Source: Flavobacterium hungaricum (GTDB lineage Bacteria > Bacteroidota > Bacteroidia > Flavobacteriales > Flavobacteriaceae). From it: a stretch of DNA of 64,000 nucleotides. The stretch's first letter is position 1. Each line of letters starts with the position of its first letter. Shown here piece after piece: positions 1 through 64,000 of the stretch. The position numbers and the translations under genes are program-made. The DNA is taken from contig NZ_PRDM01000003.1 in the NCBI RefSeq assembly GCF_015182285.1, forward strand, positions 124,001 to 188,000, written 5' to 3'. The notes beneath the pieces are model-generated. The model was not told where the DNA came from and searched no databases. It worked only from the letters and a program-made list of their open reading frames with translations.

Positions 1-784
1 ATATAATCAGTAATAGATTTTTCCGCTTTCTCTTTGGTCTTATATTTATTCTGGTATACCAATTCTACCTTTAAGGTATTGAAAAAGCTTTCTGCTACTG
101 CGTTATCGTAGCAGTTTCCTTTACGGCTCATGCTTTGGGTTATTTTATTTGTGGCTAATAAAGCAATAAACTCACAGCAGGCATATTGCTTTCCTTGGTC
201 TGAGTGAAAGAGTAGTTCCTGATTGTTCTGCAATGGACGATTTAAAAGAGCTTTCGTTAAAGAGGTGATGCTGGTATCTTTTGCTCTCATTGTTTCGCTG
301 ATTGACCAGCCGATCACTTTACGGTCAAAAAGATCTATCACCACAGTGAGATAGATCCAGCCTTCATCTGTTTCGATGTAGGTTATATCAGAAACCCAAA
401 TTTCATTTCTTCTGCCTGCTTTAAAATCTGTTCTAATCTGTTTTCTGCTAATCTGTTATTACGGGGTGGGCTTGTAGTCTTTTTATATTTAGATTTTGCA
501 ATGCTTCTCAGATGGTTTTCCTTCATAATCTATCCGACAAATTTTCTGGAAACTTTTATCCCGATGGAATCCAATTCTTTAGCAATTCTCGGGCTTCCGT
601 ATCGGCATTGGCTCCAATGATAAATTCTTATAATTTCGCTTATGATGAGGGTTTTTCGTTCTGCCCTTGCGATGGGTGTTCTTTTGCGCCATCGGAAGAA
701 ACTGCTTTTGTGGATTTGAAATATCCGGCACATCTTCTCAACGGGAAATATTTTCGAGTTTTCTCTGATAAATTCATATTTCAC
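1..784 (-). pseudogene. IS3-family transposase OrfB, broken DDE integrase
   Basis: The frame opens at 784 with KYEFIRENSKIFPVEKMCRIF, the usual OrfB N-terminus, but reaches a TAG at 530-532. After another short open stretch the frame slips by one base near 430-436. Beyond the slip the integrase core is clear: VSDITYI (first Asp), FHSDQGKQYA (second Asp) and NCYDNAVAESFF (Glu). So the catalytic triad survives but two lesions separate it from the N-terminus. The C-terminus lies off the left edge. Confidence 0.8.
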
Positions 785-1089
785 CCGCCGCTCTTGGAGA
801 AGATATTTTGAGCCTTTTTTAGGATGTCCCTTTCAATTTCTAATTCTTTTATCTGTTTCCGCAGTTTCTGCTGCTCATTTTTATGGTGTATTTCAGCTGA
901 GGTCTTCTTTGTGGAAAATCTGCCTTCCTGATAGAGCTTCTTCCAGTGCTGCAGGGTACTTGTGCTGATATTGAGTTCTTTTGCCACATCACAGACTCTT
1001 CCGCAGTGGATGCTCATCGTGGCGGCCAGAATCTTGAAGCCTAAAGTAAAGGTTCTCCTAGTATTTTTCATGCCTGTGAAAATTAGCAC
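781..1089 (-). CDS. IS3-family transposase OrfA (helix-turn-helix subunit)
   Basis: OrfA of IS3 elements binds the terminal repeats and supplies the N-terminal part of the fused transposase. The 102-residue product has the RRTF..GFKILAA opening, a helix-turn-helix around residues 25-50 (CDVAKELNIS..TLQHWKKLY) and a C-terminal leucine-rich coiled coil (QQKLRKQIKELEIERDILKKA), as in the family. An internal Met at residue 7 (1071) starts the conserved part and may be the true start. The stop overlaps the orfB start as ATGA. OrfA itself looks intact. Confidence 0.8.
   Translation of the reverse strand: MLIFTGMKNTRRTFTLGFKILAATMSIHCGRVCDVAKELNISTSTLQHWKKLYQEGRFSTKKTSAEIHHKNEQQKLRKQIKELEIERDILKKAQNIFSKSGG
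814..820 (-). promoter_or_regulatory. Programmed -1 frameshift heptamer of the IS3 element
   Basis: A AAA AAG sits in the orfA frame near its end. The -1 frame from this point is open and runs directly into orfB (KYEFIRENSKIF), which is the classical IS3 arrangement for making OrfAB. Known mechanism of the family; activity here is inferred. Confidence 0.6.
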
Positions 1090-1270
1090 TCATAAAGTTA
1101 GCGGCCATTCAGAAATTGTAGGCAATATATACTTCATTTTTTACTAAATCTGGTAGATACTGCCTAAGCTTTTAGTCGCAAAAATGGTATCAACTCCACG
1201 CCAGAAAGTGCACCGATTCTGCACCTTTAATTTTGTGAGCATTTATAAATATTGAAAACAGCCCATAAAG

Positions 1271-1306
1271 CAAAAAAGCCAGTAAATCATCGGATTTACT
1301 GGCTTT
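1271..1306 (-). terminator. Intrinsic terminator of tRNA-Tyr
   Basis: Arms 1275-1288 and 1293-1306 form a perfect 14-bp stem (core GCCAGTAAATC) with a 4-nt loop. On the reverse strand it is followed by a T run, about 70 nt past the tRNA. Confidence 0.8.
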
Positions 1307-1373
1307 AAGACATTTTTTAAGGCTTTTTAAAAAGATTGAAAACTTTAAGTTTTCCGGCTTTTCGGCCTTTCCG

Positions 1374-1454
1374 TGGGGAGAGCAGGATTCGAACCTGCGA
1401 AGTTCACACAGCAGATTTACAGTCTGCCCTCGTTGGCCGCTTGAGTATCTCCCC
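1374..1454 (-). tRNA. tRNA-Tyr (GTA anticodon)
   Basis: The reverse strand folds as a class II tRNA: acceptor GGGGAGA paired with TCTCCCC plus discriminator A, a D-loop with AAGCGG, an anticodon loop reading CTGTAAATC (anticodon GTA), a long variable arm and a T-loop GGTTCGAATCC. The length is 81 nt, right for tRNA-Tyr. The 3' CCA is not encoded. It stands alone with its own promoter and terminator. Confidence 0.95.
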
Positions 1455-1492
1455 GATCTCAGCTTGTTGTGCTTTGTTGTTCTTAGCGGTGG

Positions 1493-1522
1493 CAAAGATA
1501 GCAACGTTTTCTAGATTTACAA
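1493..1522 (-). promoter_or_regulatory. Bacteroidota-type promoter of tRNA-Tyr
   Basis: On the reverse strand TTG (1522-1520) is followed after 19 nt by TATCTTTG (1500-1493), matching TTG-N19-TAnnTTTG. It lies 39 nt upstream of the mature tRNA. Confidence 0.75.
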
Positions 1523-1891
1523 GCAAAAAAAGAACTTAATTTTAAGTTATTTTAAAGTTATTTTTTAATTCATTGAAATTGAATAAAATAAAAATGTTTT
1601 AAAAAGCGTTATTTTTTAATTTATTTCAAAAAGTAGGATTAGTTTTATGGTTAAAATATGGTTTTATTTTAAATTTAGTCTTCAATAAAAGTTGGCAGTG
1701 GCTGGTTTTGTTGCTTTGCGGCCAAAATAGTGACAAAATATCTTTTAGTATTATTTTGCGGAATTGACTTTTTCTGGAATTTTTAGACACGAGAACAGTT
1801 AATGAGCTGATCGCGATATTTTTTTTCAAAGCAGCGTTTTTAGTTTTCTTTTATGAAGTACTGTTTTTGCTTCTTTGGATACGTTGAAAAC
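1523..1891. other. Intergenic stretch without recognised gene
   Basis: Very AT-rich. The only long frame (1626-1829, reverse) has no family resemblance and low-complexity composition. I see no RNA fold or repeat here. Confidence 0.5.
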
Positions 1892-1920
1892 AAAAAAAAA
1901 TCTCCCGAAGGAGATTTTTT
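1892..1920 (-). terminator. Intrinsic terminator after the TlpA-type gene
   Basis: AAATCTCC and GGAGATTT form the stem around a CGAA loop. T runs flank it on both strands, so it could work in either direction. It lies 20 nt past the stop at 1941. Confidence 0.75.
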
Positions 1921-1940
1921 ACTTATTTCTAACTGCAGCA

Positions 1941-3107
1941 TTATTTCGCAAGCAGTTCTAAGATTTTAGCTTTCAATTCTGGGCCTCTTAAGTCTTGTGC
2001 CACTACGTTTCCGCTCGCGTCAAGAATAAAGGTTGCCGGAATAGATTCAACTTGATATTGTTTTGCAATAGGCTCGTCCCAATATTTCAAATTAGAAACA
2101 TGTGTCCAGGTTAAACCATCTTTCGCAATCGCTTCTTTCCAAGCAGCTGCTTCTTTATCCAAAGAAACTCCGATTATGTTTAAACCTTTTGAATGTAGCT
2201 CTTTGTAAATTGCTACAACATTAGGATTTTCTTTTCTGCATGGCCCGCACCAAGATGCCCAAAAATCAACAATAGTAACTTTTCCTAAACTTTCTTTAAG
2301 CGATACTACTTTTCCTTCTGGATTTGGAGCTGAAAAATCTGCTCTTCATTTCGCGCTGCCAACAGGAGCTGCTGATGCACCAACTGCAGGCATTTTTGCT
2401 TGACCTAATCTTGTTTTAATTTCTTTTCCAGGAGTAGTGTTTTTTACAGACTCATCCAAAGAATTGTAAAGAGCTTCTGCTTTTTTAACATCTGTGCTTG
2501 GATCGTTCAACATGCTTTGAACAATTAAAACAGTAATATAAGATTTTGGATGTCCTTCAGCGTAAGCTAAGTATTTCTTTTTACTATTCTCTTGAACTTC
2601 TGTCTGAATAGTCATGTATTGTTTCATCAAGCTATTGATAGTTGCTGTATCTTGAGCTTGTTGAGCTTGCTGCATTTTTTGGTTATTCTTTTTCTGAAAA
2701 TCAATTAAGCTTTTTTGAGTCTTAGTCAAATCTTCGTTGAATTTTGCATATTCTTCGTTATTGTAAGTTCCAGTAGCTTTAGATTTATGGATACTGTCTT
2801 TATCAATTGCAACATTAATTTCTCCTGTTTCTAGAATAAATGGGAAAGGAGCATTAGCACCTTGAAGAATTAAAGTATGGAAAGCTGGTTCAGTTACTTT
2901 TCCTTTTATTTCAAATTTTCCGTTTTCAACTTTTACTGTATCAAGAGAAACAGTCATTCTTGTAGCAGGATCTTGTCCTTGTAAGATAATTGTTTTTCCA
3001 TTTTCAACCCCAGTTGCAGTTCCTGTAATAAGGTATTCTCCGTCTTTAACTTTGCTGCAAGAAATGATCGCTGCAGAAGCAGTAAGTACAAAAAGTATTT
3101 TTTTCAT
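1941..3107 (-). pseudogene. DUF4369/TlpA-type disulfide oxidoreductase lipoprotein, interrupted by an in-frame TGA
   Basis: Family members are about 365-390-residue lipoproteins with an N-terminal DUF4369 domain and a C-terminal thioredoxin domain that reduces or shuttles disulfides in the envelope. The N-terminal part (253 codons from 3107) has a lipobox (AAIISC, Cys 17) and the DUF4369 fold. It stops at TGA 2346-2348, exactly in the interdomain linker. The same frame then continues open for 134 codons to 1941. That part holds DFSAPNPEGK, the active site WCGPC and the cis-Pro segment ESIPATF. No ATG, GTG or TTG precedes the active site, so the thioredoxin domain cannot be started alone. This is either a real nonsense mutation or a base error. 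Confidence 0.8.
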
Positions 3108-3143
3108 TATAAAAAATTAAAATTAGTTAATTGATTTGTGCAA

Positions 3144-3151
3144 CAAAAGTA
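3144..3151 (-). promoter_or_regulatory. -7 box upstream of the TlpA-type gene
   Basis: TACTTTTG on the reverse strand matches TAnnTTTG, 37 nt before the ATG at 3107. No clear TTG was found at the expected spacing. Confidence 0.4.
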
Positions 3152-3317
3152 TCTAAAAATATAAAACATACAGAATTTTGCAACCTAAAATTTTGTTATA
3201 GTTTTTTTGAAGCTAATTATCCTGTAATCAGTGGTTTTGTTGGTTTTATTTGATTTAAAACTCTTAATTGTAAATTTATTTCAAAGCCTTTTTTTTTATT
3301 TTGTATTTATCAGGCAT

Positions 3318-3347
3318 AAAAAAAGCACCCTGTTATAAGAGTGCTTT
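3318..3347 (-). terminator. Intrinsic terminator of the J-domain/KTSC gene
   Basis: AAAGCAC (3322-3328) pairs with GTGCTTT (3341-3347). The reverse strand continues into seven Ts. Confidence 0.7.
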
Positions 3348-3367
3348 GGTAGAATATAGCGGTAAAA

Positions 3368-3808
3368 CTATTCTTGATTTGTTTTCTTTCTCCAAGTAAA
3401 AGAGTTAAGAATATGTCTTTTAGCAAAACGTCCAGGAGAGTCTGCATTGACCATTTTCACGTAAGTTGCTTTTGGAACACTAATGTATTCGTAAACACTT
3501 CCGTTAGAAAAGTCGATAATTAAACGGCCTTCAACAAATTTGTAATCTGTAATAGTACAAGTTGAAATTGTTTCTGTGTACTCTGGTAAATTAAGTTTGA
3601 TAGTATCAGGATGAATGCTTACTAAAAAGTGGTAAGCTTCGATAATTGTTTTACTTTTTTCCTCAGCTTCTTTTAAACCAGCGTCATCTCCTACAAATTT
3701 ATCAGGATGAGATTCTTTCATCGCATTACGATAAATTGTCTTTAAATCTTTTAATTCTGCAGTTTTCTCTACATTTAGTAACTTGCGGTATTCAACTATT
3801 TTTTTCAT
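3368..3808 (-). CDS. J-domain protein with C-terminal KTSC domain
   Basis: Residues 1-65 form a J domain with the HPD tripeptide at 34-36 (KESHPDKF), the motif that stimulates Hsp70 (DnaK) ATPase. Residues of about 80-142 form a KTSC domain (VYEYISVPKATYVKMVNADSPGRFAKRHI). KTSC is named for its similarity to the C-terminus of lysyl-tRNA synthetase and is of unclear function. The fusion suggests a co-chaperone recruited by KTSC to a nucleic acid or translation partner, but that is inference. The 146-residue frame is intact and monocistronic. TACCTTTG at 3886-3879 gives a good -7 box. Confidence 0.85.
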   Translation of the reverse strand: MKKIVEYRKLLNVEKTAELKDLKTIYRNAMKESHPDKFVGDDAGLKEAEEKSKTIIEAYHFLVSIHPDTIKLNLPEYTETISTCTITDYKFVEGRLIIDFSNGSVYEYISVPKATYVKMVNADSPGRFAKRHILNSFTWRKKTNQE

Positions 3809-3878
3809 AAATAAAAGGTAACTACTTGTCTATTAGTTTGAAATCGATATTAATTAGTTCAAATCGACAAATTTTTTG

Positions 3879-3886
3879 CAAAGGTA
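3879..3886 (-). promoter_or_regulatory. -7 box of the J-domain/KTSC gene
   Basis: TACCTTTG on the reverse strand, about 70 nt upstream of the ATG at 3808. Confidence 0.45.
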
Positions 3887-3927
3887 CACTTTTTTTTAAC
3901 TTTTTAGTTTTGAGCCCAAAAAAAATG

Positions 3928-4222
3928 TTTCAAGTTTGTGTAGGTTTTGTTGTTTCAGGTTTCAAGTTTTTTTTGTTTCAGGTTTTTTTGTTTCACGTTT
4001 CACGTTTTAGGTTTGGTGTTGTGCTTAATAACCGAAATGCTTGCAAAGTTTCTCCTTAATAAAACTTTATTAAACAGTAAGGTTCGCAAAGCTCTGTCTT
4101 AAACTTTGCGAACCATAGCGTAATTTTCAGCGTTTTTCACAGTAATTCCAACTTGAAACCTGAAACCTGAAACAAAAAAAACTTGAAACCTGAAACTTAA
4201 AACCTGAAACAAAATAATCCTG
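3928..4222. repeat. Inverted pair of GAAACCTGAAAC-type arrays around a hairpin
   Basis: From 3928 to 4015 the + strand repeats GTTTCAGGTTTCAAG-like words. From 4151 to 4222 the reverse complement recurs (ACTTGAAACCTGAAAC). Between them 4081-4091 and 4104-4114 form a perfect 11-bp inverted repeat (GGTTCGCAAAG / CTTTGCGAACC). The frame at 3826-4059 over this tract is low-complexity and not a gene. Confidence 0.7.
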
Positions 4223-4235
4223 AAACAAATAACCT

Positions 4236-4481
4236 TTATTCCGGCTTATGATTGGCTTTATCGAAGTTTCTAGATTTTTTTGGATACTGTTTAAAACTTA
4301 TATCGCTTGGGTTTTCTATAATGGATTTTATAGTGATCCAATCTCCGACATTAAATTTTGACTGTACCGTTTTGTAATCCAAAAGATATTCACCGCAGAA
4401 ATAATTATTATTTTCATCCTTTTCTATAATACCAGTGAAAACTCCTTTTTGCGGCATTTTTTGCTCTATATCTTTAGACAT
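4236..4481 (-). CDS. Small hypothetical flavobacterial protein
   Basis: The product is 81 residues from ATG 4481 (MSKDIEQKMPQKGVFTG). A longer frame upstream to 4568 crosses the promoter and overlaps the divergent gene, so I prefer this start. TACCTTTG at 4514-4507 lies 26 nt before it. The protein is soluble, with one Cys and many Asn/Lys. The segment GVFTGIIEKDENNNYFCGEYLLDYKTVQSKFNVGD-WITI alternates like a small beta-barrel. I do not recognise a family. Confidence 0.6.
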   Translation of the reverse strand: MSKDIEQKMPQKGVFTGIIEKDENNNYFCGEYLLDYKTVQSKFNVGDWITIKSIIENPSDISFKQYPKKSRNFDKANHKPE

Positions 4482-4506
4482 GACTTTTTGTTTTAAAATT
4501 AAAAAG

Positions 4507-4514
4507 CAAAGGTA
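4507..4514 (-). promoter_or_regulatory. -7 box for the gene starting at 4481
   Basis: TACCTTTG on the reverse strand. It lies back to back with the + strand box at 4556. Confidence 0.5.
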
Positions 4515-4555
4515 AGCATTTAATGTTTGTTTTAGGGAGTTCGGTCGAATCTGAG

Positions 4556-4563
4556 TATATTTG
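4556..4563 (+). promoter_or_regulatory. -7 box placed directly at the start codon of the 4567 gene
   Basis: TATATTTG ends 3 nt before the ATG at 4567, so the transcript probably begins at or within a few bases of the ATG. Confidence 0.5.
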
Positions 4564-4566
4564 CAC

Positions 4567-5109
4567 ATGCAGAAAAACTTTAAGCCACATCCTAATTCTT
4601 TTAAAAATACATTTTGTGTTTTTAATGAAGTGCTTTCAAACGAAATTGAAGGTTTGAAGAAACAGTTTGAAAGTAAAGCCGGAAGCGCTTATTATTATAC
4701 CGAAGAAGGAATGTACCGCGTTTCGAATCATTGGGGAAGACTCGCAAATAGCAAATGGCGTCTTACTGCCCGTGAACCAGAAACAGATTCAAAAACCAAG
4801 ATTGGTTTTGCAAAATGGGAAGAATTTTATCCTGATAATCCAGAAGAAAAATTATACTATATAGAAGCCGATTTCGAAAAAAATCTCGCTAACTATCAGC
4901 ATAAAAAGAATGTGAATTATGACGGAAAAGCTGTTTTAAGAACCAGTTTTGAAACCACTAAAAGATTGAAACAAATTCGAAACCTGCAGCAGCTGACCAA
5001 TTGGGCAAAACATTTTGATTATGATGATATAGGGGATTTGAGAAAGGAATTAATCAACGAATTAATCTATACCGAAAAAAGTTTAGAGCAAATTAAAAGA
5101 GAATTATAA
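4567..5109 (+). CDS. Conserved hypothetical protein, probably leaderless
   Basis: The frame runs 180 residues from ATG 4567 (MQKNFKPHPNSFKNTFCVF); a TTG two codons earlier is less likely. The protein is soluble, rich in Lys, Glu and aromatic residues (GSAYYYTEEGMYRVSNHWGRLANSKWRL), and ends in a long charged helix. Such proteins are common in Flavobacteriia, but I know no assigned function. The stop overlaps the next start as TAATG, so the two genes are translationally coupled. Confidence 0.75.
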   Translation: MQKNFKPHPNSFKNTFCVFNEVLSNEIEGLKKQFESKAGSAYYYTEEGMYRVSNHWGRLANSKWRLTAREPETDSKTKIGFAKWEEFYPDNPEEKLYYIEADFEKNLANYQHKKNVNYDGKAVLRTSFETTKRLKQIRNLQQLTNWAKHFDYDDIGDLRKELINELIYTEKSLEQIKREL

Positions 5110-5249
5110 TGGGACGCAATAACGAAAAGAATATCAAAAAGCATAACGATAAGCTGCACAAAGCCCAGGCAAAAGCCAAACAAGCTGAAATTGCAAGAAA
5201 AGAAAAACTGAAAGAAATTGTAAAGAAATACAACGAAAGTAAAGAGTAA
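5109..5249 (+). CDS. 46-residue highly charged helical protein
   Basis: ATG 5109 overlaps the previous stop. The product (MGRNNEKNIKKHNDKLHKAQ...) is almost entirely Lys, Glu, Ala, Gln and Asn, predicts as one long helix, and has no membrane segment. Coupling to the 4567 gene suggests a shared role. Function unknown. Confidence 0.65.
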   Translation: MGRNNEKNIKKHNDKLHKAQAKAKQAEIARKEKLKEIVKKYNESKE

Positions 5250-5255
5250 TAAGAT

Positions 5256-5387
5256 AGTTTCAAGTTTCAGGTTTGAAGTTTCATGTTATAACAAAACCTG
5301 AAACCTGAAACCTGAAACTTGAAACTTGAAACTTGAAACTTGAAACTTGAAACTTGAAACCTGACACCTAAAACCTGAAACAAAAAA
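5256..5387. repeat. Tandem CTTGAAAC/CCTGAAAC repeat array
   Basis: At least ten 7-8-base words of the form GAAACYTGAAAC run in tandem. The words are the same as at 3928-4222. The array separates two co-directional genes. Confidence 0.8.
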
Positions 5388-5392
5388 AATAT

Positions 5393-5626
5393 ATGAATAC
5401 TAAATTTGAAACTTTAAAAGCAGACGTACAAGAAATAATCGATTTGATCGCTGCGAAAAACGATAGAGAAGCAAACAATAAATTGTTAGAGGTAAGCGAA
5501 AAATTAGACGAAATGATTGATTTTGCTGAAGAAGATGAAGAAGTGAGAGAAATAACTCGTTATCAGGTTTTGCTGAATCAGCTTCATGTGAAGATTAATG
5601 GAGAAGAACCAGTTGATGGAGAATAA
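5393..5626 (+). CDS. Small acidic hypothetical protein
   Basis: A 77-residue acidic helical protein (KLDEMIDFAEEDEEVREITRYQVLLNQLHVKING). No Cys, no membrane segment and no family I recognise. Its last bases overlap the start of the YchJ-type gene (ATG 5616), which points to an operon. Confidence 0.7.
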   Translation: MNTKFETLKADVQEIIDLIAAKNDREANNKLLEVSEKLDEMIDFAEEDEEVREITRYQVLLNQLHVKINGEEPVDGE

Positions 5627-5996
5627 AAAATGTTTTTGTGATACAGGAGTGCTTTTTGAAGACTGCTGTAATTTGTATTTAAGCGGTAATCAAAAAGCGC
5701 CTTCCGCATTAGCGTTAATGCGTTCTAGATATTCGGCTTATGCGACTCATAATGCCGATTACCTTATGGAAACTACTCATGTTTCTGAGAGAAAATACTA
5801 TTCGAAACCTGAAATTTTGAAATGGGCAGTGTCAAATAAATGGCAGAAATTGGAGATTTTGGGTTTTACAGAGCATACGGTCGAATTTAAAGCTTACTTT
5901 TTAGATGCAGCTAATCAACCGCAGGTTCACTACGAATTTTCAACTTTTAAAACCGAAAATAACGCTTGGTTTTATGTCGACGGAAAGTTTGAATAA
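5616..5996 (+). CDS. YchJ-type (UPF0225) protein with SEC-C motif
   Basis: About 126 residues from ATG 5616 (MENKKCFCDTG); an ATG six codons upstream is possible. The N-terminal CFCDTG...EDCC matches the zinc-binding SEC-C motif of YchJ/UPF0225 proteins. The middle (APSALALMRSRYSAYATHNADYLMETTH) and the C-terminal NTF2-like part (VHYEFSTFKTENNAWFYVDGKFE) are also typical. The biochemical role of the family is not settled. It is coupled to the upstream 77-residue gene. Confidence 0.85.
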   Translation: MENKKCFCDTGVLFEDCCNLYLSGNQKAPSALALMRSRYSAYATHNADYLMETTHVSERKYYSKPEILKWAVSNKWQKLEILGFTEHTVEFKAYFLDAANQPQVHYEFSTFKTENNAWFYVDGKFE

Positions 5997-6074
5997 TTAT
6001 TAAATCTAACGCTGTTAGCGGTTAGTTTTGCTTAAATATTTTAACTAAAAATTAATAAACGATTCTTTTTTCGT

Positions 6075-6102
6075 AATTCTAAAAAGATGTAATTTTAGAA
6101 TT
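6075..6102. promoter_or_regulatory. Perfect inverted repeat abutting the VWA start codon
   Basis: AATTCTAAAA (6075-6084) and TTTTAGAATT (6093-6102) are perfect 10-bp arms around an 8-nt loop. The right arm touches the ATG at 6103, so it could be an operator or an mRNA hairpin hiding the ribosome site. Confidence 0.5.
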
Positions 6103-7221
6103 ATGAAAAACGAATTTAAAAAAGGCTTTTATTTTAAGACTTACGAAGCTCCTTTTCAGTCTCCGTTTGACAAACTTTTTACCATATTTAAAGAGTTAAT
6201 CACCCATACTTCGGGTGATTTTGACGAAGCAATCAGCTGGCTTCGAGAACTGGATATAGAATATAAACTGACCGACGAAAACTACACCATTGACGATTTT
6301 ATCGAAGACCTTAAGAAAAAAGGCTATATCAGAGATGAAGTTAAAGGCGACGGAAGTTCCGGATTAGGAATAACCGCAAAAACAGAACGAGCGATCAGGC
6401 AGCAAGCTTTGGATCAGATTTTTGGAAATTTGAAACGCTCCGGAAACGGGAATCATAAAACAAAACATGCCGGAAATGGCGACGAACATACGGGAGAATT
6501 CCGTGAGTTTAATTTTGGCGACGGATTAGAAAGAATTTCACTAACAGAAAGTCTTCGAAATGCTCAAATCAACAATGGTGTTGAAAGTTTTATGCTCACT
6601 GAAAACGATCTGGTTGTCGAAGAAACGCAGTACAAAGCCCAGATGAGTACGGTCTTGATGATCGACATCAGCCACAGTATGATTTTGTATGGTGAAGACC
6701 GTATTACGCCGGCCAAAAAAGTGGCAATGGCGCTGGCAGAATTAATCACAACCCGTTATCCTAAAGACACATTAGATATTTTGGTTTTTGGTAATGATGC
6801 CTGGACCATTCCTATAAAGGACTTGCCTTATTTACAAGTTGGTCCTTATCATACCAACACAGTTGCCGGTCTGCAGTTGGCAATGGATATTTTGCGAAGA
6901 AAGCGAAATACCAACAAGCAAATCTTTATGATTACCGACGGAAAACCAAGCTGTGTCCGCGAACGCGACGGTTCTTATTATATGAACAGTAACGGCCTCG
7001 ACGAATATATCGTAGACAAATGTTACACGCAGGCGCAACAGGCCAGAAAACTCCATATTCCGATTACAACTTTTATGATTGCCAAAGATCCGTATCTGCA
7101 GCGATTTGTGAATCAGTTTACAGAAGCCAATCAGGGAAAAGCGTTTTACACCGGACTGAAAGGTTTGGGTGAAATGATTTTTGAAGATTATGAAACGAAC
7201 AGAAAAAAAAGAATTAAATAA
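6103..7221 (+). CDS. von Willebrand factor A domain protein (MoxR/BchI partner type)
   Basis: A 372-residue cytosolic protein. The N-terminal 170 residues are a helical region with a Gly/His/Lys-rich linker (RSGNGNHKTKHAGNGDEHTGE, about 125-145). A VWA domain follows from about 180, with the MIDAS motif DISHS at 188-192 and the later Thr/Asp positions (TDGKPS) that bind a divalent metal. This type of VWA protein works with a MoxR-like AAA+ ATPase, as in BchD/BchI or CoxE/CoxD. The ATPase gene lies 103 bp downstream. No signal peptide or TM segment. The client of the pair is unknown. Confidence 0.85.
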   Translation: MKNEFKKGFYFKTYEAPFQSPFDKLFTIFKELITHTSGDFDEAISWLRELDIEYKLTDENYTIDDFIEDLKKKGYIRDEVKGDGSSGLGITAKTERAIRQQALDQIFGNLKRSGNGNHKTKHAGNGDEHTGEFREFNFGDGLERISLTESLRNAQINNGVESFMLTENDLVVEETQYKAQMSTVLMIDISHSMILYGEDRITPAKKVAMALAELITTRYPKDTLDILVFGNDAWTIPIKDLPYLQVGPYHTNTVAGLQLAMDILRRKRNTNKQIFMITDGKPSCVRERDGSYYMNSNGLDEYIVDKCYTQAQQARKLHIPITTFMIAKDPYLQRFVNQFTEANQGKAFYTGLKGLGEMIFEDYETNRKKRIK

Positions 7222-7324
7222 GACTTAAAGCGACAAAGGTTCATAGTAACAAAATGACAAAGTTTTTCTGTAGACATGCCAATCTTTGTCACTAAATACC
7301 TTTAGAACCTTAAAAAAATATACA

Positions 7325-8788
7325 ATGAATATACTTGACATAAAAACATTAGGCCAATTACAAGACGCTGGATATAAAACCAAATCGATCAAAGACGAAT
7401 TAAGAGAAAACCTGCGTGAGAAAATCAAATCGGGGAAACCGGTTTTTGAAGGGGTGCACGGATTTGAAAACACGGTAATTCCCGAACTAGAACGCGCTAT
7501 TCTATCTCGTCATAATATTAACTTATTGGGATTGCGCGGACAGGCAAAAACTCGTTTGGCGCGTAAAATGGTTGAATTATTAGACGAATATATTCCCTTT
7601 GTAGAAGGTTCAGAGATTAATGACGATCCATTTAATCCAATTTCAAGATTTGCAAAAGATTTAATTGCAGAAAGAGGCTATCAAACGCCAATCTCATGGC
7701 TGCACAGAAACGATCGTTTCTTTGAAAAATTAGCAACACCCGATGTAACCGTTGCCGATTTAATTGGAGACGTTGACCCGATAAAAGCCGCTAATTTAAA
7801 ATTATCTTATGCTGACGATCGTGTAATTCATTTTGGAATGATTCCGAGAGCCAATCGTTGTATTTTTGTAATCAACGAATTACCCGATTTACAGGCCAGA
7901 ATTCAGGTAGCTTTATTTAATATTTTGCAGGAAGGCGATATCCAGATTCGCGGTTTCAAATTGAGAATGCCATTAGACATGCAGTTTGTTTTTACAGCAA
8001 ATCCAGAAGATTATACCAATAGAGGAAGTATCGTTACCCCTTTAAAAGATAGAATTGGTTCTCAGATTTTAACGCATTATCCTGAAAATATCCAGATTGC
8101 CAGAACTATTACAGAGCAGGAATCAAAACTCGATCAAAATCAAAGCGATTTGGTTTATGTGCCAAGTCTGGCCAGAGATATTTTAGAACAGATCAGTTTT
8201 GAAGCGCGTGAAAGCGAATATATAGACAACAAAAGCGGTGTAAGTGCCAGAATGAGTATTACAGCTTTTGAAAACTTAATAAGTACAGCCGAGCGTCGTG
8301 CATTACTTTCTGGTGTTGAAAAAACAGCTTTACGTTTGTCGGATTTTGTCGGAATCATTCCAGCAATTACAGGAAAAGTAGAATTGGTTTACGAAGGAGA
8401 GCAGGAGGGAGCCGATGTTGTTGCCGAAAGCCTTATAGGATCTGCAATTAGAACATTGTTCCCAGAATATTTTCCTAAAATTGAAAAATTAGAAAAGCCA
8501 GATGAGAAAACACCTTATTCGGATATAGTAGAATGGTTTTTTGCAGAAAGCGGTTTCGAATTGTTAGACGATGCCTCTGACGCTGAATATAGAAATATTC
8601 TGGATGAGGTAACGCCGTTGGATGTTTTATTAAAAAAATACCAGCCTCAATTACCAAAAGAAGATCAGTACTTTATGAAGGAATTTGTATTGTGGGGATT
8701 GGTCGAGTATAAAAAACTAAGCAAAGACAGATTTGCAAAAGGAAATCAGTTTAGAGATATTTACGGAAGTTATATTAGTAAGTTCTAA
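7325..8788 (+). CDS. MoxR-like AAA+ ATPase (magnesium-chelatase subunit I-like)
   Basis: 487 residues from ATG 7325; an upstream in-frame start at 7286 adds 13 residues of poor quality. Walker A is GLRGQAKT (residues 69-76) and Walker B-like FVINELPD is near 180-187, with Asn-Glu in place of Asp-Glu. A sensor region FVFTANPEDYTNRGSIVTPLKDRIGSQI follows, and a helical C-terminal lid. This is the AAA+ partner expected for the upstream VWA protein. The two together probably remodel or insert metal into an unidentified client. Confidence 0.85.
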   Translation: MNILDIKTLGQLQDAGYKTKSIKDELRENLREKIKSGKPVFEGVHGFENTVIPELERAILSRHNINLLGLRGQAKTRLARKMVELLDEYIPFVEGSEINDDPFNPISRFAKDLIAERGYQTPISWLHRNDRFFEKLATPDVTVADLIGDVDPIKAANLKLSYADDRVIHFGMIPRANRCIFVINELPDLQARIQVALFNILQEGDIQIRGFKLRMPLDMQFVFTANPEDYTNRGSIVTPLKDRIGSQILTHYPENIQIARTITEQESKLDQNQSDLVYVPSLARDILEQISFEARESEYIDNKSGVSARMSITAFENLISTAERRALLSGVEKTALRLSDFVGIIPAITGKVELVYEGEQEGADVVAESLIGSAIRTLFPEYFPKIEKLEKPDEKTPYSDIVEWFFAESGFELLDDASDAEYRNILDEVTPLDVLLKKYQPQLPKEDQYFMKEFVLWGLVEYKKLSKDRFAKGNQFRDIYGSYISKF

Positions 8789-8820
8789 TTCTTATAATAT
8801 ATAGTGTAATATGGTGTCAG

Positions 8821-8859
8821 ACCCGACAAGTTTTTAAAACCTGTCGGGTTTGCTTTTTT
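8821..8859 (+). terminator. Intrinsic terminator of the VWA-AAA+ pair
   Basis: ACCCGACA (8821-8828) pairs with TGTCGGGT (8842-8849), followed by TTGCTTTTTT. Confidence 0.75.
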
Positions 8860-9013
8860 AGATGAATAATTTTAAACACACAGACGCCCATACTATTTGT
8901 CATTTTGAGCAAGGAAGGAAAACAAAAAATCAATCTGGTCTAGCTAGTTTTTTTAAACCGGTCGAATCTTTTTATTTGACAATAGTGTACTTTTACAATC
9001 CAAAAATAAATTT

Positions 9014-9868
9014 ATGTTATTCCTTATATTAAGTATTCTTTGCAGTGTCATTGTTGGTGTGATTTTCAAGATTTCCAGAAAATATAATAGTAATCCGTCA
9101 CAAATTATTTCTTTTAATTATGCAGCTGCAATCGCGCTTTGTTATTTCACTTTCAGTCCAAATCTTCAGGAATTTGACGATCAAGCACCTTGGGGAATTT
9201 ATACAGCGGTTGGAATGCTGCTTCCAATAGTTTTTTTGTTTCTGGCGTTTTCAATGAAATTTATGGGAATTGCCAAAACAGATGCGGCGCAGCGATTGTC
9301 CCTTTTTATTCCCATTTTGGCAGCTTGGTTATTGTTTGGCGAAGATTTTAATACCTATAAAACAATTGGGGTTTTAATTGGTTTTACGGCGCTTTTATTT
9401 ATTTTAAGAAAACCGACAGATAATCAGGAAAACAAATGGATTTATCCTGCAGCGGTTTTGTTTGGTTTTGGAGTTATTGATATACTTTTTAAGAAAATTG
9501 CACTTTATACTGTTGTTCCTTACACAACATCCTTATTTTTTGTATTTATAATTTCCTTTGCAGTTTCAATATTGATTGTCCTGTATAAAGTTTTTATTGC
9601 GAAAGAAAAACCGGCGGTTCAAAATCTTCTGTTTGGGGCTTTGGTTGGAATTTTCAATTTCTGCAATATTTTATTTTATTTAAAAGCGCATAAGGCATTT
9701 GCAGAAAATCCTTCAACTGTTTTTGCCGGAATGAATATGGGCGTAATTATTCTAGGAACTTTGGTGGGGGCTTTTTTCTTCAAAGAAAAACTTTCTAAAA
9801 CTAATATTTTAGGATTGTTTTTGGCTTTAATGGCCATTGTTTTGATTGTTTTTTCGCAATTACAGTAA
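9014..9868 (+). CDS. EamA/DMT-family membrane transporter
   Basis: 284 residues with about ten hydrophobic segments in two similar halves. The second half holds the typical closing motif (NMGVIILGTLVGAFFFKEKLSKTNILGLFLALMAIVLIVF). Drug/metabolite transporter superfamily proteins move small metabolites or drugs across the inner membrane; the substrate cannot be told from sequence. Length is normal. No co-directional partner is tightly linked. Confidence 0.85.
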   Translation: MLFLILSILCSVIVGVIFKISRKYNSNPSQIISFNYAAAIALCYFTFSPNLQEFDDQAPWGIYTAVGMLLPIVFLFLAFSMKFMGIAKTDAAQRLSLFIPILAAWLLFGEDFNTYKTIGVLIGFTALLFILRKPTDNQENKWIYPAAVLFGFGVIDILFKKIALYTVVPYTTSLFFVFIISFAVSILIVLYKVFIAKEKPAVQNLLFGALVGIFNFCNILFYLKAHKAFAENPSTVFAGMNMGVIILGTLVGAFFFKEKLSKTNILGLFLALMAIVLIVFSQLQ

Positions 9869-9974
9869 TTTTTTTTAAAGCATAATCCTTTAATTTACAG
9901 TTGATTTAGTATTATGTTTTTGTTTTTATGAAAATTAACTCTACTAATTCTATAGAATTTATAAATTTAATTTG

Positions 9975-9982
9975 TAGCTTTG
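9975..9982 (+). promoter_or_regulatory. -7 box of the leader region upstream of the dehydrogenase
   Basis: TAGCTTTG matches TAnnTTTG and ends 8 nt before the ATG of the first mini-ORF. No clean TTG at the -33 spacing. Confidence 0.5.
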
Positions 9983-9990
9983 CTTCAACA

Positions 9991-10080
9991 ATGAAAAACT
10001 ATAGCCGAAATATGATAACGTCTTTCAACTGCAGCTTTGCGATGTGCTGCATGATGAATCACGTTATGAAATGGCGTTAA
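9991..10080 (+). CDS. 29-residue Met/Cys-rich mini-ORF (candidate leader peptide 1)
   Basis: ATG 9991 to TAA 10080 encodes 29 residues with six Met and three Cys, clustered as FNCSFAMCCMMNHVM. It starts right after a -7 box and ends 33 nt before a strong intrinsic terminator, the geometry of an attenuating leader peptide. Alternatives are a small secreted or metal-binding peptide, or chance. I do not recognise the peptide. Confidence 0.4.
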   Translation: MKNYSRNMITSFNCSFAMCCMMNHVMKWR

Positions 10081-10113
10081 TAGAGAAAGTACTTGTTAGT
10101 TATTTTTTTTTTT

Positions 10114-10146
10114 AGCCTTTCATTGCACCATGAAAGGCTTTTTTTT
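10114..10146 (+). terminator. Strong hairpin terminator inside the leader region
   Basis: AGCCTTTCAT (10114-10123) and ATGAAAGGCT (10130-10139) form a perfect 10-bp stem with loop TGCACC, then eight Ts. It lies about 155 nt past the proposed start and 155 nt before the dehydrogenase ATG, so transcripts reaching the gene from the 9975 promoter must read through it. Confidence 0.8.
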
Positions 10147-10167
10147 GAATTACTAAAACATCAAAAT

Positions 10168-10230
10168 ATGAGAACCAATAGAAATATAAACATTATGATG
10201 CGCTGCTGTCTTAGAAAAATTCCGTGTTGA
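10168..10230 (+). CDS. 20-residue Cys/Met/Arg-rich mini-ORF (candidate leader peptide 2)
   Basis: ATG 10168 to TGA 10230 encodes 20 residues ending IMMRCCLRKIPC, again with clustered Met and Cys codons. It lies after the hairpin and 71 nt before the dehydrogenase start. The similarity of its MM..CC core to the first mini-ORF argues against chance, but expression is unproven. Confidence 0.4.
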   Translation: MRTNRNINIMMRCCLRKIPC

Positions 10231-10301
10231 ATTTGTTCAAATGCAAAAACAGAAGTAATTCTAAAAACTATAAAGTAACCCAAACCTAAAAACTATATAT
10301 T

Positions 10302-11588
10302 ATGAGTTCAGAAATTATAAAACAGAATCCGTTTCAATCTATGATTGATCGCTTTAATATTGCTGCAGACATTTTAAATTTAGACGAATCAATTAAACAA
10401 AAACTGCAGCGTCCAGAAAAACAAATCACTGTAAATTTTTCTATTGTTTTGGATAATGGAAACGTTCAAAACTTTGAAGGATATCGCGTTATCCACAATA
10501 CTGCGTTAGGGCCGTCAAAAGGCGGTATTCGTTATGACACTGCTGTAAATTTGGACGAAGTGAAAGCACTTGCCGCCTGGATGACTTGGAAATCTGCTGT
10601 AACCGGAATTCCGTTTGGAGGAGCAAAAGGCGGCATTATCTGTGATCCAAGAAATCATTCTAAAAAAGAATTAGAAAAAATTACCAGAGCATATACTAAA
10701 ACATTAGCAGATATTTTCGGACCAGAAAAAGATGTTCCGGCTCCAGATATGGGAACGGGTCCAGACGAAATGGGCTGGCTGATGGATGAATTTTCATTAC
10801 TGCACGGAAAACCAATTCATGCCGTAGTAACAGGAAAACACCTGCATTCTGGTGGTTCGCTGGGAAGAGTAGAAGCAACAGGAAGAGGAGTGAGCATTAT
10901 TAGTCTTTTGGCTCTTCAAAAATTAAAAATCAGACCTGCAAGAGCTACTGCCGCGATTCAAGGTTTTGGCAATGTTGGACTGCACTCTGCCTTATTTCTA
11001 TATGAAAAAGGGGTAAAAATTGTTGCCGTAAGCGATGTCTCTGAAGCTTTTTACAATCCAAACGGATTGAATATCCCAGAATTGATTTTATATTATAATT
11101 TAAATAATAAAACCATAAAAGGCTATCCGAATTCGGTAGCAATCAAACATGAAGATTTGCTGCTTTTAGAAGTAGATTTATTGATTCCGGCAGCAAAGGA
11201 AGATGTTATTACACAAAAAAATGCTGCAGATATTCAAGCCAGGATTATTGTCGAAGGCGCCAATGGTCCGGTTTCTTCAGATGCAGATCAAATTCTGCAC
11301 GATAAAAATATATTAGTTGTTCCTGATATTTTGGCCAATGCTGGCGGTGTTACCGTTTCTTATTTCGAATGGCTTCAGAATTCGCTTTTGGAGTCTTGGA
11401 GAATTAGCCAAATCAATACGCGTTTGGAAGATATTTTAGAAAAAGGTTTTAATACTGTTTTTAGAGTTGCAGTAAAACACAACGTAACGCCTCGTATTGC
11501 TGCTTATATTATTGCTTTGAAAAAAGTAGCCGAAACGCAGTCTGTAAAAGAATTTGCGATCGAAGCGCCTCAGTATAAACAGAATTAA
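10302..11588 (+). CDS. Glutamate/leucine-type amino acid dehydrogenase
   Basis: 428 residues of the Glu/Leu/Phe/Val dehydrogenase family. These enzymes oxidatively deaminate the amino acid to the 2-oxo acid with NAD(P)+. Visible are the substrate motif PFGGAKGGI with the catalytic Lys, the PAPDMGTGPDEMGW segment with the conserved Asp, and the Rossmann motif AIQGFGNVG. The length suits NAD-type glutamate dehydrogenase. The specificity is not fixed by what I can see, so I give no symbol. The unusual leader region upstream suggests transcriptional or translational control. Confidence 0.9.
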   Translation: MSSEIIKQNPFQSMIDRFNIAADILNLDESIKQKLQRPEKQITVNFSIVLDNGNVQNFEGYRVIHNTALGPSKGGIRYDTAVNLDEVKALAAWMTWKSAVTGIPFGGAKGGIICDPRNHSKKELEKITRAYTKTLADIFGPEKDVPAPDMGTGPDEMGWLMDEFSLLHGKPIHAVVTGKHLHSGGSLGRVEATGRGVSIISLLALQKLKIRPARATAAIQGFGNVGLHSALFLYEKGVKIVAVSDVSEAFYNPNGLNIPELILYYNLNNKTIKGYPNSVAIKHEDLLLLEVDLLIPAAKEDVITQKNAADIQARIIVEGANGPVSSDADQILHDKNILVVPDILANAGGVTVSYFEWLQNSLLESWRISQINTRLEDILEKGFNTVFRVAVKHNVTPRIAAYIIALKKVAETQSVKEFAIEAPQYKQN

Positions 11589-11721
11589 AAATCAGGTTTA
11601 CTTGGTAAAGATCATTTTCATTAGTTACGTTTTTTTTCTCCCTTTAAAAACGTAATTGGTGGAAATGTCTTTTCGTTTTATTAAATGAATATAAATTTTA
11701 GAATCGTAAAGTGTTGAAAAG

Positions 11722-12945
11722 ATGAAGAATATCAATTTCCTAGCCTTTGCCATGCCGGCCTTTTTTCTTTTTTTATTTTTAGAATATAAACTTGCGCAGC
11801 GCAAGAAAAGACCAGAAATTTTTAATTACGAAAGTTCTGTTTCAAATATCAGTATTGGAATTGCAGAGCGTTTGATCAACTTATTTATTGCCGCCAGTTT
11901 TTATCAGTTGTATTACTTTATTTATGATAATTACAGGATATTTGAGATTCCGAAAAATGCTTTTATTTGGTTTGCCTTAATTCTGGCAACCGATTTTGTC
12001 TGGTATTGGTACCATCGATTGGGACATGAGGTCAATTTTTTATGGGCAGCACATATAGTACACCATCACAGCGAAGAATTTAATTTTACAGCCGCCGCCA
12101 GGATTACTACTTTTCAGGCCATTATTCGAACGGGATTCTGGTGTGTATTGCCGCTTATCGGTTTTCATCCCACAATGGTTATTACGATGCTCGTTGTGCA
12201 CGGCGCTTATTCGTTCTTTACACATACACAGTTAATTGGTAAAATAAAATGGCTCGAATACGTTTTTGTAACGCCTTCTGTCCACGGCGTTCATCATGCT
12301 TCTGACGAAAAATATCTGGACAAAAATTACGGCGATATGTTTACCTTTTGGGATCGTCTTTTTGGTACTTTTCAAACCGAAGAAGAAAAACCAAAATACG
12401 GATTAACACATCCGCTCAAAAGCTATAGTTTTTTATGGCAGCACTTTCATTATTACTTCGAAATCTATGAATTGATGAAACGTTCTAAAGGTTTTAAAGA
12501 AAAATGGAAAGCCGTTTTTGGAAGCCCGGCACATATGGATCAGGATATTCGCCCCATCTTGGAAAAACGTTTCCTCCAGGATAAAGCGTGTCCAAATCAA
12601 AGATTGCGCTTCAAAAATTACCTGTATATCCAGCTCGGGATCTGCACTTTGTTTCTAACGGCTTTTACCTATTATTTTGATTATTTAGAATTGTATGATA
12701 AGGTATTTGTGCTTTTGTTTATCCTTATTACTTTGGTCAACTGCGGCGCTCTTTTAGAACAACGCAAATGGATCTATTATTTAGAATACACCCGGATTTT
12801 TATACTGACAACTTACTTTTTGTATGAAGAAGATTTGATTGTATTTTTCTTTGTTCCGATTGCGATTATGATTTTTGCTGAGCAGTTATTCTCTTTGAGT
12901 AAACGGTACCAAAATGTTGTTTTGCAGTTGGAGACTACAGAATGA
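11722..12945 (+). CDS. Fatty acid hydroxylase/sterol desaturase-family membrane protein
   Basis: 407 residues with N- and C-terminal hydrophobic segments and the histidine clusters of the di-iron fatty acid hydroxylase superfamily: HRLGH, HIVHHHSEEFN and HGVHHASDEKYLDKNYG. These His ligate the iron pair that activates oxygen for lipid hydroxylation or ether-lipid cleavage (alkylglycerol monooxygenase-like). The C-terminal 130 residues add four extra hydrophobic segments. Substrate unknown. No operon partner: a 1-kb repeat array follows. Confidence 0.85.
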   Translation: MKNINFLAFAMPAFFLFLFLEYKLAQRKKRPEIFNYESSVSNISIGIAERLINLFIAASFYQLYYFIYDNYRIFEIPKNAFIWFALILATDFVWYWYHRLGHEVNFLWAAHIVHHHSEEFNFTAAARITTFQAIIRTGFWCVLPLIGFHPTMVITMLVVHGAYSFFTHTQLIGKIKWLEYVFVTPSVHGVHHASDEKYLDKNYGDMFTFWDRLFGTFQTEEEKPKYGLTHPLKSYSFLWQHFHYYFEIYELMKRSKGFKEKWKAVFGSPAHMDQDIRPILEKRFLQDKACPNQRLRFKNYLYIQLGICTLFLTAFTYYFDYLELYDKVFVLLFILITLVNCGALLEQRKWIYYLEYTRIFILTTYFLYEEDLIVFFFVPIAIMIFAEQLFSLSKRYQNVVLQLETTE

Positions 12946-12949
12946 GAAA

Positions 12950-13968
12950 TAACCACGAATTCCCGAATTTTCTTTTCTATCAATCCGTGTAATTAATCGC
13001 CACGAATTCACGAATTAAACTAATTCTATCCGCATAGATTTTAAAATAATTCGTGACTTCGTGGCGAAAAGAACTTAAATAGGAATAAGAATCAGCCACG
13101 AATTCCCGAATTATTTTTTCTTTTAATTCGTGTAATTATCGCGCATAAATTTCACTTGTTTTTTTAAATAAAAATTCGTGACTTCGTGGCGAAAAAAAAC
13201 TTAAATAAGAATAAGAAACGGCCACGAATTCCCGAATTAAACTAATTCTATCCGCATAGATTTTAAACTAATTCGTGAATTCGTGGCGAAAACAACTTAA
13301 ATAGTAATAAGAAACAGCTACGAATTCCCGAATTATTTTTTCTTTTAATTCGTGTAATTATCGCGCATAAATTTCACGTATTATTTTTTAAATAAAAATT
13401 CGTGAATTGGTGGCGAAAAAAACTTAAATAAGAATAAGAAACAGCCACGAATTCACGAATTTTATGCAACACACTTGGTGAAATACGCGCTGAATAGTTT
13501 CGCGAATTGATTGAATAAAAAGTTATCAATCCGTGTAATTAATCGCCACGAATTCACGAATTAAACTAATTCTATCCGCATAGATTTTAAAATAATTTGT
13601 GACTTCGTGGCGAAAAAAAAACTTAAATAGAATAAGAAACAGCCACGAATTCCCGAATTATTTTTTTCTTTTAATTCGTGTAATTATCGCGCATAAATTT
13701 CACGTATTTTTTTAAATAAAAATTCGTGAATTCGTGGCGAAAAAAAACTTAAATAGTAATAAGAATCAGCCACGAATTCCCGAATTATTTTTTCTTTTAA
13801 TTCGTGTAATTATCGCGCATAAATTTCACGTATTATTTTTTAAATAAAAATTCGTGAATTCGTGGCGAAAAAAAAACTTAAATAAGAATAAGAAACAGCC
13901 ACGAATTCCCGAATTAAACTAATTCTATCCGCATAGATTTTAAAATAATTCGTGACTTCGTGGCGAAA
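12950..13968. repeat. 1-kb array of dyad-symmetric repeats with two alternating spacer types
   Basis: Each unit starts GCCACGAATTCMCGAATT and ends in AATTCGTGAMTTCGTGGC, so each can form a hairpin. Two internal types occur. A carries ACTAATTCTATCCGCATAG (units near 13000, 13219, 13541, 13897). B carries ATTCGTGTAATTATCGCGC (near 13095, 13313, 13640, 13768). The order is A-B-A-B-partial-A-B-B-A, preceded by a partial copy at 12950. A linker GAAAAAAACTTAAATAG-AATAAGAAAC joins the units. No CDS is credible here. The array lies between the convergent ends of the 11722 gene and the 13980 gene. Confidence 0.9.
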
Positions 13969-13979
13969 AAAATAGAACC

Positions 13980-15578
13980 TTAAATAGTCTTTATCGCCAT
14001 AATCTTCTCTTCAAAAGTATCTTTAAAATCAGATTTACTTTTAATTCTGGTTTTGTACGTATAAATGGTAGCTACAGACAGTTCTAAGAATTCTGCCATT
14101 TGACTGCTGTCCTGAATCCCCAAACGATACAAAGCAAAAATGCGCAATTCAGTATTTAAAAGTTCGCCTTTTTTAACGATGCATTTATGATCGCTTGGAA
14201 AAAGTTTGTTAAACTCGGTCACAAAAGTGGGAAACAATCTCAAGAAGATTTCGTCAAATTGATGAAATAGATTTTCTCGCTCTTCTTTTACATTATAACG
14301 TTTCAAACTCGCAATAACTTCATCTGTTTTTTTGGTGATTATTTTATGCAGTGTGCTTTTTTGAATATGATCTATTTTATTGATGAAAGCTGAGGTTGCC
14401 TTTATAAAATAGGTAATGTATTCTTCTTTAATAGCATTCGCTTCACTCAAGCTCACGTTCATTTCCTGCAGCTGCACATACGAAGAAGCCATTATTTTTC
14501 GGGCTTTATTCTTTTCTTTTAATTGTTTGAAAATGATTCCTAGGAAAACAAAAATAATCACAGTAAGAATAGTCAAAAGAATAATGATCTTTTCCAGTTT
14601 ATCGTTTTTATCTTTTACATTATTTAACTGTGCTTTTTCGATAATGGGCAGTATAGACGAAATCTCAATTTTTCGGTGTCTTGCATTATAAAATGTAGCA
14701 TCGTCCATTGCGATATTAATGTATTCGTTGGCTTTATCCAAATATCCCATTTTAAAGAGTTCGTTGGCTAAATTTCGTAAAGCAACAGTTTCTTTTGTGG
14801 CATTTTTAACGTCGGCAATGGCCGCAAGCGCGAGGTACTGAATTGCTTTTTTGGTATAACCGCGTTCCGAATAAATATAGCCCAGACTCGAAGTTGCAAT
14901 TCCGTAATAATCAGGTGGTAAATTATAGTTGTTTATCCAATAACTGAAAGCAAATTCAGCACCGCGCCAATCCTGCTGTTTCAAGCGCTTTAAGCTTTCG
15001 GCGGCCCAATATTCATTAGTATTGGTTCCAATTAATTCTAATGCCTTTTTTAAAAAATGATTTCCCTGCTGTACATAATGAATGTTAAAACGCTGATCAC
15101 GATTGTAGTCGGCGAGATCATAATAAGCACGGGCTTTTATGTTGTAATATTCAAATTTGTTTTTAAGATCTAATTTAGAATCATCTATGACATTTAGTGT
15201 ATCAATAGCTTCTTTAAAAAGTCCAGACGAAAGAAGTACAAAACCTTCTTTGATACGGCTTTTGGATAAAAATCTGGGATCTTTTAAAACTTTTGCCTTG
15301 ATTTTGGCTTCTTCTAAATAATAATAAGCAGAATCGTATTTAAACGATTTGTATTCGTCAAACAGCGAAATGTAACAATTGTACAGTTCTTCATTATTTT
15401 GATTGAGTGTAAACTTAGATATATTCTTTTTTAAAGCTTCTATTTTGCGATATTTCTGTTTCAGATATACGTCCTTTTTTAAGAGCACCTGATCTAATTC
15501 TTCTAAATACGGATTTGTCTCTTTCGCAGTTAAAGACGAACCGATTATAAAGAAAAGCAGCATCAATATTCTTTGCAT
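13980..15578 (-). CDS. DUF6377-type sensor/regulator of the polysaccharide locus
   Basis: 532 residues: signal peptide ([20 protein letters not shown]), a periplasmic TPR-like helical region of about 300 residues, one membrane segment near 333-350 ([17 protein letters not shown]), then a cytoplasmic coiled coil and a C-terminal helix-turn-helix ([39 protein letters not shown]). DUF6377 proteins commonly sit beside SusCD loci and are thought to couple glycan sensing across the membrane to transcription, much as SusR does. The divergent orientation to the 16054 operon fits that role. The ligand is unknown. Confidence 0.85.
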
Positions 15579-16053
15579 GATTTTTTTTGGTTTAAGTAAA
15601 GGTTGGTTTTTGATATAGTTAGTCTAATTCGTTAAAATTTAAAATACGTTTGAGAGTTTTGAAATTTTCTGTTTTTGAAATTTCTAGTCAGTGTAATAAC
15701 ATCGCTTTGAAAGTGCTTTTTAGCGTAAAATCAAGCTATAAATGTTAAAAATAGTTGATTTATTTGCAATTATACAATAAAAAGAAGTTATATGTGTGTA
15801 TAGTGAAAAAATTATGCTCAATATTTTTCATATTGTCATTTTTACCATTTAAAAAAGGCCTCATTTCATCTAAACAGCATCTTGATTTTTTGAATGTAAA
15901 AATAATTTTAATTATTTGATATTCAATGTTTTGGTTTTAAAAATAGTTGTATTTAGTCTTGATTTTTATCAGATATTTTTTTTAAGATTTATTTAACTTC
16001 TAGCTTCGTTCTATCCTTTTGAAGGGTAACATACTAACAAAAACCAAAAATTT
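15579..16053. promoter_or_regulatory. Divergent regulatory region between the regulator and the SusCD operon
   Basis: 475 bp with no gene, very AT-rich. It must hold promoters for both directions. I found no convincing TAnnTTTG box or long palindrome, which would fit a regulator-dependent promoter. Confidence 0.4.
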
Positions 16054-16575
16054 ATGAGATGTAAAACTGTTTATTGGTTAGCTCTTTTCATGTGTTTTTT
16101 TGCGATTAGCTGCGACAACACAGAAGACGGAAGCTACGTAAATCCGATTACTATTTATGAAAAAGTAAATGGCAATTGGGGATTAACAAATTTGAAAATG
16201 GTTGATGAAGTTGCGAAAGCAAATAAAATCGAACCAAGTGAAGAAAACTTGAGCACCTATTTTAACTACGAAGATTTTAAAATCAACTTAAGCGTAGACG
16301 AAAACAACAAACCTACAAGTTATCAAGTAACTGGAAATGTTCCTCCATTATTCGCGCCAAAAGGATATTGGCAGCTAAGCTCAGATTTCCAGCAGACTAG
16401 CGGAACAGCAACAAGAATCTACTTGTACAGCGACGCTCAAAAAACACAAAAAACAGATGAACTCAGATTGATCTCAGTTCCAGGTAAAAATGAAGAAATG
16501 CAGCTTCAATTGGTACGCTCTTCTGGCGGAACCCCTTTTGTGTCTTACATATTCAAATTAACTGCTATTAACTAA
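16054..16575 (+). CDS. Surface lipoprotein of the polysaccharide locus (DUF5004-like)
   Basis: 173 residues with a lipoprotein signal (FMCFFAISCDN, Cys 20) and a small beta-rich body: a lipocalin-like NGNWGLTNLKMVDE start and KGYWQLSSDFQ. The position before susC and the small size suggest an accessory surface glycan-binding protein. The DUF5004 assignment is from overall look, not from a search. The stop overlaps the next ATG (TAATG). Confidence 0.65.
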   Translation: MRCKTVYWLALFMCFFAISCDNTEDGSYVNPITIYEKVNGNWGLTNLKMVDEVAKANKIEPSEENLSTYFNYEDFKINLSVDENNKPTSYQVTGNVPPLFAPKGYWQLSSDFQQTSGTATRIYLYSDAQKTQKTDELRLISVPGKNEEMQLQLVRSSGGTPFVSYIFKLTAIN

Positions 16576-17663
16576 TGAGTGATATGAAAAAGTTTATCTA
16601 TACAATTTTACTAGCTTTTTTAACGGTGCCTAATTTGATGACGGCGCAGGAAAATGCTGGAGCTGTCGGGCCTATGTCATCATCGCCTGTCGTTTATAAG
16701 TATGATGAAAAGGTAACGTGGTTCTTTGACATGTCTGGAACTACATTTGCCGAAACAGAAGATTTGTACATCTGGATTTGGTCTCCATCTGAACCAGACG
16801 CTGGAAATTGGGAAAACTCATCCGATTTTGCCAAATTAAAATACGAAGGCAATAAAATCTGGAGTTTTACTTTGACACCGACTGTTTATTTTTCTAAAAC
16901 TCCAGCCGAAATTGCGGCAAGTGCCGGTTTTTGGTTTAGACTTAAAAACAAAAACGGATCAAAACAAAGTGATGTTGCCAATATGGCTTACACCGATTTT
17001 TCTTCTTTCTACACGGCTAATGAAGTCATTAGATCCTATCCTGCAAAACCATTAATTGACAAACCAGTAAGTATATTGTTCAATTCTAATTTAAAAGCTG
17101 GTTTTGAAGGTGTTGAGAGTGTGCATTTTCATAGTGGATTAAACAATTGGGCTGTTTTGCAGGAATATCAAGCTTGGCTTCCGGATGTTTCTGAGAAAAC
17201 TAAACTAAAAGATCTAGGAAATGGTTTTTATAAAATGGACATAATTCCGCAGCAATATTACAATACCGAACCAGGTTTTGTAATGGAAAATATCACTTTC
17301 CTGATGGTTGCAAAAGACTGGGCAGCAAATTCTGGTGATCAAATTATTTATGCCGGAGAATTTATTCCGCCGCCGCCGCCGGTTTTTGCTTTTTTCCCTC
17401 TGCAGATTAGTCAGAGAGATTTTCTGGGAATGTCTAGAAAAAACAATGAGTCTGGTGTAAACAAACTGATCTACACCATAACAGCTGGTTCTAAAGTAAT
17501 TTCTGGAGAGTTTACAGGAGGAACCGCAGAAATTAAAGGGTTTGTCAATTTAGTTTCAGAATTAAACGGAATTCCAAGTTTGTCTGAAATTCATGTTTTA
17601 GTTAAAGACAATAAAGACAAGACTATTTCGGACACTACAATTCCGCTTAAAACTTTAGACTAA
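16575..17663 (+). CDS. SusE/SusF-like secreted or surface glycan-binding protein
   Basis: 362 residues. ATG 16575 is coupled to the previous stop; ATG 16584 (MKKFIYT) gives a cleaner signal peptide ending near TAQ. The body has beta-rich segments typical of carbohydrate-binding modules (VTWFFDMSGTTFAETEDLYIWIWSPSEPDAGNW, WSFTLTPTVYF). No lipobox Cys is seen after the signal, so it may be periplasmic or secreted. In the classical Sus system E and F follow C and D; here these two genes precede them. Function is inferred from context. Confidence 0.65.
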   Translation: MSDMKKFIYTILLAFLTVPNLMTAQENAGAVGPMSSSPVVYKYDEKVTWFFDMSGTTFAETEDLYIWIWSPSEPDAGNWENSSDFAKLKYEGNKIWSFTLTPTVYFSKTPAEIAASAGFWFRLKNKNGSKQSDVANMAYTDFSSFYTANEVIRSYPAKPLIDKPVSILFNSNLKAGFEGVESVHFHSGLNNWAVLQEYQAWLPDVSEKTKLKDLGNGFYKMDIIPQQYYNTEPGFVMENITFLMVAKDWAANSGDQIIYAGEFIPPPPPVFAFFPLQISQRDFLGMSRKNNESGVNKLIYTITAGSKVISGEFTGGTAEIKGFVNLVSELNGIPSLSEIHVLVKDNKDKTISDTTIPLKTLD

Positions 17664-17695
17664 TAATTCACTATTAAATTAAAACACCAATTCTA

Positions 17696-20600
17696 ATGAA
17701 TAGTAAAAATACAAAAGGCGTCCTGCATCAAATGTGGACTGCTAAAGGAGCGGTATTGTTGATTTTCATGCTTTTTCTTTCTGCTGGAATATTCGCGCAG
17801 GGAAAAAAGCAGGTATCAGGAACCGTTTATGATAATACAGGCAGTGTTTTGCCGGGAGCTTCTGTTATTGAAGTTGGAACTAAAAACGGAACAACAACCG
17901 ATTTTGATGGTAAATTCAGCTTGCAGGTAGCTGTAGGTGGTGCAATCGAAGTTTCGTTTATTGGTTCGACAACACAAAAAATACAGATAACTGCCAACAG
18001 TAACAATATCGAAGTACGTCTGCAAAACGACGGCTATGCCTTGGCAGAAGTACAGGTAGTTTCTGTAGGGTATGGAAAAGTAAAAAAATCAGACTTAACG
18101 GGAGCTGTTTCTACCGTTGGAGCAGATGATTTGGTAAAAGGAACCATTTCGTCTACAGAACAGGTTTTACAAGGAAAAGTGGCAGGTTTAAATATTATTC
18201 GTCCTTCTGGAGATCCTGCGGCGGGTTCAACCATTCGTCTGCGCGGCGGTACTTCTTTAACAGCAAGCAACAGTCCGCTTATTGTAGTAGACGGTATTGC
18301 AGGAGTAGACATCAATGTTGTACAGCCGGCCGATATTAAATCGGTTGATGTTCTTAAAGACGCTTCGGCAACTGCAATCTATGGATCCAGAGGAGCAAAC
18401 GGTGTGATCATGATTACCACTAAATCGGGAACAAAAGGAGTTTCGGTTACTTACAGCGGTTTGTCGAGTGTCGGTTATGTTACTGATAATTTAGATCTTT
18501 TATCAGCCAATCAATGGCGCGGTTACGTTCGTCAGACCAATAATATGGACGCAGTAGATTACGGCGGCAATACCAATTGGCAAAAAGCTATTGAGCAAAC
18601 GGCAATTTCGCAGTCTCATACTTTAAGCATTAATTCTGGGAAAGCCGACAGCGGTTTCAGGACTTCGATTTCTTACCTTAACAACGAAGGCGTTATCAAA
18701 AAATCGGGTTTAGAAAGAATCAGCGGTAATGTAAGCGGCTACCAATTTTTGGGCGACAACAAAGAGGTAAAATTTGATATGGGATTATTTGCCAATATTG
18801 ACAAATGGCATCCAATCGATTATAGAATTTTTGAAAGAGCGTATAACTTAAACCCAACCATTCCGGTTTACAATGAAGATGGATCATTTTCTTCTGTAAC
18901 AGGAAATATTTACCAAAATCCAGTTGAGATTTTAACCAATAGAACCTTTGATAACGAAAGACACCGACTCTTAGGATACTTTAAAACAGAGGTTAAATTT
19001 TTAAAAGATTTTACAGCTACAGCTAATATTTCACTAGAACATAATGCTGTAAAAGGCGGTACGTACAAACCTTCTTATGCTGTGATGGAAGGACAGACAG
19101 AAGGCGGTTTTGCGCAAAGAAGTTATGCTGAGTTTACCAACGCACAAGGCGAACTTTATGTAAATTATAATAAAGTAATTGGCAAACACAACATTAGTGC
19201 TTTGGCCGGATATTCTTATCTCGAAAATATCTATGAAGGTTTTGGAGCGCAGAGAGGCGGTTTTGTAACAGATGCTTTTAGCTACAACAATTTAGGTGCA
19301 GGTTACAATTATCGTTTGGGCGATGTGTATTCATACAAAGGAAAATCAAATTTAGTGTCTTTTTATGCCCGTGCTAACTATGGTTACGACGGAAAATATT
19401 TATTGACTGCAACTGTAAGACGTGACGGATCAAGCCGTTTTGGAGAAAATAATAAATGGGGAACTTTTCCCTCGGCGTCTGCAGCATGGAGAATTTCTAA
19501 CGAAGGATTTATGGAATCTTCAAAAGGCTGGCTAGACAATTTAAAACTAAGAGTAGGTTACGGAGTTACTGGGAATCAAGACGGAATTGGAGAATACAAA
19601 TCGCTTTCTATTCTAGGAGTTGGAAACGACAGTTATTATGACCCAATTACCAAAACCTGGAGTTTGGCTTATTCTCCAAAACAAAATCCGAATCCTGATC
19701 TAAAATGGGAATCTACAGAACAAATCAATGTTGGTTTTGATTTCGGTTTGTTTAACAGAATTACAGGATCATTCGAATATTATTCTAAAACAACAAAAGA
19801 TTTATTGTACACGTACGAAGTGCCTCAGCCTCCTTATTTAGTAGGAACAATGCTGGCAAACGTTGGTGAAATGTCAAACAAAGGAGTAGAATTAACTTTG
19901 AATGCGGATATTGTAAAAGGCGATAAATTTAATTGGAATGCCAATTTGACACTGGGTCATAACGTTCAAAAAATCGAAAAACTTTCAAACCCAACTTATA
20001 AAACAGATGTAATCTACAGCGGATCTCTTCATGGTCTGGCAGGTATGTCGGGACAATATTCTCAGATTATTGCCGAAGGCTATCCTGTTGGAACTTTCTG
20101 GGGATTCAAAAATGCGGGCTTAGATGCCGATGGAAAAATTCAGTATTACAACGCAGCCAATGAAGTAGTTGCTGAAAGTGCTTTGGTAGATGCAGACAAA
20201 AGAGATTTAGGCAATATCCAGCCTGATTTGACTTTAGGTATCGGAATGAATTTTACATATGAAAAATTTGATTTAGGAATTTCGGGTTACGGAATGTTTG
20301 GTCAAAAAGCTTTAAATGCAACCAATATGATGTTGAACGATCCGAACAGATTACCGGCCTTTAATGTTCCGGATGATTTCTTGTCAAGCGGTATCACTTC
20401 TTCGCCAAAGTATTCTGATTATTGGATCGAAGATGCATCTTTGTTTAGAATTCAAACAGTATCTCTGGGTTATACGCTGCCATTAAAATATAAAAACTCT
20501 AAAGTCAGGTTTTATGTAATGGGAGAAAATCTATTTGTATTTACAAGTTACAAAGGAGTAGATCCGGAGATTGGTTTAAATGCTCAGGACGGAATTAATC

Positions 20601-20713
20601 AAACTGGTAAAATGGACACAACCGGATTGGCAGCTCCTGGAATTGACAGATACAACAACTATCCTCGACCAACTACTATTTCTGTTGGACTAAATTTTAC
20701 GCTGAATAATTAA
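17696..20713 (+). CDS. susC: SusC/RagA-type TonB-dependent outer membrane transporter
   Basis: 1005 residues: signal peptide, a carboxypeptidase-like N-terminal domain (VSGTVYDNTGSVLPGASV, residues of about 40-115), a plug with VSVGYGKVKKSDLTGAVS and the RGANGVIMITTKSG ending, then a 22-strand barrel closing at TISVGLNFTLN. It imports oligosaccharides across the outer membrane with TonB energy, as a complex with the SusD protein encoded 29 bp downstream. The symbol denotes the family, not starch specificity. Confidence 0.95.
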   Translation: MNSKNTKGVLHQMWTAKGAVLLIFMLFLSAGIFAQGKKQVSGTVYDNTGSVLPGASVIEVGTKNGTTTDFDGKFSLQVAVGGAIEVSFIGSTTQKIQITANSNNIEVRLQNDGYALAEVQVVSVGYGKVKKSDLTGAVSTVGADDLVKGTISSTEQVLQGKVAGLNIIRPSGDPAAGSTIRLRGGTSLTASNSPLIVVDGIAGVDINVVQPADIKSVDVLKDASATAIYGSRGANGVIMITTKSGTKGVSVTYSGLSSVGYVTDNLDLLSANQWRGYVRQTNNMDAVDYGGNTNWQKAIEQTAISQSHTLSINSGKADSGFRTSISYLNNEGVIKKSGLERISGNVSGYQFLGDNKEVKFDMGLFANIDKWHPIDYRIFERAYNLNPTIPVYNEDGSFSSVTGNIYQNPVEILTNRTFDNERHRLLGYFKTEVKFLKDFTATANISLEHNAVKGGTYKPSYAVMEGQTEGGFAQRSYAEFTNAQGELYVNYNKVIGKHNISALAGYSYLENIYEGFGAQRGGFVTDAFSYNNLGAGYNYRLGDVYSYKGKSNLVSFYARANYGYDGKYLLTATVRRDGSSRFGENNKWGTFPSASAAWRISNEGFMESSKGWLDNLKLRVGYGVTGNQDGIGEYKSLSILGVGNDSYYDPITKTWSLAYSPKQNPNPDLKWESTEQINVGFDFGLFNRITGSFEYYSKTTKDLLYTYEVPQPPYLVGTMLANVGEMSNKGVELTLNADIVKGDKFNWNANLTLGHNVQKIEKLSNPTYKTDVIYSGSLHGLAGMSGQYSQIIAEGYPVGTFWGFKNAGLDADGKIQYYNAANEVVAESALVDADKRDLGNIQPDLTLGIGMNFTYEKFDLGISGYGMFGQKALNATNMMLNDPNRLPAFNVPDDFLSSGITSSPKYSDYWIEDASLFRIQTVSLGYTLPLKYKNSKVRFYVMGENLFVFTSYKGVDPEIGLNAQDGINQTGKMDTTGLAAPGIDRYNNYPRPTTISVGLNFTLNN

Positions 20714-20742
20714 GGCGAATTGATAACCATAAAATATTAAAA

Positions 20743-22245
20743 ATGAAAATCAAAATAACAGCAGCACTACTTTTAAGTATGCTTTTTACGGTATCATGTA
20801 CAGATTTGGATGAACAGCTGTATGATCAGGTAGAAGACGGGAATTTTGGAAACACAACAAAGGAGGTCGATGCGCTTGTAGGAGGTGCGTACTCTTCGTT
20901 AAGAGGATTTTCTGATGCGATATCAAATAACTTTCCAACCTGCGAATATGTTTTCTTTTTGAATGAAGTTGTTTCAGACGAAGCAACCATCCCTACAAGA
21001 GGAACCAACTGGTACGACGGCGGACAATACCAAGATGCGCAAAGACATACTTGGAAAGCCGATAACAGAATGATTCTTTCGGCTTGGCGTTACAATTATA
21101 CTGGAATTGCAAAGATCAATGCGATCATTTATCAAATCAATAAATCGTCTTTGTCAGAAACTGCAAAAGCGCCGATTTTTGCAGAGTTAAAAGCACTGAG
21201 AGCCTATTACTATTACAATCTTTTAGATTTATTTGGAAATGTGCCAATCGTAACCAATTTTGAAGATACCGATCTTCCGACAAATTCAACCAAAAAACAA
21301 GTCTATGATTTTGTCGAAAAAGAATTGACAGACGCCATTCCATATCTTACTTCGAATGTAGTGTATTCTAAACTGACCAAAAATGTAGCTTATTCTATTC
21401 TGGCAAGATTGTATCTCAACTCGCAAGCGTTTATAGGAACAGCACGCTGGCAGGACTGTATTGATATGTGCCAAAAAATTTCTGGATATACTTTGACACC
21501 TGATTTCTTTGCCAATTTTGCTACAGAAAACCAGACTTCAACTGAAATCATTTTTGCGATTCCGTACGATTCTAAAGCGGGAACGGTTGGAAACTATATG
21601 AACTCGATGTCTGCACATTACAATCAAAAATTGGCTATTTCTGCAATAGGAAACTATCCTTGGAGCGCCAACGGAATGTGCGCGCAGCCAGGCGTATATT
21701 CGGCTTTTGCAGATACAGACAAAAGAAAAAAATGCATGCTGCAAGGCGATCAGATCAACTTAGCAACGGGTTCTGTAATTATGATGGACAACGGGGAACC
21801 GCTTACCTACACAGAAAATTTGACCAGTTTAACTGATGCCAAAGAAAATGAGGGAGTTCGTCTAGCTAAATATGAAATGAAAGCAGGAGAACAATGGGAA
21901 CGCGATCATGATTTTGTATTGATTCGATACGCAGAAATTTTGATGATGCAGGCAGAATGTTACGTGCGCTTGGGTTCGCCAGAATTAGCCAGACCATTTT
22001 TACAGCTAGTAACAGCACGTGCAGGAGAAGAAATGCCGGCAGCTATCGATCTTGATTTTATTGATAAAGAGCTTCTTAAAGAATTTGCGTTTGAAGGAAG
22101 AAGAAGAACAGATAACATCCGATTCGGAACGTTCTTTGGCGAATGGTGGGAAAAAGGAACAACGCCGGCTTATAGAGCGATATTTCCAATTCCGAGCACG
22201 GTCTTAACGACTAATAAAAACCTAAAACAAAATCCTGGGTATTAG
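20743..22245 (+). CDS. susD: SusD/RagB-type surface glycan-binding lipoprotein
   Basis: 500 residues with lipobox (LLSMLFTVSCTD, Cys 19). The SusD start YDQVEDGNFGNTTKEVDALVGGAYSSLRG is followed by TPR-like helices and the C-terminal RRTDNIRFGTFFGEWW...FPIPSTVLTTNKNLKQNPGY. SusD proteins cap the SusC barrel and select the glycan. It directly follows susC and ends at a terminator. Confidence 0.95.
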   Translation: MKIKITAALLLSMLFTVSCTDLDEQLYDQVEDGNFGNTTKEVDALVGGAYSSLRGFSDAISNNFPTCEYVFFLNEVVSDEATIPTRGTNWYDGGQYQDAQRHTWKADNRMILSAWRYNYTGIAKINAIIYQINKSSLSETAKAPIFAELKALRAYYYYNLLDLFGNVPIVTNFEDTDLPTNSTKKQVYDFVEKELTDAIPYLTSNVVYSKLTKNVAYSILARLYLNSQAFIGTARWQDCIDMCQKISGYTLTPDFFANFATENQTSTEIIFAIPYDSKAGTVGNYMNSMSAHYNQKLAISAIGNYPWSANGMCAQPGVYSAFADTDKRKKCMLQGDQINLATGSVIMMDNGEPLTYTENLTSLTDAKENEGVRLAKYEMKAGEQWERDHDFVLIRYAEILMMQAECYVRLGSPELARPFLQLVTARAGEEMPAAIDLDFIDKELLKEFAFEGRRRTDNIRFGTFFGEWWEKGTTPAYRAIFPIPSTVLTTNKNLKQNPGY

Positions 22246-22255
22246 GTTCTTTACT

Positions 22256-22309
22256 GTCAGTCTTCCATGTTGGTTAGTCGTGGAAGGCTGACCTGTTTTT
22301 GTTTTTTTT
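22256..22309 (+). terminator. Intrinsic terminator after susD
   Basis: GTCAGTCTTCCATG (22256-22269) pairs with CGTGGAAGGCTGAC (22279-22292), with two wobbles, followed by T-rich sequence. It may limit readthrough into the hydrolase genes. Confidence 0.75.
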
Positions 22310-22329
22310 GGGTCTAAGAATTACTGGAT

Positions 22330-22447
22330 ATTTTTTTTTTCACGCAGATTTTGCAGAATTATTTTAATGCAAAATGATTCAAAATTTTCATGAAACTTGT
22401 GAATCGGTGAAAAAAAATGGGCCAGATCTCGAAAATCTGCGTGAAAT
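22330..22447. repeat. Palindromic intergenic repeat (TTTCACGCAGATTTT type)
   Basis: TTTCACGCAGATTTT near 22336 recurs inverted as AAAATCTGCGTGAAA near 22432-22446. The same words occur in the 48.2-49.0 kb array. Confidence 0.55.
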
Positions 22448-22544
22448 AATTTTAGTCACCAGAAGGATTAAAAAAGGAATACAAAATCAAAGAGAATCTT
22501 TTAAGAAGCGGCAAAAAATATAAAATAATAACTAATACATCAGT

Positions 22545-23789
22545 ATGAAAAAATATATCACATCGATGGTTTTGGGTTTGATGACCATTGTGATGGCCGC
22601 TGGATGCAGCAGCGATGACAAAGGCTCGGACAAACCCGTAGAACCAGAGAAAATAGCAGCTGTTGCGATTGAGAAAACCAACAGCACCAAAATTTATATG
22701 CACTACATGCCGTGGTTTGAAACCAATGAAAGCAGTGCCGATAAAAAATGGGGATACCATTGGACAATGGCAAATAAAAATCCGAACAATGTAGGAGCAA
22801 ACGGCCGAAGAGAAATTGCATCGTATTATTATCCGCTGATTGGACCCTATCACTCAGGCGATAAGAATGTGATCGAAAACCATTTATTATTGATGAAATA
22901 TGCAGGAATAGACGGAGTTCTTATCGATTGGTACGGCACTTATGATGTGAATGATTACAGAATGGTCAAAGAAAATACAGAACAGCTTATCGATATGCTG
23001 GAAAAAGTGGGCTTAGAATATGCAATTGTTTATGAAGACCGTTTTTTGACTAATGTGGTAAACGCAGGAAAAGCAATCTCAGTAACCAGTGCAGCAAAAA
23101 CAGATCTCGCTTATGTACAAAATAATTATTTTACTGATGCTAATTATATCAAAATTAATGGCAGGCCTTTATTAATGAATTTTGGTCCAATTACTTTACA
23201 GACACCAGCAGAGTGGACAAACGTCTTTAATACTTTAACCGCAAAACCAACATTCTTGACCCTTTGGGACCATTCTGTAAAAGCAGGTGAAAATGCATCT
23301 GGAGAATACGCCTGGGTTTATAAAAACAGCAGTTATCTAACTAATTTCTATACCAATACAAAACCAAAATTAAGCGTGGCAATGGGAGCTGCTTATCCTG
23401 GTTTTAAAGATTTTTATGCTGAAGGCGGCGGCGGTGCAGCAATCGGCTGGACAATCGAACATAATAATGGAGCTGCTTTGGATGAAACTTTAGCTTTAGC
23501 TAAAAATGCCAATGTAAATTATTTACAATTAATTACTTGGAATGATTTCGGTGAAGGGACCATGATCGAACCTACGGTCGAATTCGGTTACTCTTATATC
23601 GAAAAAATTAAAGCTTTTTCGGCTGTAAAAAATACAGAAAGTGCGTTTCCGGATATAAGTAAATTGTATGATTTGCGTGTACAGAAAAAAGGAAATGCCG
23701 CTGCACAGCAAAAACTCGATCAGGTCTTTAATTATTTTGTTTCGATGCAGCCAGCAAAAGCAAAACAGTTACTAAGCGAAATAAAATAA
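22545..23789 (+). CDS. GH99/GH71-like glycoside hydrolase lipoprotein
   Basis: 414 residues with lipobox (MAAGCSS, Cys 21). The catalytic fold shows KIYMHYMPWFE near the N-terminus, GIDGVLIDWYG, and LITWNDFGEGTMIEP, the Glu-rich loop that carries the acid/base pair in GH99-type enzymes. GH99 acts on alpha-mannosides and alpha-glucosyl-mannosides, while GH71 acts on alpha-1,3-glucan; the two share the look and I cannot separate them by eye. It is probably surface- or periplasm-anchored and feeds the SusCD importer. Confidence 0.75.
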   Translation: MKKYITSMVLGLMTIVMAAGCSSDDKGSDKPVEPEKIAAVAIEKTNSTKIYMHYMPWFETNESSADKKWGYHWTMANKNPNNVGANGRREIASYYYPLIGPYHSGDKNVIENHLLLMKYAGIDGVLIDWYGTYDVNDYRMVKENTEQLIDMLEKVGLEYAIVYEDRFLTNVVNAGKAISVTSAAKTDLAYVQNNYFTDANYIKINGRPLLMNFGPITLQTPAEWTNVFNTLTAKPTFLTLWDHSVKAGENASGEYAWVYKNSSYLTNFYTNTKPKLSVAMGAAYPGFKDFYAEGGGGAAIGWTIEHNNGAALDETLALAKNANVNYLQLITWNDFGEGTMIEPTVEFGYSYIEKIKAFSAVKNTESAFPDISKLYDLRVQKKGNAAAQQKLDQVFNYFVSMQPAKAKQLLSEIK

Positions 23790-23814
23790 GAGTTGTAATC
23801 AATACAATTAAATA

Positions 23815-25833
23815 ATGAGAAACAGAAAATATAGATACTGTCTAATAGCACTGGCATCAATGCTGCTTTTTGCCTGCAGTACTAAAAAAACGTATAAAAT
23901 CAGTTCGCCTGGTAAAATTACAGAACTTACTTTTGAATTAACGCCATCTGGTCAGCCGCAATATCGTTTTTCGTCAAGCGGAAAATCGGTTATAGAACCC
24001 TCTTTAATGGGATTTGAATTTCAAGGAATTGCAAAAATGACCGATGGTTTTGAAGTTGTTTCTACCGAAGAAAAAGCAGCTGATGAGACTTGGGAACAGC
24101 CTTGGGGAGAATTTAAAAAAGTAAGAGATCATCATAACGAATTCATTGTTCACCTAAAAGAATCAAAAGGCGAGGAGCGTTTGGTGGATATCATCTTTAG
24201 GGTTTTTGATGATGGCGTGGGATTTCGATATGAATTTCCGAAACAGCCTCATTTAGGAAAAGTAAAAATTTCTAACGAAGTGACGCAGTTTACTTTTAAG
24301 GATAATAATGAAGTTTGGTGGATTCCGGTGCATCGCGAAAACAGTTATTACGAAAGTGAATACCGTAAAACGCTGATGAGTAAAACAGATACTATTAATA
24401 CCCCTGCTACTTTTGAAACCAAAGACCAATTGTATGTTGCGATTCATGAAGCCAATTTAACCGATTTTGCCTCAATGACGTTATTAAAAACTACCGATAA
24501 ACAATACAAAAGCGATTTGGTGCCTTGGGCAGACGGTGTAAAAGTATATGCCGAAACACCTTTTAAAACTCCGTGGAGGACAATTGTAGTGGGTAAAAAT
24601 CCTGGTCAGGTAGCGACTTCGACTATTATGCTTAATCTGAACGAACCTTCAAAAATTGAAGACCTTTCTTGGATTACGCCATCAAAATATATCGGAATCT
24701 GGTGGGGAATGCACTTGGAAAAATTCACTTGGGGACAAGGACCCAAACATGGTGCAACAACCAAAAACACCAAAGAATATATTGATTTTGCTGCAAAGAA
24801 TAATTTCGACGGTGTTTTGGTAGAAGGATGGAACGAAGGCTGGGATGGCGACTGGACTGCTGATGGTGCTGCGTTTAGTTTTACAAAAGCCTATCCAGAT
24901 TTTAATCTGGAAGAAATAACCAAATATGCCGCCATTAAAAATGTTCGTTTAATTGGCCACCATGAAACGGCGGGAGCAACCAAAAATTATGAAAATCAGT
25001 TGGAAGATGCTTTTAAGCTGTATCAGAAAATGGGCGTAAACTCGGTAAAAACGGGTTATGTCAATAAATATTTAGATAAAAAAGAATGGCACGACAGTCA
25101 ATATGGAGCACGTCATTATAGAAAAGTAATCGAAACTGCTGCGAAGTATCACATTATGATCGACAATCACGAACCAATGAAAGGAACAGGTTTACAGCGT
25201 ACCTACCCCAACTTTATGTCGCAAGAAGGCGGACGCGGACAGGAATATAATGCATGGTCTGCAGACGGAGGCAATACACCAGAACATTTAACCACGTTGC
25301 CTTTTACCAGAATGCTTTCCGGTCCTTTTGATTACACGCCGGGAAATTTCAATTTTGATTATAAGACACCGTCTGGGGCAAAAGTACAGACTACTTTGGC
25401 CAATCAATTGGCATTGTATGTCATTATTTTTAGTCCGCTGCAAATGGCATCCGATTTACCAGAAAATTATGAGGGTAAGCATGAATTTCAATTTGTAAAA
25501 GAAGTTCCGTGTACTTGGTCAGACACTAAAGTTTTAGATTCTAAAATTGGAGAATATACCACAATTGTGCGTCAAGACTGGGACGAGAAAAATTGGTATT
25601 TAGGTTCCATCACAAACAGAAATGCGCGCGACTTAAAAGTGACATTGTCATTTTTAGATAAGAACAAAGAATACGAAGCCGAAATTTATGCCGATGGAGC
25701 AGGAGCAAATTACAAAACCAATCCGTATCCGGTTACAATCTCTAAACAAAAAGTAAATAACAAAACCACATTAAACCTAAAATTGGCCGCTGGAGGCGGA
25801 ACAGCAATAAAATTTTCACCAATTGAGAAATAG
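23815..25833 (+). CDS. GH97 glycoside hydrolase (SusB-like)
   Basis: 672 residues with lipobox (LLFACST, Cys 21). An N-terminal beta-sandwich (ITELTFELTPSGQPQYRFS) precedes a TIM barrel with YIGIWWGMHLEKFTWG, GVLVEGWNEGWDG, IDNHEP, SQEGGRGQEYNAW and LSGPFDYTPG. At the strand where retaining GH97 enzymes carry a nucleophilic Asp, this protein has VKTGYVN. That, with Glu residues in IDNHEP and SQEGGRGQEY, points to an inverting alpha-glucosidase-type enzyme like SusB. It follows the GH99-like gene by 25 bp, so the two are co-transcribed. Confidence 0.9.
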   Translation: MRNRKYRYCLIALASMLLFACSTKKTYKISSPGKITELTFELTPSGQPQYRFSSSGKSVIEPSLMGFEFQGIAKMTDGFEVVSTEEKAADETWEQPWGEFKKVRDHHNEFIVHLKESKGEERLVDIIFRVFDDGVGFRYEFPKQPHLGKVKISNEVTQFTFKDNNEVWWIPVHRENSYYESEYRKTLMSKTDTINTPATFETKDQLYVAIHEANLTDFASMTLLKTTDKQYKSDLVPWADGVKVYAETPFKTPWRTIVVGKNPGQVATSTIMLNLNEPSKIEDLSWITPSKYIGIWWGMHLEKFTWGQGPKHGATTKNTKEYIDFAAKNNFDGVLVEGWNEGWDGDWTADGAAFSFTKAYPDFNLEEITKYAAIKNVRLIGHHETAGATKNYENQLEDAFKLYQKMGVNSVKTGYVNKYLDKKEWHDSQYGARHYRKVIETAAKYHIMIDNHEPMKGTGLQRTYPNFMSQEGGRGQEYNAWSADGGNTPEHLTTLPFTRMLSGPFDYTPGNFNFDYKTPSGAKVQTTLANQLALYVIIFSPLQMASDLPENYEGKHEFQFVKEVPCTWSDTKVLDSKIGEYTTIVRQDWDEKNWYLGSITNRNARDLKVTLSFLDKNKEYEAEIYADGAGANYKTNPYPVTISKQKVNNKTTLNLKLAAGGGTAIKFSPIEK

Positions 25834-25929
25834 TTTTTTTTTGAGGCTCTAAGATTGTAAGTTCCTAAGAAACGTAGTTCTTATTTTAAGTTAAATAGTT
25901 TATTTTGAGTTAAGTTTAAGTTTGATCAG

Positions 25930-25969
25930 CAAACCCGATGTCGATTACGATGTCGGGTTTGTTTTTTTT
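25930..25969 (+). terminator. Terminator of the polysaccharide locus
   Basis: CAAACCCGA (25930-25938) pairs with TCGGGTTTG (25953-25961), followed by eight Ts. Confidence 0.8.
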
Positions 25970-26028
25970 ATGCGGATTTTTTTATAACCGCAAAGTACGC
26001 AAAGTACTATTTAATTAAATGCATAGAA

Positions 26029-26080
26029 AACGCAAAGTTCGCAAAGCTTTGTCTAGATAAAGCTTTGCGAACTTTGCGTT
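26029..26080. repeat. Perfect 22-bp inverted repeat of the CGCAAAG family
   Basis: Arms 26029-26050 and 26059-26080 are exact reverse complements around an 8-nt loop GTCTAGAT. Core words GCAAAGTTCGCAAAG recur at 4081-4114, 29225-29430 and near 49070, so this is a dispersed intergenic family. Confidence 0.85.
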
Positions 26081-26143
26081 AAAAAAAACTCAGAACCTTA
26101 GTATCTTAGTATCTCAGAACCTAAGCATCTTGCATCTTAAAAC

Positions 26144-27055
26144 TTAATGCTTATAAAGCTTCACATGGTTTCCAAACGTATAGGTTGCGGTAATTGTCGG
26201 ACCATTATATCCCCATTTTAAGAATCCGTTTAATCTTTCTTCCTGATCGTCTATTCTAAAATTCAGACCGGTGTATCCTGCCGTTAAGCTAAAGTTTTGA
26301 TATACATTATATAAAACAGAAAGGTTGTAACTGATAATACGTCCGCTGATGTTATCTACTTTGGCCGAAAGGTAATTGGCATTGACAAATAAGCCGAACT
26401 TTGGCGCCAGAACAAATTCTCCCCAAATTCCAACATCTGGCAGCGGTGCTGTAAAAGCAAAATTATCTCTGATTTCTCCGCTTCCCTGTTGGGTTTCTGT
26501 TCGAAGGCCGAGATCACCAAAAAGGACATGCGCTCCTATAAGTAATCCCGCTTCGTATTTAGGTTTAGATAAAAAAGCATATCCGTAGTAAATCCTAGCG
26601 ATCTGAACATCAAAAAAAGCGGTTACCAAAACATCAACATTGTACGTATGGTCTTTAAAAACAATTTCTTTTTCCAATCTCTTGCTCGAACTTCTGTTTA
26701 AAACAAAATATTCGGTACCCAATCGGGATCTTCTTGAAATTCTCCAGTCAAAAGTTCCCATAAAAGAAGTGCTGGATTTATTAAATCCTAAATCATCCTC
26801 AAGATCAATCATGGTTCCCGAATTTCCGTTTCTTGCCACTTGTACCTGCGTGTTGTTTACAGGAAAAAAAGCGCCTGCAGTTACTTTAAACCTTCTGGCG
26901 TGCCAAGGCAGATCTTCTGCATATTGATCTTGAAAATCGTCATTGGCTGCATTGTTGGTTGATAAGCTTTCGCTCAGCATATTATCTGCAGCAGTTTGCG
27001 CTTTTATCGGAATCCAAAAAAGCGTTAGTATCCAAAAAGCGAATATTTTTTTCAT
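26144..27055 (-). CDS. Outer membrane beta-barrel protein
   Basis: 303 residues with a signal peptide (IFAFWILTLFWIPIKAQT) and alternating beta-strands: FKVTAGAFFPVNNTQVQV, SFMGTFDWRISRRSRLGTEYFVL, FSLTAGYTGLNFRID. The last strand PTITATYTFG is followed by a short polar tail. It resembles outer membrane proteins of about 14 strands of unknown function. It is monocistronic and convergent with the polysaccharide locus. Confidence 0.7.
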   Translation of the reverse strand: MKKIFAFWILTLFWIPIKAQTAADNMLSESLSTNNAANDDFQDQYAEDLPWHARRFKVTAGAFFPVNNTQVQVARNGNSGTMIDLEDDLGFNKSSTSFMGTFDWRISRRSRLGTEYFVLNRSSSKRLEKEIVFKDHTYNVDVLVTAFFDVQIARIYYGYAFLSKPKYEAGLLIGAHVLFGDLGLRTETQQGSGEIRDNFAFTAPLPDVGIWGEFVLAPKFGLFVNANYLSAKVDNISGRIISYNLSVLYNVYQNFSLTAGYTGLNFRIDDQEERLNGFLKWGYNGPTITATYTFGNHVKLYKH

Positions 27056-27197
27056 CAGAGTGGTTTTAAGTTGTTGATTAGGAAAGTTTTAGCAATTAAA
27101 GTTAGTAAAAATTATCTTTCATTTTTCTTTTTTGCATTAAAATGTTATAGTTAAGAATCTGGTTGTGAGATAAATATATAAGTGAGTAAAAAAAATA

Positions 27198-27227
27198 GTT
27201 GACATATCACTCTTTTTTGTAACTTTG
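27198..27227 (+). promoter_or_regulatory. Promoter and operator of the marR-MATE pair, leaderless type
   Basis: TTG (27199-27201) is spaced 18 nt from TAACTTTG (27220-27227), an excellent Bacteroidota promoter. GTTGACATATCACT (27198-27211) overlaps the -33 element and nearly matches the palindrome at 27728. The ATG at 27232 is only 4 nt past the -7 box. Confidence 0.7.
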
Positions 27228-27231
27228 CCAC

Positions 27232-27708
27232 ATGGAACTAAAACACAGCGATAAAGAAAGTTTTTCAAATTTTTGGAAGGAAGAAATATCAGATAGTTTT
27301 TTCTTTCAGATTCATCGTATTAAGCGAGCGATCTTCAGGCGCACCAATGCATTAATGAATGATGCAGGAATTACACTGCAGTTAGAGCAATTGCCATTAT
27401 TGATGATTTTGCATCATAACAGTCTTTCGCAGCGTGAATTATCAGATAAAACCATGCGGGATAAATCGTCTATTCTGAGAAGTATTACAGCGCTTGAAAA
27501 AAAGAATTTGGTTGAGGTTGTAAAAGATAAATCGGATAAACGCAAAAATATTGTCAGTTTAACAAGTGAAGGCATTACATTAGCAAAAAGCATTAGGACT
27601 TTGATGAAAAAGGCGGAAGAAGAAGTGATGTCTGTTTTTACGCCAAAAGAAAAAATGGAAGCTTTGAATGCAGTCAGATCTTATGCTGATAAGCTGGAAT
27701 TACTTTAA
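27232..27708 (+). CDS. MarR-family transcriptional regulator
   Basis: 158 residues with a winged helix: NSLSQRELSDKTMRDKSSILRSITALEKKNLVEVVKDKSDKRKNIVSLTSEG holds the recognition helix and the wing with the DKR motif. MarR dimers bind palindromes and release them on binding small ligands, often controlling an adjacent efflux pump. The MATE gene follows by 62 bp and both genes have the same palindrome upstream. Confidence 0.9.
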   Translation: MELKHSDKESFSNFWKEEISDSFFFQIHRIKRAIFRRTNALMNDAGITLQLEQLPLLMILHHNSLSQRELSDKTMRDKSSILRSITALEKKNLVEVVKDKSDKRKNIVSLTSEGITLAKSIRTLMKKAEEEVMSVFTPKEKMEALNAVRSYADKLELL

Positions 27709-27727
27709 TTTTTTTTGAACTATAAAA

Positions 27728-27741
27728 GTTGATATGTCAAC
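27728..27741. promoter_or_regulatory. Palindromic operator before the MATE gene
   Basis: GTTGATATGTCAAC lies 29 nt before the MATE start. It matches the element at 27198 in reverse complement at 12 of 14 positions. Confidence 0.6.
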
Positions 27742-27770
27742 TTAATTGTACAATATTATTTAAAAAATAA

Positions 27771-29186
27771 ATGAAAAAAAGCGAATTGTTAGAAGGGCCG
27801 ATCCTTTCTTCGTTATTAAAATTAGCGGTTCCGATTATGATTGCTAATCTGCTGCAGGCTGCATACCAATTGGTGGATGCTTTTTGGGTTGGGCGTTTGG
27901 GTGGTGATGCCGTTGCTGCCGTTTCGATAAGTACACCTGTGATATTTTTAACTATTGCATTAGGAACTGGACTTGCCATTGCAGGTTCTATTTTAATTGC
28001 ACAATATTTTGGTGCCGGAAATCAGGAAATGGTTAACCATGTTGCCGCGCAGACTTTGTCAATGGTGATTATAGTTTCGATAGTTTTATCTATAATCGGA
28101 TATATATTGAGTCCATATTTTTTATACCTGCTAAAGGTGGAACCTCAGGTTTATATAGACGCATTGGGATTTATGAGGGTGGCGTTTGTAGGTTTGGTTT
28201 TTAGTTTCGGATTCATGATTTTTCAATCCATTATGCGTGGTGTGGGGCGTGTGACGCTTCCGGTTTATATTGTGCTGGGAACAGTGATTTTGAACTTCGC
28301 CTTAGATCCGTTATTTATTTATGGATGGAAATTTATTCCGGCAATGGGAGTAAAAGGTGCTGCTCTGGCTACTTTATCGACACAGTTTTTGGCAATTATT
28401 ATAGGTTTTGCTATCCTGTTTAGAGGAAAACACGGAATTCATTTGCGTATTTCTGATTTTAAGCCTGATTATAAGCATATCAAGAAAGCATTTGAAATTG
28501 GTTTTCCGTCTTCGATTGAGCAGTCGATGCGCGCCTTAGGCATGATGGCGATTACATTTTTGATTGTTCGTTTCGGAACGACTACAGTTGCTTCTTACGG
28601 TGCTGGTTCTAATTTAATTCAGCTTATTTTGATTCCGGCTTTAGGATTGTCAATGGCTATTGCAACTTTGGTTGGGCAGAATATTGGTGCGGGAAAAGTA
28701 GATCGCGCTGCCGAAATCTCAAAATTAGGTGCTTACCTCGGTTTTGGACTTTTGACGGGGCTTGGAATAATCGCTTTTATTTTTGCGCCATATTTGATTG
28801 CTTTTTTTGTTCCAAGAGATCAAGCGGTTATTCAAGGGGGGACAGAATTACTTCGAATTACGTGTCTTTCTTGGGGATTTTTGGGACTGCAGTTGTGTTT
28901 GACTGGTGTCTTTCGTGCGGTTGGAAATACCAAACTGCCGATGATTTTGACTTTGGTGTCGCAATGGGTCATTCAGTTTCCACTGGCGTTTATTTTATCT
29001 CATAATACTTCTTTGGGTAAAGTGGGTATTTGGTGGGCTTTTCCAATTGCTTCGGTTGTAACGGCTTTGATTACGGTGATTCTTTATGTAAAAGGGGATT
29101 GGAAAAAAGAACGTTTAACGGGTAAAACGAATAAATTGATCGGTAAGGTGGAAAGCGAAATTGTTAAGGAGGGGTTTTCTTCTTAG
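27771..29186 (+). CDS. MATE-family multidrug efflux transporter
   Basis: 471 residues with twelve hydrophobic segments in two halves. Features include LAVPIMIANLLQAAYQLVDAFWVGRLGGDAVAAVSIS and the second-half counterpart FEIGFPSSIEQSMRALGMMAITFLIVRFGTTTVASYGAG. MATE proteins exchange Na+ or H+ for cationic drugs or metabolites. It is likely repressed by the MarR encoded upstream. Confidence 0.92.
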   Translation: MKKSELLEGPILSSLLKLAVPIMIANLLQAAYQLVDAFWVGRLGGDAVAAVSISTPVIFLTIALGTGLAIAGSILIAQYFGAGNQEMVNHVAAQTLSMVIIVSIVLSIIGYILSPYFLYLLKVEPQVYIDALGFMRVAFVGLVFSFGFMIFQSIMRGVGRVTLPVYIVLGTVILNFALDPLFIYGWKFIPAMGVKGAALATLSTQFLAIIIGFAILFRGKHGIHLRISDFKPDYKHIKKAFEIGFPSSIEQSMRALGMMAITFLIVRFGTTTVASYGAGSNLIQLILIPALGLSMAIATLVGQNIGAGKVDRAAEISKLGAYLGFGLLTGLGIIAFIFAPYLIAFFVPRDQAVIQGGTELLRITCLSWGFLGLQLCLTGVFRAVGNTKLPMILTLVSQWVIQFPLAFILSHNTSLGKVGIWWAFPIASVVTALITVILYVKGDWKKERLTGKTNKLIGKVESEIVKEGFSS

Positions 29187-29189
29187 GTT

Positions 29190-29440
29190 TTTTAGGTTTT
29201 GAGGTTTTTGGAGGTTTTTGGAGGTTTTACCGCAAAGATTCGCAAAGATTTTTCGCAGAGGTTCGCTAAGTTTTTTATGTGCTGTGGTTTAAGGGGTGTA
29301 TTTTATCGCAAAGAGACGCAAAGAATTATCGCAGAGGTTCGCAAAGATATTGTATTATGCTGTAGTGTAAGGGGTGTATTTACCGCAAAGAGACGCAAAG
29401 ATTTTTCGCAGAGGTTCGCAAGGATTTTTTGCAAAAAAAA
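29190..29440. repeat. Direct repeats of CGCAAAGA..TCGCAGAGGTTCGCAAAG
   Basis: Three imperfect copies start near 29219, 29304 and 29378. The open frame over them (29199-29468) simply translates the repeats and is not a gene. Confidence 0.75.
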
Positions 29441-29499
29441 CACACAGGTAAAATGCTGTTATTTCTGAAATAAAAACAAAAACATTTTTTTGAAAACGA

Positions 29500-29620
29500 T
29501 TGCCGCGTGAGGGATGGGAGAAAGCTGCCGAAGCAGCTCGTACAGCCCGACAGCATGCCGATAAGAGGGCGTATATGCGTATTGTAATTTTGCCCTCTTG
29601 TCGGGATGGTGGCACGCCCA
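29500..29620. other. GC-rich structured intergenic element
   Basis: GCCGATAAGAGGGC and the later GCCCTCTTGTCGG pair with one mismatch around a loop of about 20 nt. An AAGCTGCCGAAGCAGCTC hairpin lies upstream. The GC content is far above the surroundings. It may be an RNA element or a mobile repeat; I do not recognise it. Confidence 0.45.
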
Positions 29621-29626
29621 GATTAT

Positions 29627-29686
29627 TTTAGATTTTAGATTTTAGATTTTAGATTTTAGATTTTAGATTTTAGATTTTCGGATTTT
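29627..29686. repeat. Short tandem repeat of ATTTTAG
   Basis: About eight head-to-tail 7-bp units TTTTAGA. Confidence 0.85.
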
Positions 29687-29687
29687 C

Positions 29688-29935
29688 GGATTTTGTTTTG
29701 CGTGGGCTTCTCCCGAAGCGTCGGGACGCTCAGCCTGACATTGCTGACTCTGCTCAGCCTGACATTGCGGGTTCTTGACAAACGCAAAAGGGTTGGAATT
29801 TGGAATTTAGATTTTCGGATTTTGTTTTGCGTGGGCTTCTCCCGAAGCGTCGGGACGCTCAGCCTGACATTGTTGACTCTGCTCAGCTTGATATTGTTGG
29901 TTTTTTACAAGCACAAAAGGGTTGGAATTTGGAAT
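29688..29935. repeat. Two direct copies of a repeat of about 115 bp
   Basis: Copies begin TTTTGTTTTGCGTGGGCTTC near 29693 and 29820. Both contain CCCGAAGCGTCGGGACGCTC and end near GGGTTGGAATTTGGAATTT, with few differences. The frame over them (29693-30007) contains the duplication itself and is not credible as a gene. Confidence 0.8.
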
Positions 29936-29960
29936 TTCATAATTTGGAATTTTAAAATTT

Positions 29961-30395
29961 TTAAACCCTATGATAATCGGCTTTCCAATGTACGATGGCT
30001 TTTTTGACAGCATCGCCGCTGAGGTTGTTTTTTAAGACGTCTTCTAGAAGCGGAATAAGTTCGCTGTCTGGAGCAAAACGCAGTGCAAATATTTGATCGT
30101 CTGTGAGTTTGTGTTCAAATTCTTCGAATCTTTTACCGGTTAACGTAAAATAACGATAACGCATTTCGAGGCGTACAATTCGGTTTTGCAAGGTGAGTGC
30201 GTAATGCTGACGAAGCATAAATGCCAGGGCAAATAAAAATATAAATGCAGCGCTGATGAATATCCAGATTAATTGGTCTGGTGTTGTAATGGCAAAATAG
30301 ATACTGAATCCAAGAAATAGTATCAGTATGGGATAGTATACAAAATGGTGCGGTGTATAAAAACGGATGTGATTATAATAGGTCTGAATCTTCAT
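29961..30395 (-). CDS. DUF6526-type membrane protein
   Basis: 144 residues with two adjacent membrane segments (FVYYPILILFLGFSIYFAI and LIWIFISAAFIFLFALAFML) and a soluble C-terminal half with RIVRLEMRYRYFTLTGKRF and DQIFALRFAPDSELIPLL. This layout matches the small DUF6526 family common in Bacteroidota. Function unknown. Monocistronic. Confidence 0.75.
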   Translation of the reverse strand: MKIQTYYNHIRFYTPHHFVYYPILILFLGFSIYFAITTPDQLIWIFISAAFIFLFALAFMLRQHYALTLQNRIVRLEMRYRYFTLTGKRFEEFEHKLTDDQIFALRFAPDSELIPLLEDVLKNNLSGDAVKKAIVHWKADYHRV

Positions 30396-30695
30396 GCTTT
30401 TTTTTGTTTATGAACTGTAAAAAAACAAAGCTGCCCTAAATTAATAGAGCAGCTTTTTCCCAAAAATAAACTAACATAACCAATGTTCTCTTTATAATCT
30501 CAACTTTTTACAGTTTGTTAAGTAATGCTGATAAGAAGAAAGCCTTTTCTCTTTTCGTAATTCCAATCTTTCAATATGGCTTATTTTTCTTTGATGTAAA
30601 ATTACTTTGAGAGCGGCTCTAATTTGTTATACTTTAAAACGAAAAAGTTACATGATTCCAATATTTGAACTTTTTTTGATTTTTAAATGTAGGTT
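30396..30695. other. Intergenic stretch with one terminator
   Basis: Apart from the hairpin at 30427-30458 I see no gene, repeat or clear promoter. Confidence 0.4.
30427..30458 (-). terminator. Hairpin terminator for the glycosylase gene direction
   Basis: AAAGCTGC (30427-30434) pairs with GCAGCTTT (30449-30456). T runs lie on both sides, so it may be bidirectional. Confidence 0.65.
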
Positions 30696-31181
30696 TTAAA
30701 GAAAGGTTTTGAGGACTTTCCATTCGTCCAATTTATATTGATAGGTCTTGCCAGCATTGGCAGGACTGGTAGATGGAAGCGTAATAAGCTGATATTCTTT
30801 TTGTAAGTGAATATATTTCTTGAAAAAAGCCGCAGCTTTTTGTCCGTTAAAAAAAATAGTCGTGATTTTGGGATGCTGTTTTAAAAAGTTTTCAAAATCA
30901 TTGGCGATTTCGTTTTTAATAGCGCTGTCTAAACTTCCTACGCGATCGCAGTATTGCAGTACATCCCAAAGTGCAATATTGTTATTTACTAGTAAGTTTT
31001 TGCGAGTTTGATAATCATTAGAGAATTCTTCCTTTAATATGGTAAACATTATTTTCCAAAAGTTATTCTGATTATGACCGTAATATTGATTGAGTTCTAA
31101 TGATTTGGTGCCTGGCATTGTGCCTAGGATCAGGATTTTAGCTGTGTCAGAAGTAATTGGAGGAAATGAGTAACTTTTCAT
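30696..31181 (-). CDS. DNA-deoxyinosine glycosylase (UDG family 6-like)
   Basis: 161 residues in the uracil-DNA glycosylase fold: ILILGTMPGTKSLELNQYYGHNQNNFWKIM near the N-terminus, IALWDVLQYCDRVGSLDSAI, and LPSTSPANAG close to the C-terminus. The GTMPG..S..YYGHNQNNFW pattern is that of hypoxanthine-DNA glycosylases, which excise deaminated adenine. The length is normal. The gene stands alone. Confidence 0.88.
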   Translation of the reverse strand: MKSYSFPPITSDTAKILILGTMPGTKSLELNQYYGHNQNNFWKIMFTILKEEFSNDYQTRKNLLVNNNIALWDVLQYCDRVGSLDSAIKNEIANDFENFLKQHPKITTIFFNGQKAAAFFKKYIHLQKEYQLITLPSTSPANAGKTYQYKLDEWKVLKTFL

Positions 31182-31383
31182 TTAGGAGGTGTCTTTTTTT
31201 TGTTCTAGTTAAAATAATCATTTATAAGTAATTATAAAACAAAAGCAGAAAATTATATAACATTTTTGGAGTACCTATAAACGAACTTTGACTTGCAGAT
31301 TTTTAGGAAGTACGGTTGTTGCCTTTTTTTTATTTAAATCTGTTTCACAAGTTATAGAATATAGAATTTAAAATCCAATTACG

Positions 31384-32409
31384 ATGAAAATAGTTACTCT
31401 AAACACAGATAAAACTCAAAATATATTTGAAGGTCTTCAATCCAGTTTTGGCGGAAAAGTAACTTTTGACTTAGAAGAATATACACTTGAGGTAAAAAAT
31501 ACTTTTGCTGAAGGATCTATTTCTGGTGCTTCTTTTAATGATAATATTTCGTACGTACAATTTGATATGGTTTTTTCTACAGATGTGCGATTGGAAATTT
31601 TAAACTTAAAATCGTCACCTATATATTTTGCTTATTGTTCAAAAGGGAGTGTTTCTCATCGTTTTGGACAACAGCATGAAGAAAGAACACTGAAAACTTT
31701 TCAGACTGCAATTGTGACTTCTAAACAGAGTCAGGATAATGTTTTGTTTTTTGAAAAAGGTAAAAATACAAAGCTGACGCTGATTATTGTTGGAACTCAA
31801 GTGGAAAGAAGCAATCAGAACCATTCTTTGAATTATCAGGTTAAGGAGACTTTTTTCGAGAATAATCTCACTCAGGATTTCTTTTATATTGGGTCTTATA
31901 ACTTGCAGATTGCCGAAAAAATAGAACAGCTGAATTCGATTACACAAAACGGAATTGTTAGAAATTTACTTAAAGAAGGGATTATAAGAATTATTCTTGC
32001 GATGGAAATTCAACAGCATTCTGATGATCTGCATGCTTTTGCAAATGAATCTAACGGATTAAGCTTGAGAGAAATGGAAGAGATTAAAGAGCTTTCTGAA
32101 CTGATTAAATCTAATCCTGAAGAGGCTTTTACAATAAAATCGTTGAGTAAAAAATCGGGACTTTCGCCAAATAAACTTCAGGAAGGTTTCAAAATGATTC
32201 ATAACAGAACGGTCAATGATTATATTACCCATATGCGTGTCCTGAAAGCTGAAACCTTGATTAGAACGTCAGATTTAAATATTTCTGAAATAGTGTACTG
32301 TATCGGTTTTACGAGCAGAAGCTATTTTTCTAAGATTTTCAAACAAAAATTCAACTGCAGCCCGAAAGAGTATAAATTTAATTTGACTCCGATGGCGGTG
32401 ACTGCTTAG
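31384..32409 (+). CDS. AraC-family transcriptional regulator
   Basis: 341 residues: an N-terminal sensing half without an obvious family, and a C-terminal double helix-turn-helix (EEAFTIKSLSKKSGLSPNKLQEGFKMIHNRTVNDYITHMRVLKAETLI and NISEIVYCIGFTSRSYFSKIFKQKFNCSPKEYK). No target operon is adjacent. A terminator follows at 32526. Confidence 0.9.
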   Translation: MKIVTLNTDKTQNIFEGLQSSFGGKVTFDLEEYTLEVKNTFAEGSISGASFNDNISYVQFDMVFSTDVRLEILNLKSSPIYFAYCSKGSVSHRFGQQHEERTLKTFQTAIVTSKQSQDNVLFFEKGKNTKLTLIIVGTQVERSNQNHSLNYQVKETFFENNLTQDFFYIGSYNLQIAEKIEQLNSITQNGIVRNLLKEGIIRIILAMEIQQHSDDLHAFANESNGLSLREMEEIKELSELIKSNPEEAFTIKSLSKKSGLSPNKLQEGFKMIHNRTVNDYITHMRVLKAETLIRTSDLNISEIVYCIGFTSRSYFSKIFKQKFNCSPKEYKFNLTPMAVTA

Positions 32410-32525
32410 TTTTTGAGGTTCTAAGGTTCTGAGATTTTAAGGTTCTGAGATTCTGAGATTCTGAGATTCTGAGTTTTTGGAATCATTAAAAAATAATGTC
32501 GTTAGCTATACAGCCAGATATATAG

Positions 32526-32563
32526 AAAGCTGCTAAGATAAAACTTAGCAGCTTTACATTTTT
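32526..32563 (+). terminator. Terminator of the AraC-type regulator
   Basis: AAAGCTGCTAAG (32526-32537) and CTTAGCAGCTTT (32544-32555) form a perfect 12-bp stem, followed by ACATTTTTT. Confidence 0.8.
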
Positions 32564-32618
32564 TATTAAGTTTCTTAACACCTTACTATCTATAAATCAA
32601 AATTTTTTATACATTTAC

Positions 32619-32630
32619 ATAACTAGTTAT
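32619..32630. promoter_or_regulatory. Candidate operator of the MarR-GNAT gene
   Basis: ATAACTAGTTAT is a perfect 12-bp palindrome 16 nt before the ATG at 32647, a usual place and size for a MarR site. Confidence 0.45.
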
Positions 32631-32646
32631 ATAATTAATTATTGTT

Positions 32647-33600
32647 ATGGAATTTTTTAATAAAGTTGGAAAGGCTGCTTTAGGAAGCCGTCTTCGTTTG
32701 ATGACTGCCGCGATTACTGATGATGCATCTAAAATATATGAATTGTATGGAGTAGAGTTTGTTCCAAAATGGTTCCCTGTATTTTATACGCTGGCAGAAG
32801 AAAGAGAAATTACGATTACTGAAATTGCTTTAGAGATTGGTCATTCTCAACCTTCTGTAAGTAAAATTATGCGGGAATTAATAGCAGCAGGTTTGGTGGA
32901 AGAAATTGAAAAAGCAGATGATAAACGTAAGAACAACATTATTTTAACTCCGAAAGGAGTGGCTATTTCGCAGGTATTCAAACATCAGTTGCAGGATATT
33001 GATGTTGCTATTGAAGAAATGATTTTGCAGTCTAAACACAATCTTTGGGCAGCGCTGGAAGAATGGGAGTTTTTATTAAGCCAAAAATCATTACTGAAGA
33101 GAGTGAGTGAGCAGAAAAAAAAGCGTGAAAGTAAAGATGTTGAAATTACGGCATACAAACCGCAATACAAACAAGCATTTAAAGAATTGAATGTAGAATG
33201 GATTTCGAAATACTTTGAAATGGAAGAAGCCGACTATAAAGCACTCGATAATCCTGAAGATTATATTTTAAACAAAGGAGGAAAAATACTTGTGGCATTG
33301 TATGATAATGAACCAGTTGGTGTCTGCGCCCTCATTAAAATGAATGATTCTGAGTATGATTTTGAAATGGCTAAAATGGCAGTTTCACCAAAAGCACAGG
33401 GTAAAAATATTGGTTATCTGCTGGGTAAGGAGATTTTAAAAACGGCAAAAGAAATGGGGGCAAAGAAAGTCTATCTAGAAAGCAACACGATCTTAAAACC
33501 TGCAATAAACTTATATTACAAATTAGGTTTCGAAAAAGTTTTCGGTCTTTCGACTCCCTACAAACGTTGTAATATTCAAATGGAATTAATAATTGAATAA
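32647..33600 (+). CDS. Bifunctional MarR-type regulator / GNAT acetyltransferase
   Basis: 317 residues. Residues 1-150 are a MarR winged helix (REITITEIALEIGHSQPSVSKIMRELIAAGLVEEIEKADDKRKNNIILT). Residues of about 165-317 are a GNAT domain with the acetyl-CoA loop VSPKAQGKNIGYLLGKEIL and the C-terminal YYKLGFEKV. Such fusions are widespread; the acetyl acceptor is unknown. A cupin gene follows by 6 bp, so the two are probably co-transcribed. Confidence 0.9.
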   Translation: MEFFNKVGKAALGSRLRLMTAAITDDASKIYELYGVEFVPKWFPVFYTLAEEREITITEIALEIGHSQPSVSKIMRELIAAGLVEEIEKADDKRKNNIILTPKGVAISQVFKHQLQDIDVAIEEMILQSKHNLWAALEEWEFLLSQKSLLKRVSEQKKKRESKDVEITAYKPQYKQAFKELNVEWISKYFEMEEADYKALDNPEDYILNKGGKILVALYDNEPVGVCALIKMNDSEYDFEMAKMAVSPKAQGKNIGYLLGKEILKTAKEMGAKKVYLESNTILKPAINLYYKLGFEKVFGLSTPYKRCNIQMELIIE

Positions 33601-33606
33601 GAGAAA

Positions 33607-33917
33607 ATGAAAAATATTGTAAAAAAAGAAAATGCTGTAGCAAGACAATTTTTAGGTGTCGATTTTGTGGTAAAGATTCTATGGTAACAAAGATGTTATA
33701 TAAAATAACTGATTCGGTGCCTTTTCATCAACATCCGAATGAACAAAGTGGTTATGTAATTTCGGGAAGTTATAAACTAAAATTCGACGGAAAAGAATTT
33801 TTACTAAACGAAGGTGATACTTATTCAATTCCAGCCAATGTGGAACATTCGATTGAAATTATAGAATCTGGTGAAGTTGTAGATGTATTTACACCGATAA
33901 GACAAGATTATTTATAA
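33607..33917 (+). pseudogene. Cupin-domain protein with a one-base frameshift
   Basis: ATG 33607 opens MKNIVKKENAVARQFLGVDFVV and then reaches TAA at 33685. The cupin body (HQHPNEQSGYVISGSYKLKF...GDTYSIPANVEHSIEI) is in another frame from 33681. Removing or adding one base near 33671-33675 would join them as DFVVKDSMVTKMLYKIT. So either the gene is frameshifted or a base is missing in the data. A shorter protein of 78 residues from 33681 would still contain most of the cupin fold. Confidence 0.65.
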
Positions 33918-33980
33918 TAAGGTGCTGTGATACTAAGTTTCTGAGCAGGCTTAGCAAATTAGTATCACAGCATCTTAGAT

Positions 33981-35180
33981 TTATCTTCCAAAACGGTAAT
34001 ATTCTAAATCAATATTTTTTTTGTTGTTGAGTGAATCCAGTATCGAATTCATCCCGATCACGCTGAAAGTGATTCCGTTGCCGCCAAAGCCGAGTACATA
34101 ATGCTCGTTTTTCTTTGGATTTGGTTTTCCGAAATAGGGAAGTCCGTCTTTGGTTTCTCCAAAAGTGCCTGCCCAGGAATAATCCATTTTAAAATCGAGG
34201 TCTGGAAATCTCTTTTTGAATTGTTTTAAAAGATACTCCTCTTTTTTGGGTAATAATTTATCGCGTTTTTGTGAATCTTTAAAGTTTTCATCACCGCCTC
34301 CCATGATAATGCGATTGTCTGCCGTAGCCCTAAAATAGTGATACGGAGAGGATGTGTCCCAAAATACAGCATTTTTAAATGAAGAGGAAAGATCTGGTAC
34401 ACTTTCGGATGTTATTACATAAGTGCTTTTTAGATCGACTACTTTTTCTTCGAGCGTTTCGGTGCTTTCGTACCCGCTGCAGTGAATCACATGATCGGCA
34501 GTAATTCTAAATTTTTCGTCGGTTATGGCAATGCTTTTTCCCTTTTGAGTTTGTATAGAAGCAATATTGGTTCGGTCAAAAATCTGCATGCCTCTTTCTT
34601 GGCAGTACACAAGTAAATCTTGTGCCAGTTTGTACGGATCCATAACGGCGGCGGTTTTAGATTCGAGCGCGGCCATGGCATTTAATCCTAATTTATTGAG
34701 GTCGTATTTATTGAGCCAGCTTACATCAAAATTGTGCTGTTTGCGTGTTTTGAATTCGTTTTTTAGAAACGGAATATCTTTTTTATATGAGGTAAAATAA
34801 ATGCTTTTTTTAAATTCAAATTCGCAGTCACTTTCTACGGTATCAATTATGGTCCGCAGGTCAAAAATGGCTTTTTTACCTTTGTTGTAGCTTTCTACGG
34901 CACATTTTGTGCCGCGAAGTTTTATAAGGTCATGCAGCGAAACGTCAATTTCGTATTGCAGCAGCGCCGTACTTCCTGCTGTACTTCCTCCAGCTACATC
35001 ACGGCGGTCTACTAAGATGATTTTTTTTCCTTCATTGATCAATTTGTAGGCGATTAATGCGCCGGTAATACCACCGCCAATAATGAGTATGGCGGTGTTT
35101 AAATCAGACTCCAGAGAAGGATAACTTTGCTTCAGCGCGTTTTTGATCGGCCAGTAAGTTTCTATAGAACGTAATTTCAT
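33981..35180 (-). CDS. FAD-dependent oxidoreductase of the DAO family
   Basis: 399 residues with the dinucleotide motif ILIIGGGITGALIAYKLINEGKKIILVDRRDVAGGSTAG near residue 30 and C-terminal GLPYFGKPNPKKNEHYVLGFGGNGITFS, as in D-amino-acid oxidase-type enzymes. The substrate is not evident. The ATG overlaps the stop of the permease-type gene upstream (ATGA), so the two are coupled. Confidence 0.85.
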   Translation of the reverse strand: MKLRSIETYWPIKNALKQSYPSLESDLNTAILIIGGGITGALIAYKLINEGKKIILVDRRDVAGGSTAGSTALLQYEIDVSLHDLIKLRGTKCAVESYNKGKKAIFDLRTIIDTVESDCEFEFKKSIYFTSYKKDIPFLKNEFKTRKQHNFDVSWLNKYDLNKLGLNAMAALESKTAAVMDPYKLAQDLLVYCQERGMQIFDRTNIASIQTQKGKSIAITDEKFRITADHVIHCSGYESTETLEEKVVDLKSTYVITSESVPDLSSSFKNAVFWDTSSPYHYFRATADNRIIMGGGDENFKDSQKRDKLLPKKEEYLLKQFKKRFPDLDFKMDYSWAGTFGETKDGLPYFGKPNPKKNEHYVLGFGGNGITFSVIGMNSILDSLNNKKNIDLEYYRFGR

Positions 35181-35695
35181 TTTTTGGTTGTGTTTTTAGG
35201 GATGGTTTTGGTTGTGTTATTTTTCTTTTTGGTTGTTTTGGGTTTTACATTTTTTTGTTTGCGTTCGTGTAATTCGTGTGCTTCTGCAATAGAATGCGAA
35301 GTCCGGATGCTTTGTTCTTTTTTAGCCAGTTCGCTTAATCGGTGGTAGTATTTTTGTACAATGATCATTTCTTCTTCGGTCATACTTTCGATATCTACTA
35401 AGCTGTTGCTCGAGAATTCGTTTGAGGCCACAAGCTCATTTAATTTTAGCTGAATGGCCAGTGAATCTTTATTCTGTGCTTTCTGAATAAGAAATACCAT
35501 TAAAAAAGTGATGATGGTAGTTCCCGTATTGATCACCAGCTGCCAGGTTTCGGAGTAATCAAAGATAGGTCCTGAAATTCCCCAAGCCAGCACGATAACA
35601 AATGCTCCTATAAAAGCTGTAGTACTTCCGGCTGCTTTCGAGACTTTCGAAGCAAACTTTTCAAATGCACTGCTATTTTGTTTTTTATCACTCAT
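35177..35695 (-). CDS. Low-affinity iron permease-family protein
   Basis: 172 residues with two membrane segments (TAFIGAFVIVLAWGISGPIF and LVINTGTTIITFLMVFLIQ), followed by KAQNKDSLAIQLKLNELVAS, the family signature. A Lys/Thr-rich tail (about residues 140-172) is added. Although named for iron transport, bacterial members are not proven transporters. It lies 6 bp after the AsmA-like gene. Confidence 0.85.
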   Translation of the reverse strand: MSDKKQNSSAFEKFASKVSKAAGSTTAFIGAFVIVLAWGISGPIFDYSETWQLVINTGTTIITFLMVFLIQKAQNKDSLAIQLKLNELVASNEFSSNSLVDIESMTEEEMIIVQKYYHRLSELAKKEQSIRTSHSIAEAHELHERKQKNVKPKTTKKKNNTTKTIPKNTTKK

Positions 35696-35701
35696 TAGAG
35701 T

Positions 35702-38515
35702 TTATTTAGTTTTCTTGCTGACTTTTTCTTTCTTGATCACTTTATTGTGTTTTTCGTCGTATACAGCTTCGTTTATTTCCTGGCCGGTTTTACTAAATAT
35801 TTTAATTTTTGGCGCTTCGTGTGTTCCTGTAATTACAATAGGAAAACCGATAATACCAAACAACGGAAGTCCTAAACGCATTCTTAGATCCAAAAGACCG
35901 TCAAAACTAGTGGTGCCTTTTATAGTAGGTTTAAAGCCAGCCACAGTGAACGTAAAAGGTTCGATACGAATAAGATTGTTATCAATCGTCGATTTAATTT
36001 CGATTCCTTTCATGTCTGGATTGTTCAAACCGTTTTGGCCGGTTTTAGAACTGATTCCGTCAAATAATTTTAAGCCTTGTATTTTTACATCGCGCAGATT
36101 GAGCGTACCGCCGCCTGCAAGCGAAGCATAAATAGGACTCATGTTTCCGTCTAAATCTCCTTTAATTTTATAGTCTACAGAAATGATTCCGTGTGCTTTT
36201 TCAGCAGCGGTAACCATATCATGAAACATCGGAATCTCTTTATAGGCGCGTTGTACATCAAAATCTTTAGCACGGAAGTGTGCATCAAAATGTGCCGAAG
36301 TGGGGGATTCGTCTTTGTATGAAGCATCAATTCCAACAATACAGTCAATTATATTAAAGGTAACATTTTCTAAGGAAAATCCTTCTTTTTTAACAATTGT
36401 TTTTCCGGTAAGCTTATTGATAGTCAATCCGTTGTATTCTACTTTGTCTGCATTTGCATTTAAGCTCACATTCAGGTTTTTAGGAATAATAACAACACCG
36501 CTCATTTTAGGATGATCTTCTTTGGCGTATTCAACCGCATTTGTACGATCTTTATTTTCGCCTTTTTCGAGCGCCATAAATTCGTCCACATTGATCAATT
36601 TTGATTTTAAGTTGAAATTACCGCTCAATGTTCCGTTAGATTCTAAGAAATAATTTATCGTATTCAGCAGATAACCATTGATATCAAAATCTGATTTTCC
36701 GTAAGAAGCATTGAATTTTTCAAACCACATTTTTTCATTTTGAAAACGGAAATTTCCCTGTTTGATAAAGAAAGACTTTGGAAATAATTCGGAGGTTGCT
36801 TTAATATTTTTCAATATCAAAGTACCTCGATTGTCGAGTTTATTATATTGGCCTGTAGTGGCATAACTTTGTTTTCCTTTGAGCGAAAGATCGGCTTTGG
36901 CATAACCCGTAACGTCGAGGCCTTTTTGAGAGAAAACCTGATAAATTCGCCCAACGTTCAATTCACCTTTAATCTTGGCATTGTAAGCCAAGTCGCTGAA
37001 ATCGGACAATGCAGCATTGATGTAAACTGGATTTCCTTCAAATACAAAAGAAGCAGGAGATACAGCGACAATTAAATCTTCAAACGTCCCAGCTTTGTTG
37101 AGCACATTGGCGATAAAAGTGATATTGGTGATCGGGTTTGGATAATATTTTGTTTTAAGCCAGCCGCCACGAAGCGAAATACCGCCAATGGTTTTTGGAA
37201 ATAACTTTTTGGAGCTGCTGAATGTACCTCTGGCCTTAATATCGGTTTTTAAAATTCCTTTTACATCCACATTGTTTAAACCTAATGCAGCATCTACAAC
37301 AGCAAGATCTAATGCACCCTTTACACTTGCATTTATCGACATCTCGCTTAAACCTTTGCTGTGCAGATACGCATTAAAATAGTCTTTTTCTCCAACTTTA
37401 AACTTTAATGTTCTTAGGTTCACTAATAATTGTTCGGTATCTAAGGACGGAAGCAGCGCATTCAAATCCATTTGAAAATCGGTCAATGGTACAGGAGCGT
37501 TTTGATAATTTACAGCGCCTTCTTTTATTTTTAGGTTGAATGCTAAATTTGGTTTTTGTTTTTTGGAAACATTATAATCTCCTTTAAAAGAAAGTGTTAA
37601 GTCACTTCTTCCAGAAATTTCGGTTTTTTCAAGCCAAGTAAGGTATTCGGGAGGCATCACCGAAAGTAAATCTTTTACGGTTGTATTTTCGGACGCCGCT
37701 TTGATATTGATTTTATAACCGTCTCTTAAAATGGTAAAAAGTCCCGTAAATTTTAAAGGCAGTTTATTAATATGCAATTCATTTTTTTGCAGAATAAATG
37801 ATAACGCATTGGTATTAATTCGCGTGATCAAATCGGCTTGTACTTTTTTCTTTCTTAAATAACCTGTGCGATCGTAATAAAAATCGAGAACATCAATTTT
37901 AGCATCGGTGGCAAGGTCAAAAATATCTTCGCTGAGATTTCCTTTTCCAACATAATTAAATCCTTGGGCATCAACCAAAATTTTTGCTGAACGATCGTTG
38001 TATTTCACATGACAGTTTTTTAAGTCGATTCGTTCCAATCGAATTGCTGTTCCTTCTTCTGGTTTTTCTTCTTTCTCGTCTTTTCTTTTTTCTGGAGCAA
38101 CATAAATATTGTAATTGGCCTGACCTTTTTCATTTACCATGACATTGATCAAAGCATCAGAAACGTACAATTTGTTAATTTTTACTTCATTATCAAAAAT
38201 CAATCTTTTTAAGTTGATTCCAAAAGCCACTTCCTCAGCTCTTAATAAAGGATCATTGCTAAAAGGTGCCGAACCTGTAAGCGACAAATTGTCGAGTGAA
38301 ACCGTCAGCGAAGGAAAATGGGTAAAAAAAGAAAGTTTAGAATTGGTAAAATCGAGTTTAGCATCCAAACGTTCGTTGGCTATCTTCTTTACTTCAGAAG
38401 CAATTTTTCCGGGAAAAAGCAAGGGAATAATAAATAACAAAAACAAAATCACTGCAATTGAAATTCCAGTGATTTTTAAAACTTTTAAGGCGGTATGTTT
38501 AATTGAACTAGGCAT
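35702..38515 (-). CDS. AsmA-like large envelope protein
   Basis: 937 residues: an N-terminal membrane anchor (ISIAVILFLLFIIPLLFPGKIASEVKKIANERLDAKLDFTN) and a long beta-rich body. The C-terminal AsmA module ends GTTSFDGLLDLRMRLGLPLFGIIGFPIVITGTHEAPKIKIF. AsmA/TamB-type proteins bridge the envelope and carry phospholipids between membranes. Its place directly after the Mla-like genes supports a lipid-transport role. A short Lys-rich tail follows. Confidence 0.85.
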   Translation of the reverse strand: MPSSIKHTALKVLKITGISIAVILFLLFIIPLLFPGKIASEVKKIANERLDAKLDFTNSKLSFFTHFPSLTVSLDNLSLTGSAPFSNDPLLRAEEVAFGINLKRLIFDNEVKINKLYVSDALINVMVNEKGQANYNIYVAPEKRKDEKEEKPEEGTAIRLERIDLKNCHVKYNDRSAKILVDAQGFNYVGKGNLSEDIFDLATDAKIDVLDFYYDRTGYLRKKKVQADLITRINTNALSFILQKNELHINKLPLKFTGLFTILRDGYKINIKAASENTTVKDLLSVMPPEYLTWLEKTEISGRSDLTLSFKGDYNVSKKQKPNLAFNLKIKEGAVNYQNAPVPLTDFQMDLNALLPSLDTEQLLVNLRTLKFKVGEKDYFNAYLHSKGLSEMSINASVKGALDLAVVDAALGLNNVDVKGILKTDIKARGTFSSSKKLFPKTIGGISLRGGWLKTKYYPNPITNITFIANVLNKAGTFEDLIVAVSPASFVFEGNPVYINAALSDFSDLAYNAKIKGELNVGRIYQVFSQKGLDVTGYAKADLSLKGKQSYATTGQYNKLDNRGTLILKNIKATSELFPKSFFIKQGNFRFQNEKMWFEKFNASYGKSDFDINGYLLNTINYFLESNGTLSGNFNLKSKLINVDEFMALEKGENKDRTNAVEYAKEDHPKMSGVVIIPKNLNVSLNANADKVEYNGLTINKLTGKTIVKKEGFSLENVTFNIIDCIVGIDASYKDESPTSAHFDAHFRAKDFDVQRAYKEIPMFHDMVTAAEKAHGIISVDYKIKGDLDGNMSPIYASLAGGGTLNLRDVKIQGLKLFDGISSKTGQNGLNNPDMKGIEIKSTIDNNLIRIEPFTFTVAGFKPTIKGTTSFDGLLDLRMRLGLPLFGIIGFPIVITGTHEAPKIKIFSKTGQEINEAVYDEKHNKVIKKEKVSKKTK

Positions 38516-38709
38516 ATAGGTAAGTTTTTATTGTTGTACGTAAACAAGAAAAGCTAGAGGTTAAAGATTGAAAGTATAAAAATAACTGCGGTACCATTTT
38601 GGTTATAAGTTATAAGCAATGGTTGTATTTTAATAGAACTGTTTCTTAAAATCTTAATTTTAGATTTTTTTCAATCTTTCTAAATCACTCAAGATTAGAA
38701 TTTAGAATG

Positions 38710-39534
38710 CTATCCTTTCTTTTTAGCTTCTTCTTGTTTCTGTTTTTCTTTTTCTTCTTTTTCTTTCTGCTCCTTCAACTCTTTTTCTTTTTGTTCTTTT
38801 TCTTTAGCCGCTTTTTCTTGCTGCTCTTCTTTTTTCTCTTTTATTTCTTCTTGTTTTTTAGCTTTTTCTTTTGCTTTTTTCTTGTAGTAACCTCTTAAAA
38901 GGAAATTACTTTTTGCGGCTTCCATATTGTCGCTAAAACCTTTTGTCCCGCTTTCAAGATTATTAAGTGTATTAGAAACGCTGTTGGCCATCTTATCATC
39001 TTTGACTAATCGTGCTAAAGCACCGTTTCCATTATTCATACTGTGACTGAAAATGGCAAGTTCGTCTGAAATTACGCCGACATTATCAACGCTTTTCTTA
39101 ACGCTTTTCATAATATCATTCATTTCAATTCCGTCGACAGAAGCGATCTGCCCATTATCTTCGATTATTTTTTTTGATTTTGTTCCAGGGGAAATAGTCA
39201 GGACTTTATCGCCCATTAATCCGTCAGAACCAATACTGGCAGTGGCGTCTGATTTAATAAATTCTCGAACATCTTCTTTCATAACCAAAACAACTACCAC
39301 AGAAGAGTCGTTGATTAGTTTTATTTGTTCTACCGTTCCCACATTAATACCCGAAAAACGAACATTATTTCCTACTTCTAAACCACTTACGGTTTTAAAC
39401 TGTGAAGTAATATGAAAGGTTGAACCGAAGAGATTTTTTTGTTTTCCTATAAAATATATGGCCATTATAAAAAGAAGTAAGCCAATTGCTACAAACATTC
39501 CTAATTTCCAAGTATATCCCGATTGCTTTTCCAT
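38710..39534 (-). CDS. MlaD-family substrate-binding protein with a Glu/Lys-rich tail
   Basis: 274 residues: one N-terminal membrane helix (LGMFVAIGLLLFIMAIYFIG), an MCE domain at about 40-120 (TVSGLEVGNNVRFSGINVGTVEQIKL), a helical region, and from about residue 212 an almost pure Lys/Glu/Gln coiled coil to the end. MlaD binds lipids in the periplasm for the MlaFE transporter. The long charged tail is unusual for MlaD and might reach the outer membrane or peptidoglycan, which is inference. Confidence 0.88.
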   Translation of the reverse strand: MEKQSGYTWKLGMFVAIGLLLFIMAIYFIGKQKNLFGSTFHITSQFKTVSGLEVGNNVRFSGINVGTVEQIKLINDSSVVVVLVMKEDVREFIKSDATASIGSDGLMGDKVLTISPGTKSKKIIEDNGQIASVDGIEMNDIMKSVKKSVDNVGVISDELAIFSHSMNNGNGALARLVKDDKMANSVSNTLNNLESGTKGFSDNMEAAKSNFLLRGYYKKKAKEKAKKQEEIKEKKEEQQEKAAKEKEQKEKELKEQKEKEEKEKQKQEEAKKKG

Positions 39535-39557
39535 GATTTCTATTATTTATTTTGCTT

Positions 39558-40337
39558 TTATTCAAAAAATGAGCGTACCCATTCGTCTTCGTTTTTTTCT
39601 AATTCTTCGTAAGTTCCTTCGGCATGTATGACACCGTCTTTTAAAACAACAATGCGGTCGGCGGTTAATTTGGCACAAGCCATATCGTGTGTAATGATAA
39701 TCGACGAGGTTTTCTGTTTGTGTTTAATGTCCAAAATCAATTCGCTTATTTCTCTTGATGTTATGGTGTCCAGCCCCGTTGTAGGTTCATCATACAGAAT
39801 AATTTCAGGTTTTAAAATTAAAGTACGGGCAAGGCCGATTCTCTTTTTCATTCCTCCCGAAAGTTCTGATGGCATTTTATCAATTGCATCGGCTAAGCCT
39901 ACATTATCAAGTGCTTCAATTACTTCGTTTTCAATTTCTTCAGCAGTTAAATCTCGTTTATGTTTGGTTAGAGTAAAAGCCAGATTTTCTCGAACTGACA
40001 TCGAATCGTATAAGGCCCCGCTTTGAAACAAGAAACCAATTTTTACCCTTATGGCATTCAGCTCACTTTTAGGGATATTGAGAACATTCTCATCAAATAC
40101 TTTTATTTCACCTTTATCAGGTTCAATCAATCCCACAATACATTTTATAGTTACAGATTTTCCAGATCCAGAGCGTCCTAAAACCACTAGATCTTCGCCT
40201 TTGTACAGCGTAAGACTGACACCTTTTAATACGGTATTGTCTGTGCCAAAAGTTTTATGCAGGTCCTTGATTTCAATAATCGGAGTCTGTTCTATTTCTT
40301 TTGTTCTTGGGTCTTTATGTTTTTTCTCTTTAATCAT
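39558..40337 (-). CDS. ABC transporter ATP-binding protein, MlaF type
   Basis: 259 residues with Walker A (LGRSGSGKSVT), Q-loop (FLFQSGALYDSMSVREN), signature (LSGGMKKRIGLARTL), Walker B (ILYDEPTTGLD) and the switch His (IITHD). SGALYDSM matches MlaF-type ATPases. It lies 1 bp after the permease gene and 23 bp before mlaD, so the three form one lipid ABC transporter. Confidence 0.92.
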   Translation of the reverse strand: MIKEKKHKDPRTKEIEQTPIIEIKDLHKTFGTDNTVLKGVSLTLYKGEDLVVLGRSGSGKSVTIKCIVGLIEPDKGEIKVFDENVLNIPKSELNAIRVKIGFLFQSGALYDSMSVRENLAFTLTKHKRDLTAEEIENEVIEALDNVGLADAIDKMPSELSGGMKKRIGLARTLILKPEIILYDEPTTGLDTITSREISELILDIKHKQKTSSIIITHDMACAKLTADRIVVLKDGVIHAEGTYEELEKNEDEWVRSFFE

Positions 40338-40338
40338 C

Positions 40339-41097
40339 TCAAAAGAATAAATCGGTTATTTGTACTGCTACCATGTCAATAATAAAAATGCTTAATGAAG
40401 CTGTAACTACTGCTGAGTTTGCAGCGCGTCCCACACTTTCTGTTCCGTTTGAGGCATTAAAACCTTTAAAACAGCCAATCATTCCGATAAAAAAACCGAA
40501 AAAGAAAGTTTTTAATGTTGCTGGAAATAAATCAAGAAATTCCAGAGACTGAATAATTTGAGTTAAGAATCGGTAAAAATTGACATCGCCGTGGATATTA
40601 ATCCCAACATAACCTCCGATAATTCCGACTGCATCTGCAAAAAAGACTAAAATGGGAATCATTAAGGTACAGGCCAAAACTCGTGTAACAACCAAATAAT
40701 TGTAAGGATTGATTGCTGCAACTTCCATCGCATCAATTTGTTCGGTTACTTTCATTGATCCTAATTCGGCTCCAATACCAGACGAAATTTTTCCTGCGCA
40801 GATCAATGCAGTAATTACGGGAGCTATTTCTCTGATTAAGGATAAAGCCACCATTCCCGGAAGCCAGGATTCTGCGCCAAATTTGACCAGCGTAGGGCGG
40901 GATTGCAATGTAAGCACCAAACCCATAATAAACCCTGTTATGGCTACCAAAGGCAGGGATTTGTAACCAATAACATAACATTGTTTTAAGAATTCTTTGG
41001 TTTCATAAGGCGGGATAAAAACCTCCTTAAAAAACTTCTTTGCGAACAAAGTAGTTTCTCCTATTTCGGCGAATATATTTTTTATACTTAGAATCAA
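40339..41097 (-). CDS. ABC transporter permease, MlaE type
   Basis: 252 residues with five to six membrane segments and the MlaE signature region VITALICAGKISSGIGAELGSMKVTEQIDAMEVAAINPYNYLVVTRVLA. First gene of the Mla-like set on the reverse strand. Such transporters keep lipid asymmetry of the outer membrane or move lipids across the envelope. Confidence 0.92.
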   Translation of the reverse strand: MILSIKNIFAEIGETTLFAKKFFKEVFIPPYETKEFLKQCYVIGYKSLPLVAITGFIMGLVLTLQSRPTLVKFGAESWLPGMVALSLIREIAPVITALICAGKISSGIGAELGSMKVTEQIDAMEVAAINPYNYLVVTRVLACTLMIPILVFFADAVGIIGGYVGINIHGDVNFYRFLTQIIQSLEFLDLFPATLKTFFFGFFIGMIGCFKGFNASNGTESVGRAANSAVVTASLSIFIIDMVAVQITDLFF

Positions 41098-41294
41098 AAT
41101 ATTTATGTTTTTAGCGTGAATGTTATTTTGGTGAAAATCAGCAAGTCATGTAAAAAACGTCTTTTGCGATTTTGTATAGGAAAGTTACCTTAATAAAACA
41201 CTAAAAATCTTACACCATTTTTTTAGAACGTTATATAATTTTCACCGAATCAACACAATAAATGTCTGAAACCTACGTTAGAGGCGTCTGTAAA

Positions 41295-41325
41295 CAAAAA
41301 ATCCCTTTCATTAAGAAAGGGATTT
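41295..41325 (-). terminator. Terminator of the glycosyltransferase gene
   Basis: AAATCCCTTTC (41299-41309) and GAAAGGGATTT (41315-41325) form a perfect 11-bp stem. The reverse strand continues in Ts. Confidence 0.8.
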
Positions 41326-41371
41326 TCCGGGTTAAAAAACAAGTATTTGGCTAGTTTTCGGAGTATATTGT

Positions 41372-43642
41372 TTATGAGTTGATCGCAACACCGCTTCTGC
41401 TTTTTATCAGCGGAATCACTTTCGTATCTGACATTTTAAGATTTTCCATAATCAATCGTGCTGTTAAATAACAAACAGTTGATTCTGCACCTTGGTTCAA
41501 GTTTACATTTTCTTTTTCCAAGCCGTCGTAACCGCCTCCGCTCACAGGATTGTACATAATTTGATTTAAATGATTTTTACCTAAAAACCAATCAAAGGCT
41601 TTTTTCATTTTATGCTTGTATTCTGGAATGCTGAATGCTTTGTAAAAAGAGTTTAAGGTCTGTATTGTATACGAAACATCAATTGGCTGTTCTCCGTATT
41701 CCTGCGGTTCTGAATCTTTATGGTACCAGCCGTTGTTAGAAATTACCTTGAAATTTTTATTGACAAACGTTTTAGACAATAAGAAATCAAGAGAATCCAT
41801 TGCTACTTTTTTGTAAACAGGTTTGTTGGTTACCAAATAAGCATAAAGCATAGATTCTGGTAATACTCCGTTTCCGTAAGTCAAATAATTTTCAAACCAT
41901 TTCCATTCTTCAGAAGCATGATCTTCATAATTCGCCAATAGTTTTGCATTCAATTTATTGATGATCGCTGCAATGTATAAATTTGGAACTGCTGTATGGT
42001 ACAAATACAATCCTTTTGTTGCAAAACCAATAGAACGAGGCGATTGAATATTTTCTGCCCATTTTAAAGAGTTCAACAAACATTTTGACGCTTTTTTGAC
42101 AATCGCTTCTGGCAAAATATCCGTCATAGAAACTACAGTTCCTAAAGCCCAGATCGCTCTTGCATTTGAATCTTCAAGATTGACTTCGGCATTTTGTTCG
42201 ATATGTTCTCTGTTTTCCTGATCAACATAGTTAATGAAGTTTCCTTTTGGTTTCTGACAACGCAGAATAAAATCAAGATAAATTAAAATATATCCTAGAT
42301 CGTCTTTGTCTTGCGTTAATTTATAATGCATACAAAAAGCAACTAAAGCACGTGCATTATCGTCTAGCGTATAGCCAGAATCTAAATCTGGAATTGATAT
42401 TTTGCTAAACTGAATGATTCCAAGATCGGTAGTCATTTTTTTAACATGTCTTAATTGAATCGGCGGATAACTGTGTTTGATTTCTGCCGGCTTTTCGATT
42501 AATTTTTTATAGGTATTCATGTGTGTAATGGCAGCGTTTTCCCAAGACGAAGCACGCATTTTGGTAAAGCCGTTAATACCCATTTCGTTTCTCAAGTTTT
42601 CGTCTGCAATTAATTTTATTGCCGCTTCCGCGAATTGATCGACGTCTCCGATATCAACTAAAATACCTGAATCTGGAGTTAAAACTTCTTTTGTATGCGG
42701 GATTTTTGATGCTACAATCGGGCAGGCACAGCTCATGGCATAGGCAAAGGTACCGCTTACTGCCTGATTAGGATCTTTTGAGGTAAACATATAGATGTCT
42801 GTCGCTTTTAAGTATTCTAAAAGCTCGTCTGTATCTAAATATTCATTAATGAATCGAACATTGTCTTTAAGATTTAAATCTGCAACAATGCCTTCTAGTT
42901 TATCTCTATAAGTATCAACACCGTCTTTTATCAAATTAGGATGTGTTTTTCCGATAATAAGATATAAAGCGTTTGGTGCTTTTTCGATAATTTTTGGAAG
43001 AGCCTGAAGTCCTGTTTCGATATTTTTACCTTCACCCAAAAGACCAAAAGTAGAAAGAACCATTCGGTCCTGAATTCCAAATTTTTCTTTGGCATTTTCT
43101 GGAGTTTCGTAAATCACAATATGGGTTCCATGAGGCACACAAGTAATTATTTTTTCATCAATTTCGTAATCGTTTACTAATATTTCTTTAGATCTGTTCG
43201 TCATTACAAAACCAGCATTGCTGTAGCTCATTAATAACTTTACAAAATCTCTTAATTCATTATTTGGATTCGGAATTACACTGTGAAAAGTGTACGTAAC
43301 CGGCTTTTTAAGAACATTTAAAAAATCTAAAAGATAGTCTCCGTAATTTCCAGAAAACAAACCAAATTCATGCTGAATATGAACTAGTTTTACATTTTCA
43401 TCTGCATTAATTTCTTCGGCAATTTTTGCATATTCTTCTCTATTTGTGGTGTTGAGCGTATAAGCATGTTTAGGTGCTGCTGCTGGTTCTTTTACCAATT
43501 CGCAGATTTCACAAGATATAGACTTGCCGTAAACATCTGTAATACCTTTAATGGTGTCTTGTGTATAAGTTGCAATGCCGCATTGTGTCGGCGGGAAAGT
43601 AGATAAAAATACTATTTTAGATTTATTTGATATCGTCTTCAT
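41372..43642 (-). CDS. Two-domain glycosyltransferase (GT4-like plus helical toroid)
   Basis: 756 residues. Residues 1-390 form a GT-B fold of the GT4 type: STFPPTQCGIATYTQD, HIQHEFGLFSGNYGDYLLDFL, STFGLLGEGKNIETGLQALPKI, and FTSKDPNQAVSGTFAYAMSCACPIVASKIPHTKEVL with the donor-binding Glu region. Residues of about 400-750 are helical and resemble an (alpha/alpha)6 barrel (GYTLDDNARALVAFCMHY, EVNLEDSNARAIWALGTV, NGWYHKDSEPQEYGEQPIDVSYTI). Donor and acceptor are unknown. The gene stands alone with its own terminator. Confidence 0.82.
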   Translation of the reverse strand: MKTISNKSKIVFLSTFPPTQCGIATYTQDTIKGITDVYGKSISCEICELVKEPAAAPKHAYTLNTTNREEYAKIAEEINADENVKLVHIQHEFGLFSGNYGDYLLDFLNVLKKPVTYTFHSVIPNPNNELRDFVKLLMSYSNAGFVMTNRSKEILVNDYEIDEKIITCVPHGTHIVIYETPENAKEKFGIQDRMVLSTFGLLGEGKNIETGLQALPKIIEKAPNALYLIIGKTHPNLIKDGVDTYRDKLEGIVADLNLKDNVRFINEYLDTDELLEYLKATDIYMFTSKDPNQAVSGTFAYAMSCACPIVASKIPHTKEVLTPDSGILVDIGDVDQFAEAAIKLIADENLRNEMGINGFTKMRASSWENAAITHMNTYKKLIEKPAEIKHSYPPIQLRHVKKMTTDLGIIQFSKISIPDLDSGYTLDDNARALVAFCMHYKLTQDKDDLGYILIYLDFILRCQKPKGNFINYVDQENREHIEQNAEVNLEDSNARAIWALGTVVSMTDILPEAIVKKASKCLLNSLKWAENIQSPRSIGFATKGLYLYHTAVPNLYIAAIINKLNAKLLANYEDHASEEWKWFENYLTYGNGVLPESMLYAYLVTNKPVYKKVAMDSLDFLLSKTFVNKNFKVISNNGWYHKDSEPQEYGEQPIDVSYTIQTLNSFYKAFSIPEYKHKMKKAFDWFLGKNHLNQIMYNPVSGGGYDGLEKENVNLNQGAESTVCYLTARLIMENLKMSDTKVIPLIKSRSGVAINS

Positions 43643-44017
43643 GGAGATTCTGTTTTATTTCGGTTAATAACTCGTTAAGGTTCAAATTTGCCTCGATTTA
43701 TCATCTTTAGCATCGTAATTATAATAGATAGCGGGTCGTACAGAGTTTACGCCTATGCTTTAAATTTTCAACTAAATTACTTTACGAATAAAGCTGCAAT
43801 TAATCCAATCGATCAAAAAATTAACTCAAAAGCATAAATGTGGGAATTCTGTAAGTGTAAGAATTAATTCTACAATATTGAGGCTTTAAATTGATTTTTA
43901 GTTTATTGAGTTAATCGAATGTGGTTTTGAGTTAACAAGATTTGTAGGAATAAAATACTTTTGAAAAAATCACAGGAGAGTGTAAAACTCTTAATTTACA
44001 AACTTAAATCTAAATAT
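43643..44017. other. Divergent intergenic region
   Basis: 375 bp between two divergent genes, AT-rich. I see no repeat or convincing promoter box. Confidence 0.4.
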
Positions 44018-44179
44018 ATGTTACGCTGGACAGTTATCTTTATAATTTTGGCAATTATTGCTGGAATATTTGGTTTTGGAGGAATAGCCGCCGGAGCCGC
44101 GAGTATCGCAAAAGTTTTATTCTTTATATTTTTAGTGTTATTTATTATTTCGCTGATAACAGGAAGAAGAAAAGTGTAG
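44018..44179 (+). CDS. DUF1328 small membrane protein (YtjA type)
   Basis: 53 residues from ATG 44018; the longer frame from 43961 adds an unrelated Lys-rich stretch. [52 protein letters not shown] is the full DUF1328 pattern: two membrane helices with a [11 protein letters not shown] centre. Members are often induced by envelope or osmotic stress. Function unknown. Confidence 0.88.
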
Positions 44180-44333
44180 TCTTTCTATTAGGGACTAGAT
44201 CAAGTTCTAAAAAAACAAAAGCTCAAAGGTTGGATTGTGTTATGCAGTTTGATTTTTGGGCTTTTTGATGTTTTAAAGCTGCTATGTGAACTTTCTGCAA
44301 TACCTCGCCTTAAAAAAATTTTACGTGTTTGTT

Positions 44334-44801
44334 TTAAATCCATTTTGCATAATACTTTCGCGTAATAAAAGCGATCGGCATCCCGACACAGCAGATAATT
44401 ATTAAAATAGAAAGTAAAAGCGGAAAGTCAAGTTTTTTTTCTGGAAGAACAGGAAATACAATAGGGAGCACAATAAGATTCATTACCACCCAAACAAAAA
44501 AGCCATAGGTGACTCCAGATAAAACTGTATTTATTTTGAAAAACGGAATATACGGGAATATCTTAAAATAAAACCAAGCAAAAATAAATGCAATTAAAAA
44601 ATGCAGCCCCAGACCCACGACGGCCATTTCGGGACCGCCGGTATAGGCTTCTTTTTTAAAAATACCGCTTGCAATAGACTGCAGCAGTTTTTCGGCCGTA
44701 GTTTTATGAAGAATTACAGCGTAAACCAATATCGCGGCCGTAATGTCTAAAATTCCAGCGGTCAAACCAGATGAAAAAACGGTTCTAGCTTTTGATTTCA
44801 T
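44334..44801 (-). CDS. Four-helix membrane protein of unknown function
   Basis: 155 residues from ATG 44801 (MKSKARTVFSSGLTAGILDITAAILVYA); the longer frame from 44858 would overlap the upstream gene. Four membrane segments are visible, with a conserved-looking loop KEAYTGGPEMAVVGLGLHFLIAF. It resembles DUF1440/YagU-type membrane proteins in layout, without certainty. It follows the DinB gene by 34 bp. Confidence 0.65.
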   Translation of the reverse strand: MKSKARTVFSSGLTAGILDITAAILVYAVILHKTTAEKLLQSIASGIFKKEAYTGGPEMAVVGLGLHFLIAFIFAWFYFKIFPYIPFFKINTVLSGVTYGFFVWVVMNLIVLPIVFPVLPEKKLDFPLLLSILIIICCVGMPIAFITRKYYAKWI

Positions 44802-44835
44802 AGAAAGATGTTTTAAATTAAAAATTAATTTTGAT

Positions 44836-45351
44836 TTAGGACTTTCTAATTTCTTCAAGTATATTTTTTAATTGGCGGGTATGTCTTTGTGTGTGTACAA
44901 TAGCAAAATGAATCCACTCGTAAATGGTAAAATTTTCAAATCCGGGTATTTTTGCATCCAGGCAAGTTAACGTAAGATCGTAATTTGCTGCATCGTGAAA
45001 CAGATCGCTTTGTATTTTTTTTATTGAAAGAAGTAAAGCCTCTTTATCATAATCAATTGCTGCAGGTTTTATATTTTCAGGAGACTGATATTTCTTTTTA
45101 AAATCCAAAAAAATACCATCAAGCTGTTTAACATTTTCGTCTGCTTTACGAGTTGTTTTTTCGGTTTTTCCAGCAAAAAGCGTTGGTAAACCAGAACAAC
45201 TCAGTATAATATGCTGTGCAGTTTGTGCAGCTGTCCAGCTTCCTGCAAATAGGATGGTATTAATTTCTTCCTGAGAAGCTCCAGAAAGAGTTTCGCACAA
45301 CGCATCATAAGTTGCTAAAATAGTATTTTGAAGTGCGCTTTTCATTTTCAA
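44836..45351 (-). CDS. DinB-family protein
   Basis: 171 residues of a four-helix bundle with the His positions typical of DinB/YfiT metal sites: WTAAQTAQHIILS and a C-terminal IYEWIHFAIVHTQRHTRQLKNI. The family includes thiol transferases and stress-induced proteins, mostly uncharacterised. Start 45351 or the Met two codons later. Confidence 0.85.
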   Translation of the reverse strand: MKMKSALQNTILATYDALCETLSGASQEEINTILFAGSWTAAQTAQHIILSCSGLPTLFAGKTEKTTRKADENVKQLDGIFLDFKKKYQSPENIKPAAIDYDKEALLLSIKKIQSDLFHDAANYDLTLTCLDAKIPGFENFTIYEWIHFAIVHTQRHTRQLKNILEEIRKS

Positions 45352-45394
45352 CGATTTAATTAATTAGATCATTTGACAAATACCAATGTATAGT

Positions 45395-45772
45395 TTAACT
45401 AATTACCGATGTAATCCACCAAACATTTCCAAAAGGATCTGTTACACCACAAGTTCTGCCATAATCCTGATCGCTTAATTCCATTAAACTTACGGCTCCA
45501 TTTTCTAAAGCCTTCTGATAGGTTTTATCAGCATTCGGAACGTAAATAAATAAGTTTGCAGTTTGTTTTCCCCAATCTGTAATCTCGTCGGTAACCATGA
45601 TCGTGCTGCCGTTCAACGTAATTTCGGCATGCATTATAGAACCGTCAGAACGTATCGATTTTGTATTGGTTTCGACAGTGTCAAAAACATTTTTAGTAAA
45701 ATCGATGAATTTTGCAGCGCCTTGTAAAATTAAATAAGGCATGATTGTTTGATGTTCGTTGGGTAAGTTCAT
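45395..45772 (-). CDS. VOC-family (glyoxalase/PhnB-like) protein
   Basis: 125 residues: TIMPYLILQGAAKFIDFTKNVFD, LNGSTIMVTDE and DQDYGRTCGVTDPFGNVWWITS form the PhnB-type VOC fold. Its members include bleomycin-resistance-like and demethylmenaquinone methyltransferase-like proteins. Substrate unknown. TATATTTG at 45808-45801 supplies a -7 box 29 nt upstream. Confidence 0.85.
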   Translation of the reverse strand: MNLPNEHQTIMPYLILQGAAKFIDFTKNVFDTVETNTKSIRSDGSIMHAEITLNGSTIMVTDEITDWGKQTANLFIYVPNADKTYQKALENGAVSLMELSDQDYGRTCGVTDPFGNVWWITSVIS

Positions 45773-45800
45773 TGTATATTTTTTGAAAAGGATAGATACT

Positions 45801-45808
45801 CAAATATA
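45801..45808 (-). promoter_or_regulatory. -7 box of the VOC-family gene
   Basis: TATATTTG on the reverse strand, 28 nt before the ATG. Confidence 0.45.
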
Positions 45809-45857
45809 CAATATTTTTTAAATATTTAAAAATCAAATATTTAAGAGTGTTTTGGAA

Positions 45858-46067
45858 TTAATCCAATACTTCACAATGATAACCGTAAGAGGTTAGGAGA
45901 TCAATTATTTTTTGATTTGAAATTGATAACGAATGAATACGGAGTATTTTATCACAATCTTCTAAATCGAAATTGATAGCGCTGTTTGGAAAATGCTCCA
46001 GAAGTTTCTCAATGATTATTTTACATTGAGATTCTTCCTGAACATTGGTTTTAAAAACTTCAATCAT
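45858..46067 (-). CDS. Small HMA-like hypothetical protein without metal cysteines
   Basis: 69 residues. The pattern VFKTNVQEESQCKIIIEKLLEHFPNSAINFDLEDCDKILRIHS...LLTSYGYHCEVLD follows the beta-alpha-beta-beta-alpha-beta order of heavy-metal-associated domains, but the CxxC loop is absent. Such proteins are common in flavobacteria, often near DoxX genes. It follows the DoxX gene by 11 bp. Function unknown. Confidence 0.7.
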   Translation of the reverse strand: MIEVFKTNVQEESQCKIIIEKLLEHFPNSAINFDLEDCDKILRIHSLSISNQKIIDLLTSYGYHCEVLD

Positions 46068-46078
46068 AAAGTTTTGTT

Positions 46079-46459
46079 TTAGAGTGCAATGTTTTTATAA
46101 CGCTGTATTTTATGATATGTTACATAAGAAGCGATTAGAACAGCGAAAACAATCAAAGGAAAGAAACCTTGAATATCAATTCCGTCAACAGCAAAATGGC
46201 TTATTGAGGCAAAAATAAAATCGAAAGCAAATCCTGCATATGCCCATTCTTTGACACGTCGAGAAACATTTGGAATAATTAATACCAAAGCACCAAGTAC
46301 CTTAAATACGACTAAAGCGTTTCCAAAATACTCTGGATAACCCAAATGTTTGATACCCGTTTTTGCCATTTCTGTCTGTGAGGTAAATGCGGGCATAACG
46401 CCTTCAAATAAGAAAATAAGAATAGTAGTAGTCCAGAAAATGATTTTTGTTGTTTTCAT
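46079..46459 (-). CDS. DoxX-family membrane protein
   Basis: 126 residues with four membrane segments and the DoxX pattern: KHLGYPEYFGNALVVFKVLGALVLIIPNVSRRVKEWAYAGFAFDFIFASISHFAVDG. DoxX-like proteins are linked to thiosulfate:quinone or redox partners, but most are unassigned. TACATTTG at 46505-46498 gives a -7 box. Confidence 0.85.
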   Translation of the reverse strand: MKTTKIIFWTTTILIFLFEGVMPAFTSQTEMAKTGIKHLGYPEYFGNALVVFKVLGALVLIIPNVSRRVKEWAYAGFAFDFIFASISHFAVDGIDIQGFFPLIVFAVLIASYVTYHKIQRYKNIAL

Positions 46460-46497
46460 TAGGTATTTGTTTTAAATGGTTATTAGTTAATGTATTA

Positions 46498-46505
46498 CAA
46501 ATGTA
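46498..46505 (-). promoter_or_regulatory. -7 box of the DoxX operon
   Basis: TACATTTG on the reverse strand, 38 nt before the ATG. Confidence 0.45.
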
Positions 46506-46705
46506 ACTAATTGTTCTATTGAAAAGAAATACGCATTTACGACTATTTTGGGGGCATTTGGGACAAGATTTGTTTATTGGTTTGTGGAAGAGTTTACTTC
46601 GAATACTTCAACTTTGCTTAGAAGAACTCAAACGTGAAGTAAGAAAAAAATCCGTTTCATCCGTGTCTTTCGCGAAAGCGAATCCGTTTTATCGGCGTCC
46701 GAAAC

Positions 46706-47440
46706 TTACACGTTCAAAAAATAATTCTTAATCAAATATAAATCCTCGAAACCCAATCTGGTATAAATATCTTTTCCCATTGCAGAAGCTTGTAAATGTG
46801 CAGTTTCAGTATTCAAATCAATAGAAAGATTCAGAGCATATTTCATAATTTCTTCTGCAAAACCTTTTCTTCTCATTTCGGGAATAACGCCAACGCCATG
46901 AATTCCCATGTTTTTGTTAGTTTGATAAAGCATAAAAGTTCCGATTGGTTTTTTATCTAGAGAGACCAAATAGAAATGAGTATTTTGATAATCCTGAATT
47001 AAGATTTCTTTACTGATGACATAACCAAAAGCATCTGGATAAATAGCAGACCAAATTTTGGCGTCTTCTTCGGTTGATACTTTTTTAAAACGCAGCTCTT
47101 TTTGAAGTTCAAATTTTTGATTGAGTTTTAAAAACATTCCCACTTGTTCGGTTTTGATTTGAAATCCGTTTTCTTTCAAAAGGGTATTAGAATTACTTTC
47201 AAAAATATCCCAATACGGAATCACTAAACCTGAATTACTTTCTACAGTTTCAATAATTTTCGGAAGAGCGTCAGGGGTTATATCTTCTTTAAACCATAAT
47301 TTATTGGGCCAGCCGGAATTTTCTATTTTACAGTATTCAAAAGAATTGTTTTGGTGATAAGCTAGGAAAGGATTTCCGACAGTTTTCCAAAAAGAAGTAA
47401 GGTTGTCGATATTATCTTTGATGAGATTGGTATTTTTCAT
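46706..47440 (-). CDS. GNAT-family N-acetyltransferase
   Basis: 244 residues. The GNAT core is in the C-terminal half: NKNMGIHGVGVIPEMRRKGFAEEIMKYAL (acetyl-CoA loop R-R-K-G-F-A) and MGKDIYTRLGFEDLYLIKNYF. The N-terminal half is a divergent GNAT-like fold, so it may be a double-GNAT protein. Acceptor unknown. TATCTTTG at 47475-47468 lies 27 nt upstream. Confidence 0.85.
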   Translation of the reverse strand: MKNTNLIKDNIDNLTSFWKTVGNPFLAYHQNNSFEYCKIENSGWPNKLWFKEDITPDALPKIIETVESNSGLVIPYWDIFESNSNTLLKENGFQIKTEQVGMFLKLNQKFELQKELRFKKVSTEEDAKIWSAIYPDAFGYVISKEILIQDYQNTHFYLVSLDKKPIGTFMLYQTNKNMGIHGVGVIPEMRRKGFAEEIMKYALNLSIDLNTETAHLQASAMGKDIYTRLGFEDLYLIKNYFLNV

Positions 47441-47467
47441 TGTGATGATTCATTTTAAATAATACAG

Positions 47468-47475
47468 CAAAGATA
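47468..47475 (-). promoter_or_regulatory. -7 box of the GNAT gene
   Basis: TATCTTTG on the reverse strand. Confidence 0.45.
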
Positions 47476-47512
47476 AAGACGGCTTTTCTGGAAAACCTTT
47501 ACATATGTTGAT

Positions 47513-48118
47513 TTACAAATCTTTTTCTAAACTTTTTCTGATTCGGCTTAACTGCGTGGGTGTAATGCCTAAATGCGATGCAATATGCAGCAACGGAACG
47601 CGTTCTGCAATATCAGGATGTTTATCTAAAAGGCTGACATATCTTTCGGTCGCATTTTCCATGACCAGAGCTACTTCTCTTTGTTCTTTTTCAATAATCC
47701 AGTTTTTTTCTAAATGGGCAATATAGAAGTTTTTGAGATCATCATTTTGATAAACCAGCGCAATGTATTTTTTATAATTGAGGTTGATTAAAATACAGTC
47801 TTCTAAAGCTTCGATTGAAAAATGAGAAGGGGTTTCTTGTAGTAAGGACACTTTAGAACCTGCAAACGAGTTTTGTAAAAAGAGGTTTTTGTTATAGAAA
47901 TTTCCTTGTTCGTCTGTGATAAAAGCTCTCAAAATTCCTTCTGCTATAAAATGAAGATTTTTAGCGATTTCTCCGTTTTGCAACAACGTTTCTCCTTTTT
48001 TTAAAGTTTGAAATTCGGTGATGTTTTCAATTAATTGCCATGAATTTTGAGAAATAGGAGAGTAGCTTTCGATGGTTTGTTTTAATTGATTGAGGTATTT
48101 CTGTTGGTTAGAAATCAT
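47513..48118 (-). CDS. Crp/Fnr-family transcriptional regulator
   Basis: 201 residues: a cNMP-binding-like beta-roll (FQTLKKGETLLQNGEIAKNLHFIAEGILRAFITDEQG) and a C-terminal helix-turn-helix (ERVPLLHIASHLGITPTQLSRIRKSL). No Fe-S Cys cluster is present. The ligand is unknown. TATTTTTG at 48146-48139 is a -7 box. The nearest candidate target is the co-directional GNAT gene. Confidence 0.88.
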   Translation of the reverse strand: MISNQQKYLNQLKQTIESYSPISQNSWQLIENITEFQTLKKGETLLQNGEIAKNLHFIAEGILRAFITDEQGNFYNKNLFLQNSFAGSKVSLLQETPSHFSIEALEDCILINLNYKKYIALVYQNDDLKNFYIAHLEKNWIIEKEQREVALVMENATERYVSLLDKHPDIAERVPLLHIASHLGITPTQLSRIRKSLEKDL

Positions 48119-48138
48119 TATGTAATTTTTAAACTTAC

Positions 48139-48146
48139 CAAAAATA
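48139..48146 (-). promoter_or_regulatory. -7 box of the Crp/Fnr-type gene
   Basis: TATTTTTG on the reverse strand, 20 nt before the ATG. Confidence 0.4.
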
Positions 48147-48224
48147 GCGAAATTTTGAGTCAGATTTATTATTCTGAGGAATGAAGCAAATTCATTTGAT
48201 GCTAGTGTGGTTGCTTCGTTCCTC

Positions 48225-49005
48225 TCAATGACATAAAATGAGATAAAAAAAACTCTCGCAGATTTTGCAGATTGAGCAGATTTTTTTTGAGTCGTAGTAA
48301 ATTATCTTCAAAAATCGGCTTAAATCTTTTTAAATCTGCGTGAAAATAAACCTTCCCGATTTTACAATATATATATGATTGTCAGTCTGAGCGAGGTCGA
48401 AGACCTTAATAACTTTGGGAGTGCTTCGACTTCGCTCAGCATGACATCAAAACATGACATAAAATAAGTTTAAAAAAACTCTCGCAGATTTTGCAGATTT
48501 TGCAGATTTTTTTTGAGTCGTAGTAAATTATCTTCATAAATCTGCTTAGATCTTTTTAAATCTGCGTGAAAATAAACCTTCCCGATTTTACAAAATATAT
48601 ATGATTGGCAGTCTGAGCGAAGTCTAAGACCTTAATAACTTTGGGAGTGCTTCGACTTCGCTCAGCATGACATAAAGTAAGATAAAAAAAACTCTCGCAG
48701 ATTTTGCAGATTGAGCAGATTTTTTTTGAGTCGTAGTAAATTATCTTCATAAATCTGCTTACATCTTTTTAAACTGCGTGAAAATAATCCTTCCCGATTT
48801 TACAAAATATATATGATTGTCAGTCTGAGCGAAGTCGAAGACCTTAATAACTTTGGGAGTGCTTCGACTTCGCTCAGCATGACATAAAGTAAGATAAAAA
48901 AAACTCTCGCAGATTTTGCAGATTTTTTTTTTTGAGTCGTAGTAAATTATCTTCTTAAATCGGCTTAAATCTTTTTAAATCTGCGTGAAACAAACCTTTG
49001 CGACT
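48225..49005. repeat. Tandem array of a repeat of about 215 bp (four copies, the last partial)
   Basis: ACTCTCGCAGATTTTGCAG starts copies at 48252, 48478, 48691 and 48903, with periods of 226, 213 and 212 bp. Each full copy contains GAGTCGTAGTAAATTATCTT, an AATCTGCGTGAAAATAA word and a GAGCGAAGTCGAAG...CTTCGACTTCGCTC hairpin. No gene is credible in the 48119-49175 interval. A Cys-rich frame at 48556-48750 only translates the repeat. Confidence 0.88.
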
Positions 49006-49100
49006 CAGCGAAAAATAGCTGCTCAATCTGCAAAATCTGCGAGAGCTAAAAAAAACTTAGCGGACCTTGCGTAAACCCTTGCGTTCTTTGCGGTTAAACT

Positions 49101-49137
49101 AAAAAAACGCCATGAAACCCGAAGGTCTCACAGCGTT
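49101..49137 (-). terminator. Terminator of the RND efflux operon, with UUCG tetraloop
   Basis: On the reverse strand AACGCTGTGAGACC and GGTTTCATGGCGTT pair at all 14 positions (three wobbles) around TTCG, then seven Ts. Confidence 0.85.
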
Positions 49138-49175
49138 TTCATCTCAAAAAATAAATAATTAACGGGTAACGGGTA

Positions 49176-50594
49176 TTATTTCCAGCCGCCGCCTAGAGCA
49201 CGGTACAAATCAGTATTGGCTGTTAATTGTTGTCTTTTTATGTCTGCCAGTTCCAACTCGCTTTGCAATAAATTTGCCTGTGCAGTCAGCACTTCAAGAT
49301 ATTCTGCCATTCCGTTTTTGAAAAGCAGATTCGAATTCTTGATGGCCTGTTGTAAAGTTTTTACTTTTTCGTTTAAAAAAGTTTCCTGCTGCTGTAATTT
49401 CTCTACTTTAACCAAAGCATCAGAAACTTCGCTGACAGCGATTAAAACCTGTTGTCTAAAGCTCAAGACTGCTTTTTCTCTTTCCGCTACAGCGATATTA
49501 TATTGCGTTCTCACTTTTTTATTGTTCAAAATTGGCTGTGTTAAACCGCCCGCAACCGTTCCGAATAATGAAGCCGGTATAGTAAACCAGCTGCTGGTTT
49601 CAAAAGAGTTTACACCGCCCTGCGCTGTAATTCTAAGAGCGGGATATAAATCTGCTTTTGTGATTCCTACGTTTGCATTTGCAGTTTGAAGCGCTAATTC
49701 GGCACTTTTTACGTCAGGTCTTCTGCTTACTAATGAAGATGGAACTCCGATTGCAGTATTGTGTTTTACTTCAATCGCGCTTAAACGAATGGTTCTTTCT
49801 TTCGAATTCGGAAAAGAACCCGTCAAAACACTCAAAGCATTTTCCTGAATCGCAATATTCTGCTCCAATAAGGGAATCAATTGCGCTGAATTTAATTTTT
49901 GTGCTTCAGACTGTTGAATCGCTAAACTAGTAACCTGACCGGCATCGTACTTCAATTTAATAATGTTGGTTGTACTGTCGTTTAATTTCAGGTTTTGTCT
50001 GGCAATTTCTAACTGTGCATCCAGCATTAAAAGATTGTAATATCCTCTTGAAACATTAGCAATGATATTGGTTTGCAATGCTTTTTTTACTTCTTCAGAC
50101 TGAAGATATCCTGCATAAGCGCCTTTCTTTTGGTTTCTGATCTTTCCCCAAATATCAGCTTCCCAAGAAAGTGAAGCTCCGGCAGAATAATCGTCAATGT
50201 GTTTTTGACCCAAAGCCTGATTCAAGTTCATTCCGGTAAAACTGTTATCAGACGGATTGCTGGTGCTTGCATTTACAAATAAATTAACCTGAGGCACATT
50301 TCCCCATTTAGACTGCGTAAAACGGTATTGCGCGATTTCGATATTCTTTTGGGCAATCTGCAGATCGTTATTTCTGGCAATCGCGCTGTCAATCAATTTG
50401 ATAATATCTTGTTCGGTATAAAAGTTCTTCCACTCCAAATCGGCAATACTTGTTGTATCACTCGAAACCGATGCATTCCTGAAATTTTCAGGAAATGCAT
50501 CTTTTGGAGTTTCAACATCCTTCGAGACTTTGCAGGATATTAAAGTCGTGATCAGAATGGCGAAGGTCACGATTTTGGTTATATAATTTTTCAT
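49176..50594 (-). CDS. Outer membrane factor of an RND efflux system (TolC/OprM type)
   Basis: 472 residues with lipobox (LITTLISCKVS, Cys 21) and two repeated coiled-coil halves. Family words include SWEADIWGKIRNQKKGAYAGYLQS, LVSRRPDVKSAELALQTANANVGITKADLYPALRI and KNGMAEYLEVLTAQANLLQSELELADIKRQQL. It forms the trimeric exit duct for the AcrAB-like pump encoded upstream. Last gene of the operon. Confidence 0.93.
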   Translation of the reverse strand: MKNYITKIVTFAILITTLISCKVSKDVETPKDAFPENFRNASVSSDTTSIADLEWKNFYTEQDIIKLIDSAIARNNDLQIAQKNIEIAQYRFTQSKWGNVPQVNLFVNASTSNPSDNSFTGMNLNQALGQKHIDDYSAGASLSWEADIWGKIRNQKKGAYAGYLQSEEVKKALQTNIIANVSRGYYNLLMLDAQLEIARQNLKLNDSTTNIIKLKYDAGQVTSLAIQQSEAQKLNSAQLIPLLEQNIAIQENALSVLTGSFPNSKERTIRLSAIEVKHNTAIGVPSSLVSRRPDVKSAELALQTANANVGITKADLYPALRITAQGGVNSFETSSWFTIPASLFGTVAGGLTQPILNNKKVRTQYNIAVAEREKAVLSFRQQVLIAVSEVSDALVKVEKLQQQETFLNEKVKTLQQAIKNSNLLFKNGMAEYLEVLTAQANLLQSELELADIKRQQLTANTDLYRALGGGWK

Positions 50595-50604
50595 TGTCTT
50601 TTTA

Positions 50605-50718
50605 TTAAATTTCTGTACAAGGCTCTTTTCTGGTTTCCAGATCTTTTGAAATTCTGTACGATATATAGGCGATGCCCACTATTATTGCCACTAGGGCTGT
50701 CGTTATATAATTTTCCAT
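50605..50718 (-). CDS. 37-residue single-span membrane protein inside the RND operon
   Basis: ATG 50718 lies 3 bp after the pump stop (50722) and its stop is 10 bp before the outer membrane factor start. The product is MENYITTALVAIIVGIAYIS followed by YRISKDLETRKEPCTEI: one N-terminal hydrophobic helix of about 16 residues, a charged cytoplasmic tail and one Cys. It is too short for ordinary gene callers. Small single-span proteins such as AcrZ are known to bind RND pumps in Enterobacteria. A comparable role here is inference from position; no sequence similarity to AcrZ is claimed. Confidence 0.65.
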   Translation of the reverse strand: MENYITTALVAIIVGIAYISYRISKDLETRKEPCTEI

Positions 50719-50721
50719 TTT

Positions 50722-53700
50722 TTATTTTTCTTCGTTATGAATTACAGCGATTGGTTTGCCGCTGAATTTCTCTTGTAAATATTGGAATACGATAAATAAT
50801 ACCGGGATGATAAATAATCCGAGGATTACTCCCGAAATCATTCCTCCCGCAGCTCCAATACTGATTGAGTGATTTCCTTGTGCAGATGGCCCTTTGGCGC
50901 TCATCATAGGTACTAGACCAACAATAAAAGCAAGAGACGTCATGATAATTGGTCGCAAACGTAATTTTGCAGCGTCGATAGAAGCTTTTACTAAGGCTTG
51001 TCCCGATTTTCGTTTTTGAACCGCAAACTCCACAATCAAGATGGCATTTTTAGCGAGCAATCCGATCAGCATGACAAGGGCAACCTGAACGTAAATGTTG
51101 TTTTCGATTCCAGTTAAACCAATTGCCACAAATACTCCAAAAATACCTGCAGGGATTGACAAGATTACAGCCAGAGGCAGAATGTAACTTTCGTACTGTG
51201 CAGCAAGTAGGAAATAAATGAATATCAAACACAGTAAAAATATAGTTGCAGACTGTCCTCCAGAAGAAATCTCTTCACGCGTTTGGCCCGAGAATTCAAA
51301 CCCGTAACCTGCAGGCAATTGTTGTGCTGCTACTTCTTCAATTGCTTTAATGGCATCTCCAGAACTAAATCCTGGTTTCGGAATCGCATTAATAGAAATT
51401 GAGTTAAACAAATTATATCGAGAAGCGGTTTCTGAACCGTAAATACGAGTTAGTTTTACTAATGTATTTATCGGCACCATTTCGCCGTTTTTATTTTTAA
51501 CAAAAACACGGTCAATTGCGGTTGGGTCGGCTCTGTCAGCAATATCAGCCTGAACTACGACACGGTAATATTTACCAAATCGGTTAAAGTCTGAAGCCTG
51601 TGCACTACCAAAATAAGCCTGCATGGTTTGTAAAATGTCTTTTACATTAACACCCAATTGATTTGCTTTTTCATCATTGATATCCAATTGTAATTGCGGA
51701 TAATCTGCTTTGAAACTGGTAAAAGCAACTGCAATCTCTGGACGTTTCATTAATTCGCCGATAAAATTCTGAGAGATTCCAGAGAATTTATCCAGCTTTC
51801 CTCCTGTTTTATCTTGAAGAACCAAATCCAAAGCTTCAACGTTACTAAATCCAGGAACGGTTGGGAAACTGAATACGAAGAAACTTCCGCCAGAAATAGC
51901 GCCCAGTTTACCGCGAACCTGATTCATGATTTCGTCAATGTTTTTAATATCACCGCGTTCTTCATTTGGTTTAAGCAATACGAAAACAACTGCAGATGAT
52001 GGACTTGTTGAATTGGTCAATAAGTTGAAACCAGAAATCGCTGTTACAAATCGAGAAGCATCTAAACCTCTTAAAGTATTTTCAGCTTCGGTCATTACTT
52101 TTTGAGTTCCGTCAAGCGAAGTTCCCGATGGCGTATTCACAGCAATCGCGATAAATCCTTGATCTTCTGTCGGAATAAATCCTGCTGGAGTTGTTTTTAC
52201 CAATAAAACAGTTGCCAGAGTAATTAAAGCCAATCCGCCTAAACTCAACCATTTTCTTCTGATTAAGAATTTCAATCCGCCTACGTAACGGTTGGTCAAA
52301 GATTCAAAACTGCTGTTAAAAGCGGTAAAGAATTTCTCTTTAAATCCTTTTTTCTCATAAGACGCATTGTGATCGTGCGCTGCGTGATTGTCTTTTAAGA
52401 ATAAAGCAGCAAGCGCCGGACTCAAAGTCAAAGCATTAACAGCCGAAATTACAATTGCAATTGCCATCGTAAAAGCAAACTGACGGTAGAAAACCCCTGT
52501 TGAGCCTTCCATAAAACCAACCGGCAGGAATACAGCAGCCATTACCAGCGTAATCGAGATAATAGCACCCGTGATTTCGTGCATTGCTTCATGAGTTGCG
52601 ATTTTTGGAGACAAGCGCTTGTGCTCCATTTTCGCATGCACGGCTTCGACCACCACAATGGCGTCATCAACCACAATACCAATCGCCAGAATTAATGCGA
52701 AAAGCGTAAGAAGGTTAATCGAGAATCCGAATAACTGCATGAAGAAGAACGTTCCTAAAATTGCTACAGGTACAGCAATAGCCGGGATTAAAGTTGATCT
52801 AAAATCCTGAAGGAAAATAAATACCACAATAAACACAAGTATAAAAGCTTCTAATAAAGTATGCTCAACTTGTTCGATAGATTGATCTAAAGAAACTTTT
52901 GTACTGTAAAAGATATTGTGATGTATGCCTTTTGGAAAATCTTTAGAAGCCTTTTCCATCATTTTGTTGATCGCAATCTGAATATCATTCGAGTTAGAAC
53001 CCGCTAACTGAATCACTCCAATTACGATACCTTTTTTACCATTTAAACGTGTTAAACTGTTGTAAGAATAAGCACCCAATTCAACTCTTGCTACATCTTT
53101 TAAACGAAGAACAGAACCGTCTGCGTTAGAACGAATGGCAATATTTTGATAATCTTCTGGTTTGGTAAGTTTACCTTTGTACTTGATAACATATTCAAAA
53201 ACCTCTTTGCTTCGCTCTCCAAATTTCCCTGGAGCCGCTTCCAAACTTTTATCCTGAATCGCTCCCATTACTTCGCTTGGCGTAACATTATGAGTTGCCA
53301 TTTGTGTTGGGTTTAACCAAACACGCATCGAGTAATCTTTTACACCACCAAAAATACTGGCAGAACCCACACCCGGAATACGTTTTAACTCCGGTATAAT
53401 ATTAATTTGAGCGTAGTTTGCAACAAAAGTCTGATCGTACTTCGATTCATCATCGGTATACATACCAATCGCCATGATGAAAGAGTTTTGTTGTTTTGCC
53501 GTGATCACACCTTGCTGTACAACCTCTGAAGGAAGCTGGCTCGTAGCCTGCGCCACACGATTCTGTACGTTTACCGCAGCCTGATCGGCATCTGTTCCTA
53601 ATTTAAAGAAAACAGTAATCGCCAAAGTACCATCGTTACTCGCAGTAGAACTCATGTAAGTCATGTTTTCTACCCCATTTATAGACTCTTCGATAGAAGG

Positions 53701-53886
53701 TGCCACAGAACGTAAAACCGTTTCTGCATTCGCTCCCGGATATACCGCCGTTACCAAAACCGATGGAGGCGCAATATCTGGAAACTGTTGTAAAGGCAGT
53801 TTCGTTAAACCCAGTACCCCTAAGATCACCAAAAGAATGGAGATTACGGTTGCCAGTACTGGTCTTTGTATAAATATTTTGAACAT
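50722..53886 (-). CDS. RND efflux pump, AcrB/HAE1 type
   Basis: 1054 residues. FIQRPVLATVISILLVILGVLGL opens TM1; the proton-relay Asp pair is in ALILAIGIVVDDAIVVVEAVHAKM. Porter domains and twelve membrane segments are in the usual order, ending GGMISGVILGLFIIPVLFIVFQYL. It exports hydrophobic compounds from periplasm or inner membrane with proton energy. It follows the adaptor gene by 12 bp. Confidence 0.95.
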   Translation of the reverse strand: MFKIFIQRPVLATVISILLVILGVLGLTKLPLQQFPDIAPPSVLVTAVYPGANAETVLRSVAPSIEESINGVENMTYMSSTASNDGTLAITVFFKLGTDADQAAVNVQNRVAQATSQLPSEVVQQGVITAKQQNSFIMAIGMYTDDESKYDQTFVANYAQINIIPELKRIPGVGSASIFGGVKDYSMRVWLNPTQMATHNVTPSEVMGAIQDKSLEAAPGKFGERSKEVFEYVIKYKGKLTKPEDYQNIAIRSNADGSVLRLKDVARVELGAYSYNSLTRLNGKKGIVIGVIQLAGSNSNDIQIAINKMMEKASKDFPKGIHHNIFYSTKVSLDQSIEQVEHTLLEAFILVFIVVFIFLQDFRSTLIPAIAVPVAILGTFFFMQLFGFSINLLTLFALILAIGIVVDDAIVVVEAVHAKMEHKRLSPKIATHEAMHEITGAIISITLVMAAVFLPVGFMEGSTGVFYRQFAFTMAIAIVISAVNALTLSPALAALFLKDNHAAHDHNASYEKKGFKEKFFTAFNSSFESLTNRYVGGLKFLIRRKWLSLGGLALITLATVLLVKTTPAGFIPTEDQGFIAIAVNTPSGTSLDGTQKVMTEAENTLRGLDASRFVTAISGFNLLTNSTSPSSAVVFVLLKPNEERGDIKNIDEIMNQVRGKLGAISGGSFFVFSFPTVPGFSNVEALDLVLQDKTGGKLDKFSGISQNFIGELMKRPEIAVAFTSFKADYPQLQLDINDEKANQLGVNVKDILQTMQAYFGSAQASDFNRFGKYYRVVVQADIADRADPTAIDRVFVKNKNGEMVPINTLVKLTRIYGSETASRYNLFNSISINAIPKPGFSSGDAIKAIEEVAAQQLPAGYGFEFSGQTREEISSGGQSATIFLLCLIFIYFLLAAQYESYILPLAVILSIPAGIFGVFVAIGLTGIENNIYVQVALVMLIGLLAKNAILIVEFAVQKRKSGQALVKASIDAAKLRLRPIIMTSLAFIVGLVPMMSAKGPSAQGNHSISIGAAGGMISGVILGLFIIPVLFIVFQYLQEKFSGKPIAVIHNEEK

Positions 53887-53898
53887 TATTTCTTTTGA

Positions 53899-55047
53899 TT
53901 ATTTTTTGTTAGTTACTTCGGCAACTTTAGCAGCTTTCTCTGGCTGGATCGCCTGTCCGTCCTGTAATTTGTCAATACCGCTTAATACGATTTGATCACC
54001 CGTTTTTACACCTTCTTTAATTAAATAATTGGTGCCGTTTTTACCCACAACCGTAATTGGCATTTTGGTTACTTTGTTGTCTTTTCCAACAGTGAATACA
54101 AATACTTTATCCTGCATTTCTATTGTAGCCGACTGCGGTACCAAAATCGCATCGTCGTGATTTAAACCTAAACGGATTCTTCCGGTGTTTCCAGAACGAA
54201 GTGTTCCGTTTGCATTTGGGAAAGTTGCTCTAAGTGTAATCGCACCTGTAGTTTTATCAAACTGACCGTCAACCATATCGATTTTTCCAGTTTTTGGATA
54301 ATCAGTGTTGTCAGCCAAAATCAAATTAACAGGAGGTAATTTTTTGATTTTATCGCCTAAAGAATTTCCAGCATATTTTGATTTAAAGTTGATGAAATCG
54401 GTCTCGCTCAAAGAGAAATAAGCAAAAACTTCATGTACATCAGAAAGAGTCGTTAAAGCCTCAACATCAGATGCCGAAACCAAACTTCCTTGTTTTTTAG
54501 GAAGCCTTCCGATGTAACCGCTTACTGGAGCCGTAACATTGGTATATCCCAAATTAATTTTAGCAGAACCTACCATTGCTTTTGCCTGCTCGATATTAGC
54601 AGCAGCAATTTTTTGAGAAGCTTTAGCCGTTTTCAATTGGTAGTCAGAAACAACTTTGTTTTGTACAAGAGGCGTCAGTTTATCCACCTCTAAGTTTGCG
54701 TTAATCAAAGCGGCCTCTGCTGCGTGAAGACTCGCCAAAGCATTGTTTAACTGCTCACGAAACGGACGCTCATTAATTTTAAATAAAGTTTGTCCTTTAC
54801 TCACATAAGCACCTTCATCTACAAAAATTCGGTCTAGATTACCGCTTACCTGCGGACGAATTTCAACATCTACAGTTCCTTGTATAGAAGCAGGATATTC
54901 AGCATCAGTAGTTGTATTTGCACTTGTGATCGCCAACACAGGCAAAACCGGTGGAGGAGGAGCAGTTGGTGCCTGATTTTTATCGGCACAGCTGCTTAAA
55001 ACTAAGGCCAGAATAAAACTGGTTATAATTACATTTTTCATTTTCAT
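53899..55047 (-). CDS. RND efflux periplasmic adaptor lipoprotein (AcrA type)
   Basis: 382 residues from ATG 55047 (MKMKNVIITSFILALVLSSCADK). The longer frame from 55116 reads into the promoter and puts residues before the signal, so it is rejected. Lipobox Cys about 20. Lipoyl and hairpin regions are PASIQGTVDVEIRPQVSGNLDRIFVDEGAYVSKGQTLFKI and INLGYTNVTAPVSGYIGR. First gene of the operon; four copies of the TetR-type motif lie upstream. Confidence 0.93.
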   Translation of the reverse strand: MKMKNVIITSFILALVLSSCADKNQAPTAPPPPVLPVLAITSANTTTDAEYPASIQGTVDVEIRPQVSGNLDRIFVDEGAYVSKGQTLFKINERPFREQLNNALASLHAAEAALINANLEVDKLTPLVQNKVVSDYQLKTAKASQKIAAANIEQAKAMVGSAKINLGYTNVTAPVSGYIGRLPKKQGSLVSASDVEALTTLSDVHEVFAYFSLSETDFINFKSKYAGNSLGDKIKKLPPVNLILADNTDYPKTGKIDMVDGQFDKTTGAITLRATFPNANGTLRSGNTGRIRLGLNHDDAILVPQSATIEMQDKVFVFTVGKDNKVTKMPITVVGKNGTNYLIKEGVKTGDQIVLSGIDKLQDGQAIQPEKAAKVAEVTNKK

Positions 55048-55136
55048 TATGGTTTTAATTGGTTGAACATTTTCTCGGATTAATTCATTTGGTATTCTGG
55101 CATTCTCGGGATTCATATTTAATTATATTAAATTGT

Positions 55137-55352
55137 CTAACATTGTTAAGTAAAATTGCGCAAACTTCCATACAGCAATACTTTCCAAATCTATTTCTAA
55201 ATCGGTATTAAAATATTTAACAGTGTTAAGTAAAAGTCTAAAAAAAGAGCTTTTATTACCTTTATTAAATTTTCTAACAGTGTTAAGTGAATGTTACAAA
55301 AAAAAGGGATTTTACATTATCCCGTTTAAATCATTTTACACCGTTAAGTAAA
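55137..55352. promoter_or_regulatory. Four operator-like repeats upstream of the RND operon
   Basis: The 18-bp motif TTAACAGTGTTAAGTAAA, with palindromic core TAACANTGTTA, occurs at 55137-55154, 55217-55234, 55274-55291 and 55335-55352, all in the same orientation and 80, 57 and 61 bp apart. A -7 box TAGATTTG at 55193-55186 lies between the first two. The set occupies the gap between the RND operon and tetR. Confidence 0.8.
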
Positions 55353-55365
55353 ACTTGAAAAAATT

Positions 55366-55959
55366 TTATTGTATTGATTTGATGATACCGCCAATGGCAT
55401 CTTTCAAAATTTGGGCATTAATTGTTTCTAAAATGTCACTTTTGTTAATGATATTGATGGCGATTAAACCATGAATAACAGAAAAGAAAGTGAAGTACTT
55501 TTGTTTTATGATATCCTGACTCGGATTGCTGTCTTTCATTACTTCAGCAATTACCTGAGTGAATAATTTGTAAGGTCCCTCTTGAGCCGAACATCGCTGT
55601 GCGCAGCAGGTCATCTGGACACCAAACATTAACTGATACATTTCAGTATTAGTAAAAGCAAAGTCCCAATACGTCATCCACATGGCTTCTAATTGGTCTT
55701 CGGGTTTTTCAAACTTATCAATTGCAGTTTGCAGTTCTTTGGTCAGTTTTACAAAACCTTTGCCGGTCAATTCTTCTAGTATAGCTTCTTTATTCGAAAA
55801 ATATTCATAAATAATAGGAGCAGTATATTCGATCTTGTCGGCAATTTTACGCATACTCAAACCATTCCAGCCTTCTTCTTTTACGATATCATAAGCAGCG
55901 CCAAGAATATTATTTCTTGTCTCTTCTTTTTGTCTTAAAATTCGATCTTTGCTAGCCAT
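55366..55959 (-). CDS. TetR/AcrR-family repressor of the RND operon
   Basis: 197 residues. The N-terminal helix-turn-helix is NNILGAAYDIVKEEGWNGLSMRKIADKIEYTAPIIYEYFSNKEAILEEL; the C-terminal ligand half is helical and carries a Cys cluster at residues 118, 119 and 123 (MTCCAQRCSAQ). It is encoded just upstream of the RND operon in the same direction. A fifth motif copy at 55981 covers its own -7 box, so it is probably autoregulated. Confidence 0.9.
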   Translation of the reverse strand: MASKDRILRQKEETRNNILGAAYDIVKEEGWNGLSMRKIADKIEYTAPIIYEYFSNKEAILEELTGKGFVKLTKELQTAIDKFEKPEDQLEAMWMTYWDFAFTNTEMYQLMFGVQMTCCAQRCSAQEGPYKLFTQVIAEVMKDSNPSQDIIKQKYFTFFSVIHGLIAINIINKSDILETINAQILKDAIGGIIKSIQ

Positions 55960-55980
55960 TTTATTCGAGTATTAAATTGT

Positions 55981-56002
55981 TTAACACTGTTAGGCAAATG
56001 TA
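55981..56002 (-). promoter_or_regulatory. tetR promoter overlapped by the fifth operator copy
   Basis: TTAACACTGTTAGGCAAA (55981-55998) overlaps the reverse-strand -7 box TACATTTG (56002-55995), about 36 nt upstream of the ATG. Confidence 0.65.
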
Positions 56003-56177
56003 TGGTGGTTTTTCTAATTATGAAATATTTTTATCATAATATTTTCTTATCGTACAATAAGTGTTTCTGAAATGCTTTGCGAGCTCCTTATTTTATTGAA
56101 GCTGTAGTCATTGTAATTTTTTTAAGGAGCAGTATTTTTTCGTTTTGTTAGACCATTTGTCCCGCTCTCCATTATAT

Positions 56178-56214
56178 CTTTTATGTCTCGTTTGAAAAAA
56201 ACGAGACATAAAAG
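56178..56214. repeat. Perfect 16-bp inverted repeat
   Basis: CTTTTATGTCTCGTTT (56178-56193) and AAACGAGACATAAAAG (56199-56214) surround a 5-nt loop. No T run follows on either strand, so it is not a clear terminator. Confidence 0.75.
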
Positions 56215-56356
56215 GATGCCATTTCGATCGGGGCTAGGAGAGAACGTTTATTTTTTCATTTAAAACTTTATAAAGTTTAAGAGATATGGTTTTTAAATAT
56301 TTTCTTACAATTATCCATTTTTGTTTCTATATTAGCTTTTTTAATTTTAATATTAT

Positions 56357-56378
56357 GATAGTAATTTTACTATCTTTG
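56357..56378 (+). promoter_or_regulatory. hicAB promoter with palindromic operator
   Basis: GATAGTAATTTTACTATC (56357-56374) is a perfect palindrome with 8-bp arms and a 2-bp centre. It overlaps the -7 box TATCTTTG (56371-56378). The ATG of hicA is 12 nt further on. Confidence 0.7.
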
Positions 56379-56390
56379 TAAATGTTGTAA

Positions 56391-56570
56391 ATGAAATCGA
56401 GAGAGTTTATAAGAGAAGCTGTTAGAAACGGCTGGGTATTCTTAAGACAAGGTAAGGGAAGTCATGAAATCTATGAAAAGGACGGTAAGCAAGTTGTAAT
56501 TCCTAATCATGGGTCTAAAGAATTGGGAAAAGGATTAGAAATGAAGCTCAGAAAAGAAATGGGACTATAA
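56391..56570 (+). CDS. hicA: HicA-family mRNA interferase toxin
   Basis: 59 residues: MKSREFIREAVRNGWVFLRQ, then GKGSHEIYEKDGKQVVIPNHGSKELGKGL. The catalytic His of HicA is His 25 in GKGSHEIY, and the IPNHG segment is typical. HicA is a double-stranded-RNA-binding-like RNase that cleaves mRNA unless held by HicB. The order toxin-antitoxin is usual for hicAB. The partner starts 8 bp downstream. Confidence 0.92.
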   Translation: MKSREFIREAVRNGWVFLRQGKGSHEIYEKDGKQVVIPNHGSKELGKGLEMKLRKEMGL

Positions 56571-56578
56571 TTTAAAAG

Positions 56579-56986
56579 ATGAATTTAGAAATGAAAACAA
56601 TTAAAATTATTATAGAAAGAAACGAAGATGGTTTTTGGGCTCATGCTGAAAATGAAAAAGCAATCGTTGGCGGCGGCGAAACGGTTCAGCAATGCAAACA
56701 AGATATATTAGATTGTATAGAAACCCTGAAAGAACTTGATGGAGCTAATAAACCAGATTTTCTAAATAAAGAATATGAACTACTATATAAATTTGACACA
56801 GCAAGTTTATTAAGCTATTACAAAGGTATATTTACAAACTCTGCTCTGGAGCGTATTACAGGTATTAATCAGAAGCAAATACAGCATTACGCTTCTGGAC
56901 ATAGAAATCCAAAACAGGAACAGCGTTTAAAAATAGAAAATGCATTACATGCGTTAGGAAAAGAGCTTTTATCTGTAGAATTATAA
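56579..56986 (+). CDS. hicB: HicB-family antitoxin with DNA-binding domain
   Basis: 135 residues. The N-terminal HicB fold is IKIIIERNEDGFWAHAENEKAIVGGGETVQQCKQDILDCIETLKEL. The C-terminal helix-turn-helix of Xre type is NSALERITGINQKQIQHYASGHRNPKQEQRLKIENALHALGKEL. HicB neutralises HicA and represses the pair at the palindrome at 56357. ATG 56579 is chosen; Met 5 is an alternative. Confidence 0.9.
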   Translation: MNLEMKTIKIIIERNEDGFWAHAENEKAIVGGGETVQQCKQDILDCIETLKELDGANKPDFLNKEYELLYKFDTASLLSYYKGIFTNSALERITGINQKQIQHYASGHRNPKQEQRLKIENALHALGKELLSVEL

Positions 56987-57095
56987 TTTTTATTGAATTT
57001 TTGAGCCTGGTTTGTCCTTCTGATCTATGCTGAAGTTTCGGGAAAAGGATAAAGCTGCGCTGCAATTATTCTGGATTGCAAATTTTATTAGAGAA

Positions 57096-57262
57096 TCATT
57101 TCGGATATCTTTCGGGATTATGGGAAGTATGAAAAACAGCATTTAGAAATACCGTTTTTGATAATTCATCAACAATAAAAATACGGTTTATAGAAATTTT
57201 AAATAGAAAAGAACGATAATTTTATAATTCGTATTTCTTTTTTTAAATCAGTATAAACAGAT
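57096..57262 (-). pseudogene. Deletion relic of a ParE/RelE toxin gene
   Basis: The reverse strand ends DELSKTVFLNAVFHTSHNPERYPK then stop, nearly the same as the C-terminus of the toxin at 61149. Upstream it jumps from the start region (AATTATAAAATTATCGTT, ATG changed to ACG) to the middle of the gene, losing about 190 bp. The deletion ends share AATTATYGTTTC. A few bases of the antitoxin 3' end remain. No product is expected. Confidence 0.75.
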
Positions 57263-57309
57263 TTAATTATTTTACCAATCTCATTTTTTCGTAACATTAC
57301 AATAAAAAA

Positions 57310-57747
57310 ATGAAACCACTAACTATCCTAAAAACCGCCATTGCTATTTTATTGCTGCAGCAAACCGCTTTTGCACAAGAAACGAAAGAGAAAGCAGCAG
57401 AAATAAAATACACGATCGAAAACTGCGTCAATCATTTCGAATTAGACAAAGCCACCAAAACCAAAGTGGGTTACCAATATTGGTTTGGCGACAAAAACTT
57501 CACTCAGGAAAACACGCTTAAAATGAGCATCGTCGAACCTGGAAAATCGACACACGCACCGCATCAGCATCCAGAGGAAGAGTTTTTCTATATTCTCGAA
57601 GGCGCTGCTTCTTTTTTCCTTGACGGAAAAACGGTTGTCGTTGGTCCAAATACGAGTTTATACTGCCCGCCAAATGCCGAACACGGAATCAGTAATGCTG
57701 GAAATACTAATTTGAAATATTTGGTGATTAAGAAGGATTTGAAATAA
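57310..57747 (+). CDS. Secreted cupin-domain protein
   Basis: 145 residues with a signal peptide (LKTAIAILLLQQTAFAQE) and a cupin fold: metal motif HAPHQHPEEEFFYILEGAASFFLDGKT and second motif CPPNAEHGISNAGNTNLKYLVI. The His/Glu set can bind a metal. It is likely periplasmic; substrate unknown. No tight neighbours. Confidence 0.85.
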   Translation: MKPLTILKTAIAILLLQQTAFAQETKEKAAEIKYTIENCVNHFELDKATKTKVGYQYWFGDKNFTQENTLKMSIVEPGKSTHAPHQHPEEEFFYILEGAASFFLDGKTVVVGPNTSLYCPPNAEHGISNAGNTNLKYLVIKKDLK

Positions 57748-57756
57748 GGTAATTTA

Positions 57757-58284
57757 TCAGCCAAAAAATAAGATATAATTTTGATTCTTTTTTGCTTTAG
57801 AAATGGTTTCTTTTAATAGTTGCAAACCTTCTTCTAAATGCCTTTTATTAAAAGCTTGATCTTCGCTTTCGTCATTATGCCATGCGTTTGGGTAAATATC
57901 ATTTGCATTAAAATTGTCAGCATCATAAAAACTTAAAATAATGTCATTTTCAATTGAATTTAGAATTGTATCGATCTCTTTTATAGTTTCTGGATTTAAA
58001 TAATAGGTAGAAGAAGCTTCTGGAAAATCATCTATATTATCAAAATCAATATCGCTGATATTCATTTCTTCACCAATAAAATCCTGAGGATAAAATAGTT
58101 TCTCCAAAGATTCGGGTAATTCCTGATTATAATAAGTGGAAAAAAGAAAAATTAAACCTTCATAATTCTGCTCAAATATTGAAGAATTATGATCACTAAA
58201 ATCTAAATTATAAGATTGATAGTTTTTAGATAATTCTTCGAAATTGCTTTTGTTAATTTGATATAAATTTAGGCTTTGGCTCAT
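57757..58284 (-). CDS. DUF1877 (YfbM-like) protein
   Basis: 175 residues. The layout LNLYQINKSNFEEL, FPEASSTYYLNPETIKEIDTILNSI, and C-terminal HLEEGLQLLKETISKAKKNQNYILFFG fits DUF1877/YfbM. It is acidic and soluble. Function of the family unknown. Convergent with the cupin gene, 9 bp between stops. Confidence 0.75.
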   Translation of the reverse strand: MSQSLNLYQINKSNFEELSKNYQSYNLDFSDHNSSIFEQNYEGLIFLFSTYYNQELPESLEKLFYPQDFIGEEMNISDIDFDNIDDFPEASSTYYLNPETIKEIDTILNSIENDIILSFYDADNFNANDIYPNAWHNDESEDQAFNKRHLEEGLQLLKETISKAKKNQNYILFFG

Positions 58285-58356
58285 TTTTAATTGGTTAAGT
58301 TAATGATAGATTTTATATAAGAAGTTTAAAAGTAAAACGAAAATAAGGTTTTTTTT

Positions 58357-58701
58357 CTACTTCAAAATCACAACCTCTTCAGGAACGATAAACAATAAAA
58401 TACAGCCTGTTTTAGAATATACAGAATGCGTACTTCCGGGAGGCATATACAAATAGTCGCCTTGTTTTAATTCGTCTTTTCCCGAACGGACTTCGCCTTC
58501 CAGAACATAAATTTGTTCGCCTGCAGGATGAACGTGATTTGGATACGAAGCTCCCGCTTCAAACTTGGATAAAAATGCCGTCGGTCTTTTTGCGATTGGG
58601 TCAAAACATAAAGTTTTTACAGAAATTCCGTTAGTGTTTACTCCTTCTTCTATAAGTGGTTTCCAATTGATTTCACTTGTTCTTGTGATTTGTTTTTCCA
58701 T
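58357..58701 (-). CDS. Cupin-domain protein, ChrR-like
   Basis: 114 residues: NHVHPAGEQIYVLEGEVRSGKDELKQGDYLYMPPGSTHSVYSKTG carries the metal-binding His and Glu of the two cupin motifs. It resembles the cupin part of ChrR anti-sigma factors but has no zinc N-terminal domain. It lies 98 bp after the AraC-type regulator on the same strand. Confidence 0.85.
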   Translation of the reverse strand: MEKQITRTSEINWKPLIEEGVNTNGISVKTLCFDPIAKRPTAFLSKFEAGASYPNHVHPAGEQIYVLEGEVRSGKDELKQGDYLYMPPGSTHSVYSKTGCILLFIVPEEVVILK

Positions 58702-58798
58702 TTTTTATTGCTTTTAAATTCATTTAAATAATAACAATACAAAGATGGGAGAGTGGCAATTTTTAAAAAATAGAGAATTCTGGAAAAAGCATGTAGAA

Positions 58799-59599
58799 TT
58801 ATATCAATAGATGCTCTTTATAAGCTTTAGGCGAAATATTAGTATGCTTTTTAAAGAAATTCGAAAAGTAAAAAGGATCGTTAAAACCCAAAGCATACGC
58901 TGCTTCTTTTACTGAAAGTTTCTCATAATTAAAAAGACGTTTTGCCTCCGAAATAATTAATCCGAAGATTACGTTTTGGGCGGTTTTGTTCGTGTGAAGT
59001 TTAGACAGTTCGTTGAGTTTAGATTCTGTTGTGCCAATTAAATCGGCGATTTCGGCAACAGAAAGATTCTTATCGAAGTTTCTTAAAACAGTTTCCAGAA
59101 AATGCAGAAACAAAGCATCTGGCTTATATATTTCGTCTCCGCGGTTGATTTTGGTTCGATTGACAGCTACAAGAATCAATTCGATTCGGCTGTGAACAGA
59201 AATTAAATATTGATAAGGTTGTTCGATTAACTCCTTTGTAATTTCTTCTAATTGGTCGATAATGATTTGGCTGTTTTCAACCAAAATAATTTCATTCATT
59301 GCAAAATGGCAGAACAAACCGTTATGAAAAATCAATTCCATGTCGGTATCGTCTTTACAGAAAAAATTATAAGTGAATTCTAAAACATAACCTTGTGCAT
59401 ATTTGTTGTTTGTAAAACAATGAATCTGCCCAGAAGTAATGGTTAAAACCGTGTTCGGAATGAGAATATATTCGCTTTCATCTACAGAAACCGCGATTTC
59501 GCCAGCGGTACAGAAAATCAGGACGTATTTTAAAACACGTCTCGGATTTTGAAGTTCTTCTGCTTCATCAAAGGTTTTTATAGTGATCATTTCCTGCAT
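58799..59599 (-). CDS. AraC-family transcriptional regulator, probably leaderless
   Basis: 266 residues from ATG 59599 (MQEMITIKTFDEAEE). The frame can be opened at 59641, but the -7 box TATATTTG (59612-59605) lies within that extension, so I take 59599. The N-terminal half is a cupin-like sensor (ISVDESEYILIPNTVLTITSGQIHCF); the C-terminal double helix-turn-helix is NLSVAEIADLIGTTESKLNELSKLH and SVKEAAYALGFNDPFYFSNFFKKHTNISPKAYKEH. The cupin gene downstream is a likely target. Confidence 0.88.
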   Translation of the reverse strand: MQEMITIKTFDEAEELQNPRRVLKYVLIFCTAGEIAVSVDESEYILIPNTVLTITSGQIHCFTNNKYAQGYVLEFTYNFFCKDDTDMELIFHNGLFCHFAMNEIILVENSQIIIDQLEEITKELIEQPYQYLISVHSRIELILVAVNRTKINRGDEIYKPDALFLHFLETVLRNFDKNLSVAEIADLIGTTESKLNELSKLHTNKTAQNVIFGLIISEAKRLFNYEKLSVKEAAYALGFNDPFYFSNFFKKHTNISPKAYKEHLLI

Positions 59600-59604
59600 A
59601 TTAT

Positions 59605-59612
59605 CAAATATA
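59605..59612 (-). promoter_or_regulatory. -7 box at the start codon of the AraC-type gene
   Basis: TATATTTG on the reverse strand ends 5 nt before the ATG at 59599. Confidence 0.55.
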
Positions 59613-59654
59613 AGAAAATTTTGTTTCAGGTTTAAATTCAATTGGGCATGCTAA

Positions 59655-60240
59655 ATTGTTTGCTATAGACATTTCGTCCCGCTGGGACTTTCCGTAGAAA
59701 TTGGATAATATTTTTTGATTGAATTTTAAAGAAGAATATTAAATCGAAAATTCCGTAGGAATGAATTAAAGCTCCATCGGAGCGATATATATTGTAAATA
59801 GGTTTTCACCCCGCTGGGGTTCTTTGGAATAGGGTAAATTGTTTGCTATAAATATTTCGTCCCGCTGGGACTTTCTGCAGAAATCTGATAATATTTTTAT
59901 TAAAATTTTACAGTAGAATATTAATCGAAATTCCGGAGGAATGAAATATTTATAGCGAATAATTAATGTGATCGCATCAAAGCTCCAGAGGAGCGATATA
60001 TATTTTAAATAGGATTTCACCACGCTGTGGTTTCTTTATAATGGTGGATTGTTTGCTATAAACATTTCGTCCAGATGGGACTTTCTTTATAAATTGGATA
60101 ATATTTTTTTGATTGAATTTTACAGAAGAATATTAAATCGAAAATTCCGGAGGAATGAAATATTTATAGCAAACAATTAATGTCATCGCATCAAAGCTCC
60201 GGAGGAGCGACATAGATAAATAAGATTTCAACCCACGGGG
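59655..60240. repeat. Three tandem copies of a repeat of about 190 bp
   Basis: Each copy begins near TTTGCTATAAAYATTTCGTC (59658, 59838, 60048) with TCCCGCTGGGAC. It continues through GATAATATTTTT and AATTCCGGAGGAATGAA and ends with AAGCTCCGGAGGAGCGATAT and a CACCCCGCTGGGGTT hairpin. Single pieces recur at 61770-61800 and 62055-62135. No gene lies between 59600 and 60499. Confidence 0.88.
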
Positions 60241-60499
60241 ATTTTCTAGAAATTGGATGAAATTTCTTTTTATTTCCTACTAACTAATTTATACCATATT
60301 TCTTCGCTGTCATCCTATAAAATAGCAAACTGAATTGACCTTAATTTTATATAATTTCAATTTAATTTTTAATAAATATTTGTAATTCAGTTAATTAACT
60401 TTTATTAAAGAAAGGTTTAACATAGTCCGTTTTCGCTGGCTGTCTGAAATAACTAATTTTAGGTAAATCAAAATTAATAACATTTAAATATTTAGAATT

Positions 60500-61048
60500 A
60501 TGAAAAAGAATATCGCCATATTAGCCACAAACGGATTTGAAGAATCAGAATTAGCATCTCCAAAAGCTTATCTCGAAGAACAAGGGTGGAACGCAGATAT
60601 CGTCAGTTTGAAATCTGGAACTATCAAATCCTGGAAAGACGGAAACTGGAGCAAGGAATATAATGTTGATGTCGTATTAGATCAGGCAAATGAAGCCGAT
60701 TACGATGCATTGGTTCTTCCGGGAGGAGTTATAAACCCTGATTTATTAAGAAGAGAAGAGGCTGCAGTAAATTTTGTACGTTCCTTTTTTGAAAGTAAAA
60801 AACCAGTAGCAGCTATTTGTCATGGACCTCAAATTCTGGTTGATGCCGATGTTTTACAAGGTCGAAAAGTAACTTCGTTCTTCTCTGTTAAAAACGATTT
60901 GAAAAATGCCGGCGCACAATGGGAAGACTCAGAAGTTGTCGTAGACAATGGATTAGTAACCAGCCGAAACCCTGATGATTTGCCCGCTTTTAATAAAAAA
61001 ATGGTGGAAGAAATTAAAGAAGGAAAACACGAGCGTCAGACAGTTTAA
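60500..61048 (+). CDS. DJ-1/PfpI-family protein
   Basis: 182 residues: NIAILATNGFEESELASPKAYLEEQGWNADIVS at the N-terminus, DALVLPGGVINPDLLR, the nucleophile elbow AAICHGPQILVDA with its Cys, and GLVTSRNPDDLPAFNKKMVEE. It is the general stress protein 18/YraA type of PfpI, linked to deglycase or chaperone activities. Monocistronic with its own terminator; its 3' end is duplicated at 61810. Confidence 0.9.
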   Translation: MKKNIAILATNGFEESELASPKAYLEEQGWNADIVSLKSGTIKSWKDGNWSKEYNVDVVLDQANEADYDALVLPGGVINPDLLRREEAAVNFVRSFFESKKPVAAICHGPQILVDADVLQGRKVTSFFSVKNDLKNAGAQWEDSEVVVDNGLVTSRNPDDLPAFNKKMVEEIKEGKHERQTV

Positions 61049-61072
61049 AAAATGTCTTTTATTAAGCAACAA

Positions 61073-61107
61073 AAATGCAAGATCAATTTTGGTCTTGCAT
61101 TTTTTTA
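61073..61107 (+). terminator. Terminator of the PfpI-family gene
   Basis: AAATGCAAGA (61073-61082) pairs with TCTTGCATTT (61093-61102), followed by more Ts. Confidence 0.8.
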
Positions 61108-61148
61108 TTTCACGCTGATTGAATCTGATTTAATTATTTTCAAAATTA

Positions 61149-61445
61149 TTATTTTGGATATTTCTCAGGATTTTGTGAAGTATGAAAAACAGCATTTAAA
61201 AAAACGGTTTTAGATAATTCGTCTATCATAAAGAAAGCCACATAAGGGAATTTTTTAAAAGGCAGGAAACGATAATTAGTATCGTGAATTTGACAAAAAG
61301 GATTTATTTGTAAAGCCTTATATACTTTCTTGTAGTCATTAAGAAAATCTAAAGCAACTTTTTTACTGGCTTTAAAAATGTAGTATTCAACAGCTTCTTC
61401 AATATTTTTTAATGCAATTGGAGAAACAATAATTTTATAATTCAT
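61149..61445 (-). CDS. ParE/RelE-family toxin
   Basis: 98 residues of the RelE/ParE fold: YKIIVSPIALKNIEEAVEYYIFKASKKVALDFLNDYKKVYKALQINP, then NYRFLPFKKFPYVAFFMIDELSKTVFLNAVFHTSQNPEKYP. ParE-type members poison gyrase, RelE-type members cut mRNA on the ribosome; by eye I cannot tell which. Its ATG overlaps the antitoxin stop by 11 bp. Confidence 0.85.
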   Translation of the reverse strand: MNYKIIVSPIALKNIEEAVEYYIFKASKKVALDFLNDYKKVYKALQINPFCQIHDTNYRFLPFKKFPYVAFFMIDELSKTVFLNAVFHTSQNPEKYPK

Positions 61446-61662
61446 ACTTCTTTTTTAAATCTGTATAAATTGATTCTGCATCTTTGTATTCGCTTTTGTC
61501 TGAATTGGCTTGACTGTCTAATATCTCTTGTTGTTCGGCAGATAAATCGTAAGGCTTTACATTTGCGATTTCAAATTTGATCTTTAGTGATTTCATAAAA
61601 GCTTTTACAGCCTCAATTTGTGAAGCATCTTCTGTATACGCTGTGATGTTGATTGCCTGCAT
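61435..61662 (-). CDS. Antitoxin of the ParE/RelE module (DUF2683-like)
   Basis: 75 residues from ATG 61662 (MQAINITAYTEDASQIEAVKAFMKSLKIKFEI); the frame from 61692 adds ten residues and crosses the -7 box TAACTTTG (61697-61690). The C-terminal half is the toxin-wrapping acidic helix (SAEQQEILDSQANSDKSEYKDAESIYTDLKKKYEL). Antitoxin before toxin with overlap is the usual order for parDE. Confidence 0.8.
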   Translation of the reverse strand: MQAINITAYTEDASQIEAVKAFMKSLKIKFEIANVKPYDLSAEQQEILDSQANSDKSEYKDAESIYTDLKKKYEL

Positions 61663-61689
61663 GATTTTTAGTTTACTAAAGTTGATAAA

Positions 61690-61697
61690 CAAAGTTA
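61690..61697 (-). promoter_or_regulatory. -7 box of the ParE-type module
   Basis: TAACTTTG on the reverse strand, 27 nt before the ATG at 61662. Confidence 0.5.
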
Positions 61698-61809
61698 AGG
61701 CAAAAGTCTAGGTTTCATGTTAATGATTTTAAAATTATTTTTTTAGCATCGAATTTATTCATAAAAATGAATTAAAAATTCCGGAGGAATGAAATATTTA
61801 TAGATTAAT

Positions 61810-61893
61810 AAAACACGAGCGTCAGACAGTGTAAAAATGTCTTTTATTAAGCAACAAAAATGCAAGATCAATTTGGTCTTGCATTTTTTTATT
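61810..61893 (+). repeat. Duplicate of the PfpI gene 3' end and terminator
   Basis: This is nearly identical to 61024-61109: AAAACACGAGCGTCAGACAG, ATGTCTTTTATTAAGCAAC, and the terminator hairpin at 61858-61890. Three small differences are visible. It ends a stretch that has no gene of its own. Confidence 0.88.
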
Positions 61894-61899
61894 GAATAG

Positions 61900-62014
61900 C
61901 CCCTAGTTTTAACTAGGGGATTAAAAGATTCAATAGTAATAAGGCTTTAGCCAAAATACACATTTGGCTAAAGCCCTTTCTAGCTTTATTTATACCTCCA
62001 GCTTTAGCTGGAGG
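61900..62014. repeat. Cluster of three REP-like hairpins
   Basis: The hairpins are CCCCTAGTTTTAACTAGGGG (61900-61919), GGCTTTAGCCAAA with TTTGGCTAAAGCC (61943-61955 and 61963-61975), and CCTCCAGCTTTAGCTGGAGG (61995-62014). All three are near-perfect and closely spaced. Confidence 0.8.
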
Positions 62015-62270
62015 CAATTGATTCTTTTAATTAAAATGTGGTTTTAAATCTGTAAAGAAAATTCCAGAGGAATGAAATATTTATAGATTCATTATGCGTG
62101 CGGTACCAAAAGCTCCAGCGGAGCGATATATATATTAGAAATGCAATATTTTCATTTACTGACGTGAGCGTCCCACCCGTGCATAAAACCAAAGGCTGTG
62201 TTTTAAAATAATTGTGGAATTTGTCTTGATTTTATTGCCTTTTGCTATTGTTAACGTTCTCGTCTTACGT

Positions 62271-62385
62271 CTAGTTTGTCATTTCGATCGAAGGGAGAAA
62301 TCTCCGCAAGTAGCTCCGCAATCTAGATCGCCAATCTTTGTAGAGTTTCTTGCTAAGATTTCTCCTCCGTCGAAATGACAAAAAT
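62271..62385. repeat. Inverted GTCATTTCGA..AAATCT element
   Basis: TTTGTCATTTCGA and GAGAAATCT near 62275-62312 recur inverted as AGATTTCTC and TCGAAATGACAAA near 62355-62382. Confidence 0.7.
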
Positions 62386-62475
62386 GCGATAAATACCTTC
62401 TGAAATATAGATTTCTTATATTGATAAAAGCAATATATTAATTGAAAGAAAAATCTTTCTTTAAAAAAGTTTTCT

Positions 62476-62483
62476 TATATTTG
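62476..62483 (+). promoter_or_regulatory. -7 box upstream of the 62580 gene
   Basis: TATATTTG, 96 nt before the ATG. No clear TTG at the usual spacing. Confidence 0.35.
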
Positions 62484-62579
62484 AAGTTCTTAAATCTTCA
62501 CATTTAAAATAAAGTAAAATTTGCCTTTAATGGTTTTGGATTGCAAAAATGCATTGCCAAAAGGCTTTAAATTCATTAA

Positions 62580-62822
62580 ATGGAAGAAATGAACAAAAAC
62601 ACCCTTTCCAAAGAAGCCGAAACAAGGCTGATTGATTTTTTTAACCATGTTATCGATCCCGAAGATATGGCTAAAGTACTAAGACAAGTAAACTGCATTT
62701 TAGCGCTCGGCGTAACCCAACAACACGAAACCCTCCAACTCGGATTAACCAATTTTGAAGACAATTATTTTTGGCTCAATGAATTGGCAGAGATTTTGAA
62801 TCCTTATTTGAGTGAGGAGTAA
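62580..62822 (+). CDS. Small conserved hypothetical protein
   Basis: 80 residues, acidic, mostly helical: FFNHVIDPEDMAKVLRQVNCILALGVTQQHETLQLGLTNFEDNYFWLNELAEILNPYLSEE. No signal or metal motif. A second, 5'-truncated copy lies at 63480. Function unknown. Met 4 is an alternative start. Confidence 0.7.
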   Translation: MEEMNKNTLSKEAETRLIDFFNHVIDPEDMAKVLRQVNCILALGVTQQHETLQLGLTNFEDNYFWLNELAEILNPYLSEE

Positions 62823-62837
62823 GGTTTATAAGATGGA

Positions 62838-62877
62838 AAAACCTCGATTTTTTAGGAATCGAGGTTTTTATTTTTTG
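62838..62877 (+). terminator. Terminator of the 62580 gene
   Basis: AAAAACCTCGATT (62838-62850) and AATCGAGGTTTTT (62858-62870) form a perfect 13-bp stem. Both strands have T runs, so it also serves the convergent gene at 62887. Confidence 0.85.
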
Positions 62878-62886
62878 TAATAGTAT

Positions 62887-63426
62887 TTAATAATCTTCTT
62901 CAATAATTTTAAAAGACTTTTTCCAAATCCCATCTTTTTTTGTGTAAAGAAAGAGACCAGAATTTCCATAGGCACCACAACAGCATAAATTGGCGAGGTA
63001 TACAAATATAGTCTGATCACTTTTATATATTGGATGAGAAACCATCATCACCTGACGATTTATATCCTGATCAAGACATTCTGGAATATCGGATTGCTGA
63101 ATTACTTTACGATTATTAAAGTCGTCTTCTTTCCATTCAAGCTGATATTGTTTTCGAAGATTCTTTGCAAAATATTCTAATTCTTCTCCTGTTATTATAA
63201 AATCTCTTTCCTGATTACTAAAGTTTGTTATATAAGGTTTCTCAAGAATTAATTTTAATAAATGTTCCACATTTGCCGAATCAATTTTCGTTGCAATAAA
63301 AGTTTCTAACTTAAATGCTTCTGGTCTTATAATATCACTTAAAAGTTCTCTCTTTTCGGCTTCATATCCAAGTCCTTGTGCATTTGAAAGACAAGAAAAT
63401 AATAGAAAAAAAGTTAATAATCTCAT
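62887..63426 (-). CDS. Secreted hypothetical protein lying between two duplicate segments
   Basis: 179 residues from ATG 63426 (MRLLTFFLLFSCLSNAQG), which gives a clean signal peptide; the longer frame to 63552 overlaps the duplicate on the other strand. Body: RPEAFKLETFIATKIDSANVEHLLKLILEKPYITNFS, IPECLDQDINRQVMMVSHPIYKSDQTIFVYLANLCCCGAYGNSGLFLYTKKDGIWKK. CCCGAYG is striking. No family recognised. Confidence 0.7.
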   Translation of the reverse strand: MRLLTFFLLFSCLSNAQGLGYEAEKRELLSDIIRPEAFKLETFIATKIDSANVEHLLKLILEKPYITNFSNQERDFIITGEELEYFAKNLRKQYQLEWKEDDFNNRKVIQQSDIPECLDQDINRQVMMVSHPIYKSDQTIFVYLANLCCCGAYGNSGLFLYTKKDGIWKKSFKIIEEDY

Positions 63427-63478
63427 TTTACTTTTTATTTGTGGAGTGGTTCTGCCTTTCAAAAATATGTAAAATTTT

Positions 63479-63623
63479 ATTAAGACAAGTAAACTGCATT
63501 TTAGCTGTCGCCGTAATGCGACAACACGAAACCCTCCAAATCGGACTAGCAAATTTTGAAGACAATTATTATTGGCTCAATGAATTGGCGGAGATTTTGA
63601 ATCCTTATTTGAGTGAGGAGTAA
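63479..63623 (+). pseudogene. 5'-truncated duplicate of the 62580 gene
   Basis: RQVNCILAVAVMRQHETLQIGLANFEDNYYWLNELAEILNPYLSEE matches the last 46 residues of the 62580 product with six differences. The homology starts abruptly at AAGACAAGTAAACTGC. Upstream, a frame can be opened at 63378, but it runs against the signal peptide region of the opposite gene and is not similar to the parent. So this is probably a remnant. Confidence 0.7.
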
Positions 63624-63637
63624 GGTTTATAAAATGG

Positions 63638-63670
63638 AAAAACCTCGATTTTTTAGGATTGAGGTTTTTT
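63638..63670 (+). terminator. Duplicate terminator
   Basis: AAAAACCTCGATT at 63638-63650 pairs with the following ATTGAGGTTTTT (one wobble). It is a copy of 62838-62877. Confidence 0.75.
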
Positions 63671-63980
63671 TGTTTTTTTGAGATAATGTGTTTATTACTT
63701 AGCGGACATGGATTGTAAATGCTTGCTATTGGATAGCAGTTTCATTTTAAAACCCTAACATTTTCTCTTTATAATATAAGTAATTAATCTTTGCAAACCA
63801 GCACCAATTGGGGCAATACGTCAAAATAGTAAGATTTTTATGTTTTTTTTAAGATATAGTGTTAAAATTATTATTTTTTTTATTAAGTTTATTCTTAATT
63901 AACATTAACTGTAATAAATGATAGTTTGTTTCTAATTTTCAATATTAGCAATGATATAAATAATCTTAATCAATTAAATT
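63671..63980. other. Intergenic stretch before the right-edge gene
   Basis: 310 bp, very AT-rich. No repeat or RNA fold recognised; it presumably holds the promoter of the gene starting at 63981. Confidence 0.4.
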
Positions 63981-64000
63981 ATGCGTAAAAGTCATCTATA
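63981..64000 (+). CDS. Start of a gene cut by the window edge
   Basis: ATG at 63981 opens MRKSHL at the last bases. Only six codons are visible, so no family can be given. Confidence 0.35.

Follow-up and report, generated by a model that had tools for sequence, protein, structure and literature searches.

Between a transporter gene and an amino acid dehydrogenase gene of Flavobacterium hungaricum lie two mini-ORFs rich in methionine and cysteine codons, with a strong terminator between them. Does this arrangement regulate the dehydrogenase gene, and if so, what does it sense? The original prediction, made for the window (a 64,000-nucleotide stretch of contig NZ_PRDM01000003.1), favored a leader-peptide attenuator. 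We consider it quite probable that positions 9975-10302 are the leader of the dehydrogenase gene, gdh, with a ribosome-mediated attenuator that reads the charging of Cys-tRNA, probably together with Met-tRNA. That answer builds on the parts of the locus, their conservation, the pairings possible between them and a homologous leader upstream of metNIQ, all of which are seen in the sequences.

Parts of the locus and their conservation

All parts lie on the forward strand (Table 1), in the order transporter gene (9014-9868), conserved site, -7 box, ORF1, terminator 1, ORF2, gdh. The transporter gene, with only a weak match in NCBIfam, is presumably of the DMT type. The box, the two mini-ORFs with their Met codons, the hairpin and the gap of 71 nt between the ORF2 stop and the gdh start are all as originally described. 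The eight Ts reported after the hairpin are T10140-10146, and number eight when the last T of the stem is counted. The -7 box, which we take to be of the TAnnTTTG type, is separated from the ORF1 ATG by 8 nt, and placing the RNA start from this box suggests that it falls only a few nucleotides 5' of the ATG.

Table 1. Features of the gdh leader region, in window coordinates
Feature	Position	Strand	Evidence
Conserved upstream site CTACTAATTCTATAGAATTTATAAAT, with palindrome TTCTATAGAA	9941-9966	+	Near-identical or identical in four species compared
-7 promoter box TAGCTTTG	9975-9982	+	TAGCTTTG in three, TACGTTTG in one of four species
ORF1, leader peptide MKNYSRNMITSFNCSFAMCCMMNHVMKWR, 29 codons, six Met and three Cys	9991-10080	+	Open in 90/90 loci
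Putative sensor codons Met-Cys-Cys-Met, codons 18-21	10042-10053	+	Codon conservation; A-site here leaves 10066-10075 unpaired
Predicted antiterminator 5' strand ATGAAATGGC, mimic of terminator 3' arm	10066-10075	+	Pairs with 10115-10123
Inner stem of the antiterminator, AGAGAAA (10082-10088) with U-tract (10104-10110)	10082-10110	+	Fold; conservation
Apical segment ACTTGTTAGTTA, near-invariant	10091-10102	+	Full 12 nt in 75/78
Intrinsic terminator 1, 10-bp stem and 7-8 U	10114-10146	+	-13.0 kcal/mol; stem kept in 78/78
ORF2, second leader peptide MRTNRNINIMMRCCLRKIPC, 20 codons, without terminator here	10168-10230	+	Conserved upstream of gdh
gdh, proposed controlled gene	10302-11588	+	Pfam domains and PDB relatives

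The dehydrogenase, first described as Glu/Leu-type, is a glutamate dehydrogenase: its product carries the ELFV-type Pfam domains PF00208 and PF02812, and the 39 PDB relatives listed are glutamate dehydrogenases, although it scores under the NCBIfam equivalog cut-offs. In one genome (G252, locus L028) gdh appears in two overlapping pieces, through either a frameshift or an assembly error. F. subsaxonicum (G422) has a second gdh at C1:716264-717523, 72% identical, and no small ORF with two Cys occurs in the upstream stretch read for that copy.

Terminator 1 consists of a perfect 10-bp hairpin at 10114-10139 followed directly by its T-run, and by these marks an intrinsic terminator lies between the leader ORF and the structural gene. 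Eight terminator-like sites occur within 8000-13000, against 3.7 expected, and terminator 1 has the most base pairs among them.

Composition by itself is evidence of only moderate weight. In the 27 window ORFs of at least 200 aa, Cys makes up 0.48% of 12,415 residues and no CC pair occurs. Small ORFs with CC are not rare in the non-coding frames of the window, since 9 of its 319 small ATG ORFs of 15-40 aa have CC plus at least three Cys, and this would suit an ordinary constitutive terminator set by chance among meaningless ORFs. The comparative evidence makes that reading hardly credible. The element (query 9984-10150, 167 nt) was searched for in 398 Flavobacterium genomes; 117 have some match at E<=0.01, and 73 have a full-length match (E of 1.1e-29 or better), one per genome, the remaining matches being short and weak. 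All 73 full-length matches, and all 17 loci from named species, lie between the same transporter gene and a gdh orthologue on one strand. These 90 loci comprise 78 distinct elements. Conservation upstream of gdh in 73 of 398 genomes of the genus marks the leader as more than a chance feature. At 59 other Bacteroidota gdh loci (L064-L122), inspection by eye of up to 350 nt of upstream sequence revealed no leader resembling ORF1 or ORF2; short ORFs with CC upstream of some of them (among others L066, L086, L093, L100 and L110) were taken as chance.

ORF1 is open in all 78 distinct elements, with a length of 28 or 29 codons throughout, apart from a few with an extra MT at the start. In the alignment the length classes are separated by a gap of 3 nt, so the frame is preserved. 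The overall pN/pS of ORF1 is 0.36, falling to 0.23 for codons 14-21 and standing at 0.37 for the last eight codons. Compared by frame in a length class of 21 distinct ORFs and another of 49, pN/pS is 0.37 and 0.41 in frame 0, 1.44 and 1.05 in frame 1, and 0.61 and 0.65 in frame 2; frames 1 and 2 are both mostly interrupted. Codon 19 encodes Cys in 78/78 (TGC in 58, TGT in 20), the only amino acid past the start that is invariant. Cys also occurs at codon 14 in 75 and at codon 20 in 75, and Met at codon 18 in 73 and at codon 21 in 76. The distance from the Cys codon to the ORF1 stop is 33 nt in every element. The frame that survives a 3-nt indel, the pN/pS clearly lowest in frame 0, the conserved Cys codons and their fixed spacing contradict the idea of chance ORFs, as the openness of ORF1 does already. 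By its conservation ORF1 is probably a short translated leader with clustered regulatory codons.

The 19-nt pattern of the site at 9941-9966 fits exactly once in the F. hungaricum genome. The only other copy of its 14-nt core sits inside a long ORF, and at up to two mismatches the pattern has 15 matches, against 7 for a reversed control. The palindrome was considered as a site of a sulphur regulon and set aside on the single exact fit and the position of the second core copy. Similar palindromic sites were seen in other genomes at L006, about 250 nt before a gene that we take to be metK, and at L010, before what is presumably a sigma factor gene. Separately, 26 nt of the gdh 5' UTR, around TAACCCAAACCTAAAAACTATA, have a 96% match at L008 1501-1526 (G044) and L009 1192-1217 (G057), in genomes of another family of the same order; at L008 the matching stretch has a promoter-like box on one side and a hairpin-like inverted repeat on the other.

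The predicted switch of module 1

The last codons of ORF1, ATGAAATGGC, are similar in sequence to ATGAAAGGCT, the 3' arm of the terminator; they can base-pair with the terminator's 5' arm if one U is bulged. To model the ribosome, we masked RNA as far as 15 nt from the A-site codon, counted from its first base, and folded the remainder up to the 5' arm. In the window sequence, a ribosome with Cys19 or Cys20 in its A-site allows the antiterminator to form at -14.6 kcal/mol. This structure survives for every A-site from codon 18 to 21 and is weaker at codon 22. A ribosome at the ORF1 stop leaves a residual fold of -0.1 kcal/mol, against -13.0 for the terminator. Across the 78 elements the stalled state has a mean of -14.4 kcal/mol (range -17.8 to -11.4), the state with the ribosome at the stop a mean of -0.1 (range 0 to -1.1), and terminator 1 a mean of -14.1. 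The terminator stem is kept in every element, although in three a stem pair has become a wobble pair. Folding of the window sequence also predicts a protector (1:2) hairpin, the structure expected for an untranslated leader. In these models the switch depends on the position of the ribosome at the regulatory codons, and the antiterminator excludes the terminator. Translation-controlled attenuation with a Cys/Met sensor, as originally predicted, is thereby supported in silico by an antiterminator whose geometry depends on the ribosome.

Several comparisons bear on this pairing. The last four codons of ORF1 pair with at least 7 of 10 arm nucleotides in 78/78. For seven of the 78 sequences, dinucleotide shuffling yielded 0-7 of 1000 shuffles with equal pairing at as low an energy; pairing alone, without energy, was matched by 12-118 of 1000. 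At the eight core antiterminator pairs, 99.7% of 608 cells (76 distinct rows) hold standard pairs, against 15-59% when the pairing is slid; four cells have wobble changes and two are broken. The outermost pair, 10066-10123, is excluded from this count because its column is misaligned; it is possible in 48/78, codon 26 being ATG in 44, TTG in 28, GTG in 4 and CTG in 2. Because the pairing overlies codons, its conservation could be partly due to coding. The alignment contains no double compensatory change in the module-1 antiterminator, and column shuffles give identical values. Such changes are lacking because the terminator is almost invariant, and covariation therefore argues neither for nor against module 1.

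An equilibrium fold of the whole leader favors the terminator even in the stalled state, and the fold of the entire window leader with no ribosome includes it as well. Since equilibrium favors the terminator as soon as the 3' arm exists, antitermination would have to be kinetic.

The model that follows, from the start site through stalling and kinetic antitermination to cysteine as the signal, is what we infer from these data. RNA polymerase would start a few nucleotides 5' of ORF1, and a ribosome would follow at once. With sufficient cysteine, the ribosome would reach the ORF1 stop and cover ATGAAATGGC (10066-10075). AGCCTTTCAT would then pair with ATGAAAGGCT, and transcription would end near 10146, releasing an RNA of about 160 nt. 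Under a shortage of Cys-tRNA, the ribosome would stall at codons 19-20, ATGAAATGGC would capture GCCTTTCAT before the terminator 3' arm exists, and the polymerase would continue, so that gdh is expressed.

The terminated RNA could also have a role of its own, as a trans-acting small RNA or the source of a peptide, with control of gdh secondary. What speaks for this is the segment between the antiterminator strands, outside ORF1. The full ACTTGTTAGTTA occurs in 75/78, its ACTTGTTA core is kept in all 78 distinct copies, and the inner stem is mostly kept in both its purine run and its U-tract; the near-invariance of segment and U-tract exceeds the needs of an attenuator loop. Still, the element lies directly upstream of gdh in 90/90 loci with a single full-length match per genome, and an antiterminator has no purpose in a free small RNA. 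The element reaches the gathering score of no Rfam family; its weak matches all lie lower, and an Rfam identity was rejected. Such a primary role is quite unlikely. The free-standing RNA of about 160 nt in the original prediction may thus survive as a by-product of attenuation, although the constant neighborhood of gdh argues against its being free-standing.

Nascent-chain arrest is another alternative, in which the Cys and Met side chains of the peptides would sense metal or redox state independently of tRNA charging. CruR and CutF are known copper-sensing uORFs, the peptides here are rich in Cys and Met, and ORF2 mostly holds KIPCC or KIPPCC near its end. Against this, ORF1 residues past the Cys block are less constrained (pN/pS 0.37-0.54) while the pairing is kept, and the Cys block is located just where a stall in the A-site frees the antiterminator. 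Moreover, the partner operon is metNIQ (see below) rather than one for metal export, and neither of two peptides tested matches Pfam. We regard arrest of this kind as very unlikely, and the metal control once suggested for this locus found no support.

ORF2 as a tandem leader

Of 83 distinct regions upstream of gdh, 81 contain ORF2, at a distance of 90-210 nt from the gene; L061 and L062 lack it. A profile of ORF2 peptides (A3), run against the 398 genomes, matches 83 with E up to 6.9e-4, and the same 83, no more and no fewer, have a gdh orthologue at least 79% identical. The next match (G099, 9.9e-4) has an internal stop and comes from a genome without a listed gdh orthologue. Across 77 sequences, a set that omits the two regions without ORF2, the distant L058, L060 and L169, and one with KIPPCC, pN/pS is 0.24 and codon 20 is TGT in 77/77. 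The KIPCC or KIPPCC motif is mostly kept. Conservation in relatives, proposed earlier as the mark of genuine peptides, is thus found for ORF1, for ORF2 and for the hairpin, and the other two frames differ. Pfam (E up to 0.1) gave no family for the ORF1 peptide and one ORF2-type peptide, although very short peptides can be missed, and 31 ORF2 peptides had no match in NCBIfam.

No terminator was found after ORF2 in the window. Nine distant loci (L203-L211) do have their own terminator 3' of ORF2. In a tenth (L213, from G140, gdh 73% identical), missed by the ORF2 profile, an ORF2-like leader MTLPSKYITNCCCTKPISCCICA is followed by a terminator. In L212, ORF2 is present and the only terminator lies before it. 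Folding suggests that, when the ribosome stalls in the first Cys block, the later TGTTGC codons are free to pair with GTAACA of the terminator; the equivalent in L213 is GTTGCA with TGCAAC. Energies of this module-2 antiterminator run from -7.3 to -15.3 kcal/mol and shrink to between 0 and -2.0 when the ribosome stands at the second Cys block (in L207 and L208 in part). Full-length folds of the ten module-2 loci favor the terminator in seven and retain the antiterminator in the other three, L203, L205 and L208. The ORF2 stops of L206 and L210 fall at the terminator, where a parked ribosome would cover it; the simple model therefore needs release of the ribosome there. L206 (G298) also has about 200 nt more than its relatives between the ORF2 terminator and gdh.

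Seven of the module-2 loci (L203-L209) retain an ORF1 homologue, for example MRNESQNTIPYDCDTIMCYMYDLLYE... at its start. In L204, L205 and L208 this homologue is followed by a strong hairpin with a GCC/GGC stem; by eye, L203, L206, L207 and L209 have none of this type. The strict U-run rule of the terminator scan misses the three module-1 terminators, which were found by reading and then folded. Since the hairpins are present or absent by locus, the half of the tandem pair that is kept differs from clade to clade. The patchiness of the module-1 hairpin among close relatives, in which terminator 2 stays, possibly reflects turnover of attenuators.

For the clade of the window, folds of the stretch between ORF2 and gdh in nine of the 78 sequences showed by eye nothing shared that could replace the lost terminator. 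A terminator-like hairpin occurs there in L165 and a weaker one in L136, and terminator 2 may therefore persist in part of the clade. On this comparative evidence ORF2 is a second, tandem leader of the ORF1 type that has lost its terminator in the window. The two mini-ORFs of the original prediction stand as conserved peptides, but they do not form one device.

Leaders upstream of metNIQ and the probable signal

The two regions without ORF2 reveal a sister operon. In F. zepuense (L061), metN, metI and metQ come before gdh, the last of them 54 nt away from it, and the order in F. subsaxonicum (L062) is the same. Pfam identifies NlpA lipoprotein and BPD_transp_1 among the genes. In both species, metNIQ and gdh apparently form one operon behind one Cys leader; metN is preceded by the leader MAPFTNIAIMQMCCCMKLFSCCESACV or MATYNNMFMLKCCCMNFFSCCRSARV and then a terminator. 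Among 249 genomes of the genus, 41 carry a metN of this kind (E up to 1e-110), and 40 of the 41 have a gdh orthologue, G194 being the exception. We surveyed upstream regions for 34 metN loci from 33 genomes (L172 and L244 share one genome). A leader ORF with a Cys pair is present in 31; L236, L243 and L249 have a single Cys at the site (partly by eye). The predicted metN antiterminators (GGCTT with AAGCC) have a mean of -7.3 kcal/mol in the stalled state, against a terminator mean of -12.2, and at least 6 of 10 arm nucleotides are paired in 22 of 32 leaders scored.

F. hungaricum itself has metNIQ (L255, contig C11) behind a leader, MRNKSLNMKNYYCSSMMCCFAVMKFSDLASI, of the homologous MMCC type, and the terminator there has the AGCCTTTCA stem also used at gdh; such a leader with this stem precedes metNIQ in other genomes too. 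In this genome a joint profile (A6) scores the metN leader at E=6.4e-15 and the gdh leader at E=8.9e-7. The next two matches, from E=0.04, were inspected and taken as chance. A pattern search of the same genome for Cys leaders returned 4 matches, including gdh and metN, and 2 in a reversed control; one candidate, L266, was rejected for want of a terminator by eye. Because the metNIQ of the genome carries a homologous leader, gdh appears to belong to a small sulphur amino acid regulon, and the link to sulphur amino acids suggested from the gdh leader gains independent support. Among 296 genomes of the order, 13 have a match to the leader profile, all of them Flavobacterium; none of the 89 other genera represented has a match at E up to 0.001, which is weak evidence of absence because short leaders diverge fast.

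The reading as a cysteine, or sulphur amino acid, attenuator follows from the run of Cys codons that the leaders share, usually flanked by Met, and from the uptake of methionine by the sister operon. The signal might instead be methionine, or sulphur amino acids generally, sensed by the whole Met-Cys-Cys-Met block. Met codons stand on either side of the Cys pair in most elements, A-sites at codons 18 to 21 each leave the antiterminator free, and metNIQ serves methionine uptake. Yet Cys is the residue common to the leader families seen, with Cys19 alone invariant, and no Met stands just before the Cys run in the leader of G140 (NCCCTKPISCC) or in the metN leaders L237 and L239 (CNNCCGT). A methionine or general sulphur amino acid signal is rather unlikely. 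In a further, unlikely combination, tandem and evolutionarily interchangeable cysteine-reading attenuators would control gdh and methionine uptake, the constancy of ACTTGTTAGTTA would mean that the terminated leader or the antiterminator loop also meets a partner in trans, and the element would be both a switch and a sulphur-stress small RNA.

For the proposed cysteine attenuator, metNIQ appears to fit the metabolism of the amino acid sensed, and the fit of gdh is less obvious. Our guess is that gdh could recover ammonia or balance glutamate when methionine serves as the sulphur source.

Leader-peptide attenuators of the trp, his, thr and ilv type have a short ORF, clustered codons for the regulatory amino acid, an antiterminator that competes for the terminator 5' arm, and a switch set by ribosome position. 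The gdh leader appears to have the same elements. It differs in its Cys (and Met) codons, in the control of gdh and methionine uptake rather than a biosynthetic operon of the amino acid sensed, in its tandem leaders with alternate loss of terminators, in having, by the start site inferred, almost no 5' untranslated RNA, and in its occurrence, among the 296 genomes of the order, only in Flavobacterium. SAM riboswitches and T-boxes also terminate transcripts of sulphur amino acid genes prematurely, but the sensor in the gdh leader would be a coding sequence. No Rfam model matches at gathering score at the gdh leader or before the metNIQ-gdh operon, and the weaker matches at the gdh leader include neither a SAM riboswitch nor a T-box. 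Elsewhere in the window, Flavo-1 RNA (RF01705, 75.5 bits) matches at 56154-56239 on the minus strand; the function of this motif was unclear to the authors of PMC9723704.

Cysteine-rich leaderless uORFs upstream of cysteine-related genes were described in mycobacteria by Shell et al. in 2015 (PMC4633059), who noted that these candidates would be the first bacterial case of cysteine-directed attenuation. Canestrari 2020 is cited in a review (PMC9031893) for leaderless ORFs rich in cysteine. The gdh leader resembles these uORFs in its clustered Cys codons and, if the predicted start holds, in a short ORF that begins at or near the 5' end of the RNA. The mycobacterial polycysteine uORF is close to or coupled with the next ORF; ORF1, unlike it, is followed by an intrinsic terminator that has an antiterminator, and a total of 221 nt, terminator included, separates it from gdh. 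For F. psychrophilum, strong clues for leader-peptide attenuation were reported upstream of amino acid biosynthesis operons (PMC9723704); the available text names no cysteine leader, gdh or metNIQ, and glutamate dehydrogenase does not occur in the main text as available. The portions available of a B. thetaiotaomicron map (PMC7366714) and of the study by Naville and Gautheret (PMC2965389) make no mention of the gdh leader. In the open-access literature, no paper on a Flavobacterium cysteine leader was found among the matches listed.

Because the antiterminator overlaps ORF1 codons, the model gives sharp and cheap predictions in F. johnsoniae. If it is true, the ribosome ties glutamate and ammonium metabolism to the supply of sulphur amino acids, an unexpected link, and the paired leaders, with a terminator missing in different clades, would be a natural experiment on the origin and decay of attenuators.
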